Below, one piece after another: positions 1-35,575 of a DNA stretch of 35,575 nucleotides. The stretch is taken from contig REEH01000157.1 of NCBI GenBank assembly GCA_007695175.1, positions 1 through 35,575 of the forward strand. The letters are read 5' to 3'. The stretch comes from Spirochaetaceae bacterium (lineage in GTDB: Bacteria; Spirochaetota; Spirochaetia; DSM-27196; Alkalispirochaetaceae). A program made the translations under genes and the position numbers. Under the pieces are notes generated by a model. It was given only the letters and a program-made list of their open reading frames with translations. It searched no databases and was not told the DNA's origin. Within the stretch, counting starts at the first letter, position 1. Each line of letters starts with the position of its first letter.

Positions 1-644
1 CGCTCCTGATTCCAGCTGCTGAAGTCCAGCTCCCGGCCTTTCCATTCGAAGACGGCACCCGGTTCACGACCTACCGCCACCTCGACGGCCTGATTGGCGG
101 CGAGCTCCACCGAGCGCCCGGCGGAGGAGACCTCTACGAGGCCACTCTCCACCAGAAACAGGGAGCTCCCGTCGGCGCCGGCGTAGATTGTGAGCTCCGT
201 GCCGCGCACGCCGGCCACGGTGGTGGCGGTGCCGACGCGTGGTTCCGCCCGGCCGGTGACGCGCTGGAACCGGTAGCTCACGGAGCCGACGCTGTTGGAC
301 ATCACTGTCTCCCGCTGTCCCGCCCGGTCCACCTCGCGGATCGTGAAGACGGTATCGGCGTTGACGCGGATCGTGGCGGCGCCGCCCTGCTGGAGTTCCA
401 CGAAGTCGAAGCGCCCCGTGACGACGGAGTCTCCGGGACGAACGGTACTGCCGAAGTCCAGCCAATCGGTCCGCCCCCCGGCGGTGCGTACTTCCGGTTC
501 TCCCTCGAGATAGGTGACAGCGGCGTCATCCGCGGGTACTGCCACGGCCATTGCGAGAAGGAGCAGCACCACCAGCGCCGGTACACCAGACCGGTACCGG
601 GCGCCGCGGGGGGCCGCTCCGCGTTTCATCGTGTTTCTCATCAT
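1..644 (-). CDS. FecR-domain exported protein, 3' end cut off by window edge
   Basis: The reverse frame is open from ATG 644 to the left edge, so the C-terminus is missing (about 214 residues visible). An N-terminal basic stretch and a hydrophobic run (ALVVLLLLAMAVAVPA) form a signal peptide or anchor. It is followed by a FecR-like domain: TYLEGEPEVR at its start, a threshold segment of the DSVVTGRFDFVEL type, and VAGVRGTELTIYAG, the VxGVRGTxF-like core of the family. FecR-domain proteins with a signal peptide are common in spirochaetes and are envelope proteins of mostly unknown role, not necessarily iron-signalling anti-sigma factors. The start overlaps the upstream lipoprotein stop (ATGA), with GGGAGG a few bases before it, so the two are translationally coupled. 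Arginine-rich open frames on the same strand (64-465, 302-586) are shadows of this gene. Confidence 0.8.
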   Translation of the reverse strand, partial: MMRNTMKRGAAPRGARYRSGVPALVVLLLLAMAVAVPADDAAVTYLEGEPEVRTAGGRTDWLDFGSTVRPGDSVVTGRFDFVELQQGGAATIRVNADTVFTIREVDRAGQRETVMSNSVGSVSYRFQRVTGRAEPRVGTATTVAGVRGTELTIYAGADGSSLFLVESGLVEVSSAGRSVELAANQAVEVAVGREPGAVFEWKGRELDFSSWNQE

Positions 645-1114
645 GAACCTCCCTGCGGCCCGGTGAAGCCGAATATCCTGGGCAGGTGGCCTGGTACGCG
701 GTCACCGGTCACGATCAGGAAGGTGCCGTGGCTGGTACCGACTTCCGCCAGGCCCGCGTCCTCGGCGGTGTACTTCTCAAACCAGACACGAACGTCCATG
801 GTCTCGCCGAAGCGCCGCCAGGTGTTGTCCGTCACCGGTCCGAGCTCCCGCACGGTGGGTGCGTCAAAAGTGAATCCCACCTCGCGGAGGTTGGTCCACA
901 TCATCTCCAGGTCACTCTCGAGCACGATTATTTCCCCGTCCAGGAGAAAGGGGCGTGCCGAGAGTTCCATCAGCCGGTCCACCGGCGCGCGGTTGAGCTC
1001 CATCAGGAGCCGATCCACGCGGCGCTCCCGTTGAGCCACCGGCGCCGTCTGGCAGGAGACCGCAAGGACAGCGAGTAGCGCCGCCGCGGCCAACACGTGT
1101 AGTGAACGTTTCAT
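641..1114 (-). CDS. Hypothetical lipoprotein
   Basis: A 157-residue protein with a classical lipoprotein signal: MKR, a hydrophobic core, then the lipobox LAVSC with Cys21 as the acylation site. The mature part is about 136 residues, mixed charged, with no family I recognise. It has conserved-looking segments such as DGEIIVLESDLEMMW and TSHGTFLIVTGD, possibly a small beta-rich domain. It is the first gene of a two-gene unit with the FecR-domain protein (4-base ATGA overlap), so both probably act in the envelope. There is no Shine-Dalgarno before ATG 1114. Instead a -35/-10 pair ends 7 bases before the start, so the mRNA is probably leaderless. Function unknown. Confidence 0.8.
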   Translation of the reverse strand: MKRSLHVLAAAALLAVLAVSCQTAPVAQRERRVDRLLMELNRAPVDRLMELSARPFLLDGEIIVLESDLEMMWTNLREVGFTFDAPTVRELGPVTDNTWRRFGETMDVRVWFEKYTAEDAGLAEVGTSHGTFLIVTGDRVPGHLPRIFGFTGPQGGS

Positions 1115-1121
1115 TATCAGC

Positions 1122-1150
1122 AGTGTAGTGCGCTACCCCGCGCTTTTCAA
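1122..1150 (-). promoter_or_regulatory. Sigma70-type promoter for lipoprotein-fecR unit, leaderless
   Basis: On the minus strand, TTGAAA (1145-1150), a 17-base spacer and TACACT (1122-1127) lie 7 bases before ATG 1114. Transcription would begin at or within a base or two of the A of the start codon. Confidence 0.65.
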
Positions 1151-1161
1151 GGTTTTTCCCT

Positions 1162-1189
1162 CTTCCGGGGCGGCGCAGCCGCCCGGAAG
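1162..1189. other. GC-rich hairpin between OMP gene and lipoprotein promoter
   Basis: The arms CTTCCGGGGCGGC and GCCGCCCGGAAG pair over 12 bp with one bulged G and a 3-base loop. The hairpin lies just after the stop codon of the minus-strand barrel gene. No T-run follows on either strand, so it is not a canonical intrinsic terminator. It may protect the 3' end of the polyphosphate operon mRNA. Confidence 0.5.
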
Positions 1190-1194
1190 TCGAG

Positions 1195-2490
1195 CTATAA
1201 CCGGAATCCCGCGGTCAAACGCAGGATAAAATCTTCCCGAACCGACCCGAACTCGCTCGCTCCGTCGCCGCTGGTCCAGATTACGGCCACAGAAAAGAGG
1301 AGCGGGTGCAGGGCAAGCAGGGAGATCTTGTGTTCCCCCAGAGTGCTCTCATCGCTCAGGTTGGTGATGAAGGTGTTGGTATTGCGCCAGCGCGACCTTC
1401 GTCCCAGGGAGAAGCCGTAATGGGCGTTGTGCCGACCGGGACGGGAAAAGGCTCCGGCCCCGTCACTGGTGACGGGCACCCGGGAGCGTTCATCGGGATA
1501 GATCCCGGCCAGACCGTTGTGGTGGTACTCCCCGAAGAAGGACAGCTCCCCCGACCGGGCCGTCACGTGGGTGTACTCCCCGCGGATTCCAAAGAGCGTA
1601 CTGGTCTTGACGACTCTCTCGCGGGGGTCATACATTTCAACGGCCGCCTCAAGCCCGATCCGGAGGGGGCCGGGGGCGTCGCCGGGCCCGCCGCCGGGGC
1701 TCATCACACCAAAGATTCCGACCCGCTGCATCGTTTCATCCTGCCCGACCCAGGTCAGGCCGAGTCGCGATTCCGGGTCTCCCCCGATCCACCCGTGAAG
1801 GGCGTACCGTGCGCCCTCCAGAGGTCCCTCCGTCGTTTCCCGCGCCGCAAGTACTTCCTGCAACGCTACGGCTCCGGCCACGGTAACCGGGCGATCCACC
1901 CCGACTTCCACCCGGAGACCGTCAAATCCCGGCTGTGCCGCGGCGGCGGCAGACCGGGGATGCAGTCCATCGGTGACGGAAAAAAAGAGGCCGGCCGGGC
2001 TGGTCCGGTGCACTCCCTCCCCTTCCCAGTGAAACTGCCGGCCCGCCACCACCCGCGCCCAGGGGGTCGGAAGGATCGAGACATTAGCCTGATACACCTC
2101 GTGGAGCAGTTCCACCTCCGAGGTATCCCGCGCTCCGGTACCGCCCGTCCCGGGCCCCGTTCCACCCCCGGTGCTCACGGAAGCGCCGGGAAAAAGAAGC
2201 ATCCCGTGATCGATCAATGCGGCGGCGACGCCCAGGTCGAAATGGTGTTTCAGGAGAATCTCTCCGTAACCACGGTTGATCCAGGTGTCACGCTCCTCCG
2301 GGTCCAACACGATCAGGGAGTCCCGGATGTGGGCGGTTTCGATATGCGCGTCCAGCGAGGCTTCAAGTCGGTAGGGGCCGTCGGGATGATCTCCGCCGGC
2401 GGCAACGATCGCATCGGGAAGGCAAACGCCCGGGATGAGAAGAAAGACGAAACCGAAGACCGCGAGAACACGCACTGCCCTTCCCTGCAT
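1195..2490 (-). CDS. Putative outer-membrane beta-barrel protein
   Basis: A 431-residue protein beginning MQGRAVRVLAVFGF with a clear signal peptide (hydrophobic run ending near VCLPDA). The mature region alternates polar and hydrophobic residues, with many short strands and Gly/Asn/Arg turns (RYALHGWIGGD, RLGLTWVGQD, YGFSLGRRSRW), and ends in FILRLTAGFRL, as expected of a barrel's last strand. No specific porin family is recognised. A Gly/Thr-rich insert (TGGGTGPGTGGTG) suggests an extracellular loop. The longer in-frame extension to 2643 runs into ppk1 and lacks a signal at its N-terminus, so ATG 2490 is chosen. It overlaps the ppk1 stop by one base (TAATG) and is preceded by a GGGAGGGAA ribosome site. 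Last gene of the ROK-ppx-ppk operon. Role unknown; a transport or surface role is inferred. Confidence 0.7.
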   Translation of the reverse strand: MQGRAVRVLAVFGFVFLLIPGVCLPDAIVAAGGDHPDGPYRLEASLDAHIETAHIRDSLIVLDPEERDTWINRGYGEILLKHHFDLGVAAALIDHGMLLFPGASVSTGGGTGPGTGGTGARDTSEVELLHEVYQANVSILPTPWARVVAGRQFHWEGEGVHRTSPAGLFFSVTDGLHPRSAAAAAQPGFDGLRVEVGVDRPVTVAGAVALQEVLAARETTEGPLEGARYALHGWIGGDPESRLGLTWVGQDETMQRVGIFGVMSPGGGPGDAPGPLRIGLEAAVEMYDPRERVVKTSTLFGIRGEYTHVTARSGELSFFGEYHHNGLAGIYPDERSRVPVTSDGAGAFSRPGRHNAHYGFSLGRRSRWRNTNTFITNLSDESTLGEHKISLLALHPLLFSVAVIWTSGDGASEFGSVREDFILRLTAGFRL

Positions 2491-4652
2491 TATCCGTTCC
2501 CTCCCCCGGTATTTCTCCGGCGCACGCTGAAGACTTCCCGGTTCTCCGGCTCCTCCGCGGCGGCGCGTTCCTGCACGCGCCGGTAGATTTCCGCCTGCGC
2601 CCGCAGGGGGGTGGCTTTTTTCTTCGGTGCGATTCGTTTCCACTGGTGATCCGGACCGAGTTCATGAGCTTTGACCGTATCCGCGAAGTACGTGTCCAGC
2701 ACTTCCCGGATCCGGCGCCTGATCGCGGGGTCCTCCACCGGGAACATCAGCTCCACCCGGCGATCCAGGTTGCGCGGCATCCAGTCGGCACTGCTCAGGT
2801 ACGTTTCCTCGGCTCCACCGTTCTCAAAGAAGAATATCCGGGAGTGCTCAAGGTATCGGTCAACGATGCTGACGACGCGAATCCCCGTGCTGATTCCTTC
2901 CACGCCCGGTACGAGCATGCAGATTCCCCGTACGTTCAGGAGGATTCTGACGCCCTGCTGCGATGCGGTATAGAGTTCCTCGATCAGTTCCGGATCAGCG
3001 AGCGAGTTCATTTTGGCGATGATCAGACCCTTTCCCCGAGCCTCCGCTCGTCCCCTCTCCCGGCGGATCAGTTCCAGCAGACGGGGCCGGAGGGATCCCG
3101 GAGCCAGCACCAGTTTCCGCAGTCCCGGTATCACCGAATAGCCCGTGACGGCGTTGAAGAACAGGCCCATCTCCGTGGTGATTTCCTCCCGGGCGGTAAA
3201 GAGACCGATGTCGCCGTAGAGAGTGGCGGTCCTGTCGTTGTAGTTGCCCGTACTGAGGTACGCGTAGCGTTCGATCCCGCCCGTGCCCTGCCGGATCACG
3301 AGCAGCGCCTTGGCGTGTACCTTGAGGCGGGCGATGCCGTGTATCACGATAGCGCCCGCCCTCTGGAGGCGCTGGGCAAGATCGATGTTGGTCTGTTCGT
3401 CAAAGCGGGCTTTGAGTTCCACCAGAACGGTGACCTGCTTGCCCTTCTGGGCGGCGCTCTCCAGGGCCCGTACGATGGGTGAATCGGCACTTACCCGGTA
3501 GAGCGTGATCTTGATCGCCAGCGTGTTCTCGTCGGCGGCGGCTTCCCGGACAAGGCGCACCACCGGATCGAAGGATTCGTAGGGCAGATGGAGCATGACG
3601 TCGCGACGACGCGCCGCTTCCCACACCGGTTCGTCCCGGTCGATTCCCGGGGACGGGAGGGCTCGCCAGGGCTTGTTTCTCAGGTGGTCGAAACCCTCGG
3701 TGGCTGCGATCTGCATGAGGGGATTGAGTTCCAGCGGATCGGGGCAGACGTACACTTCCTGCTTGTCCAGGCCGAATGCGCCCGTAAGAAAGGTCCGGAG
3801 CCGGTCGGAACGATCGTTTATGGAGAGGCGAACGGGGTGGCTGCGCTCCCGGGTCTCCAGTACCTGCTCCATCGCCTCGAGAAAATCCTCGTCCCGCTCC
3901 TCGTCCACGCTCAGATCCGCATCACGGGTAACGCGAAAGAGACAGGAATCGCGCACGGTGTACCCGGGAAAGAGCTGCGCTCCCTCTTTCAGAATGAGCT
4001 GTTCCAGGAAGGTGAAGGCCACACGCTGGTTTTCTCCCTCCGGCAGGTACACGATACGGTCCAGAGTGGGCGGCACCTGGACCAGGACGATAAGGGGGTG
4101 CTCCTCGGCCGGCCCGGGTTGTGCCTCGTCCCACGGCCAGGGTGGTCCCGCTTCTCCCAGGGGTTCCAGGAGAAAGGCGGCGGTCAGGGCAAGGTTACGC
4201 ACGGTGGTAAGCGGTTCGCCCGGGACAACCCGCACCGGTGTCAGCACGGGCAGCACCCGCTGCCGGAAGTGCGTGCGACCGTGTTCATGCTGATCATCGT
4301 TCCACTCTCCCGGTGGAACGCGTACCAGACCCTCCCGGGCCATCCCGGGCAGAACATCCCCGGTGAGCGTCCCGTACATGCGCCTGGTCAACTCGGAACA
4401 GCGGCGGTGGATCTGCGCAAGCTGCGCTCTGGGGCTGATACCGGTGGGACAGGTGGAGCTCTGTCCCGCCAGAAGCTGCCTCCTCACCGTGGCAACGCGG
4501 ACCATGAAAAACTCATCGAAGTTGCTGCTTACGATCGCCAGAAACCTGAGACGTTCCAGAAGAGGGACGTCGGGATTTTCCGCCTCCGCGAGCACACGGG
4601 CATTGAACTCAAGCCAGCTGAGCTCGCGGTTGATGCAGGGTGCAGCGGTCAC
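2490..4652 (-). CDS. ppk1: Polyphosphate kinase 1
   Basis: Transfers the ATP gamma-phosphate to growing polyphosphate, reversibly. The 720-residue length is normal for PPK1. The N-terminal domain opens with NRELSWLEFNARVL and SSNFDEFFMVR, typical of the family. The catalytic phospholipase-D-like half carries KVHAK with His446 as the likely autophosphorylated residue, AYLSTGNYNDRTA, and the second conserved His603 in LEHSRIFFFENGG, followed by YLSSADWMPRNLDRR. A basic C-terminal tail of about 50 residues (from KAHELGPDHQWKR) extends past the core. The start is GTG 4652, overlapping the ppx stop as GTGA, so kinase and phosphatase are translationally coupled. This pairing of polyphosphate synthesis and breakdown is a classical arrangement. 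Confidence 0.97.
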   Translation of the reverse strand: MTAAPCINRELSWLEFNARVLAEAENPDVPLLERLRFLAIVSSNFDEFFMVRVATVRRQLLAGQSSTCPTGISPRAQLAQIHRRCSELTRRMYGTLTGDVLPGMAREGLVRVPPGEWNDDQHEHGRTHFRQRVLPVLTPVRVVPGEPLTTVRNLALTAAFLLEPLGEAGPPWPWDEAQPGPAEEHPLIVLVQVPPTLDRIVYLPEGENQRVAFTFLEQLILKEGAQLFPGYTVRDSCLFRVTRDADLSVDEERDEDFLEAMEQVLETRERSHPVRLSINDRSDRLRTFLTGAFGLDKQEVYVCPDPLELNPLMQIAATEGFDHLRNKPWRALPSPGIDRDEPVWEAARRRDVMLHLPYESFDPVVRLVREAAADENTLAIKITLYRVSADSPIVRALESAAQKGKQVTVLVELKARFDEQTNIDLAQRLQRAGAIVIHGIARLKVHAKALLVIRQGTGGIERYAYLSTGNYNDRTATLYGDIGLFTAREEITTEMGLFFNAVTGYSVIPGLRKLVLAPGSLRPRLLELIRRERGRAEARGKGLIIAKMNSLADPELIEELYTASQQGVRILLNVRGICMLVPGVEGISTGIRVVSIVDRYLEHSRIFFFENGGAEETYLSSADWMPRNLDRRVELMFPVEDPAIRRRIREVLDTYFADTVKAHELGPDHQWKRIAPKKKATPLRAQAEIYRRVQERAAAEEPENREVFSVRRRNTGGGNG

Positions 4653-6262
4653 TGTGCGATCACCCGGTAGCCGAAGATTTCTTCAAACATTTCGCCTTTT
4701 TCCGCGAGTCCCTGCTGCTCGGTGGAGATCTCCCCCGTGTATTCACAATGAAGCACGATCTCTTCCTCCCTCTTTTCCATGGTTATGCTCCTGATGCGCT
4801 GCGCGTGGCCCCTGTCCAGGGCATCGGCGACGCGCAGGATCGCGGTCATCTTGAGTACCATCATGCGCTGGGACCAGCGGAGCACACCGAAGCCGGACCG
4901 GGAAGGGCGCGGTGATCCGCCCCGGTGGAACCGGACGGCGTTCCCCACCATCTTCAGGTCCGTGCCGGAAAGGCCGAAGATCTCGGAGTTCTCCACGATG
5001 TACTGGCTGTGTTTCTGGTGGCCCTCGGCGCTGATGAAATAGCCCACGTCATGGAGAATAGCGGAGACCTCCAGAAGCAGGCGCGCGTGTTCACTCATGC
5101 CGTGCTCCTCCTGGAGCTGGTCGAAGAGCGAAAGGGCCAGCGTGGAGACGTGCTGCGCGTGGGGCTCGTCAAATCGAAACTTGCGCCCGATTCCCAGGGA
5201 CGAATCCACAACCTGCTGCCGGAACTCGCGCCGTATCCCATGGGAGGGATCCACCGCGAAGTTGAGCAACACTCCCTCCCGGATGCTCACGTCAGGGACG
5301 ATCAGCTGTGTCGCCGCCGTAGTGTCGAGGAAGATGCGCAGAATCAGGAGCGCCGGGTACAGCCCCTCCGCTTCCGTCCAGGTGAGCTTGAGATCCCGGA
5401 CGCATTCCTCCACGCTCCGATAGCGGATCTCCTCGAGAAACCGGTGGAAGGCCTCCCGGCTGATCACGGAGAATGCCGCTCCTTCCCGTTTGCCCACCCG
5501 TTCCGCGGCGGTACGGGCATCCCCGCCGACGGCGACAAAGTAGCGCACCCTGTCCAGGCGGAATTCCATGTTCAGGGTGTCCCGGGTTACGCGGATATTC
5601 TCCCGCAGGTACTCCTCCACGCGGTCCGCGTCGGTAAAGGATCCCTGCAGCTTCTGTTCCACCCGGAGCGTGCCGATGCCGAGGTTGTGGGCCCCCACCA
5701 TGCGGCCCCGCTTGAGCATCATCAGCTCCGAGCTGCCGCCGCCCACTTCCAGGATCATCGCACTGGACCGGGAGAACTGGGGGCGCAGCTCCTCGATAGC
5801 GTGCTGTACGGCGATGTAGGTAAGGTGATTCTCCTCGATTCCCTCCACCACGTTGATCCGGAAACCGGTGCGTATCTGGACACGATCGAGAAAAACGTCG
5901 CGGTTCACCGCCTCCCGGATCGCGGCGGTGGCGATGACGCGCACGTCCTCGGGCGCTATCCTCCATCCCTGGAGCATCTCCCGGAAACTCGCCAGCGTGT
6001 CGATCGCCTCGCGCATAGCGGACGCAGAGAGGGATCCTCGCAGGAAGACATCCCTGCCCAGGGAGAGGGGGCGCACGGCTCGGTCCAGCGTCTTCCACTC
6101 CTGCTCGCGCACGATCTCCGCGACCACGAGCCGGATCGCGGTGGAACCGATGTCGATCACGGAAACGAGCCGCTTCTGCTTCAGCTTCTTACCGGGCTTT
6201 TTCTTCTTTTTCGAGACAGCTCTGGAGACGGGCTCCAGCTCGCGATCGCTCCCACCGGCCAT
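4649..6262 (-). CDS. ppx: Exopolyphosphatase / pppGpp phosphatase, Ppx/GppA with HD domain
   Basis: A 537-residue Ppx/GppA family protein. A lysine-rich N-terminal tail (SKKKKKPGKKLKQK) precedes the ASKHA nucleotide/phosphate-binding fold: SVIDIGSTAIRLVVAE (about 34-49), ATAAIREAVN, and LEVGGGSSEL (171-180; the usual Asp of DxGGGS is Glu here). A C-terminal HD domain carries HVSTLALSLF, AILHDVGYF and GHQKHSQYIVENS, with the HD histidines and aspartate present. The family releases phosphate from polyphosphate ends or converts pppGpp to ppGpp; the sequence cannot separate these, but linkage to ppk1 favours polyphosphate. ATG 6262 is preceded by GGGAGG with a 6-base spacer. The gene lies 23 bases downstream of the ROK kinase gene. 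Confidence 0.95.
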   Translation of the reverse strand: MAGGSDRELEPVSRAVSKKKKKPGKKLKQKRLVSVIDIGSTAIRLVVAEIVREQEWKTLDRAVRPLSLGRDVFLRGSLSASAMREAIDTLASFREMLQGWRIAPEDVRVIATAAIREAVNRDVFLDRVQIRTGFRINVVEGIEENHLTYIAVQHAIEELRPQFSRSSAMILEVGGGSSELMMLKRGRMVGAHNLGIGTLRVEQKLQGSFTDADRVEEYLRENIRVTRDTLNMEFRLDRVRYFVAVGGDARTAAERVGKREGAAFSVISREAFHRFLEEIRYRSVEECVRDLKLTWTEAEGLYPALLILRIFLDTTAATQLIVPDVSIREGVLLNFAVDPSHGIRREFRQQVVDSSLGIGRKFRFDEPHAQHVSTLALSLFDQLQEEHGMSEHARLLLEVSAILHDVGYFISAEGHQKHSQYIVENSEIFGLSGTDLKMVGNAVRFHRGGSPRPSRSGFGVLRWSQRMMVLKMTAILRVADALDRGHAQRIRSITMEKREEEIVLHCEYTGEISTEQQGLAEKGEMFEEIFGYRVIAQ

Positions 6263-6285
6263 GGGCGCCTCCCTGTTGTACTTTT

Positions 6286-7245
6286 CTACCTGCTTTTTAC
6301 CGCGCGTTCCGCCAGGTCCGCCGCGCCGATCACGGTGGCCTCGTCCCCCAGCGCCGCCGCCGAGACGATCACGTCCGCCACCAGCCGACGCATGGCGCGG
6401 CGCCTCATCATCGATTCCGCCGGCTTCAGATACCGGTCACCCAGTTTCTCCACCAGCCCGCCTCCCACGACGATCAGCTCCGGATCAAAGGTATTGACCA
6501 TCGCCGCCATCCCGATCCCGAGAAATCCCGCCGCCTGTTCCACCACCTCCGCAACGCCGGAATCACCGGCGTCCAGGGCACGGGCGATGAGGCCGCTCTT
6601 GATGAGACGAATGTCGGTGGCGCCCGCCTCCGCCAGGACGGGCGATTGACCGTTTGCGGCGAGCAGCACCAGGTCCCGGGCGATGGCGGTACGGGAGGCG
6701 ACCGCCTCGAGACACCCGAAGTTACCGCACCCGCACCGGCGGCCGTCGGGCTGCACGGTGATGTGCCCGATCTCCCCCGCCGCTCCAAGCTTGCCCCGGT
6801 ACAGGACGCCATCCAGTATAAGACCACCGCCGATACCGGTGCCGGGAAAGATACCGATCACATGGCGGTAGCCCCGGGCGGCCCCGGCGACATACTCTCC
6901 CCAGAGGCCCGCGTTGACGTCGTTCTCCAGGAAGACCGGAATACCCAGCTCTCCCTGCAGGTACTCCGCCAGCGAGAAATTGCGCATGTCCAGGTTTGGC
7001 GGCTCCAGAATCATGCCCTTCTCCGCGTTTATCGGGCCTGCCACGGCGACGCCCAGAGCGGTAACGGCCCCGGCGGTTATGTCGGCATCCTGCATGGCGC
7101 CCCGGATCACCTCCGCGATCTGCGCCGCTACCGCCTCGTTGCCGCCGCCGAGGGTGCGGGCTTTCTTTTTTCCCTGGATGTGATTCCGCCCGTCCAGCAC
7201 TACCGCGAGCATCTTGGTACCGCCCAGATCGAATCCGATACGCAT
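6286..7245 (-). CDS. ROK-family sugar kinase (glucokinase-like)
   Basis: A 319-residue ROK kinase. It has the N-terminal phosphate-binding DLGGTK (6-11), the catalytic-base segment LENDVNAG, GTGIGGG, and the zinc site GEIGH...CGCGNFGCLE with all ligands (one His, three Cys). Such proteins phosphorylate glucose, N-acetylmannosamine or similar sugars. It is the first gene of the ROK-ppx-ppk1-barrel operon. That position raises the possibility that it uses polyphosphate, since known polyphosphate glucokinases are ROK proteins. The intact zinc motif and ATP-type loops make ATP equally or more likely. ATG 7245 has AAGGAG 8 bases upstream. Confidence 0.9.
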   Translation of the reverse strand: MRIGFDLGGTKMLAVVLDGRNHIQGKKKARTLGGGNEAVAAQIAEVIRGAMQDADITAGAVTALGVAVAGPINAEKGMILEPPNLDMRNFSLAEYLQGELGIPVFLENDVNAGLWGEYVAGAARGYRHVIGIFPGTGIGGGLILDGVLYRGKLGAAGEIGHITVQPDGRRCGCGNFGCLEAVASRTAIARDLVLLAANGQSPVLAEAGATDIRLIKSGLIARALDAGDSGVAEVVEQAAGFLGIGMAAMVNTFDPELIVVGGGLVEKLGDRYLKPAESMMRRRAMRRLVADVIVSAAALGDEATVIGAADLAERAVKSR

Positions 7246-7273
7246 TGATTCTCCTTGTCCGATCGCTTACTGT
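7245..7273 (+). promoter_or_regulatory. Promoter of nadR-like gene, near-leaderless
   Basis: TTGATT (7245-7250), a 17-base spacer and TACTGT (7268-7273) precede ATG 7285 by 11 bases, giving a leader of only about 5 bases and no Shine-Dalgarno. It interlocks with the divergent ROK promoter; the two -10 elements are 3 bases apart. Confidence 0.5.
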
Positions 7274-7276
7274 AGC

Positions 7277-7285
7277 ATTGTACCA
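7277..7285 (-). promoter_or_regulatory. Extended -10 for the ROK-ppx-ppk1 operon
   Basis: On the minus strand TGGTACAAT (an extended -10, TGnTACAAT) gives a leader of about 25 bases containing AAGGAG before ATG 7245. No good -35 is seen. The element sits on the start codon of the divergent adenylyltransferase gene. Confidence 0.5.
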
Positions 7286-8139
7286 TGAACGGCGTCATCC
7301 TCGGGCGTTTTATGCCACCCCACCATGGGCATCTGTATCTGGTCGACTTCGCCAGGGCCATGGTGGATCACCTCTATGTGCTTGTATGCACGCTCGCGGA
7401 GGAACCCATTCCGGGAGAGCTGCGCTTCCAGTGGATGCGGGAGCTGCAGCCGGACTGCACGGTGATCCACATAACCGAGGAGATCCCCGCCGCAAAGCGC
7501 GGTGAGGTGGGAGCAACCACGATATGGGCCGATGCCATAGGGCGCGCCGTTCCCGTTGCGATAGATCGCGTCTTTGCCTCGGAAGAGTACGGATGGGATC
7601 TGGCGTACCGTCTGGAGGCGCAGTACATCCCGGTGGACCCGGGGCGGCACAATATTCCCGTCTCCGCTACGGAGATCCGGGAGAACCCCTTTGAACACTG
7701 GCGCTTTATCCCCGCTCCGGTGCGCCCCTGGTTTGTACGCCATGTGGCGCTCATCGACCAGTCCGGACTGGCGCGAGAGCTGGCGGCGGCCCTGAATACG
7801 GTGGTGGCCCACCCCTACCGGGAGTTCTGGCAGCTCACGTGGAATACCTTCGGGGGACGTCGGGACGCCACCCCGATCCCGCCCGAGGAGATCCGGCGGG
7901 GCGCCCGGGCAACAGTCACCGCCCTGACACGGCGGGCCAACCGTATCCTCCTGCACGATCTGCGGCGCACCGAGGATCTGGACGATCTCGCACCGGAGGC
8001 GCTCCCCGTCGTTATCGTGGCGGACAATCGCCGGCAGGAGGAGCTGGCGCGGTACTACGCGCGGTCCACCTCCCCGCTGATCATCGCGCCGCCCCAGGCG
8101 ACGGCGGAACAGCTGCTGGCGGTCACGGCGTCCCTTTGA
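7285..8139 (+). CDS. NadR-like NMN adenylyltransferase with degenerate ribosylnicotinamide-kinase domain
   Basis: A 284-residue protein. Residues 1-150 are a nucleotidyltransferase of the NadR type: LGRFMPPHHGH contains the HxGH-like catalytic site (13-16), and IPVSATEIRENPFEHWRFIP (125-143) is the second signature. NadR adenylylates NMN to NAD+. In NadR a kinase domain with a GxxxxGKS P-loop follows immediately after FVRxVAILG. Here that point reads FVRHVALIDQSGLARELAAAL (150-170), with no Gly-Lys-Ser. Later kinase-like segments persist (YREFWQLTWNTFGG, ATVTALTRRANRILLHDL). The domain fold therefore seems kept but ATP binding lost. There is no helix-turn-helix domain, so it is not a repressor. 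The stop codon lies inside the -35 of the next gene. Confidence 0.8.
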   Translation: MNGVILGRFMPPHHGHLYLVDFARAMVDHLYVLVCTLAEEPIPGELRFQWMRELQPDCTVIHITEEIPAAKRGEVGATTIWADAIGRAVPVAIDRVFASEEYGWDLAYRLEAQYIPVDPGRHNIPVSATEIRENPFEHWRFIPAPVRPWFVRHVALIDQSGLARELAAALNTVVAHPYREFWQLTWNTFGGRRDATPIPPEEIRRGARATVTALTRRANRILLHDLRRTEDLDDLAPEALPVVIVADNRRQEELARYYARSTSPLIIAPPQATAEQLLAVTASL

Positions 8140-8164
8140 CAGTACGAGCCGGGAGTTCTACATT
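8136..8164 (+). promoter_or_regulatory. Strong sigma70-type promoter of nfeD-SPFH unit, leaderless
   Basis: A consensus TTGACA (8136-8141), a 17-base spacer and TACATT (8159-8164) stand 6 bases before ATG 8171, with no room for a ribosome site. The -35 hexamer includes the TGA stop (8137-8139) of the upstream gene. Confidence 0.75.
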
Positions 8165-8170
8165 GTATCA

Positions 8171-8623
8171 ATGGACGTAGCAGTCTGGGCTGTCATCGGC
8201 GGGGCTCTGCTCCTGGCGGAGTTTGCCATGCCCGAGCTGGTGGTGATCTTCTTTGGCCTGGGAGCGCTCCTCAATGCTTTTCTCCTGGCGCTTATCCCGG
8301 GACTGCGCGGCAATATCCCCCTGCAGATCGTTCTCTGGGGAGCTACCAGCGGGACGGCGCTGGCGCTGCTGCGGCGGTACGCGGCGCGATGGTTCCGGGG
8401 TGAGGGACCGGACACCCAACCGACCGGGGCGGGAGAGACGGCGCAGGTAGTGGAGGCGATAACCCCGGAAAAACCGGGAAGAATCCGCTATCGCGGCACA
8501 ACCTGGCAGGCAACGGCGGTGCGCGAGACGATCCCCGCGGGCCGCATCGTAACGATACTGGAGAAAGAGAACCTGACGTACCTGGTAACAGGGGAGAACC
8601 TCCTGGATAACAACCAGTCCTGA
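8171..8623 (+). CDS. NfeD family membrane protein
   Basis: A 150-residue protein with two or three N-terminal transmembrane segments (VAVWAVIGGALLLAEF, LVVIFFGLGALLNAFLLALI, and a third around IVLWGATSGTALALL). These are followed by a C-terminal OB-fold NfeD domain (GETAQVVEAI...GRIRYRGTTWQATAV...AGRIVTILEKENLTYLV). NfeD proteins pair with SPFH/stomatin proteins encoded next door, probably organising membrane microdomains and protein quality control. It is the short form without the ClpP-like protease domain. It precedes two SPFH genes, as expected. Expression probably begins at the leaderless promoter just upstream. Confidence 0.9.
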   Translation: MDVAVWAVIGGALLLAEFAMPELVVIFFGLGALLNAFLLALIPGLRGNIPLQIVLWGATSGTALALLRRYAARWFRGEGPDTQPTGAGETAQVVEAITPEKPGRIRYRGTTWQATAVRETIPAGRIVTILEKENLTYLVTGENLLDNNQS

Positions 8624-8679
8624 AAAGCGCGGCCCCACCGGAAGAACCTGGTGGAGAGCCATAAACGGGGAGAGTGCCC

Positions 8680-9702
8680 ATGTCCGTAATCGGAGCCTAT
8701 CTGAGTTCGATCATACTTCTGCTGCTGGTCTTCACGATCTTCTTCAAACTGATCCGGATCGTACCGGAACAGCAGGCCTGGGTGGTGGAACAGCTGGGCA
8801 AGTTTCGCCGCATCATCGGGCCGGGGCTGCACCTGGTGATCCCGCTGGTGCAGAAGGTGGCCTACAAGCAGATCCTCAAGGAAGAGGTTATCGACGTGCC
8901 GCCGCAGCTGTGCATCACCCGGGACAACGTGCAGGTGGCGGTGGACGGCATCCTCTATCTGCAGGTAGTGGATCCGGAAAAAGCGAGTTACGGCATAGAC
9001 AACTACCGCTTTGCCACGGCGCAACTTGCGCAGACCACGATGCGATCCGAGGTCGGCAAGATAGACCTGGACAACAGCTTCTCCGAACGGGACCGCATCA
9101 ACGATGCGATCGTACGCAGCGTGGACGAGGCGAGCGATCCCTGGGGGATCAAGGTGACACGCTACGAGATTCGCGATATCACCCCCTCCGAGACGGTCAT
9201 GGTGGCCATGGAGCAGCAGGTCCGGGCGGAACGGGAGAAGCGCGCGGAGATCCTGGCCAGTGAGGGTGTGCGGGAAGCGCGCATCAACAGCTCCAAGGGA
9301 GACCGGCAGCAGTCGATCAACCTGTCCCAGGGAGAGCGGCAGAAACGGATCAACGAGGCGGAGGGGCGCGCCAAAGCGACGGAAATCATCGCCGGTGCCA
9401 CGGCGGACAGCATAGCCCAGGTGGCGGAAGCTATCCGCCTCCCCGCGGGCCGGACCGCCGTATCGGCCCGGATCGCGCAGAACTTTCTCGGCACCCTGGG
9501 TGAAATCCTCCGGCAGAGCGACACTTCCGTCCTGCCGGCGGAACTGGCGCAGCTCTACGGAATTCTGGAGGCGGTCCGGGGCGGAGGCGCCGCCGCACCG
9601 GGCGGGGCAGCTGCGCCAGGCGGCGGTACGGGCGCGCCAGGCGGCGCGGGTACGTCGGGCGCCGCGTCGCGCCGCACAGCCACCACGGGAGGTGACGCAT
9701 GA
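8680..9702 (+). CDS. SPFH/band-7 (stomatin/Qmc-like) protein 1
   Basis: A 340-residue membrane-anchored SPFH protein. One transmembrane segment (about residues 4-26) precedes the band-7 domain, with IVPEQQAWVVEQLGKF, GPGLHLVIPLVQKVAYK, VPPQLCITRDNVQVAVDGILYLQV, AQTTMRSEVGKIDLD and RYEIRDITP. A charged coiled-coil rich in Glu/Arg/Gln follows, then a Gly/Ala/Pro tail (about 30 residues) encoded by GC-rich repeats. The start is ATG 8680, 7 bases after GGGGAGA; the GTG at 8674 abuts that site and is less likely. These proteins form large cage-like oligomers on the inner membrane with NfeD. The stop overlaps the next start by four bases (ATGA). Confidence 0.93.
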   Translation: MSVIGAYLSSIILLLLVFTIFFKLIRIVPEQQAWVVEQLGKFRRIIGPGLHLVIPLVQKVAYKQILKEEVIDVPPQLCITRDNVQVAVDGILYLQVVDPEKASYGIDNYRFATAQLAQTTMRSEVGKIDLDNSFSERDRINDAIVRSVDEASDPWGIKVTRYEIRDITPSETVMVAMEQQVRAEREKRAEILASEGVREARINSSKGDRQQSINLSQGERQKRINEAEGRAKATEIIAGATADSIAQVAEAIRLPAGRTAVSARIAQNFLGTLGEILRQSDTSVLPAELAQLYGILEAVRGGGAAAPGGAAAPGGGTGAPGGAGTSGAASRRTATTGGDA

Positions 9703-10622
9703 ACCCCTTTCTTCCACTTCAAATCGTTCTGAGTATTCTGGGAATCATCGTGGTAGTGGCGATCCTGCGCAGCGTCCGGATCGTACCGGCAAAAACGGTC
9801 CTGGTGGTGGAGCGGCTGGGCAAGTACGCCAAATCGCTCAACGCGGGCTTCCACGTGCTCGTGCCCTTTCTCGACCGCGTGGCGTACTCGCACAACCTGA
9901 AGGAACAGGCCGTGGACGTTCCCACCCAGCCCTGTTTCACCTGGGACAACGTCAAGGTTGACGTGGACGGGGTGCTGTACTACCGCGTGGTCGATCCCAG
10001 GAAAGCGAGCTACGGCATTACGGACTACGAGTACGCCACGATTCAGCTCGCCCAGACGACGATGCGCTCCGTTATCGGCAAGCTGGAACTGGACAAGACC
10101 TTTGAGGAACGGGACACCATCAACGCGGCGATCGTGCGCGACGTGGACGCGGCCGGCGCGGAGTGGGGCGTTCAGGTAACGCGTTACGAGATCCAGAACA
10201 TCAACGTCCCCGCGGAGATTCTGCAGGCCATGGAAGCACAGCTCCGGGCGGAGCGGGAAAAACGAGCCCAGATCGCCCGGTCCCTGGGCGAGATGGAATC
10301 CAAGATCAACTACTCCGTGGGCGAGATGGAGGAATCGGTGAACCGCTCCGAGGGAGAAAAGGAGAAGTGGATCAACGAGGCGGAAGGCAAGGCCTCGGAG
10401 ATCCGCGCCCTGGCAACCGCCACGGCCACCTCCCTGCGCCTCGTGGCGGAAGCGCTCGATGTGGATGGCGGAGAGGATGCGCTTTCCCTTCAACTGGCGG
10501 AGCAGTACGTGGGAGAACTGCGGGAACTCGCCCGGAAGGGCACCCGGGTCGTTCTGCCCCTGGACCTGCACGACGTCAACGGTGTGATCGATTCGGTGCG
10601 GAGGCTGCTGGGCCGGAAGTAA
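9699..10622 (+). CDS. SPFH/band-7 (stomatin/Qmc-like) protein 2
   Basis: A 307-residue paralogue of the preceding protein with the same plan: N-terminal transmembrane segment (LQIVLSILGIIVVVAIL), IVPAKTVLVVERLGKYAKSL, FHVLVPFLDRVAYSHNLKEQ, DNVKVDVDGVLYYRVVDP, TTMRSVIGKLELDKTF and RYEIQNINVP, then an acidic/basic coiled coil. It lacks the Gly/Ala/Pro tail of SPFH 1. It starts at ATG 9699 with GGGAGG about 7 bases upstream and overlaps SPFH 1 by four bases. The two proteins are probably made in fixed ratio and may form a mixed cage (as HflK/HflC do), although both resemble stomatin/Qmc more than HflK/C. The gene ends just before a GC-rich repeat and hairpin. Confidence 0.93.
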   Translation: MNPFLPLQIVLSILGIIVVVAILRSVRIVPAKTVLVVERLGKYAKSLNAGFHVLVPFLDRVAYSHNLKEQAVDVPTQPCFTWDNVKVDVDGVLYYRVVDPRKASYGITDYEYATIQLAQTTMRSVIGKLELDKTFEERDTINAAIVRDVDAAGAEWGVQVTRYEIQNINVPAEILQAMEAQLRAEREKRAQIARSLGEMESKINYSVGEMEESVNRSEGEKEKWINEAEGKASEIRALATATATSLRLVAEALDVDGGEDALSLQLAEQYVGELRELARKGTRVVLPLDLHDVNGVIDSVRRLLGRK

Positions 10623-10631
10623 GACACCGCC

Positions 10632-10691
10632 GGGCGAGCGGGCGGCGGGCGAGCGGGCGGCGGCCGGGCGGCGGGCGGGCGAGCGCCCGCC
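10632..10691. repeat. 15-bp GC-only tandem repeat
   Basis: Four units with a 15-bp period. The first two (10632-10646, 10647-10661) are identical, GGGCGAGCGGGCGGC. The third (10662-10676) is degenerate. The fourth (10677-10691) keeps GGGCGAGCG and then turns into the complement CCCGCC. The array lies between convergent genes. Confidence 0.85.
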
Positions 10692-10695
10692 GCTC
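10666..10695. terminator. GC hairpin at convergent gene ends
   Basis: GCGGCGGGCG (10668-10677) pairs perfectly with CGCCCGCCGC (10684-10693) around a 6-base loop, extendable by a G-T and a G-C pair. No U-tract follows, so it would act as a pause, Rho-assisted or RNA-stability element rather than a textbook terminator. Confidence 0.45.
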
Positions 10696-10710
10696 TCCCG
10701 CCGATTACCT

Positions 10711-11646
10711 CTACTGCTCAAAGCGACTCTGGACCGAGAACCCGACGGGTCCTGTCTCTCCCGTCAGCGTATCAACCCACACCTGCGGCACGACCCAGAC
10801 ACTGAGAGCCGGATCGGTACCGGCACGCTGCCGGAGCGCCTCGTATTCCTCGAGCTGCTCCGGGGTGAACGACCAGGGTGGCCCCCTCAGGATGGAGGGC
10901 GCCGGCTCCTCCCGTATTCCCGGCGTTTCCTCCCAGGAACGGCCGGGAGGCACCGGGATCACCCGTACGTACCGGTCTTCCCGCACCGCGTCGTGGAGCG
11001 ACCATGTGTAGCCTCCAAACAGAAATCGCCCCGTCCGGGCGTCGGTCAGTCCGATGATCTCCGGGCTGCCCGGCCCCGTTCCCGCGGAGGTGATAAGGAC
11101 CTCGCTCTCCTGAAGGAAGGTGACCATGCGCGACTCCCGGGAATACCGGGTGACGATCGTCTCCCGGCCGGTCTCGAGATCAAGGTAGAAAACCGGAACG
11201 GACTCCTCTCCGACGGCGGGATCGCGATACAGGATGACCCGCGGGTAAACGCGGCTGACAAAGCTCTCCACCGGTACGGAAGAGTCCGGGAGGGAATCCA
11301 GCGCCGCCAGGGGTACCCAACCGAATTGCTGTTCTCCGGTGCTCGCCCGGGCACCGGAAAGGTGGACCAGCGCCCATTCCGGTTGCCTGTACGCCTGGCC
11401 GCTCGCCACGACGGGCACGACCACGACGTGCTGCATACCCTGGAGTTCCCCCAGGGGAACCGCATCCATGTCGGGCACCGCTCTGACCGGAATCGGGCCG
11501 GGACCGGTCCGGGTGAGGGTACCCATGACCGAGGAGAGGGTGGGATCGCCACCATCCTCCGCGGCCAGTACCGCCACCCCCGCCAACGCCGCGCAGAAGC
11601 ACCACAGCAATACCGCGGGGCGTCTCGTTTTTTTGTACTGTTCCAT
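10711..11646 (-). CDS. Exported protein with SH3-like domain, function unknown
   Basis: A 311-residue protein with a basic N-terminus and hydrophobic signal segment (VLLWCFCAALAGVAVLAA). Residues about 40-120 resemble a bacterial SH3-type module (PIPVRAVPDMDAVPLGEL ... GEQQFGWVPLAALDSLP). The middle part (VFYLDLETGRETIVTRYSRES..., EIIGLTDARTGRFLFGGYTW) may be beta-rich. I recognise no catalytic motif. The Cys residues in the signal lie within the hydrophobic core, not in a convincing lipobox, although C16 or C18 could be tested. ATG 11646 lacks a Shine-Dalgarno. A -10-like TAGTAT ends 6 bases upstream, suggesting a leaderless mRNA. The gene is alone in its transcription unit. Confidence 0.7.
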   Translation of the reverse strand: MEQYKKTRRPAVLLWCFCAALAGVAVLAAEDGGDPTLSSVMGTLTRTGPGPIPVRAVPDMDAVPLGELQGMQHVVVVPVVASGQAYRQPEWALVHLSGARASTGEQQFGWVPLAALDSLPDSSVPVESFVSRVYPRVILYRDPAVGEESVPVFYLDLETGRETIVTRYSRESRMVTFLQESEVLITSAGTGPGSPEIIGLTDARTGRFLFGGYTWSLHDAVREDRYVRVIPVPPGRSWEETPGIREEPAPSILRGPPWSFTPEQLEEYEALRQRAGTDPALSVWVVPQVWVDTLTGETGPVGFSVQSRFEQ

Positions 11647-11652
11647 ACTTGT

Positions 11653-11658
11653 ATACTA
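11653..11658 (-). promoter_or_regulatory. -10 element directly before the SH3-like gene
   Basis: TAGTAT on the minus strand lies 6 bases before ATG 11646. No convincing -35 was found. This is one of several starts in the window with this geometry. Confidence 0.45.
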
Positions 11659-11750
11659 GGGGCTCCAGGACCACCGCGCTTGGCTCCGGGAGTTATCGTG
11701 CGTGAATTATGCCCGGAACACGTTTTTTTCCCCGCGGACCATAAAAAAAA

Positions 11751-11779
11751 TTGACACCGCTATAACATATCGCTATTGT
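11751..11779 (+). promoter_or_regulatory. Promoter of the DUF1576 gene
   Basis: A consensus TTGACA (11751-11756), a 17-base spacer and TATTGT (11774-11779), preceded by an A-tract (11743-11750). Transcription would begin near 11786. GGAGG (11799-11803) then sits 6 bases before CTG 11810. The promoter lies inside the longer ATG-initiated open frame (from 11702), which argues against that start. Confidence 0.7.
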
Positions 11780-11809
11780 CGGGCATCCCCCTTTTTCCGG
11801 AGGCCCGTT

Positions 11810-13156
11810 CTGACAACCCAGGAGAAGAAGCTCTATCACCTGACGTGGGCGATTCTTGTCGCTATCGCCCTGGCGGGCTTTCTGTCGCAGGGAGTGACGC
11901 AGACGCTGCGAGGCGTGTGGGCGCTCCAGCTGCACGCGGCGCGACTCATCAATGACTACACCAGCGTTGCCGGTGCGGGGGCCACTCTGGTTAACGCCGT
12001 GCTGGTAGCTGCAATCGGTCTCGGCCTGGTGGGTCTCACGGGCACCCGTGTCTCCGGTCCGACCATCTCCGCCGTGTACACGATGTTCGGATTCGGGCTC
12101 TTCGGGAAGACCCCGATCAACTCCCTGCCGATTATCCTGGGGGTCTTTATCGCGGCGCGGCTCGCGGGCAAGAAGTTCAACGAATACATCCTGATCGCGC
12201 TTTTCGGCACGGCCCTGGCACCGATCGTTTCCATGGTGGCGGTGGAACTGATTCCGGCCGGCGCTCTTTCCTGGACGGGAGCGGTAGTGACGGGAATCGT
12301 CGTGGGGATGATCCTTCCCCCCACGGCAATCGTGATGCTGCGCTTTCACCAGGGGTACAATCTGTACAACATCGGCCTGACCAGTGGATTTCTGGGCCTA
12401 TTCGCGGCGTCCCTGGTGGCAGCCGGGGGCGTCACCCTTCCGGCGGACATGATCTGGAACGTGGACCCGCCCCTCCTGCTGCAACTCCTCATACCGGTGC
12501 TTTCAGTGGTGCTGCTCGGGGCGGGCCTCTTCGGCACGGGGCTGTCGGAGGCGGAGGTGGAGCAGCGCGAACCGGGGCGCGTGGTGCAGGAGGGGCGAGC
12601 GGCGCAGGAGGCGCGCGCGGTGCAGCCGCTGCGTGATTTTCTGCGGATCAACCGCCTTTCCGGGCGGTTGCCCTCGGACTTTATGGAGATGGTCTCCATG
12701 CGGGGTACCCTGGTGAATATGGGAGTCCTCGGGCTGGGCAGCTGGTTGTACGTCCTGGCGGTGGGGGCGCCCCTGAATGGACCGGTGCTCGGTGGAATCC
12801 TGACTATCGTCGGCTTCGGCGGGTTCGGCAAGCACCCGGCAAACTGCCTGCCCGTGATGGCGGGAATCCTGGCGGCGACGCTGCTCTTCGGTCTCTCTCT
12901 CACCGCTCCCGGGGCGATCCTGGCGATTCTTTTCGGCACCACCCTGGCGCCCCTGGCGGGTGATTTCGGTGTTCTCGTGGGATTTGTCGCCGGATTTCTT
13001 CACCTCGTGATGGTAAGCCGCTCCGGAGGGTGGCATTCGGGTATCTCGCTGTACAATAATGGGTTTGCCGGTGGTCTCACGGCGACACTGCTCGCGGCCT
13101 TCATGGAGTGGTACCAGACAGGCCGGGACACGGCGAAAGCGGCGGAGGAACGATGA
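11810..13156 (+). CDS. DUF1576 family integral membrane protein, probable CTG start
   Basis: About 448 residues with ten or more hydrophobic segments. An internal duplication shows the family hallmark twice: SGPTISAVYTMFGFGLFGKTPIN in the first half and NGPVLGGILTIVGFGGFGKHPAN in the second. Both are followed by LP-x-(I/M)-x-G membrane segments and by paired FGT(A/T)LAP motifs. The function of this family is unknown; the repeat architecture suggests a transporter or channel. A cytoplasmic linker contains a hexapeptide repeat (RVVQEG/RAAQEA/RAVQPL). The in-frame ATG at 11702 would add a basic leader encoded across a strong promoter. CTG 11810, with GGAGG at ideal spacing, is therefore the better start; no ATG, GTG or TTG fits nearby. 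The stop overlaps the next gene (ATGA). Confidence 0.8.
   Translation: MTTQEKKLYHLTWAILVAIALAGFLSQGVTQTLRGVWALQLHAARLINDYTSVAGAGATLVNAVLVAAIGLGLVGLTGTRVSGPTISAVYTMFGFGLFGKTPINSLPIILGVFIAARLAGKKFNEYILIALFGTALAPIVSMVAVELIPAGALSWTGAVVTGIVVGMILPPTAIVMLRFHQGYNLYNIGLTSGFLGLFAASLVAAGGVTLPADMIWNVDPPLLLQLLIPVLSVVLLGAGLFGTGLSEAEVEQREPGRVVQEGRAAQEARAVQPLRDFLRINRLSGRLPSDFMEMVSMRGTLVNMGVLGLGSWLYVLAVGAPLNGPVLGGILTIVGFGGFGKHPANCLPVMAGILAATLLFGLSLTAPGAILAILFGTTLAPLAGDFGVLVGFVAGFLHLVMVSRSGGWHSGISLYNNGFAGGLTATLLAAFMEWYQTGRDTAKAAEER
12578..12631 (+). repeat. 18-bp in-frame repeat within the DUF1576 gene
   Basis: Three 18-bp units (12578-12595, 12596-12613, 12614-12631) encode RVVQEG, RAAQEA and RAVQPL in a predicted cytoplasmic linker. 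The pattern resembles the 15-bp arrays elsewhere in the window. Confidence 0.65.
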
Positions 13157-13539
13157 AACAGAGAAACGAGCTGATACTGCACCTGATCGGCGAGGTGGGA
13201 CACTACATCCTGGAAGGCGATCCACAGCGTATGTCCATCAATCTGCATCTCGAGCAGGACGGTTTTCACCTGACCATTCTGGATGATATCGAACGCAGCG
13301 ATGAGGAAATCGGGGCGATGGAAGCCTCCCTCCACCACACGGAACGACCGGAGCTGGCCGGTTACTACGGATCCATGGCCGGACTTGAAATGGTGGGCCA
13401 TGCCCGGCTCAATCTGGTGGGATGGCAGATTCACCACGGTGACGTGCAGCGGGTCGAGGGGGGAACCAGGATCGATCTGGTTCTGGGCGCGGAAGGATTC
13501 GATCACGCCGGGTCCGCCTTTCCCGGCGCCGGCTGCTGA
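13153..13539 (+). CDS. Small protein co-encoded with DUF1576 protein, function unknown
   Basis: A 128-residue soluble acidic protein starting at ATG 13153 (AGGAA just upstream), overlapping the DUF1576 stop as ATGA. This implies translational coupling and a possible functional partnership. It begins MKQRNELILHLIGEVGHYILEGDPQRMSIN and contains LDDIERSDEEIGAMEASLH and GTRIDLVLGAEGFDHAGSAF. An alternating alpha/beta pattern is possible, but no family is recognised. There are no membrane segments and no signal peptide. The upstream in-frame start at 13108 would overlap the membrane protein by about 50 bases and has no ribosome site. Confidence 0.75.
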   Translation: MKQRNELILHLIGEVGHYILEGDPQRMSINLHLEQDGFHLTILDDIERSDEEIGAMEASLHHTERPELAGYYGSMAGLEMVGHARLNLVGWQIHHGDVQRVEGGTRIDLVLGAEGFDHAGSAFPGAGC

Positions 13540-13557
13540 GAGCCCGGAGGCGTACCT

Positions 13558-13630
13558 GCGGGAGGCGCACTCGCGGGAGGCGCAACCACTTGGGGCGAGC
13601 CCACCGGAGGCACGCTCACGGGAGGCGCGC
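13558..13630. repeat. Degenerate 15-bp repeat array
   Basis: GCGGGAGGCGCA occurs at 13558-13569 and again at 13573-13584 (15-bp period). Degenerate copies start near 13604 and 13619, also 15 apart. The array lies between the stop of the small DUF1576 partner and a terminator. Both strands are open across it and would encode pentapeptide-like repeats (REAHS REAQP on plus), but neither frame has other support as a gene. Confidence 0.7.
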
Positions 13631-13646
13631 CCACGGCGGGCATACC

Positions 13647-13693
13647 AAAAAAAACCCGGGAGGATCGCGCGTGCGACCCGGCCCGGGTTTTTC
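13647..13693. terminator. Bidirectional intrinsic terminator
   Basis: AAAAACCCGGG (13650-13660) pairs with CCCGGGTTTTT (13682-13692) around a 21-base loop that can itself fold. The A-run on the left and T-run on the right give a U-tract in either direction. It serves the DUF1576 unit (plus) and the symporter gene (minus). Confidence 0.9.
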
Positions 13694-13750
13694 TTTGCCT
13701 GAACGGAGGAGAGGCCGATCACCAGGACCGGCTCCTCTCCGGGCGGGTGA

Positions 13751-15106
13751 CTACTCCTTTGACTCGGGAGAATCCATGTAGGCGTTCTTCTCCTTGACCA
13801 TTACGCCGGCCAGAACGAGCAGCGCGATCAGGTTGGGCGCCGCCATCAGACCGTTCATCGTGTCCGCCAGGTCCCAGACAAACTCGAGACCACCAACGGC
13901 ACCGATTACGAGGAAGATCAGGAAGAGAATGCGGTAGGGTGTGACGACCTTCTTGCCGAAGATGTACTCCCAGCTCTTCTCACCGTAGAAAGACCAGGTA
14001 AGCATTGTGGTGTAGGAGAAGAGTACCAGACCGATCAGTACGATCGCTCCACCCGGGCCGGGAAGACCCTTGGTAAAGGCGGCGGAAGCGAGAACGGCAC
14101 CGGTGTCTCCCGTCTCGAGGACGCCGGTCACCAGGATAACGAGAGCGGTCATCGTACATACGATGATCGTGTCGATAAACACTTCCATGATACCCCACAT
14201 ACCCTGACGGGTGGGGGAGTTCTTGGCCTGAGCGTGGACGATCGACGCGGCACCAAGACCGGCCTCGTTGGAGAAGATACCCCGGGCGATACCAAAACGG
14301 ATCGAGGCGGCGACGGCGGAACCGGCAAAACCACCGGTGGCGGCGATGGGGTTGAAGGCGTAGTAGAAAATCTGACCAAAAGCGCTGCCCACCATGCCGA
14401 TGTTCATGAAGATGACCACCAGAGAACCGATGATGTAGACGATCGCCATAAAGGGAACGATCTTCTCAGCGGTCTGGCCGATGCGCTTGATACCACCGAG
14501 GATGACGAGACCCACCAGGATCAACGCGCCGATACCGGTCACTACCGGAGGAACGCCGAACTGACCGAGCGATGCAGCCATCGTGTTGGCCTGTACCATG
14601 TTTCCGATACCGAGTGCGGCAAGACCGGCCAGAAGGGCGTACACCACCGCGAGCCATTTCCAGCCCGGGCCGAGTCCCTTCTCGATGTAAAACATTACAC
14701 CACCGTTTACCTCACCGTCGGGCTCGATGTTGCGGTATTTCACACCAAGGGATGCCTCACCAAACTTGGTGGCCATACCCACGAGAGCGGACATCCACAT
14801 CCAGAAGACGGCACCGGGACCACCGAGGGCGATGGCCGTACTCACACCGGCGATGTTACCAACGCCGATTGTTGCCGCCATGGCGGAACTTACCGCCTGG
14901 AAGGAGGAAATCGCGCCGCCTTCCTTCTCTTCCGCCTTCTTGAACATGCGGCCAAAGCTCTGCTTCCAGCTCAGACCGAACTTCAAGAATTGGAAGAATC
15001 CCATGCGTATCGTCAGATAGAGACCCGTACCCATGAGGAGAACCATGAAGGGAGGACCCCAGACGATACCATTGAGCCAACTGTTGAAAGCCAAAATCGG
15101 ATTCAC
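13751..15106 (-). CDS. Sodium:alanine (AGCS) amino-acid symporter
   Basis: A 451-residue integral membrane protein of the alanine/glycine:cation symporter family, importing alanine or glycine with sodium. The signature ATIGVGNIAGVSTAIALGGPGAVFWMW is followed by KFGEASLGVKYR, FSNEAGLGAASIVHAQAK and a C-terminal ...FSYTTMLTWSFYGEKSWEYIFG, all standard for the family. The open frame extends upstream to 15319, but the added residues are unlike a transporter and cover the promoter. GTG 15106 with AGGGGG upstream gives the usual N-terminus (VNPILAFNSWLNGIVWGPP). It is monocistronic between its own promoter and the bidirectional terminator. The coding sequence is rich in CCG/ACC-type codons, with no sign of foreign origin. 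Confidence 0.93.
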   Translation of the reverse strand: MNPILAFNSWLNGIVWGPPFMVLLMGTGLYLTIRMGFFQFLKFGLSWKQSFGRMFKKAEEKEGGAISSFQAVSSAMAATIGVGNIAGVSTAIALGGPGAVFWMWMSALVGMATKFGEASLGVKYRNIEPDGEVNGGVMFYIEKGLGPGWKWLAVVYALLAGLAALGIGNMVQANTMAASLGQFGVPPVVTGIGALILVGLVILGGIKRIGQTAEKIVPFMAIVYIIGSLVVIFMNIGMVGSAFGQIFYYAFNPIAATGGFAGSAVAASIRFGIARGIFSNEAGLGAASIVHAQAKNSPTRQGMWGIMEVFIDTIIVCTMTALVILVTGVLETGDTGAVLASAAFTKGLPGPGGAIVLIGLVLFSYTTMLTWSFYGEKSWEYIFGKKVVTPYRILFLIFLVIGAVGGLEFVWDLADTMNGLMAAPNLIALLVLAGVMVKEKNAYMDSPESKE

Positions 15107-15137
15107 TTTGCACCCCCTAAAACTTGATAATAACAGA

Positions 15138-15166
15138 ACACTAAGCCTCTTATCGCAATCCGTCAA
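15138..15166 (-). promoter_or_regulatory. Promoter of the AGCS symporter gene
   Basis: On the minus strand TTGACG (15161-15166), a 17-base spacer and TAGTGT (15138-15143) give a leader of about 25 bases carrying AGGGGG before GTG 15106. Confidence 0.65.
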
Positions 15167-15251
15167 TATTTTTCTACAAAAACGCCATATAGCGGTAATT
15201 AAATATCGAAACGCTCGCACGTACCACAGATATACATCTCCCGTTTCGGCG

Positions 15252-15260
15252 TGATACTGT
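15252..15260 (+). promoter_or_regulatory. Extended -10 of the pyrophosphatase gene, near-leaderless
   Basis: TGATACTGT (15252-15260) is an extended -10 ending 9 bases before ATG 15270, predicting a leader of about 2 bases. No clear -35 or Shine-Dalgarno. Confidence 0.45.
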
Positions 15261-15269
15261 GGCAATCCC

Positions 15270-16919
15270 ATGGAACGAGTATTTGTGGCGGGCCACCGGA
15301 ACCCCGATATGGACTGCACCTGTGCCGCCTACTGCTACGCGGAATTCAAGCGAAAAATGGACCCGGAACGGGATTACGTGCCGATCAGGAGTGGTCCCGT
15401 AAGCGACCAGATCCGGGAAGTCTTCCGGCAGGCGGACGTTCCCACGCCGCGGCACATGGATACGATCGCCCCCACGGTGGGCCTCGTAACGCGACGGACC
15501 TCCGCGATCGTGGCGCCGGAGGATCCGATACTGGAGGTGTTTCGGGAAGTGAACATCGGCACGATCAGTTCCCTTCCCGTAATCGACGGGGATGGCCGCT
15601 TCCACGCGATGATCGGCATCAACGAGATAACCTCCTGGGTGGTGACACAGAACCGCGACGACCGGCCGGTCTACACCTTTCTGGTGGATAACTTTGAACG
15701 CGTTCTGCCGGGGACGACGCTCAAGCGGGGCAAGGTCAGGCAGTTTGATGCCACAATCGCTACAATCGCGATGCCCCCGGCGACAGCGGTCAAGCGCCTG
15801 AAGGCGATGAAACAGCCTCCCCTGGTGGTGGTGGGCCACCTACCGGAGATCATCGAATACGTGGTAGCGGAGGATTTCCCCGGGATCGTACTGACCGGTA
15901 TGGAGGAAAAGGAGGCCCGGGCACTGTTGAAAACGGTATTCCGCGACTACCAGGGCACGGTGTATCTCTCGCACACGGACACGGCGGAGTCGATACGAAT
16001 GCTCCGCCTGAGCACGCCGGTCTTCACGATCATGGACAGCGACGTACCGCGGATGGAGGCGGAGACACCCTTTGAGGAGGCGAAGTACACCCTTCTGGAA
16101 TCCAGTTACCGCGGCCTGCCCGTCTTTGAGGAAAGCGAGTTCATCGGCATCGTAAGCCGCCGCTCCTTTATCGAACGCCCGCGACCGAAGCTGATCATGG
16201 TGGACCACAACGAGCTCTCCCAGGCCGTGGACGGAGCGGACCAGGCGGAATTGCTGGAGATCGTGGATCACCACAGGCTGGCGCCACCCACCACACGGCA
16301 GCCCATAGCGGTGACCACCCGCGTGGTAGGCAGCACCTGCACCCTGATATATGAGGAGTTTTCCGCCCGGGGTCTCGCGATCGATCGGGTTATAGCGCTG
16401 CTGCTGCTCTCGGGCATCGTTTCCGACACGGTGAACCTGCAGTCCCCCACCACCACCGAGTCGGACCGGCGGGCCATCCTGCGCCTGGAAGCGATCACGG
16501 GCATTTCCGCGGCGGAACACGCCAGGAAACTCTTTGCGCAGCTCAAGGCTCTGGAGAGCCGGGAGCCCCGGGAAACGATCCTCTCGGATTTCAAGGAGTA
16601 CGAGCAGGCGGGGGTGCGCTTCGGAATCGGGCAGGTGGAGGTGACCACCCTGAGCGATACGGAGTCATACCGGACGCGCCTGCTGGAAGCATTGAAAGAC
16701 GTTGCCCGGGATCGGCGGATCGAGTGGACGATGCTCATGGTGACCGACGTGATTACCGGCACGAGCATCCTTCTTTCCAGCGGTCATCCCGCCGCGGAGA
16801 AAGCGCTGCCCTTCAGGAGCGTCGCCGAACGCACCTTCGATCTGCCGGGTGTACTCTCCCGGAAGAAGCAGCTCCTGCCGGAGGTGATGCGCGTCCTGAG
16901 TGATCTGCACGCGGTGTAG
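15270..16919 (+). CDS. CBS-domain family II (manganese) inorganic pyrophosphatase
   Basis: A 549-residue protein that hydrolyses pyrophosphate to phosphate in the cytoplasm. The DHH fold is split by regulatory domains. Metal ligands at the start are GHRNPDMD (His9, Asp13, Asp15). A first CBS repeat spans about 65-125, a DRTGG-like linker domain about 130-245, and a second CBS repeat about 250-305. The DHH fold then resumes with VDHNE (Asp312), IVDHH (His334) and SGIVSDTVNL (Asp386), and the DHHA2 domain near the C-terminus carries SRKKQLLP. In related enzymes the CBS domains bind adenine nucleotides (AMP/ADP inhibiting, ATP activating) and the DRTGG domain allows Ap4A control. The enzyme fits the phosphate/polyphosphate theme of the left part of the window. 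Confidence 0.94.
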   Translation: MERVFVAGHRNPDMDCTCAAYCYAEFKRKMDPERDYVPIRSGPVSDQIREVFRQADVPTPRHMDTIAPTVGLVTRRTSAIVAPEDPILEVFREVNIGTISSLPVIDGDGRFHAMIGINEITSWVVTQNRDDRPVYTFLVDNFERVLPGTTLKRGKVRQFDATIATIAMPPATAVKRLKAMKQPPLVVVGHLPEIIEYVVAEDFPGIVLTGMEEKEARALLKTVFRDYQGTVYLSHTDTAESIRMLRLSTPVFTIMDSDVPRMEAETPFEEAKYTLLESSYRGLPVFEESEFIGIVSRRSFIERPRPKLIMVDHNELSQAVDGADQAELLEIVDHHRLAPPTTRQPIAVTTRVVGSTCTLIYEEFSARGLAIDRVIALLLLSGIVSDTVNLQSPTTTESDRRAILRLEAITGISAAEHARKLFAQLKALESREPRETILSDFKEYEQAGVRFGIGQVEVTTLSDTESYRTRLLEALKDVARDRRIEWTMLMVTDVITGTSILLSSGHPAAEKALPFRSVAERTFDLPGVLSRKKQLLPEVMRVLSDLHAV

Positions 16920-16970
16920 CCGGAACACCGGGAGTTGACGCGATCCCGCTTCCCTGACGAACTTAAGGCC

Positions 16971-17408
16971 ATGAAAGACGTAACCTACACAGTCAGCGCC
17001 GAGGCGCGCAGCAAGACGCGCCTGGACGTGTCCGCCCGGGACTTCACGATAGTCGTGGACGAGCCGAAGCAGCTCGGCGGCACCGACGCGGGACCCAATC
17101 CGCTGGAATACGAACTCGCCTCTCTGGCGGGGTGCATCAATGTCACGGGCCACCTGGTGGCCAGGGAAATGGGACTCACCATCAGTGACCTGAAGATGAC
17201 CCTCAGCGGCACCCTCAACCCGGCGCGCTTCATGGGACGCGGCGAGGAGGAACGGGCGGGGTTCAAGGAAATAGCGGTCGTGCTGGAGCTCTCGGGAGTC
17301 ACCGATGCGGCGCAGCTGGAAGCGTGGCGAGCAGCCGTGGAGGAGCGCTGTCCCGTGAGCGATAATCTCAACCACGGCACCGAGGTCCACGTCAGTATCC
17401 AGGAATAA
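16971..17408 (+). CDS. OsmC/Ohr family thiol peroxidase-like protein
   Basis: A 145-residue OsmC-family protein, expected to reduce organic hydroperoxides or act on small thiols. The family segment GPNPLEYELASLAGC carries the first redox Cys (55), and the second is in CPVSDNL (Cys127), the usual pair. ATG 16971 gives the typical N-terminus (MKDVTYTVSAEARSKT). A TTG at 16935 after CGGGAG is a possible longer start, adding 12 residues, but is less likely. It lies 51 bases after the pyrophosphatase gene and 29 before a thioredoxin-fold gene, on the same strand, so a redox-protection unit is probable. Confidence 0.88.
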   Translation: MKDVTYTVSAEARSKTRLDVSARDFTIVVDEPKQLGGTDAGPNPLEYELASLAGCINVTGHLVAREMGLTISDLKMTLSGTLNPARFMGRGEEERAGFKEIAVVLELSGVTDAAQLEAWRAAVEERCPVSDNLNHGTEVHVSIQE

Positions 17409-17437
17409 TAACCGCCGACACCGGAAAGGAGAAAACG

Positions 17438-18019
17438 ATGTCCGTATCCTCAACAATGCAGGCCCTGGGGACCGTCGCCCCCGACTTTGCCCTCCCGGCA
17501 CCTCCGGAAGGAAAGATAGTTTCCAGAAAGGATTACGCCGGCAGTCCCCTCCTGGTGGGCTTCATATGCAACCACTGCCCCTACGTGATCCACATCGGAA
17601 AGAAACTGGGGGAGCTCACCCGGGATTGGGCCGACCGCGGTCTCGCGGTGGTCCTCATCAACGCCAACAACGTGGAAACCCATCCGCAGGACGCACCGGA
17701 GAAAATGCCCGCCTTCGCGCAGGACAAGGGCATCACCGTGCCGTACCTCTTTGATGAGACGCAGGACGTTGCCAAGGCGTACCACGCCGCGTGCACGCCC
17801 GATTTCTTCCTGCACGACAAGGATCATCGGCTCGTCTACCGGGGCCAGTTTGACGCGTCCCGGCCGGGTAACAGTGAACCCGTAACAGGGGCGGACCTGG
17901 CGGCGGCGGTGGAGGCGCTCCTGGCGGGCAAACCCGTTCCGCAGGAGCAGAAGCCGAGCGCCGGGTGCAACATCAAGTGGAAGCGGGGCAACGAGCCGGG
18001 GTTCTACACGCTGGGGTAG
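17438..18019 (+). CDS. Thioredoxin-fold redoxin (AhpC/TSA-TlpA type)
   Basis: A 193-residue cytoplasmic protein with the thioredoxin fold. APDFALP lies at the start of the domain, a CNHCPYV redox centre (Cys44, Cys47) follows LLVGFI, and the cis-proline segment CTPDFFL (119-125) includes a third Cys. The C-terminal part (CNIKWKRGNEP) is typical of the uncharacterised redoxin group that carries the CxxCPYV motif and is often annotated as a thioredoxin family protein or peroxiredoxin. It has no signal peptide. GGAAAGGAGA lies just before ATG 17438. Next to OsmC, it may supply electrons or act on the same oxidants (inference). Confidence 0.88.
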   Translation: MSVSSTMQALGTVAPDFALPAPPEGKIVSRKDYAGSPLLVGFICNHCPYVIHIGKKLGELTRDWADRGLAVVLINANNVETHPQDAPEKMPAFAQDKGITVPYLFDETQDVAKAYHAACTPDFFLHDKDHRLVYRGQFDASRPGNSEPVTGADLAAAVEALLAGKPVPQEQKPSAGCNIKWKRGNEPGFYTLG

Positions 18020-18060
18020 CCTGGGGTGGCGCGCGGGTGGCAACGCCGGGCGGGATCGAT

Positions 18061-18066
18061 TAGAAT
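18061..18066 (+). promoter_or_regulatory. -10 element directly before the methyltransferase gene
   Basis: TAGAAT ends 7 bases before ATG 18074. No Shine-Dalgarno is present and only a weak -35 (TGGCAA at 17-base spacing). Consistent with leaderless transcription. Confidence 0.4.
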
Positions 18067-18073
18067 TTCTCCC

Positions 18074-18817
18074 ATGAAGAGGAAGAACGAAGGCCATCGG
18101 TACACGGATGATATCGCCCGGGAGTATGAGCTCATCACGCTCGCCTATCCCGATTTCGAGGCGTTCCAGCGGCGGATGGTTGAGGGGGTCGATTTCGCTG
18201 CCGGCGCGGAGCGGGAGGAACCCTTCCACCTGCTGGAGATCGGCACCGGGGACGGCTTTGCCACGGTGAAGCTTCTGCGGGCGATGAAAGCCGCCGGGAA
18301 CAGGGGTACCTTCACCAGCGTGGACATCAACCACGAGATGATCGAGAAGGCGCGGGCGCTTCTGAAGACGGTGGAGCCGGAGCACAGCGTGCATCTCCGG
18401 GAGTCAGATGCCCTGGCGTACCTGCAGGACGAGCCGGAAGGCACCTTTGACGTGGTGGCCACCTCCTTTACACTGCACAACTTTGAGCGCACCTACCGGG
18501 AGGAGGTGGAGAAGCAGATTCATCGCGTCCTCAGGACGGGCGGTCTCTACACCAACGCGGACAAGTACGCCCCGGAGGGACAGGAGCAGTTTGACGCCCT
18601 CGCCCGGCATGTGGACCAGTTCTTTGAAGCCTTTGTACCCCGGGGCAAGACGGAGCTTCTGCGCAAGTGGGTGATCCACAACATCTCCGACCAGTCTCCC
18701 CGGCACGTGATGTTCGCCGACGAGACGGTAGCGCGGCTTCAGGCGCTGGGCTTCCGGAAGGTAGCCCTGACGGAGCGCGCAGGGCTGCAGGCGGTATTGC
18801 GAGCGTACAAAGGATAG
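18074..18817 (+). CDS. Class I SAM-dependent methyltransferase
   Basis: A 247-residue protein with the SAM-binding motif I LLEIGTGDGFATVKLL (53-68), an acidic motif II segment FTSVDINHEMIEKAR, SDALAYL, and motif IV FDVVATSFTLHNF followed by VLRTGGLYTNADKY. The N-terminal YTDDIAREYELITLAYPDFE resembles small-molecule methyltransferases of the UbiE/type-11/25 groups. The substrate cannot be told. ATG 18074 is chosen because the longer frame from GTG 18026 has a low-quality arginine-rich leader that would cover the -10 element. A terminator hairpin follows. Confidence 0.85.
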   Translation: MKRKNEGHRYTDDIAREYELITLAYPDFEAFQRRMVEGVDFAAGAEREEPFHLLEIGTGDGFATVKLLRAMKAAGNRGTFTSVDINHEMIEKARALLKTVEPEHSVHLRESDALAYLQDEPEGTFDVVATSFTLHNFERTYREEVEKQIHRVLRTGGLYTNADKYAPEGQEQFDALARHVDQFFEAFVPRGKTELLRKWVIHNISDQSPRHVMFADETVARLQALGFRKVALTERAGLQAVLRAYKG

Positions 18818-18822
18818 CGTGT

Positions 18823-18874
18823 CACCACCCGCGGCGGTCGCTCCGCGCGAAAGCCCCGTCGCGGCGGTGTTTTT
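18823..18874 (+). terminator. Intrinsic terminator after the methyltransferase gene
   Basis: An imperfect GC-rich stem (arms about 18823-18837 and 18856-18869, CACC...CCGCG pairing with CGCGGCGGTG) is followed directly by five T (18870-18874). Confidence 0.7.
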
Positions 18875-18905
18875 CCTGAGTAATTTCATCAATTGCTTGT
18901 CGCGG

Positions 18906-18918
18906 TTTCAAATGAAAG
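18906..18918. promoter_or_regulatory. Candidate operator TTTCAAATGAAAG
   Basis: A TTTCA-AA-TGAAA inverted repeat 5 bases upstream of the -35 of the GRE operon. Read on the minus strand, CTTTCATTTGAAA matches 11 of 13 bases of CTTTCGCTTGAAA at 28606-28618 in the ROK/ABC-transporter divergent promoter. It may be a shared site for the DeoR-type regulator encoded at 29708. Confidence 0.45.
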
Positions 18919-18923
18919 CTATA

Positions 18924-18951
18924 TTGACTTCATCTTAAATCATGGTATGCT
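18924..18951 (+). promoter_or_regulatory. Promoter of the epimerase-GRE operon
   Basis: TTGACT (18924-18929), a 16-base spacer and TATGCT (18946-18951). Start near 18958, with AGGAGG in the leader before ATG 18976. The same two hexamers serve the second GRE operon (35397-35425). Confidence 0.65.
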
Positions 18952-18975
18952 GTAAACAGCAGTTCAGGAGGAACG

Positions 18976-19770
18976 ATGGAGCAGAAAAGAATTGGCACAC
19001 CCGGCAGGCAGGTAAAGATCGCAGCGGGGCTGTTCTGGGCGGACTACGGGTACCTGGCCGATACAGTACAGGAGCTGGAAGAAGGCGGAGCGGACTGGAT
19101 TCACATGGAGATGCGCGACGGCCGGTACATGCAGTTTAACGTACCTCGAGGCGGCATCGATATCCTGACGGGAGTCCGATCCCATACCACGATGGAAATC
19201 GAGGTGCAGCTTCAAATGCATCACCCCACCCTGGACCTGTACAAGCAGCTCGCCGATGCGGGAGCGGACCTGATCACGATACCAATTGAACACGCGGGAG
19301 AGACGCTGATCCAGCACGTGACGTACGTGAAGGAGCTGGGTCTTAAAGCAGGGGTGTGGGGCTGGCAGGGCATGCCCACCCTCTTCTTCGATCAGTGTAT
19401 TCCCTTTGTGGACATAATCGAGTATGAGTGCCGCTACCCGTTCTGGGCGCCGGTCAAAGGCGGCCGAAGCCCTCACATCATGGACGATATCGTAGTAGAC
19501 TGCGTGGAGGAGCTGGCGGGCATGCTCAAAAAACGCGGCCGCGAGACTGAGGTTGATCTGATGGAGGACGGCGGTCTCAACGCGTCCAACCTGGAAACGT
19601 TTGTCAAACGCGGAATGAGTGTGGGTGAATTTTCCTCTCCCCTTCTCAAGGGCCCCGAGGGCGTGTTCAAACCCGGTCAGGGCAAGATCAAAGCCGCTAC
19701 CGGCGAGCTGAAGAAGCTCCTGACGGAGCTCTCAGAAAAATATCGAAACGAGGACGGGAGTCTGAAATGA
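18976..19770 (+). CDS. Ribulose-phosphate 3-epimerase-like TIM barrel with altered metal site
   Basis: A 264-residue barrel clearly related to Rpe/AlsE: ADWIHMEMRDGRYMQ aligns with the AADWIHVDVMDGHFVP strand, ADAGADLITIPIEH with the AGADxITxHxE strand, and LMEDGGLNASN with the EVDGGxxxxN strand. Family metal ligands are two His and two Asp. Here His43 and Asp198 remain, but the HxD Asp is Glu45 and the H-L-M His is Gln78. The phosphate loop PGFGGQ is replaced by PVKGGRSPH, with an insert YECRYPFWAP. It is probably an epimerase/isomerase-like enzyme on a different sugar or sugar phosphate, or an enzyme with changed chemistry. First gene of the GRE operon; it overlaps the next gene by ATGA. 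AGGAGG precedes ATG 18976. Confidence 0.8.
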   Translation: MEQKRIGTPGRQVKIAAGLFWADYGYLADTVQELEEGGADWIHMEMRDGRYMQFNVPRGGIDILTGVRSHTTMEIEVQLQMHHPTLDLYKQLADAGADLITIPIEHAGETLIQHVTYVKELGLKAGVWGWQGMPTLFFDQCIPFVDIIEYECRYPFWAPVKGGRSPHIMDDIVVDCVEELAGMLKKRGRETEVDLMEDGGLNASNLETFVKRGMSVGEFSSPLLKGPEGVFKPGQGKIKAATGELKKLLTELSEKYRNEDGSLK

Positions 19771-20954
19771 GCACGGATCCGCGGAGAATCGGGGTCGACA
19801 CCGGACACCTGGGTCTGGGCGTGGCGGGGTACGGGATGATCGGTCGGCTTCACACGATGAACTACCGACAGATTCCCTTCATTTACCCGGAACAGCTGCC
19901 GGTGCTGGATCTGCGGATGATCTGCACATCCCGGGAGGAATCGGCCCGGGCGGCGCAGGCGGAGGGCGGGTTTGTATCCGCCGTGACCGATCCGATCGAG
20001 CTGACCCGTGATCCATCCGTGGACGTGATCGATATATCCCTGCCAAACAACCTCCATCGACCCCTGGTGGAAGCGGCCCTGGCGGCGGGCAAGCATGTGT
20101 ACTGCGAGAAACCCCTGGCAGGGACGATCGAGGACGCTCGGGCGATCAAGGCGGCCGTGGACAGGACCGCGGTGGCGGGTCGCGCGCGGTTCGGCATGGT
20201 GTTCCAGTACCGTTTTTTTCCCGCCGTAATGAAAGCAAAAGAGATGATAGACGATGGCAGGCTCGGACGCATTTTCACCTACCGGGCGGAGTACCTCCAC
20301 ACGGGCTACCAGAGCCCGGACCGCCCCCTGAGCTGGCGCATGAAGAAGGACGAGGGCGGTTCCGGCGCGCTCGGTGACCTGGGATCCCATGTGATTGACC
20401 TCGTCCGCTACCTGCTGGGAGAGTTTGACACCGTGCAGGGCCACCTGGAAACATTTGTCAAGGAACGCCCCGTCGCAAAGGGCTCCGCGGAAAAGGGGCC
20501 GGTAACGGTGGACGACGTGGCGTGGTTCCGGGCGCGCATGGCCGACGGCGCAGTGGGAACCGTGGAAGCGTCCCGCTTCGCCACGGGGACACTGGACGAT
20601 CTGCGCGTGTGGATCTACGGAGAGAAGGGAGCGCTCCACTTTGACTTGATGGATGCAAGCTTCCTCGAGTGGTTTGACGAGAGCAGACCCGCGGGGCTCT
20701 ATGGGGGCGAGCGCGGGTGGCAACGTCTGCAGACGGTGCAGTACTATTCGGGAGCACAGGCGCCGCCCGCGCGGGCTCCGATCGGGTGGAGCCGCGCCCA
20801 CACGGAGAACCAGTACCAGTTTCTGCGGGCAGTCACCGAAGGCCGGGACCCCTCGCCGGGGATCGTCGACGGGTTGCGGGCACAGCTGGTGATGGACGCG
20901 GTTGAACGTTCCGCCGACGACGGCGGCCGTGCCGTACCAGTGGAGAAGGAATAG
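19767..20954 (+). CDS. Gfo/Idh/MocA family NAD(P)-dependent oxidoreductase
   Basis: A 395-residue sugar/polyol dehydrogenase. The Rossmann motif GYGMIG (21-26) lies a little inside from the N-terminus, the conserved EKP is at 114-116 (VYCEKPLAGT), and GDLGSHVIDLVRYL carries the catalytic Asp204 and His208. Family members oxidise or reduce a hydroxyl on inositols, sugars, sugar acids or anhydro-sugars using NAD(P). A Tyr-rich loop (VFQYRFFPAV, RAEYLHTGYQSPDRP) and a long C-terminal segment are normal for the larger members. The substrate is unknown. It sits between the epimerase-like gene and the GRE, with start and stop overlaps on both sides, so the three act together. The stop shares a base with the GTG start of the GRE. 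Confidence 0.92.
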   Translation: MSTDPRRIGVDTGHLGLGVAGYGMIGRLHTMNYRQIPFIYPEQLPVLDLRMICTSREESARAAQAEGGFVSAVTDPIELTRDPSVDVIDISLPNNLHRPLVEAALAAGKHVYCEKPLAGTIEDARAIKAAVDRTAVAGRARFGMVFQYRFFPAVMKAKEMIDDGRLGRIFTYRAEYLHTGYQSPDRPLSWRMKKDEGGSGALGDLGSHVIDLVRYLLGEFDTVQGHLETFVKERPVAKGSAEKGPVTVDDVAWFRARMADGAVGTVEASRFATGTLDDLRVWIYGEKGALHFDLMDASFLEWFDESRPAGLYGGERGWQRLQTVQYYSGAQAPPARAPIGWSRAHTENQYQFLRAVTEGRDPSPGIVDGLRAQLVMDAVERSADDGGRAVPVEKE

Positions 20955-23335
20955 TGACGCACGAGATGCTTCGGGGGCTCGCTCCGACCGACAGGATCGA
21001 ACGGCTCAAACAGGCCGCGCGCAGCGAGGAACGATACCTCTCGGTGGAGCAGGCTCTTCTGATTACGGAGAGTTATCGTCAGCACCCCGGTGCGCCCCGC
21101 GTGCTTCAGCGCGCCCACGCCCTTGCGCATGCCCTGCGGAATATCGCGATCCGGATCGACAGGGACGAACTGATCGTGGGTAACCGCACTTCCGGTATCC
21201 GCTCCGGCGTGGTATCCCCCGAGGCGGGAATCGCCTGGATAGAGGATGAGCTGGAGACGATCGCCTCCCGGCCGCAGGATCCATTCCAGGTCCGGCAGGA
21301 GGACGCGGACCTGTTCCTGCGGGAGATTCTTCCCCTCTGGCGGGGCCGCACCCTGGAAGATGCCGTGGCGGACCGGATTGGCGCGGAAATCGGGGAGATC
21401 AAGTCGGTGGTCAAGATCAACCAGACCGACCACGCCCAGGGCCACATCTGTCCCGACGTGGCACGATGGCTCGAGCTCGGCCCCGCAGGGATACGAGAGG
21501 AAGCACTCTCGAGGCTGCAGGGCCTGGAACAGGAAACCCGCAGCGAGCGGTCCACCCGGGACGCGGAGGAAGCGTTCCTTCACGCGGTGGTGATCTCGAT
21601 GGAGGGTGCGATCGAGTTCATTCGCCGGTACGCCCGGGAGGCGGAAGCGGATGTGCCGATGATCGCGGCAGTATGTCGTGCTCTGGCGGAACGCCCGGCG
21701 GAGACGTTCCACGAGGCGCTCCAGAGTACGTGGTTTCTTTTCGTTATTCTCCAGATGGAATCCAACGCGTCCTCCTTTTCCCCGGGTCGGGCGGATCAAT
21801 ACCTCTATCCGTACCTGGAACGCGATCTTCAGGCAGGCAGCCTCACCGTGGAGGCTGCCCAGGAGCTGCTCGACGCGCTGTGGATCAAGTTCAACCAGAT
21901 CGTGTACATGCGCAACGCAGGATCGGCGGAGTATTTTGCCGGTTTTCCGATCGGGTTCAACGTGGCGATCGGGGGCATGCACGCGGACGCGGAAACCGAC
22001 GCCGCCAACCTGCTCTCATGGATGATCCTGAAAGCGCAGGAGCACGTCGGGTTTTCCCAGCCCAACCTCACCGCGCGCCTCTGGAAAGGATCCCCCCGGG
22101 AGTTTGTGGAGGAATGCGCCCGCGTGATCGGCCTTGGCAGCGGTATGCCGCAGATAGTAAACGACGACAGCATTATCCCCGCCCTGCAGGAGATCGGAAT
22201 TGCGCCGGAAGATGCGCGGGATTACGTCGTGGTGGGGTGCGTGGAGATCTCCACGCCCGGAAACAATCTGGGCTGGAGCGACGCGGCGATGTTCAACCTG
22301 GTAAAGGCGCTGGAACTCACCCTTAATGACGGGGTGTGCATGCTCACGGGAAAACAGGTAGGTCTTTCCACCGGCACACTGGAAGACTACCGGACGTTTG
22401 AGGATCTGCTGGCCGCGTACCGCCGGCAGGTCGATCACTTTATCGACCGCATGATCCCCCTTTGCGACGCTGTGGACCGGATGCACGCGGAGTTTCTCCC
22501 CTCGCCCTTCCTCTCCGGGGTGATCCGGGACTGCGTTGCCCGGGGGATTGATGTAACCGCCGGCGGTGCCCGGTACAACCTGTCCGGCATCCAGGCGATC
22601 CAGGTCGCCAACGTGGCGGACAGCCTCGCGGCGCTGAAAGCGCTCGTGTTCGATGTGGATGGTACAGAGGGGAAGAACCGCGTGGAGCGCGGCGAGTTGC
22701 TTTCGGCGCTCCGGTCCGGATTCGAGGGTTTCGAGGTGCTCCGTCGCATGCTCATCTACCGCGCCCCGAAGTACGGCAACGATGTGGAATGGGTGGACAG
22801 ACTGGGCGCGCACTGGGCGGATCACGTGGCGCAGCGCCTGCGGGAGTTTACAAACGCCCGGGGAGGCCCCTACCAGATGGGACTCTATACCGTTTCCGCC
22901 CATGTTCCGATGGGCAAAAACGTGGCAGCCACCCCCGACGGGCGTCGCCACCGGGAACCGCTCGCCGACGGCGGTGTCTCGGCGATGTACGGTCGTGATA
23001 CATCCGGCCCCACGGCGCTGCTCCAGTCGGTGGCGCGGCTGCCCTTCCGGCACGCCGCCAACGGGACGCTCCTCAATATGAAGTTTCTCCCCCGGACATT
23101 TGCCAACCGGGAGGAGCGCTCAAAGTTTGTGGCGCTCCTGCTCGCCCTGATCGATCTGGGGATTCACCACGCGCAGTTCAACGTGGTCAACCGGGAGACG
23201 CTCCTGGAGGCGCAGGAGCACCCGGAGGAACATGAGAATCTTACGATCCGCGTTGCCGGTTACACCGCGTACTTCGTGGAACTGTCCCCGGACCTGCAGA
23301 ACGAGATCATCAAGCGGACTGCCTATGACATGTGA
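20954..23335 (+). CDS. Glycyl radical enzyme, glycerol/diol-dehydratase type
   Basis: A 793-residue GRE. The glycyl loop RVAGYTAYF near the C-terminus carries the radical Gly769. The thiyl-radical loop VVVGCVEISTPGNN has Cys429 and the base Glu431. His164 (HAQGHICPD) and Asp443 (GWSDAAMFN) complete the set. From memory, the B12-independent glycerol dehydratase uses His164, Cys433, Glu435, Asp447 and Gly763, so spacing and residues agree almost exactly. This supports dehydration (radical C-O cleavage) of a 1,2-diol-like substrate rather than pyruvate formate-lyase (which needs adjacent Cys-Cys). The sugar-operon setting means the true substrate may be larger than glycerol. It starts at GTG 20954 after AAGGA; ATG 20966 is an alternative. 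Its activase gene overlaps it by 11 bases. Confidence 0.93.
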   Translation: MTHEMLRGLAPTDRIERLKQAARSEERYLSVEQALLITESYRQHPGAPRVLQRAHALAHALRNIAIRIDRDELIVGNRTSGIRSGVVSPEAGIAWIEDELETIASRPQDPFQVRQEDADLFLREILPLWRGRTLEDAVADRIGAEIGEIKSVVKINQTDHAQGHICPDVARWLELGPAGIREEALSRLQGLEQETRSERSTRDAEEAFLHAVVISMEGAIEFIRRYAREAEADVPMIAAVCRALAERPAETFHEALQSTWFLFVILQMESNASSFSPGRADQYLYPYLERDLQAGSLTVEAAQELLDALWIKFNQIVYMRNAGSAEYFAGFPIGFNVAIGGMHADAETDAANLLSWMILKAQEHVGFSQPNLTARLWKGSPREFVEECARVIGLGSGMPQIVNDDSIIPALQEIGIAPEDARDYVVVGCVEISTPGNNLGWSDAAMFNLVKALELTLNDGVCMLTGKQVGLSTGTLEDYRTFEDLLAAYRRQVDHFIDRMIPLCDAVDRMHAEFLPSPFLSGVIRDCVARGIDVTAGGARYNLSGIQAIQVANVADSLAALKALVFDVDGTEGKNRVERGELLSALRSGFEGFEVLRRMLIYRAPKYGNDVEWVDRLGAHWADHVAQRLREFTNARGGPYQMGLYTVSAHVPMGKNVAATPDGRRHREPLADGGVSAMYGRDTSGPTALLQSVARLPFRHAANGTLLNMKFLPRTFANREERSKFVALLLALIDLGIHHAQFNVVNRETLLEAQEHPEEHENLTIRVAGYTAYFVELSPDLQNEIIKRTAYDM

Positions 23336-24305
23336 TACGGAAGCCACCGCGATCGGCGGCGCAACGGAAGAAACTGCGCCGCTCGGCGCACCATCGGAAC
23401 TGCGCGGACGCGTCTTTGATATCAAGCGCTTCGCGCTCCACGATGGACCGGGAATCCGTACCACCGTCTTTCTCAAGGGATGTCCCCTCGCGTGCACCTG
23501 GTGCCAGAACCCCGAGGGGATACCTCTGAAGAAGATGGTGGTATACCACCCGGAACAGTGTATCCGGTGCGAGCAGTGCGTGACAGCATGCCCGAACGGT
23601 GCGATTACCACCCGCCCGGGAGAGCGGCGGTTCATCCACATCGATCGCACCCGGTGCGACTGCGACGGTACCTGCATAGAAGCGTGCCCGACACGAGCAC
23701 TGCGGTGGGACAGCACGGAGTACACCGCGGAACAGCTACTGCGGGAAGTGGAACGGGACGAGGTCTTTTACCGCAACTCCGGCGGCGGCGTCACATTGTC
23801 CGGCGGAGAACCACTCTCACAGGCCCCCTTCGCCCGGAAACTGCTTGAGCTCTGCAAGGCAGCAGGCTTGCACACTGCGATTGAAACTACCCTCCAGACG
23901 ACCCCGACGGTACTGACCGGGATGCTGCCGGTGGTAGACCTCTTTCTGACGGATATCAAGCTGTGGGACCCGGAGCAGCACCGGCGCTACACCGGGGTGG
24001 ACAACGGCATTATTCTGGAAAATGTACGGTTTCTGGCGGGAAAGGGTGCACATATGCTCGTCCGGGTACCCCTGATACCGGAAACCACAACGTCCCGGGA
24101 GAACATCGCCGCGATCGCTCGCTTTGTTGGCGCCCTTCCGGGTGGACACGCGCTCGAGCTGATCAATTTCAATCCTCTGGCGGCGGGTAAGTACGAGATG
24201 CTCGAGCGCCCCTATCCCTACGCCCGGTATACCTCACCGCTGCCGGAGGAGGACGTGGAGGAACTGCGGTGCCTGGTCCGGGCCGAGGGCGTAACAGTGA
24301 TCTGA
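23325..24305 (+). CDS. Glycyl radical enzyme activase (radical SAM)
   Basis: A 326-residue activase that installs the glycyl radical by SAM cleavage under anaerobic conditions. The radical SAM cluster CPLACTWC provides Cys53, 57 and 60. A ferredoxin-type insert follows: first cluster CIRCEQCVTACP (79, 82, 85, 89), second CDCDGTCIEACP (111, then Asp114 where Cys is usual, 117, 121), with Cys113 next to the missing position. SGGEP (159-163) binds SAM. The open frame extends upstream inside the GRE gene; ATG 23325 is the only sensible start and is preceded by 30 residues before FDIKRFALHDGPG. It is the only activase in the window, although there are two GREs. Confidence 0.94.
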   Translation: MTCDTEATAIGGATEETAPLGAPSELRGRVFDIKRFALHDGPGIRTTVFLKGCPLACTWCQNPEGIPLKKMVVYHPEQCIRCEQCVTACPNGAITTRPGERRFIHIDRTRCDCDGTCIEACPTRALRWDSTEYTAEQLLREVERDEVFYRNSGGGVTLSGGEPLSQAPFARKLLELCKAAGLHTAIETTLQTTPTVLTGMLPVVDLFLTDIKLWDPEQHRRYTGVDNGIILENVRFLAGKGAHMLVRVPLIPETTTSRENIAAIARFVGALPGGHALELINFNPLAAGKYEMLERPYPYARYTSPLPEEDVEELRCLVRAEGVTVI

Positions 24306-24392
24306 TATGTCCGAAAGTGGCACAGTAGTCGGTGGACTACGGTTCGCACTGGACTGTGGTACGCGATAGAATAGGGACAGGAGGGCTGGAGC

Positions 24393-25421
24393 GTGTCAAA
24401 ACTGCACGGCCTGTATCCGGCAGCGGAGCCCGCGGCGATGGCAGCCCCCGGGCCTGCCCGTGAATCCGATGGCTCCGACCGCTCCGGCGGTACGGTTGTG
24501 GCGGTCGACGTCGGAGCTACCAAGACCGTTATCGCCCGCTACGCCGACAACGGAATCGAGCCGTTCGACCGTTTTCTCACGCCCGCCACGGGAGAAGAAC
24601 TGTCGGAATCAATCCTGCGCGCGCTGGACCGAACGGGGCTGGTGGGTGGTCGAGCGGAGCAGGTTGGAAACGGCGGCAGCGGGTCGGAAATAATCTCGCG
24701 CATCGGGATCGGCGCGCCGGGTCCGCTGGACGCGGAGCACGGGATGATCCTGGACCCGCCCAATCTGCCGGGATGGCGCAACTACCCCCTGGTGGAGACG
24801 CTTGAGAATCAGCTGCGCGTCCCGATCAAGCTGGAGAACGACGCAAATGCAGGAGCGCTCGGAGAGGCTGTCTTCGGCAGCGGCCGCGACTACCCTTCCG
24901 TATTCTACCTCACGATCAGTACCGGCATAGGGGCGGGCCTTGTCATCAACGGCAGGATCTTCGGCGGCTACAAGGGAATGGCGGGGGAGGTCCATGCAAT
25001 TGACCCGGGTACCTATTTTGGCCGGAAAACAGGCGAGAATGTGATCGAACGCGCCTCCGGACCGGGAATGGTGCGCTGCGCACGACGCCGCATTGCCGCG
25101 GGCATGGATACGGCGCTGGACGGGGAAACGCTGGACACCTACACGCTCCTGACGGCGCTCGACGCGGATGATCCCGTGGCAGTAGAGACGGTAGAGACCG
25201 CCCGGAACGCGATTGCGGGGCTGCTGGTGAACGTTCTTACCATAGTGGCACCGTCGGTGATCGTTCTGGCGGGGGGGCTTTGCACGGAGAATCGCTGGTT
25301 TGTCGACCCCGTCCGGGACCGGGTGCACCGGTGGATCACGATCCCGGAGTTGCGGGAAATACCGATCGAGCGTGCAGCGCTGTGGGACACGGCGGTGCTG
25401 TACGGTGCGGCGGTCCTGTGA
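24393..25421 (+). CDS. ROK-family kinase lacking the zinc motif
   Basis: A 342-residue ROK protein: VVAVDVGATKT phosphate-binding loop (35-45), IGAPGPLD, LENDANAG with the catalytic Asp, TISTGIGAGLV and MAGEVHAID. After GEVH the usual CxCGxxGCxE zinc cluster is absent (the region reads PGTYFGRKTGENVIERASG), as in a minority of ROK kinases. An extra N-terminal stretch of about 30 Ala/Pro/Ser-rich residues precedes the domain. GTG 24393 has AGGAGGG about 8 bases upstream; ATG 24438 is an alternative. The gene follows the activase by 87 bases and may have a weak promoter of its own (TAGAAT at 24367). It is likely to phosphorylate the sugar handled by this operon. It ends 22 bases from the convergent permease gene. 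Confidence 0.9.
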   Translation: MSKLHGLYPAAEPAAMAAPGPARESDGSDRSGGTVVAVDVGATKTVIARYADNGIEPFDRFLTPATGEELSESILRALDRTGLVGGRAEQVGNGGSGSEIISRIGIGAPGPLDAEHGMILDPPNLPGWRNYPLVETLENQLRVPIKLENDANAGALGEAVFGSGRDYPSVFYLTISTGIGAGLVINGRIFGGYKGMAGEVHAIDPGTYFGRKTGENVIERASGPGMVRCARRRIAAGMDTALDGETLDTYTLLTALDADDPVAVETVETARNAIAGLLVNVLTIVAPSVIVLAGGLCTENRWFVDPVRDRVHRWITIPELREIPIERAALWDTAVLYGAAVL

Positions 25422-25443
25422 GAGCGTGACTACCGCTCCGATC

Positions 25444-26316
25444 TCAGCCCTTGACCGACCCCGACATCAGCCCCCGCACAAAGTACCGCCCCGACACCAG
25501 GTAGATTATCAGCGTCGGCAAGGCCGCCATCATCGCACCGGCAAAGTGTACGTTGTACTCAAGGACGCCCGTGGAGGAGCTCACCAGGTTGTTCAGCGCC
25601 ACCTGCATCGGCTGTCCGCGAGAACCGCCAAAGGAGGCCCCGAAGAGAAAATCGTTCCAGATATTCGTGGTCTGCCAGATCACGGAAACGGTCATCACCG
25701 CTGCGGAATTCGGCAGGATTACGTGCGTCAGGATCTTCCAGAAATGGGCGCCGTCGACCTGCGCGGACTGTACAAGTTCATGGGGGATCCCGGCGTAGCT
25801 GTTCCGGAAGAAGAGCGTTGTAAACGCCACTCCATAGACGGTGTGGACCAGGACCAAGCCCCGGGTTGTCCCGGAAATACGGAGCATTCCCAGAATGCGA
25901 GCCATCGGGATCAGCACCGTCTGGAATGGAATGAACGCGCCGAAGAGGATCAAGCCGAAGATAAGCTTGCTGTGTTTCACCGGCCACTGGGACAGCACGA
26001 ATCCGGCTAGTGCCCCGATGAGCGTCGAGAGAATCACCGACGGCACCACCATCACGATCGAGTTGATAAAATAGGGCCGCAGTCCGGTCGGTTGCACGCC
26101 TATCTGCGCGGTAGCCCATGCTCGCGCCCAGTAGTCCAGGGAGAACGTTGCCGGCAGCGCCATCATGTTGCCCGCTCGTATCTCCGCAAGTGGCTTGACG
26201 GAGTTCACCAGCATTACATACACAGGGATCAGGAAGTAGATCGCGAAGAGCACCATAAGGACCACGATGAACGCCTTCCCGGTGCGGCTCATTCTTACCG
26301 TTCCACCGATTGTCAT
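25444..26316 (-). CDS. ABC sugar transporter permease, MalG type
   Basis: A 290-residue inner-membrane permease with six predicted segments. It starts with MSRTGKAFIVVLMVLFAIYFLIPVYVMLVNSVK (typical N-terminus after a short leader) and ends with a KG-rich tail. The EAA cytoplasmic loop that contacts the ATPase is near HELVQSAQVDGAHFWKILTHVILP. It belongs to carbohydrate uptake family 1 (CUT1). The start ATG 26316 is one base after the stop of the partner permease, with AGGAGCT upstream. No ATPase gene is present nearby, as is common for CUT1 systems that share a MsmX/UgpC-like ATPase. Confidence 0.94.
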   Translation of the reverse strand: MTIGGTVRMSRTGKAFIVVLMVLFAIYFLIPVYVMLVNSVKPLAEIRAGNMMALPATFSLDYWARAWATAQIGVQPTGLRPYFINSIVMVVPSVILSTLIGALAGFVLSQWPVKHSKLIFGLILFGAFIPFQTVLIPMARILGMLRISGTTRGLVLVHTVYGVAFTTLFFRNSYAGIPHELVQSAQVDGAHFWKILTHVILPNSAAVMTVSVIWQTTNIWNDFLFGASFGGSRGQPMQVALNNLVSSSTGVLEYNVHFAGAMMAALPTLIIYLVSGRYFVRGLMSGSVKG

Positions 26317-26317
26317 C

Positions 26318-27196
26318 CTAGAGCTCCTTCACCTGGGAGTGAATATAGGGAATGATGATCACCGCTATCGCCAGGAGCATTATCACCGCGGAGGCTGCTC
26401 CGATCCCCATCTGGTTTCTTTGAAACGTATAGGAGTACATGAACGTCGAGGGAAGCGCCGTAGCGCGCCCGGGTCCTCCACCGGTAAGCGCGATAACCAG
26501 GTCGTAGGACTTTATCGCCATGTGTCCCAGTATCACGAAAACCGATAAAAACGAACCCGCCAGCTGCGGAATGATAACCTTCGTATAGAGCTGAAAGTAT
26601 CCGGCGCCGTCCACCACGGCGGACTCCACCGTGCCGTGATCGATCCCACGCAGTCCGGAGAGAAAGATCACCATGACAAATCCGCTTACCTGCCAGATCG
26701 CCGCGATGACCACCGTGTAGATGGCCATCTCGGAACTCTTGATCCAGTCAAAGGTGAATCCGGTAAACCCCCACATCCGCACCACGTGCTGAAGTCCGAT
26801 GCCTGGGTCGAGAAACCACTTCCAGGCGGTACCGGTAACGATAAAGGAGATCGCCATGGGATAGAGAAAGATCGGACGAAAAAAGCGCTCGCCGAACCGG
26901 TGAAGATCGATAAGAATCGCCAGAAAAAGGCCCAGAAGCGTCGCGATACCGATATAGAGCACAAAGAATATCCCCATATTTCTCAGTGCCACATACCAGT
27001 GATCCAGACGAAAAAGCCGAACGTAGTTCTCGAAACCTACCCAGGTATGAATCGGTAGAATTCGGGAACCGGTGAACGAGAGATACACCGTGAACAGAAT
27101 GAATCCATACACAAAAACGATCGTGATCACGATAGCCGGGAGTAATACCAGCCGTGCCATTAAGTCGTCACTGGTCAATCGAATACGGGAAGTCAT
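26318..27196 (-). CDS. ABC sugar transporter permease, MalF type
   Basis: A 292-residue inner-membrane permease of the CUT1 family with six hydrophobic segments. LLPAIVITIVFVYGFILFTVYLSF is the first, and the EAA loop reads ESAVVDGAGYFQLYTKVIIPQL. ALTGGGPGRAT in the last periplasmic loop is a hallmark of MalF/UgpA-type permeases. It partners with the MalG-type permease directly downstream and the binding protein upstream. GAGGAGA before ATG 27196 lies just after a terminator-like hairpin, so its expression is probably lower than that of the binding protein. Confidence 0.94.
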   Translation of the reverse strand: MTSRIRLTSDDLMARLVLLPAIVITIVFVYGFILFTVYLSFTGSRILPIHTWVGFENYVRLFRLDHWYVALRNMGIFFVLYIGIATLLGLFLAILIDLHRFGERFFRPIFLYPMAISFIVTGTAWKWFLDPGIGLQHVVRMWGFTGFTFDWIKSSEMAIYTVVIAAIWQVSGFVMVIFLSGLRGIDHGTVESAVVDGAGYFQLYTKVIIPQLAGSFLSVFVILGHMAIKSYDLVIALTGGGPGRATALPSTFMYSYTFQRNQMGIGAASAVIMLLAIAVIIIPYIHSQVKEL

Positions 27197-27211
27197 AACC
27201 GTTCTCCTCGG

Positions 27212-27240
27212 AAAAACCGGCGGGCCCCTGCGGGCCCGCC
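27212..27240 (-). terminator. Attenuating hairpin between binding-protein and permease genes
   Basis: GGCGGGCCC (27219-27227) pairs with GGGCCCGCC (27232-27240), 9 bp, 4-base loop. On the minus strand a run of five T (27212-27216) follows two bases after CC-GG. It is placed to reduce readthrough, so that binding protein is made in excess over the permeases. Confidence 0.8.
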
Positions 27241-27297
27241 CTGAATCGGCGTGCGTAATGCACTTGACATTCGTATGCGTTTACGTCCGCCGGGAGA

Positions 27298-28572
27298 TCA
27301 GCGAGCCTGAGTTACCGCGTCGGCGATAGCGCTCACCGCCGCCTCACTGGTAATCTGGCCGTTGAAGTGCGCCGTGATGACGTCGTACATCGCCTCCATC
27401 ACACTGGCAGGATTAGCGTGCCGATGAGCCATCGAGCCGAAAAGCGTACCGTTACGGTTTGCCTCGGCCAAGTCCGCCATCGCCTGCCGGCCGATGCTCT
27501 CGAACTGCGCGTCGGAAACGTCGGTACGGGCCGGAACGGAACCTTTGACCGTATTGAATGCGATCTGGAAGTCCGGATCCATAACCGCGCTGGCCATCAA
27601 GCTCTGGGCGCCACGGTACTGCGGAGCTACCTCAAACATCACGAACTGATCGGAGTTGAACGTCACGGATCCCTGCGAACCGGGAGTTCTGATTCCGTAG
27701 AAGTCCTTTCCCGCTTCCATTCCCGCGTTCAGGAACTCGCCTTTCGCCCAGTCACCCATCATCTGGAAGAGAGCATCACCCTCTATTACCATAGCGCTCG
27801 CCAGGTTCCAGTCACGGCCACTGAAGTTCGGGTCCAGGTAGCCCCGGAGCTGGTCCATCCGCTGAAAGACCTTCAGCATCGTGTCGGAACGCAGTGCCGC
27901 ATCATCGAGATCGATCATAGCACGTTGATAGAACTCCGGACCTCCGGTGGAAAGAAGCACGCCGTCGAATACTGTGGCATCCTGCCACGCCTGGCCCCCG
28001 TGAGCGAGGCCGATATATCCGGCCTCTTGGGCGGCATCCATAGCGGCGATATACTCGTCCCACGTCTGCGGTATATCCAATCCGAGCTCGTCCAGAAGCG
28101 CGGCGTTGGACCACACCCAGTTGGTGGAATGAACGTTGACCGGTGCGGCTATCCAGTTTCCATCGTACTTGGAAAACTCCTTGAGAGCATCCGGAACGAC
28201 CGCATCCCAGTTTTCTGCCTCAGCAAGCTCATTCAAGTTCGCCAGCAGTCCCATTTCCGCCCAGTCCTTGATGTCGAACCCGAGCATCTGTACGGCCGCC
28301 GGCGGATCGCCCGCTGTCGCGCGCGAGCGCAGCACGGTCATCGCCTGCGTCCCGCCGCCTCCGGCGATCGGAGAGTCGATCCACTCGATTCCCTCGGCTT
28401 CCAGATTATTTTTCAGAACGTTCAGAGCCGCAGCCTCACCGCCGGATGTCCACCAGTGAAGAACCTCTACCGTATCTACGGTAGCGGGAGCAGCCTCCCG
28501 GGATCCCCCCGCGAAAACGACGGCCGGGGCGAGCAACGCCACAACCAGGAGAGCAATAATACCTTTTCTCAT
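27298..28572 (-). CDS. Periplasmic sugar-binding protein of the ABC importer
   Basis: A 424-residue family 1 solute-binding protein. The signal peptide ([21 protein letters not shown]) is followed by GGSREAAP without a lipobox Cys, so it is a soluble periplasmic protein. [19 protein letters not shown] opens the mature domain. [19 protein letters not shown] and [32 protein letters not shown] resemble glucose/mannose/galactose-binding members (GlcE/TTHA-type). A hexose-like or small polyol ligand is therefore likely but unproven. AAGGAGG precedes ATG 28572. It is the first gene of the transporter operon, transcribed from a promoter that overlaps the divergent ROK promoter. Confidence 0.93.
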
Positions 28573-28590
28573 CTTCAGTCCTCCTTGAGT

Positions 28591-28618
28591 TTGAAAGTCT
28601 TTTGACTTTCGCTTGAAA
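28591..28618. promoter_or_regulatory. Candidate operator cluster in the divergent promoter region
   Basis: GAAAGTC (28593-28599) and GACTTTC (28604-28610) form an inverted repeat around TTTT, overlapping CTTTCGCTTGAAA (28606-28618), an imperfect palindrome related to the site at 18906. It lies across the -35/spacer of the ROK gene promoter and in the leader of the binding-protein gene, where a repressor would block both. Confidence 0.5.
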
Positions 28619-28630
28619 TCATTTTATAGT
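28602..28630 (+). promoter_or_regulatory. Promoter of the ROK-deoR unit
   Basis: TTGACT (28602-28607), a 17-base spacer and TATAGT (28625-28630). Start near 28637, leader of about 30 bases without a strong Shine-Dalgarno. Confidence 0.65.
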
Positions 28631-28656
28631 GTAGAGCAACTGTAGTACTCTGTCAA
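28628..28656 (-). promoter_or_regulatory. Promoter of the ABC sugar importer operon
   Basis: On the minus strand TTGACA (28651-28656), a 17-base spacer and TACACT (28628-28633). The -10 shares three bases with the -10 of the divergent ROK promoter, so the two promoters face each other and compete. Confidence 0.7.
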
Positions 28657-28667
28657 ACGGAAATTGT

Positions 28668-29711
28668 ATGGTAACCGATAAGATTGTTTCATCTCCGCAA
28701 GGAGCACCGCTTCTCTGCGGCGTGGATCTGGGAGGAACAAAAATAGCGATAGCTCTGGTAGAGCGGGACGGACATGTTCGCGCTCAGCGCCAGATCCGCG
28801 ATCACCGCAACGTGCCTCCCCGGGAAGTTGTGTCCTCCATCGCCGCAACAGTGCGAGAGCTTCTTGCAACGGAAGGAATTCTTCTCACCGATCTGCCGGG
28901 AATTGGAGTGGGGACATCCGGTCACGTCAACTATGACCGGGGAATCGTGATCACCAACTCCAATTTGCCGGGATTCAAGGGGTTTCCCCTTGGGGACAGA
29001 CTCCAGGGTGAACTGGGAGTTCCGATCTACCTGGACAACGACGCCAACGCCCAGGCCTGGGCGGAGTATCGTTTCGGGGCGGGTCAGGGTTTTCCTGATA
29101 TGGCGTTTATCACCGCCAGCACCGGCGTAGGAGCGGGACTGATCGTTCATGGTACCATCTTCAGGGGTGTCACCGGTACGGCGGGAGAGATGGGCCATGC
29201 AATCGTGGAACCCACAAGCTCGATCATCTGCGGTTGCGGCAGACCGGGCTGTCTCATGGCGTATACCTCCGGCCTGACCCTTCCCCAGGTGGTGCGGGAA
29301 ATGGTTGCGTGCGGGCCTCGGCTGGCCGGTGCCGCGATTTTCCGGGATCCCTCGGCGGATGCGGCACCGTCTTCCATCGACTTTACCGCCCTGCAGGACC
29401 GGGAGATTACTGGTGAGCTCATTGGTGAGGGGCTGCGCGGGGGCGACCCCTTCTGCCGACAGGTGGTGGAGCAGTACGCTGACTATTTCGCGATCGGTCT
29501 CAACAACCTGTATCAGACGATCAATACCGCCCACTTCGTGGTGGGCGGAGGACTCACCGGTTGGGGAGCGCCCTACCTTGACCGGATTCGGGAGCGGTTT
29601 CGGATCCTGGTCAAAGACCAGGCTGCATCGATACCGGAAATCAGACTGGCCCAACTGGGCGCGGAGGCGGCCGTGGTGGGCGCGGCAGCTCTTCCGCTGG
29701 AGCAACGATGA
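28668..29711 (+). CDS. ROK-family sugar kinase with zinc motif
   Basis: A 347-residue ROK kinase: CGVDLGGTKIAIAL (17-30), VGTSGHVN, LDNDANAQAW with the catalytic Asp, TASTGVGAGLIV, and the zinc site GEMGHAIVEP...CGCGRPGC with one His and three Cys (the usual Glu after GCL is replaced by MAY). A 16-residue N-terminal extension precedes the domain. It probably phosphorylates the sugar brought in by the divergent ABC importer. It is the third ROK kinase in the window. It overlaps the regulator gene by ATGA, so kinase and regulator are co-translated, a typical local control arrangement. Confidence 0.92.
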   Translation: MVTDKIVSSPQGAPLLCGVDLGGTKIAIALVERDGHVRAQRQIRDHRNVPPREVVSSIAATVRELLATEGILLTDLPGIGVGTSGHVNYDRGIVITNSNLPGFKGFPLGDRLQGELGVPIYLDNDANAQAWAEYRFGAGQGFPDMAFITASTGVGAGLIVHGTIFRGVTGTAGEMGHAIVEPTSSIICGCGRPGCLMAYTSGLTLPQVVREMVACGPRLAGAAIFRDPSADAAPSSIDFTALQDREITGELIGEGLRGGDPFCRQVVEQYADYFAIGLNNLYQTINTAHFVVGGGLTGWGAPYLDRIRERFRILVKDQAASIPEIRLAQLGAEAAVVGAAALPLEQR

Positions 29712-30451
29712 CGGAACGACAAAAGAATATTCTCAGACTTCTCTCCCGCGATCAGGAGCTGGCCGTCACCGAGCTGGCGGAGCAATTCCAGGTAAGCGGC
29801 GTCACGATCCGACAGGATCTGGATCAGCTTCAGAATCAGGGTTTGCTGCGGCGCGTTCATGGTGGTGCCGTGCTGCACAGTGAGGATGAGATTTCGACCC
29901 GCATCGGAATCAACTACGAGAAGAAGCTTTTGATCGCGGAGCGAGCGCTCTCATTTATCAAACCGGGCGAGACGATTTTCATCGAGTCCGGATCGGTAAA
30001 CGCGGTGCTGGCACGGCAACTCAAGGATTGCTCCGATATCCACGTCGTTACCAATAATCTCTTTGTAGCCCGGACGCTCAAGGACTCCCGGGTTGACGTG
30101 ATTATCCTCGGCGGTCTTTACCAGCACGACAGCGAGTCGGTTGTGGGGCCTACGGCGCGTCGTGGAATCGAGGCGTTCAACTTCACCAAGTGTTTCATCG
30201 GTGTGGACGGGTTTGACTTTGACAGCGGATTCACCTGCTCGGACATGATGCGGGCGGAGGTCGCCGCGGCGGCGGTCTCGAAATGTCCGGAAGTGTTTGT
30301 CCTCACCGATTCCACGAAGTTCGGGCGTATCGCCTTGAGCCGGATCTGCCGTCTTGAAGACTCGCAGCACCTGGTTACCGACCACAGCCTCCCAAAGGAT
30401 TATCGGGTACGTCTCGAAAAGAGCGCGGTCGAGCTGCACATCTGCGAGTAA
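29708..30451 (+). CDS. DeoR/GlpR family transcriptional regulator
   Basis: A 247-residue regulator. The N-terminal winged helix-turn-helix reads MTERQKNILRLLSRDQELAVTELAEQFQVS, then GVTIRQDLDQLQNQGLLRRVHGGA (the DeoR signature). The C-terminal DeoRC sensor domain, an isomerase-like fold that binds sugar phosphates, has FIESGSVNAVLARQL, HVVTNNLFVARTL, IILGGLYQHDSESVVGP and FIGVDGFDFDSGFTCSD. Such proteins are usually repressors released by a phosphorylated intermediate. With the ROK kinase and ABC importer next door, a local repressor responding to the phosphorylated sugar is the simplest model. The inverted repeats at 28591-28618 and 18906-18918 are candidate sites. Confidence 0.94.
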   Translation: MTERQKNILRLLSRDQELAVTELAEQFQVSGVTIRQDLDQLQNQGLLRRVHGGAVLHSEDEISTRIGINYEKKLLIAERALSFIKPGETIFIESGSVNAVLARQLKDCSDIHVVTNNLFVARTLKDSRVDVIILGGLYQHDSESVVGPTARRGIEAFNFTKCFIGVDGFDFDSGFTCSDMMRAEVAAAAVSKCPEVFVLTDSTKFGRIALSRICRLEDSQHLVTDHSLPKDYRVRLEKSAVELHICE

Positions 30452-30473
30452 TCCACTCCCGGGGACGCGCCTG

Positions 30474-31352
30474 TCAGGGCGATCCCATCCCGGTCATGGA
30501 AAACTCACGGATGCACTCGCTTATCGCTTCGGTGCCGGGCGGAAAGGTGATCCCGGCGGCTCCGATCTTGCCGGTATCCAGACGCACGTCCCGGGGTTTG
30601 GCCCGATACTTGTCGTGGTCCGGAATCAGCAGATCGTCTATCCGACTGGCGATGCCCAGTTCCCGGAAAATGTGACGAAAGATATCGTATCGCCCAAGTT
30701 CGTTCTCACTGCCGATGTGGTAGGTCCCCGGGGGGATCTCCAGGACACCGAGTATGCGATCGATCATGTGATAGACCCAGGTCAGGCCGCGAAACTCCTG
30801 CACCGGAATGCGGGCGGGTTTGCCCGAGACAGCGATGCGCAGCGCGTCCCAGACCACGTTGGGGTTCACCATCGCCTGGTACTCGGGGAGGCCGAACATC
30901 CAGGTGAAGCGCAGAATCCAAAGATCGCTCAGGATGCCCCGCAGCCGATCCTCCGCTTCCAGCTTGGTACGTCCGTACATCGTATCGGGGTTGGCGGCGT
31001 GTTCTTCCCGGTAGGGGCCGGCCTCGACGTTTCCGTTGAAAACCTGCTCGGTGCTGAAGAAAAGCAGTCGTGCCCCGACGGCCATGGCTCCTTCGGCCAC
31101 GTGTACCGCGCCGTCCACGTTGATCTGCCGAGTGAGCTCCGGGTGCTTGTCGGAAAAGGACGTTGCCGTTATCGCCGCGCCGTGGATTACGATTTCCGGA
31201 CGGTATTCCTCGATCGTACGCAGGACCGCGTCCCGGTCGACGATATCGACCTCGTCCCTGTCGATGCCCAGGATCTGGTGCTGCAGGCTGTAATGGCGCT
31301 GGAAGCGTGCCCCGAAAAAGCCCTTGTTGCCGGTAATCAGGATTCGTGCCAC
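30474..31352 (-). CDS. RmlD-like NAD(P)-dependent SDR reductase/epimerase
   Basis: A 292-residue extended short-chain dehydrogenase resembling dTDP-4-dehydrorhamnose reductase (RmlD). The nucleotide loop is ILITGNKGFFGARF (GxxGxxG), then DIVDRDAV, VIHGAAIT, FFSTEQVFNG (catalytic Ser/Thr region) and YGRTKLEAED (Tyr-x3-Lys). FRGLTWVYHMIDRIL and GTYHIGSENELGRYD match the C-terminal half. GTG 31352 with GGAGG 9 bases upstream is the start. It overlaps the end of the GMC gene by 16 bases; a longer in-frame extension to 31616 is only shadow. In the second GRE operon it could reduce or epimerise a keto-sugar made by the flavoprotein, rather than make dTDP-rhamnose, since no other rml genes are near. 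Confidence 0.85.
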   Translation of the reverse strand: MARILITGNKGFFGARFQRHYSLQHQILGIDRDEVDIVDRDAVLRTIEEYRPEIVIHGAAITATSFSDKHPELTRQINVDGAVHVAEGAMAVGARLLFFSTEQVFNGNVEAGPYREEHAANPDTMYGRTKLEAEDRLRGILSDLWILRFTWMFGLPEYQAMVNPNVVWDALRIAVSGKPARIPVQEFRGLTWVYHMIDRILGVLEIPPGTYHIGSENELGRYDIFRHIFRELGIASRIDDLLIPDHDKYRAKPRDVRLDTGKIGAAGITFPPGTEAISECIREFSMTGMGSP

Positions 31353-32956
31353 GATGTGTTTCCTCCATTGGTATTCAGATCTGATAGATGAGCCCCCACG
31401 CGCAGGGCGTTGGCTGCGATGGTGAGGGCCGGGTTGACCGCTGCGGAGGAGGGAAAGACGCTCCCGTCCACCACGTAGAGGTTTTCCACCTCGTGAGAGC
31501 GGCAGTTGCGATCCAGAACAGCGGTTCGGGGATCGTTGCCGAAGCGGATCGTTCCCACCTGGTGCTGGATCGTCCGGGGCTCCGGCTGCCGTTCCAGTAC
31601 AAACCAGAAGCCACACCGCCTGAGGACGCGCCGGAACCGGCGGACCAGCTGCCGGTGCACCCCCATGTTGTTGAGTTTTCGGGTGAGACGGATCGCGGCC
31701 TGCGACGGCGGCCCGTCGCCCTCCACCTCGAGTGGCTCCACCCGGTTCTCCGGATCAGGGCGATCCTCCGACATCAGCCAGAAATCAAAACTGCGGCGAG
31801 CGATCCAGCGGCGGAAGAGCTTCACCATCGGTCTGGGACTTCGGGCGAGGTTCTCCGGCAGGACCTTGCCGCGCATCTGGATATTGCCGAGGTCATACCA
31901 GTCGTTTATGGCCAGGGTCTTCTGGAACCCTGTTCTGTTGAGTCGAAAGGGGTGTACCGCCATCAGGACGGTGTTGTTGTGAGCCATGAAGTTGCGCCCT
32001 GCCTGGCCGGAGCCGTTGGCCAGGCCCTGAGGATGACGGGGGGTCGCCGATCGCAGGAGCAGACTCGCTGAATTGGCGGCTCCCGCGGCGAGGGCAACCA
32101 CCCCCCCGGCGTCGGCCAAAGGGGAGTTGGCCAAAGCGGGGTCGGCAAGACGAGCTACCTGATCCTGACCATGGTGGTGGTAGTGTACTGCGGTAATCCG
32201 CCGCCCCTCCTGGTCGTGCTCAAGGCGCTCTACCCGCGCTTCCGTAAGCAGGGTGATCGACACCGCCCCCTCCCGCAGGGCGGGACGCAAGAAGGCGCTC
32301 TCTCCGTCGCCCTTGGCGCGAATCTTGCACGGAAAGCCGTCGCAGGGGCTTCCCTTGCGGCAGTGACCCCCGTTGCCCTGATGCACCGCAATGGGCAGCG
32401 GAAAAGGATGCAGCCCGGCTTGCTTCAGGCGTTCCCGAAGCCAGGCGATATCCGGTTCGTCTTCCAGGGGGGGATGGGGATATGGCGGTGTCGGCGCGGC
32501 CGCCGCCGTAGTGGCCGGATCGGTCGGATCTGCCCCACGCAGCCCGTGGACGCGCATGCGCTCCTCGGCCAGATCGTACCATGGAGCCAACTCTTCATAG
32601 CTGATCGGCCACGCCGGGGCCGTGCCGTCGGCAAAGCGTCTCTGGGCGAAGTCCTGCCTGCGCAGGCGGAACGCGCTGCCTCCAAAAAACTTGCTGCTGC
32701 CACCCACGTTGTAGTACACCCGGGGCCGAAAGGGCGATCCATCCCCATCAAGCCACATCTCCGGTGGCTCATAGCGGCCTTGAGTGACCACCGCATCAGG
32801 GTCCCAGTTTTCGGTCTCCTGCGGGACGTAATTGCCTCTCTCGAGGATCAGAATCTTCAGGCCGCTCTTCCGCAGGGACCACGCCAAGGCGCTTCCGCCC
32901 AGGCCGGCACCGATAATGATTACATCCCACGTGCCGGCAGGCCACGACTCAGACAT
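31337..32956 (-). CDS. GMC-type FAD-dependent sugar/alcohol oxidoreductase
   Basis: A 539-residue GMC flavoprotein. The FAD-binding motif is VIIIGAGLGGSALAWSL, followed by LILERGNYVP, and VYYNVGGSSKFFGGSAFRLR is the second FAD segment. A Cys-rich patch (GHCRKGSPCDGFPCK) is present mid-protein. The C-terminal catalytic region has QHQVGTIRFGNDP (His) and YVVDGSVFPSSAAVNPALTIAANAL (Asn as partner), the His/Asn pair of pyranose/glucoside-oxidising members. It may oxidise a sugar or cyclitol hydroxyl to a ketone. There is no signal peptide. The longer frame to 33136 lies inside the GRE gene; ATG 32956 overlaps the GRE stop by 8 bases. A pentapeptide repeat (LADPA LANSP LADAG) interrupts the protein. 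Confidence 0.88.
   Translation of the reverse strand: MSESWPAGTWDVIIIGAGLGGSALAWSLRKSGLKILILERGNYVPQETENWDPDAVVTQGRYEPPEMWLDGDGSPFRPRVYYNVGGSSKFFGGSAFRLRRQDFAQRRFADGTAPAWPISYEELAPWYDLAEERMRVHGLRGADPTDPATTAAAAPTPPYPHPPLEDEPDIAWLRERLKQAGLHPFPLPIAVHQGNGGHCRKGSPCDGFPCKIRAKGDGESAFLRPALREGAVSITLLTEARVERLEHDQEGRRITAVHYHHHGQDQVARLADPALANSPLADAGGVVALAAGAANSASLLLRSATPRHPQGLANGSGQAGRNFMAHNNTVLMAVHPFRLNRTGFQKTLAINDWYDLGNIQMRGKVLPENLARSPRPMVKLFRRWIARRSFDFWLMSEDRPDPENRVEPLEVEGDGPPSQAAIRLTRKLNNMGVHRQLVRRFRRVLRRCGFWFVLERQPEPRTIQHQVGTIRFGNDPRTAVLDRNCRSHEVENLYVVDGSVFPSSAAVNPALTIAANALRVGAHLSDLNTNGGNTSWHES
32105..32149 (-). repeat. 15-bp in-frame repeat inside the GMC gene
   Basis: Three 15-bp units (32149-32135, 32134-32120, 32119-32105) encode LADPA, LANSP and LADAG. 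Same period as the intergenic arrays at 10632 and 13558. Confidence 0.75.
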
Positions 32957-35372
32957 CGTGCTCCGTGCGCGCGATGATATCGTTCTGTGCCTCCGGTGAG
33001 AGGGTGGTGAAGAACGCCGAGTAGCCGGCCACGCGCACAACCAGGTCCCGGTATTCCTCGGGACGCTCCTGCGCCGCCAGAAGCGTCTCGCGGTCCACCA
33101 CGTTGTACTGTACGTGCCATCCGGCGAGTTCCCCAAAGAATGCGCGCAGGAGGTGCGCCAGCTTCACCGAGGTATCCCGGTTATCAAAGATCGCGGGCGG
33201 CACTTTCTGGTTGAGGAGCACTCCTCCCAGAATCTTCGCCGTAGGCAGCTTGGCAATGGAGTGGAATACCGCCGTGGGACCGGCTATGTCCGTTCCTGCC
33301 GACGGGGAGGCCCCTTCAGCCAGCGGCGTGCCGGCCTTGCGTCCGTCCGGTGAGGCCGGAACCACCGCGCCGGAGGGAACATTTGCGGAGATGCTGGACG
33401 TGCCGGCGTAGTAACGACACCCGATCGGCCCGCGGCCTTCACGGATTGTGCGGTAGTGCTCCAGCTCGTCGATATAGCAGTTGTACGCTTGCACCACGAG
33501 ATCGTCCACGTAATCGCTGTCGTTGCCGTATTTGGGAGCCTGGTGGAGCAGCATCAGGCGCACGGCTTCGCCCGCCTTACCTTCAAAATTGGTTTCCAGG
33601 TGGTGCATCAGGTCCGCCGCGGAGAGCTTCTGCTCTTCAAAGACAAGTTTGCGAATCGCCGCGAGGGAGTTTCCCAGGTTGGCGATACCAACCTGCAGGC
33701 CCGAGACGAAGTCATACTTGGAGCCCCCCTCGTGTACGGTGAGGCCCCGGTCGATGCAATCATCAACGAACGCGGAGCAGAGAATATCCGGCGCTTCCGC
33801 TTCCAGCACGAGATCTATGGCGGTGTCGATCGCGATCCCCGCCCGGGCGTACTGAGCAATCTGCCTCTTCCACGCGTCCATCACCTGATCAAAGGAGGTG
33901 AACTCCGGCAACGATCCGATGCCGGGAAAAAAGCGTTTGCCCGAGATCGTATCGGTGCCGTCGTTGATCGCTGCGAGAAAGACGCGCATGAAGTTGATGA
34001 AGTGCTTGCCCGTGCAGCGGTATCCCCACTTGCCGGGGACCGCTACCTCGATGCAGCCGATCGCGGAATAGTCGCAGGCGTCCTCTTCCTCCACACCAAG
34101 GTTCATGAAAGCAGGAATCACGATCTCGTCGTTGTTGAATGCGGGCATGCCGAACCCCTTGCGTACCACCGCGAGGCATTCCTGCAGAAACTCGTCGCTC
34201 ATCTCCTTGTGGAAGCGCACGGAGAGGTTGGGCTGCGTCAGCATCGTTTCCCCAACGGAGCGGAGGATGAGAAAACTCAAGTCGTTTACAGCGTCTTTCC
34301 TGTCCCTAGTCTGCCCGCCGATCGTAACGTTCTGGTAGAGGGGACCGCCCGCGGAGTAGCGCGTGTGCGACCAGGAACGGATCTTGCTGACCGAGAGAAG
34401 ATTGATCCAGGTGTTCTCCAGCAGTTCCATCGCAAAATCGGCGGTGATCCGCCCTGCCTCACGATCCGCGCGATAGAAGGGATAGAGATACTGGTCCATG
34501 CGCCCAAGGGATACGGAATGACCATTGCTCTCGATCTGGAGTACCAGCTGGATAAACCAGGTGAGCTGCAGCGCCTGGTGGAATGTGGCCGGCGGCGCGT
34601 CGATAATGGCGCGACAGTTGGACTCGATCTGCAGAAGCTCCCCGCGACGCGACGCGTCCGGGGTAGCATCGGGATCCCGCGCCAGATCACCGGCCAGATC
34701 CGCGTACCGCCCGATAAAGGACTGCAGCGCGCGCAGCGCGATCTCCAGCGACCGATAGAACGCTTCCTTCCGAACACCCTCCCGGGTGGTCGGATCGCAC
34801 GCAGCATGGTGGTCCCGAACGCGATGAATGTAGTCACCAAGCCCCCGTTCGAGCAGCGTTTCCGCGTTGATCGCGATGTGGGCATCCCCCGAGGTGAGGT
34901 TGCCCTCGGCGCGGATGATGCCTGTCTCGTGGATCTCCCGCAGGTGCGGCACCATGAGAGCGCGCCCCTTGTCCAGGGTGGTCCTGCCGCGCCACCAGCG
35001 GCAGATTTCCAGGAGCTCCCGCTTGACCTCCGGTGCAGGCAGAAAACGGTCGCCCGGACGCTTCTCAAACTCATCAATCTCCTTCTCGATCCATTCCACG
35101 GCGTATTCCGGAAAGATCGGAGCGGCCCGGAGGCTGGAAGAATGGTTGCCCACGATGAGCGACCCGGGCTCGATGAATATCGTCATGCCCTGAAGCGTCT
35201 TTTCCAGAGCGAGGGCACGCTGGATAATCACGGGCTGCTGAGGGTTGTCCCGGTACGCTTCGGTGTAGAACCGTGCCCGTTCAAGGCAGATTGCAGGCTT
35301 TGCCTGCAGCACGCGATCGCGCAGAATCTGTATCCGTTGAGTATACCCACCGCCGTTAACCGGAGCATCCAT
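32949..35372 (-). CDS. Glycyl radical enzyme, PflD/YbiW-like class
   Basis: An 807-residue GRE. The glycyl loop RVAGYSAFF carries Gly783, 25 residues from the end. The active loop SAIGCIEVAVPGKWGYRCTG has Cys440 and Glu442, with His165 in SGDAHIAIN. Unlike the other GRE here, the position of the dehydratase Asp is occupied by the KWGYRCTG stretch, so the chemistry differs. From memory this loop resembles E. coli PflD and YbiW, which are reported to open 1,5-anhydrohexitol 6-phosphates to 1-deoxyfructose 6-phosphate. This assignment is unverified. It is not pyruvate formate-lyase (single Cys). ATG 35372 has AGGAGG about 9 bases upstream. First gene of a GRE-GMC-RmlD operon without its own activase. 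Confidence 0.92.
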   Translation of the reverse strand: MDAPVNGGGYTQRIQILRDRVLQAKPAICLERARFYTEAYRDNPQQPVIIQRALALEKTLQGMTIFIEPGSLIVGNHSSSLRAAPIFPEYAVEWIEKEIDEFEKRPGDRFLPAPEVKRELLEICRWWRGRTTLDKGRALMVPHLREIHETGIIRAEGNLTSGDAHIAINAETLLERGLGDYIHRVRDHHAACDPTTREGVRKEAFYRSLEIALRALQSFIGRYADLAGDLARDPDATPDASRRGELLQIESNCRAIIDAPPATFHQALQLTWFIQLVLQIESNGHSVSLGRMDQYLYPFYRADREAGRITADFAMELLENTWINLLSVSKIRSWSHTRYSAGGPLYQNVTIGGQTRDRKDAVNDLSFLILRSVGETMLTQPNLSVRFHKEMSDEFLQECLAVVRKGFGMPAFNNDEIVIPAFMNLGVEEEDACDYSAIGCIEVAVPGKWGYRCTGKHFINFMRVFLAAINDGTDTISGKRFFPGIGSLPEFTSFDQVMDAWKRQIAQYARAGIAIDTAIDLVLEAEAPDILCSAFVDDCIDRGLTVHEGGSKYDFVSGLQVGIANLGNSLAAIRKLVFEEQKLSAADLMHHLETNFEGKAGEAVRLMLLHQAPKYGNDSDYVDDLVVQAYNCYIDELEHYRTIREGRGPIGCRYYAGTSSISANVPSGAVVPASPDGRKAGTPLAEGASPSAGTDIAGPTAVFHSIAKLPTAKILGGVLLNQKVPPAIFDNRDTSVKLAHLLRAFFGELAGWHVQYNVVDRETLLAAQERPEEYRDLVVRVAGYSAFFTTLSPEAQNDIIARTEHDV

Positions 35373-35396
35373 GTCTCTCGTCCTCCTGACACCTCA

Positions 35397-35425
35397 AGCA
35401 TATCAGGGTTTTATATGTAAGTCAA
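35397..35425 (-). promoter_or_regulatory. Promoter of the second GRE operon
   Basis: On the minus strand TTGACT (35420-35425), a 17-base spacer and TATGCT (35397-35402), with AGGAGG in the leader. The hexamers are identical to those of the first GRE operon (18924-18951). Confidence 0.7.
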
Positions 35426-35479
35426 TTATTTACGAACGCAACCCCTGGTCCGATTTTCGAGAGGCGCCGGCACATGTCG

Positions 35480-35488
35480 TGTTATAAT
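35480..35488 (+). promoter_or_regulatory. Extended -10 of the alcohol dehydrogenase gene, leaderless
   Basis: TGTTATAAT, a perfect extended -10, ends 5 bases before ATG 35494. There is no Shine-Dalgarno, and transcription would start at about the A of the ATG. Confidence 0.6.
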
Positions 35489-35493
35489 TTCTC

Positions 35494-35575
35494 ATGCAAC
35501 CCTTTCAACTACACATACCCACGAAGATACAGTTTGGTGAAGGCGCACTCAGGACTCTGGGTGAGGAAGCGCGCG
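35494..35575 (+). CDS. Iron-containing alcohol dehydrogenase, N-terminal fragment
   Basis: Only 27 codons are visible before the window ends. They read MQPFQLHIPTKIQFGEGAL then RTLGEEA, the characteristic start of group III iron-dependent alcohol dehydrogenases (pattern F-x-x-P-T-K-I-x-F-G-x-G). These reduce aldehydes or ketones with NAD(P)H. Divergent from the second GRE operon, it is well placed to reduce a small carbonyl product such as propanal, 3-hydroxypropanal or hydroxyacetone and so reoxidise NADH. This role is inferred. The 3' part lies outside the window. Confidence 0.85.
   Translation, partial: MQPFQLHIPTKIQFGEGALRTLGEEAR

Follow-up and report, generated by a model that had tools for sequence, protein, structure and literature searches.

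The closest described relatives of the protein studied here are the bifunctional NadR enzymes, with structures from H. influenzae (1LW7), L. lactis (6GYE/6GZO) and E. coli (8X7F), with which it shares domain order, NMN adenylyltransferase (NMNAT) motifs and overall fold. Unlike these enzymes, it has no P-loop, no lid and no N-terminal helix-turn-helix (HTH), and its ribosylnicotinamide kinase (RNK) domain is shortened and divergent. In the L. lactis NadR, a nucleotide site is located between the two domains and ATP cooperativity extends even to the NMNAT reaction (PMC7221760); an RNK domain could thus plausibly have a role other than catalysis. The NMNAT fold is shared by the archaeal-type enzyme of M. 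thermautotrophicus (1EJ2; Z 15.4 and rmsd 2.2 over 139 aligned residues). The archaeal structures matched, though, have a single domain, whereas our protein retains the remnant of an RNK and, judged by family model, is nearer to NadR. NMNAT-Nudix fusions (NadM-Nudix) likewise combine an NMNAT with another domain connected to NAD turnover, but here the second domain is an RNK relative and not a Nudix domain. A bacterial kinase-fold domain that has similarly lost its Walker motifs is EcpK, for which a scaffold function was proposed (PMC12004946); EcpK, however, is a member of another family, in the lineage of bacterial tyrosine kinases, and its partner functions in polysaccharide export. The open literature searched contained no account of a NadR that lacks the P-loop.

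The gene is located in a 35,575-nt window (the whole stretch of DNA that was analyzed) from a Spirochaetaceae bacterium of the order DSM-27196, and represents an order-specific NadR variant that we call nadR* (Table 1). Based on its sequence and those of its homologs, we judge it likely that the gene product is a monofunctional enzyme, an NMN adenylyltransferase in which the RNK domain is retained but inactivated and shortened. NAD would probably be made from NMN only, with the dead kinase half acting as a scaffold or regulator.

Table 1. Features of the nadR* locus, with positions numbered from the first nucleotide of the window.
Feature	Position	Strand	Description
Divergent ROK-family gene	6286..7245	-	Pfam ROK E 2.4e-65; conserved neighbor
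nadR*, NMN adenylyltransferase fused to P-loop-less RNK domain	7285..8139	+	284 aa, ATG start, frame open throughout
NMN adenylyltransferase domain	7285..7734	+	Residues 1-150; TIGR01526 / CTP_transf_like match
GRFMPPHHGH nucleotide-binding signature	7303..7332	+	Residues 7-16; kept in 31/31 order members
SATEIRENP motif, ISxTxxR equivalent	7663..7689	+	Residues 127-135; S127, R132, P135 kept in 31/31 order members
Degenerate ribosylnicotinamide-kinase-fold domain	7735..8136	+	Residues 151-284; HHalign and AF2 fold match to NadR
Former P-loop site, VALIDQSG	7744..7767	+	Residues 154-161; canonical phylum proteins e.g. ITGAESTGKT
Former Walker B strand, ILLHDL	7945..7962	+	Residues 221-226; canonical FCDTD
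nfeD	8171..8623	+	31 nt downstream of nadR*; Pfam NfeD E 6.6e-10; neighbor in most of order
SPFH/Band 7 protein 1	8674..9702	+	Pfam Band_7 E 2.8e-34; conserved neighbor
Second SPFH-like protein	9699..10622	+	About 45-58% identical to first in cross-matches; conserved neighbor

A preliminary description of this DNA had considered the adenylyltransferase half to be intact, and our comparisons bear this out. All of the NMN adenylyltransferase motifs are present, the GxFxPxHxGH and SxxxxR nucleotidyltransferase motifs being shared by the window protein and 31/31 order members, and 19 canonical NadRs of the phylum agree fully at 17 positions of the NMNAT half, 16 of which have the same residue in all 31; at the remaining one, every canonical protein has K (19/19) and every order member R (31/31). 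The N-terminal half matches TIGR00125 above its cut-off. The NadR family model (NCBIfam TIGR01526) also matches the protein (E 2.9e-39, ending at residue 225), with a score of 135 bits that falls below the curated cut-off of 341, as does that of L012, a canonical NadR with an intact P-loop (243.5). A Pfam scan of the ORF showed no N-terminal HTH, and only three open codons precede MNGVILGRF. Residues 7-8 of the NMNAT signature (7303-7308) are GR in 31/31 aligned order members and GK in 19/19 canonical NadRs of the phylum; this swap is a second diagnostic change, and it is in the catalytic half.

The kinase half is divergent. The GxESxGK[ST] of NadR kinases has become ALIDQSGLAREL in the window protein, in which PWFVRHVALI is directly followed by DQSG where canonical homologs have GxESTGK[ST]; several residues are missing from the site, which has retained none of the canonical G, E, G and K. 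The alignment to solved NadR structures extends past the junction of the two domains as far as the P-loop strand, where it sets LIDQSG against the canonical LGGESSGKS. The loss of the P-loop after FVRxVAI had been noted in the preliminary description and is confirmed by alignment, which also revealed losses that had gone unmentioned, namely those of the lid, a Walker B Asp and distal residues. In the Walker B DTD columns the window protein reads DLR/HDL, with one of the two Asp positions lost; both positions vary across the order, and at the second there is an Asp in 20/31 members, the window protein not among them. The lid and distal residues D264, P266, R273 and R279 (canonical numbering) all align to gaps in the window protein, and the lid Arg, R273, is retained in only 1/31 order members. 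When the residues that canonical NadRs of the phylum all share were traced through the order, the P-loop G, E, S, G and K, R273, D264, P266 and R279 were found to be lost or scattered, and the structural residues L171, A172 and T177 (L012 numbering) were kept. The C-terminal domain is also short, at ~132 aa in the window protein versus 167-184 aa in canonical proteins (with one canonical outlier of 219 aa).

That this degenerate domain is nevertheless a relative of the NadR kinase is indicated by both profile and structure comparisons, in agreement with the earlier view that kinase-like segments could still be recognized downstream. HHalign matched the C-terminal domain to canonical NadR with a probability of 98.7% (E 1.6e-16), and the best four PDB matches to its profile were all NadR (best E 0.002). 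The Pfam AAA_28 model, which matches 19/19 canonical proteins, recognizes only 7/31 of the order domains, weakly, and not that of the window. AlphaFold2 models, built from order members only, reached a pLDDT of 93.9 over the full length and 91.9 when the C-terminal domain was modeled by itself. Comparison of predicted structures with NadR, which the preliminary description had proposed, returned NadR as the top match for both: the whole protein matched 1LW7 (Z 21.2, rmsd 4.0, 277/284 residues aligned), and the C-terminal domain matched 6gyf (rmsd 3.8, 127 aligned) with a Z of 9.0, only slightly above other P-loop kinases (Z 8.8 and below).

To determine how widespread the variant is, we surveyed 393 genomes of the phylum and 46 genomes of the order. 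nadR* was present in 35/46 order genomes, and GxxxxGK[ST] was absent from 34/34 readable members, the remaining match (G426) being a fragment. Elsewhere in the phylum, the P-loop was present in 51/52 complete two-domain NadRs sampled, a count that leaves out three NMNAT-only proteins (L033, L091 and L129), two contig run-offs and four unrelated short adenylyltransferases. The exception, L018 (L018:1501-2385), is a P-loop-less NadR relative of the same class from outside the order, and its C-terminal half showed none of the canonical kinase motifs; it is possibly a second, independent P-loop loss. The NMNAT-only NadR relatives are about 150 aa in length and have no C-terminal domain, and another of this type, L004, was found outside the phylum. 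In a maximum-likelihood tree of the NMNAT part alone, the P-loop-less set grouped together with 1-2 state changes, versus 17.9 with shuffled labels, which fits one ancestral loss.

The preliminary description had reasoned that homologs with a clean P-loop at this position would imply a local mutation or sequencing error, and had suggested a search of spirochaete genomes for the same loss. Distant homologs do have a clean P-loop, but it is missing from every readable member of the same order, and the loss is thus a trait of the clade and not an error. The window does come from a 256-contig draft, in which an assembly or sequencing error at the P-loop might be suspected; such an error has practically no likelihood here, as independent genomes of the order carry the same loss. 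No P-loop is hidden in another frame around 7700-8150, which excludes a local frameshift.

Selection on the C-terminal domain was estimated from pairs of order members. In eight pairs its dN/dS was 0.07-0.31, with upper 95% bounds of <=0.51, and that of the NMNAT domain was 0.04-0.18; in a wider, more saturated set of pairs, values reached 0.65 (L005/L036, a more distant, near-saturated pair). The domain is therefore clearly under purifying selection, albeit relaxed: it evolves 2-3 times faster than the NMNAT domain in the order, the median dN(C)/dN(N) being 2.63 versus 1.25 in canonical NadRs. With its fold kept, its ATP-binding motif lost clade-wide and purifying selection acting upon it, the C-terminal domain fits the description of a pseudokinase. 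The earlier suggestion of a kept kinase fold, possibly that of a pseudokinase, is thus supported by profile homology, two structure predictions, the clade survey and the selection tests, and our analysis gave no indication that the domain may have gained a new catalytic activity.

The same data bear on whether the kinase domain is a pure relic, dead baggage that is slowly being eroded while only the NMNAT half matters. Slow erosion also fits the great variation in length of the domain across the order (96-195 aa) together with its faster evolution. The alignment of order members has no invariant C-terminal column, relatives consisting of an NMNAT alone exist, and L018 has a C-terminal region with neither a P-loop nor recognizable canonical motifs. 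Opposed to this are the dN/dS values clearly <1 in all eight pairs, the retention by every complete order member of a C-terminal frame some 100-195 codons long, the confidently predicted fold, and a core of near-invariant residues (L18, T24, A61, A65, L66 and R72, numbered along the C-terminal alignment). The dN/dS values could, in part, reflect the need only for a foldable tail. On balance, we regard a pure relic as unlikely, though deserving of serious attention.

NMN is released within cells by NAD-dependent DNA ligase. We hypothesize that NadR* most likely recycles intracellular NMN, such as that from the ligase, to NAD in one step (NMN + ATP -> NAD + PPi), and that it would do so alongside the deamidating route PncC-NadD-NadE. 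Its C-terminal domain presumably no longer phosphorylates nicotinamide riboside (NR). An ancestor may have given up NR salvage, which would have released the kinase activity from selection while the folded domain stayed. The domain may have been retained because it packs against and stabilizes the NMNAT domain, because it sets the oligomeric state, or because its surface is used for regulation or partner binding. We regard lost kinase activity and a role in NMN recycling as strong inferences. Recycling of NMN by PncC or by NMNAT enzymes has been reviewed (PMC3680494). The PncC and NadR* routes coexist in most order genomes, a point against the hypothesis, as any specific need for NadR* is then presumptive. 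Mutual exclusion of PncC and NadR* was considered, and no such pattern stood out across the order genomes.

The complement of NAD genes was examined in the window genome, in which NadD, NadE, nicotinate phosphoribosyltransferase, CinA/PncC and NadA are present, and neither PnuC nor a credible separate RNK-type kinase was found. AAA_28 matches elsewhere in the genome are short generic P-loops, the one at cut-off being located in HslU, and were rejected as a separate RNK. A NadV-type nicotinamide phosphoribosyltransferase was likewise rejected as a source of NMN, the sole PF04095 match in G000 being the nicotinate phosphoribosyltransferase. Only 1/46 order genomes (G424) had a PnuC above cut-off, and its neighbor there is a second NadR whose P-loop is intact. 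Second NadRs with GGPSTGK[ST] were observed in three genomes (L083, G424:C392; L084, G426:C224; L085, G400:C313), those of G426 and G400 having an NrtR-like Nudix-winged-helix regulator as neighbor. These loci look like separately acquired NR-salvage clusters. The restriction of PnuC to a locus with an intact NadR, together with the second copies in G426 and G400, fits a putative role of the ancestral copy, nadR*, outside NR salvage.

These observations also speak to whether the kinase of NadR* might still be active through a non-canonical ATP site. The Walker B-like Asp that most order members have at the second canonical position could be read in its favor, but the Gly and Lys of the P-loop have disappeared, as have the lid Arg and the remaining distal residues. 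With, in addition, no PnuC found to supply NR and an intact second NadR in some order genomes, we consider activity of this kind very improbable. If NadR* is indeed a monofunctional enzyme, it would be a clean natural case of a metabolic P-loop kinase that became a pseudokinase inside a bifunctional enzyme and was fixed across a bacterial order. It would also offer a direct way to separate from catalysis the other roles of an RNK domain, including those in stability, oligomer formation and the inter-domain nucleotide site. In practice, the annotation "NadR" in these genomes should not be used to predict NR-to-NAD salvage.

The neighborhood of nadR* is specific to the order and absent around the canonical NadR genes of the phylum that were tested. 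nadR* is linked to nfeD in 19 distinct order loci, including that of the window (families f1, f2, f3, f61, f62 and f63), with SPFH genes after nfeD wherever the locus is long enough. In the window, nadR* is divergent from the ROK gene and a Ppx-like gene, and the ROK gene is divergent in most order loci. Neither the nfeD-SPFH nor the ROK neighbors were matched at any of the canonical NadR loci that were tested from outside the order. The C-terminal domain could accordingly be imagined as a regulatory or partner-binding pseudokinase, a docking surface that possibly ties NMN/NAD turnover to the adjoining NfeD-SPFH membrane platform. The binding of nucleotides between the domains of L. lactis NadR (PMC7221760) and the scaffold role proposed for the P-loop-type pseudokinase EcpK (PMC12004946) are compatible with such a surface. 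However, SPFH-NfeD operons are common in general (PMC2636767), so that the nadR*-nfeD link is suggestive only, and neighborhood is not interaction. In addition, a search of some 1 kb of sequence past the gene revealed no nfeD in f60, f4 and some of f62, and G412 has nfeD-SPFH without nadR*, which together rule out nfeD-SPFH as an invariant partner. A regulatory or partner-binding pseudokinase of this kind appears rather unlikely, and it is doubtful that the dead kinase domain is a dedicated module that places the NMN adenylyltransferase at the NfeD-SPFH platform. Were this the case, the spirochaetes of this order would have NMN-to-NAD recycling linked to membrane microdomains. The absence of NadR* from three further genomes (G408, G422 and G428) is uncertain, as their contigs end close upstream of nfeD. 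In the window, the first SPFH protein (8674-9702) was observed to end in a low-complexity tail of Ala-Pro-Gly repeats.
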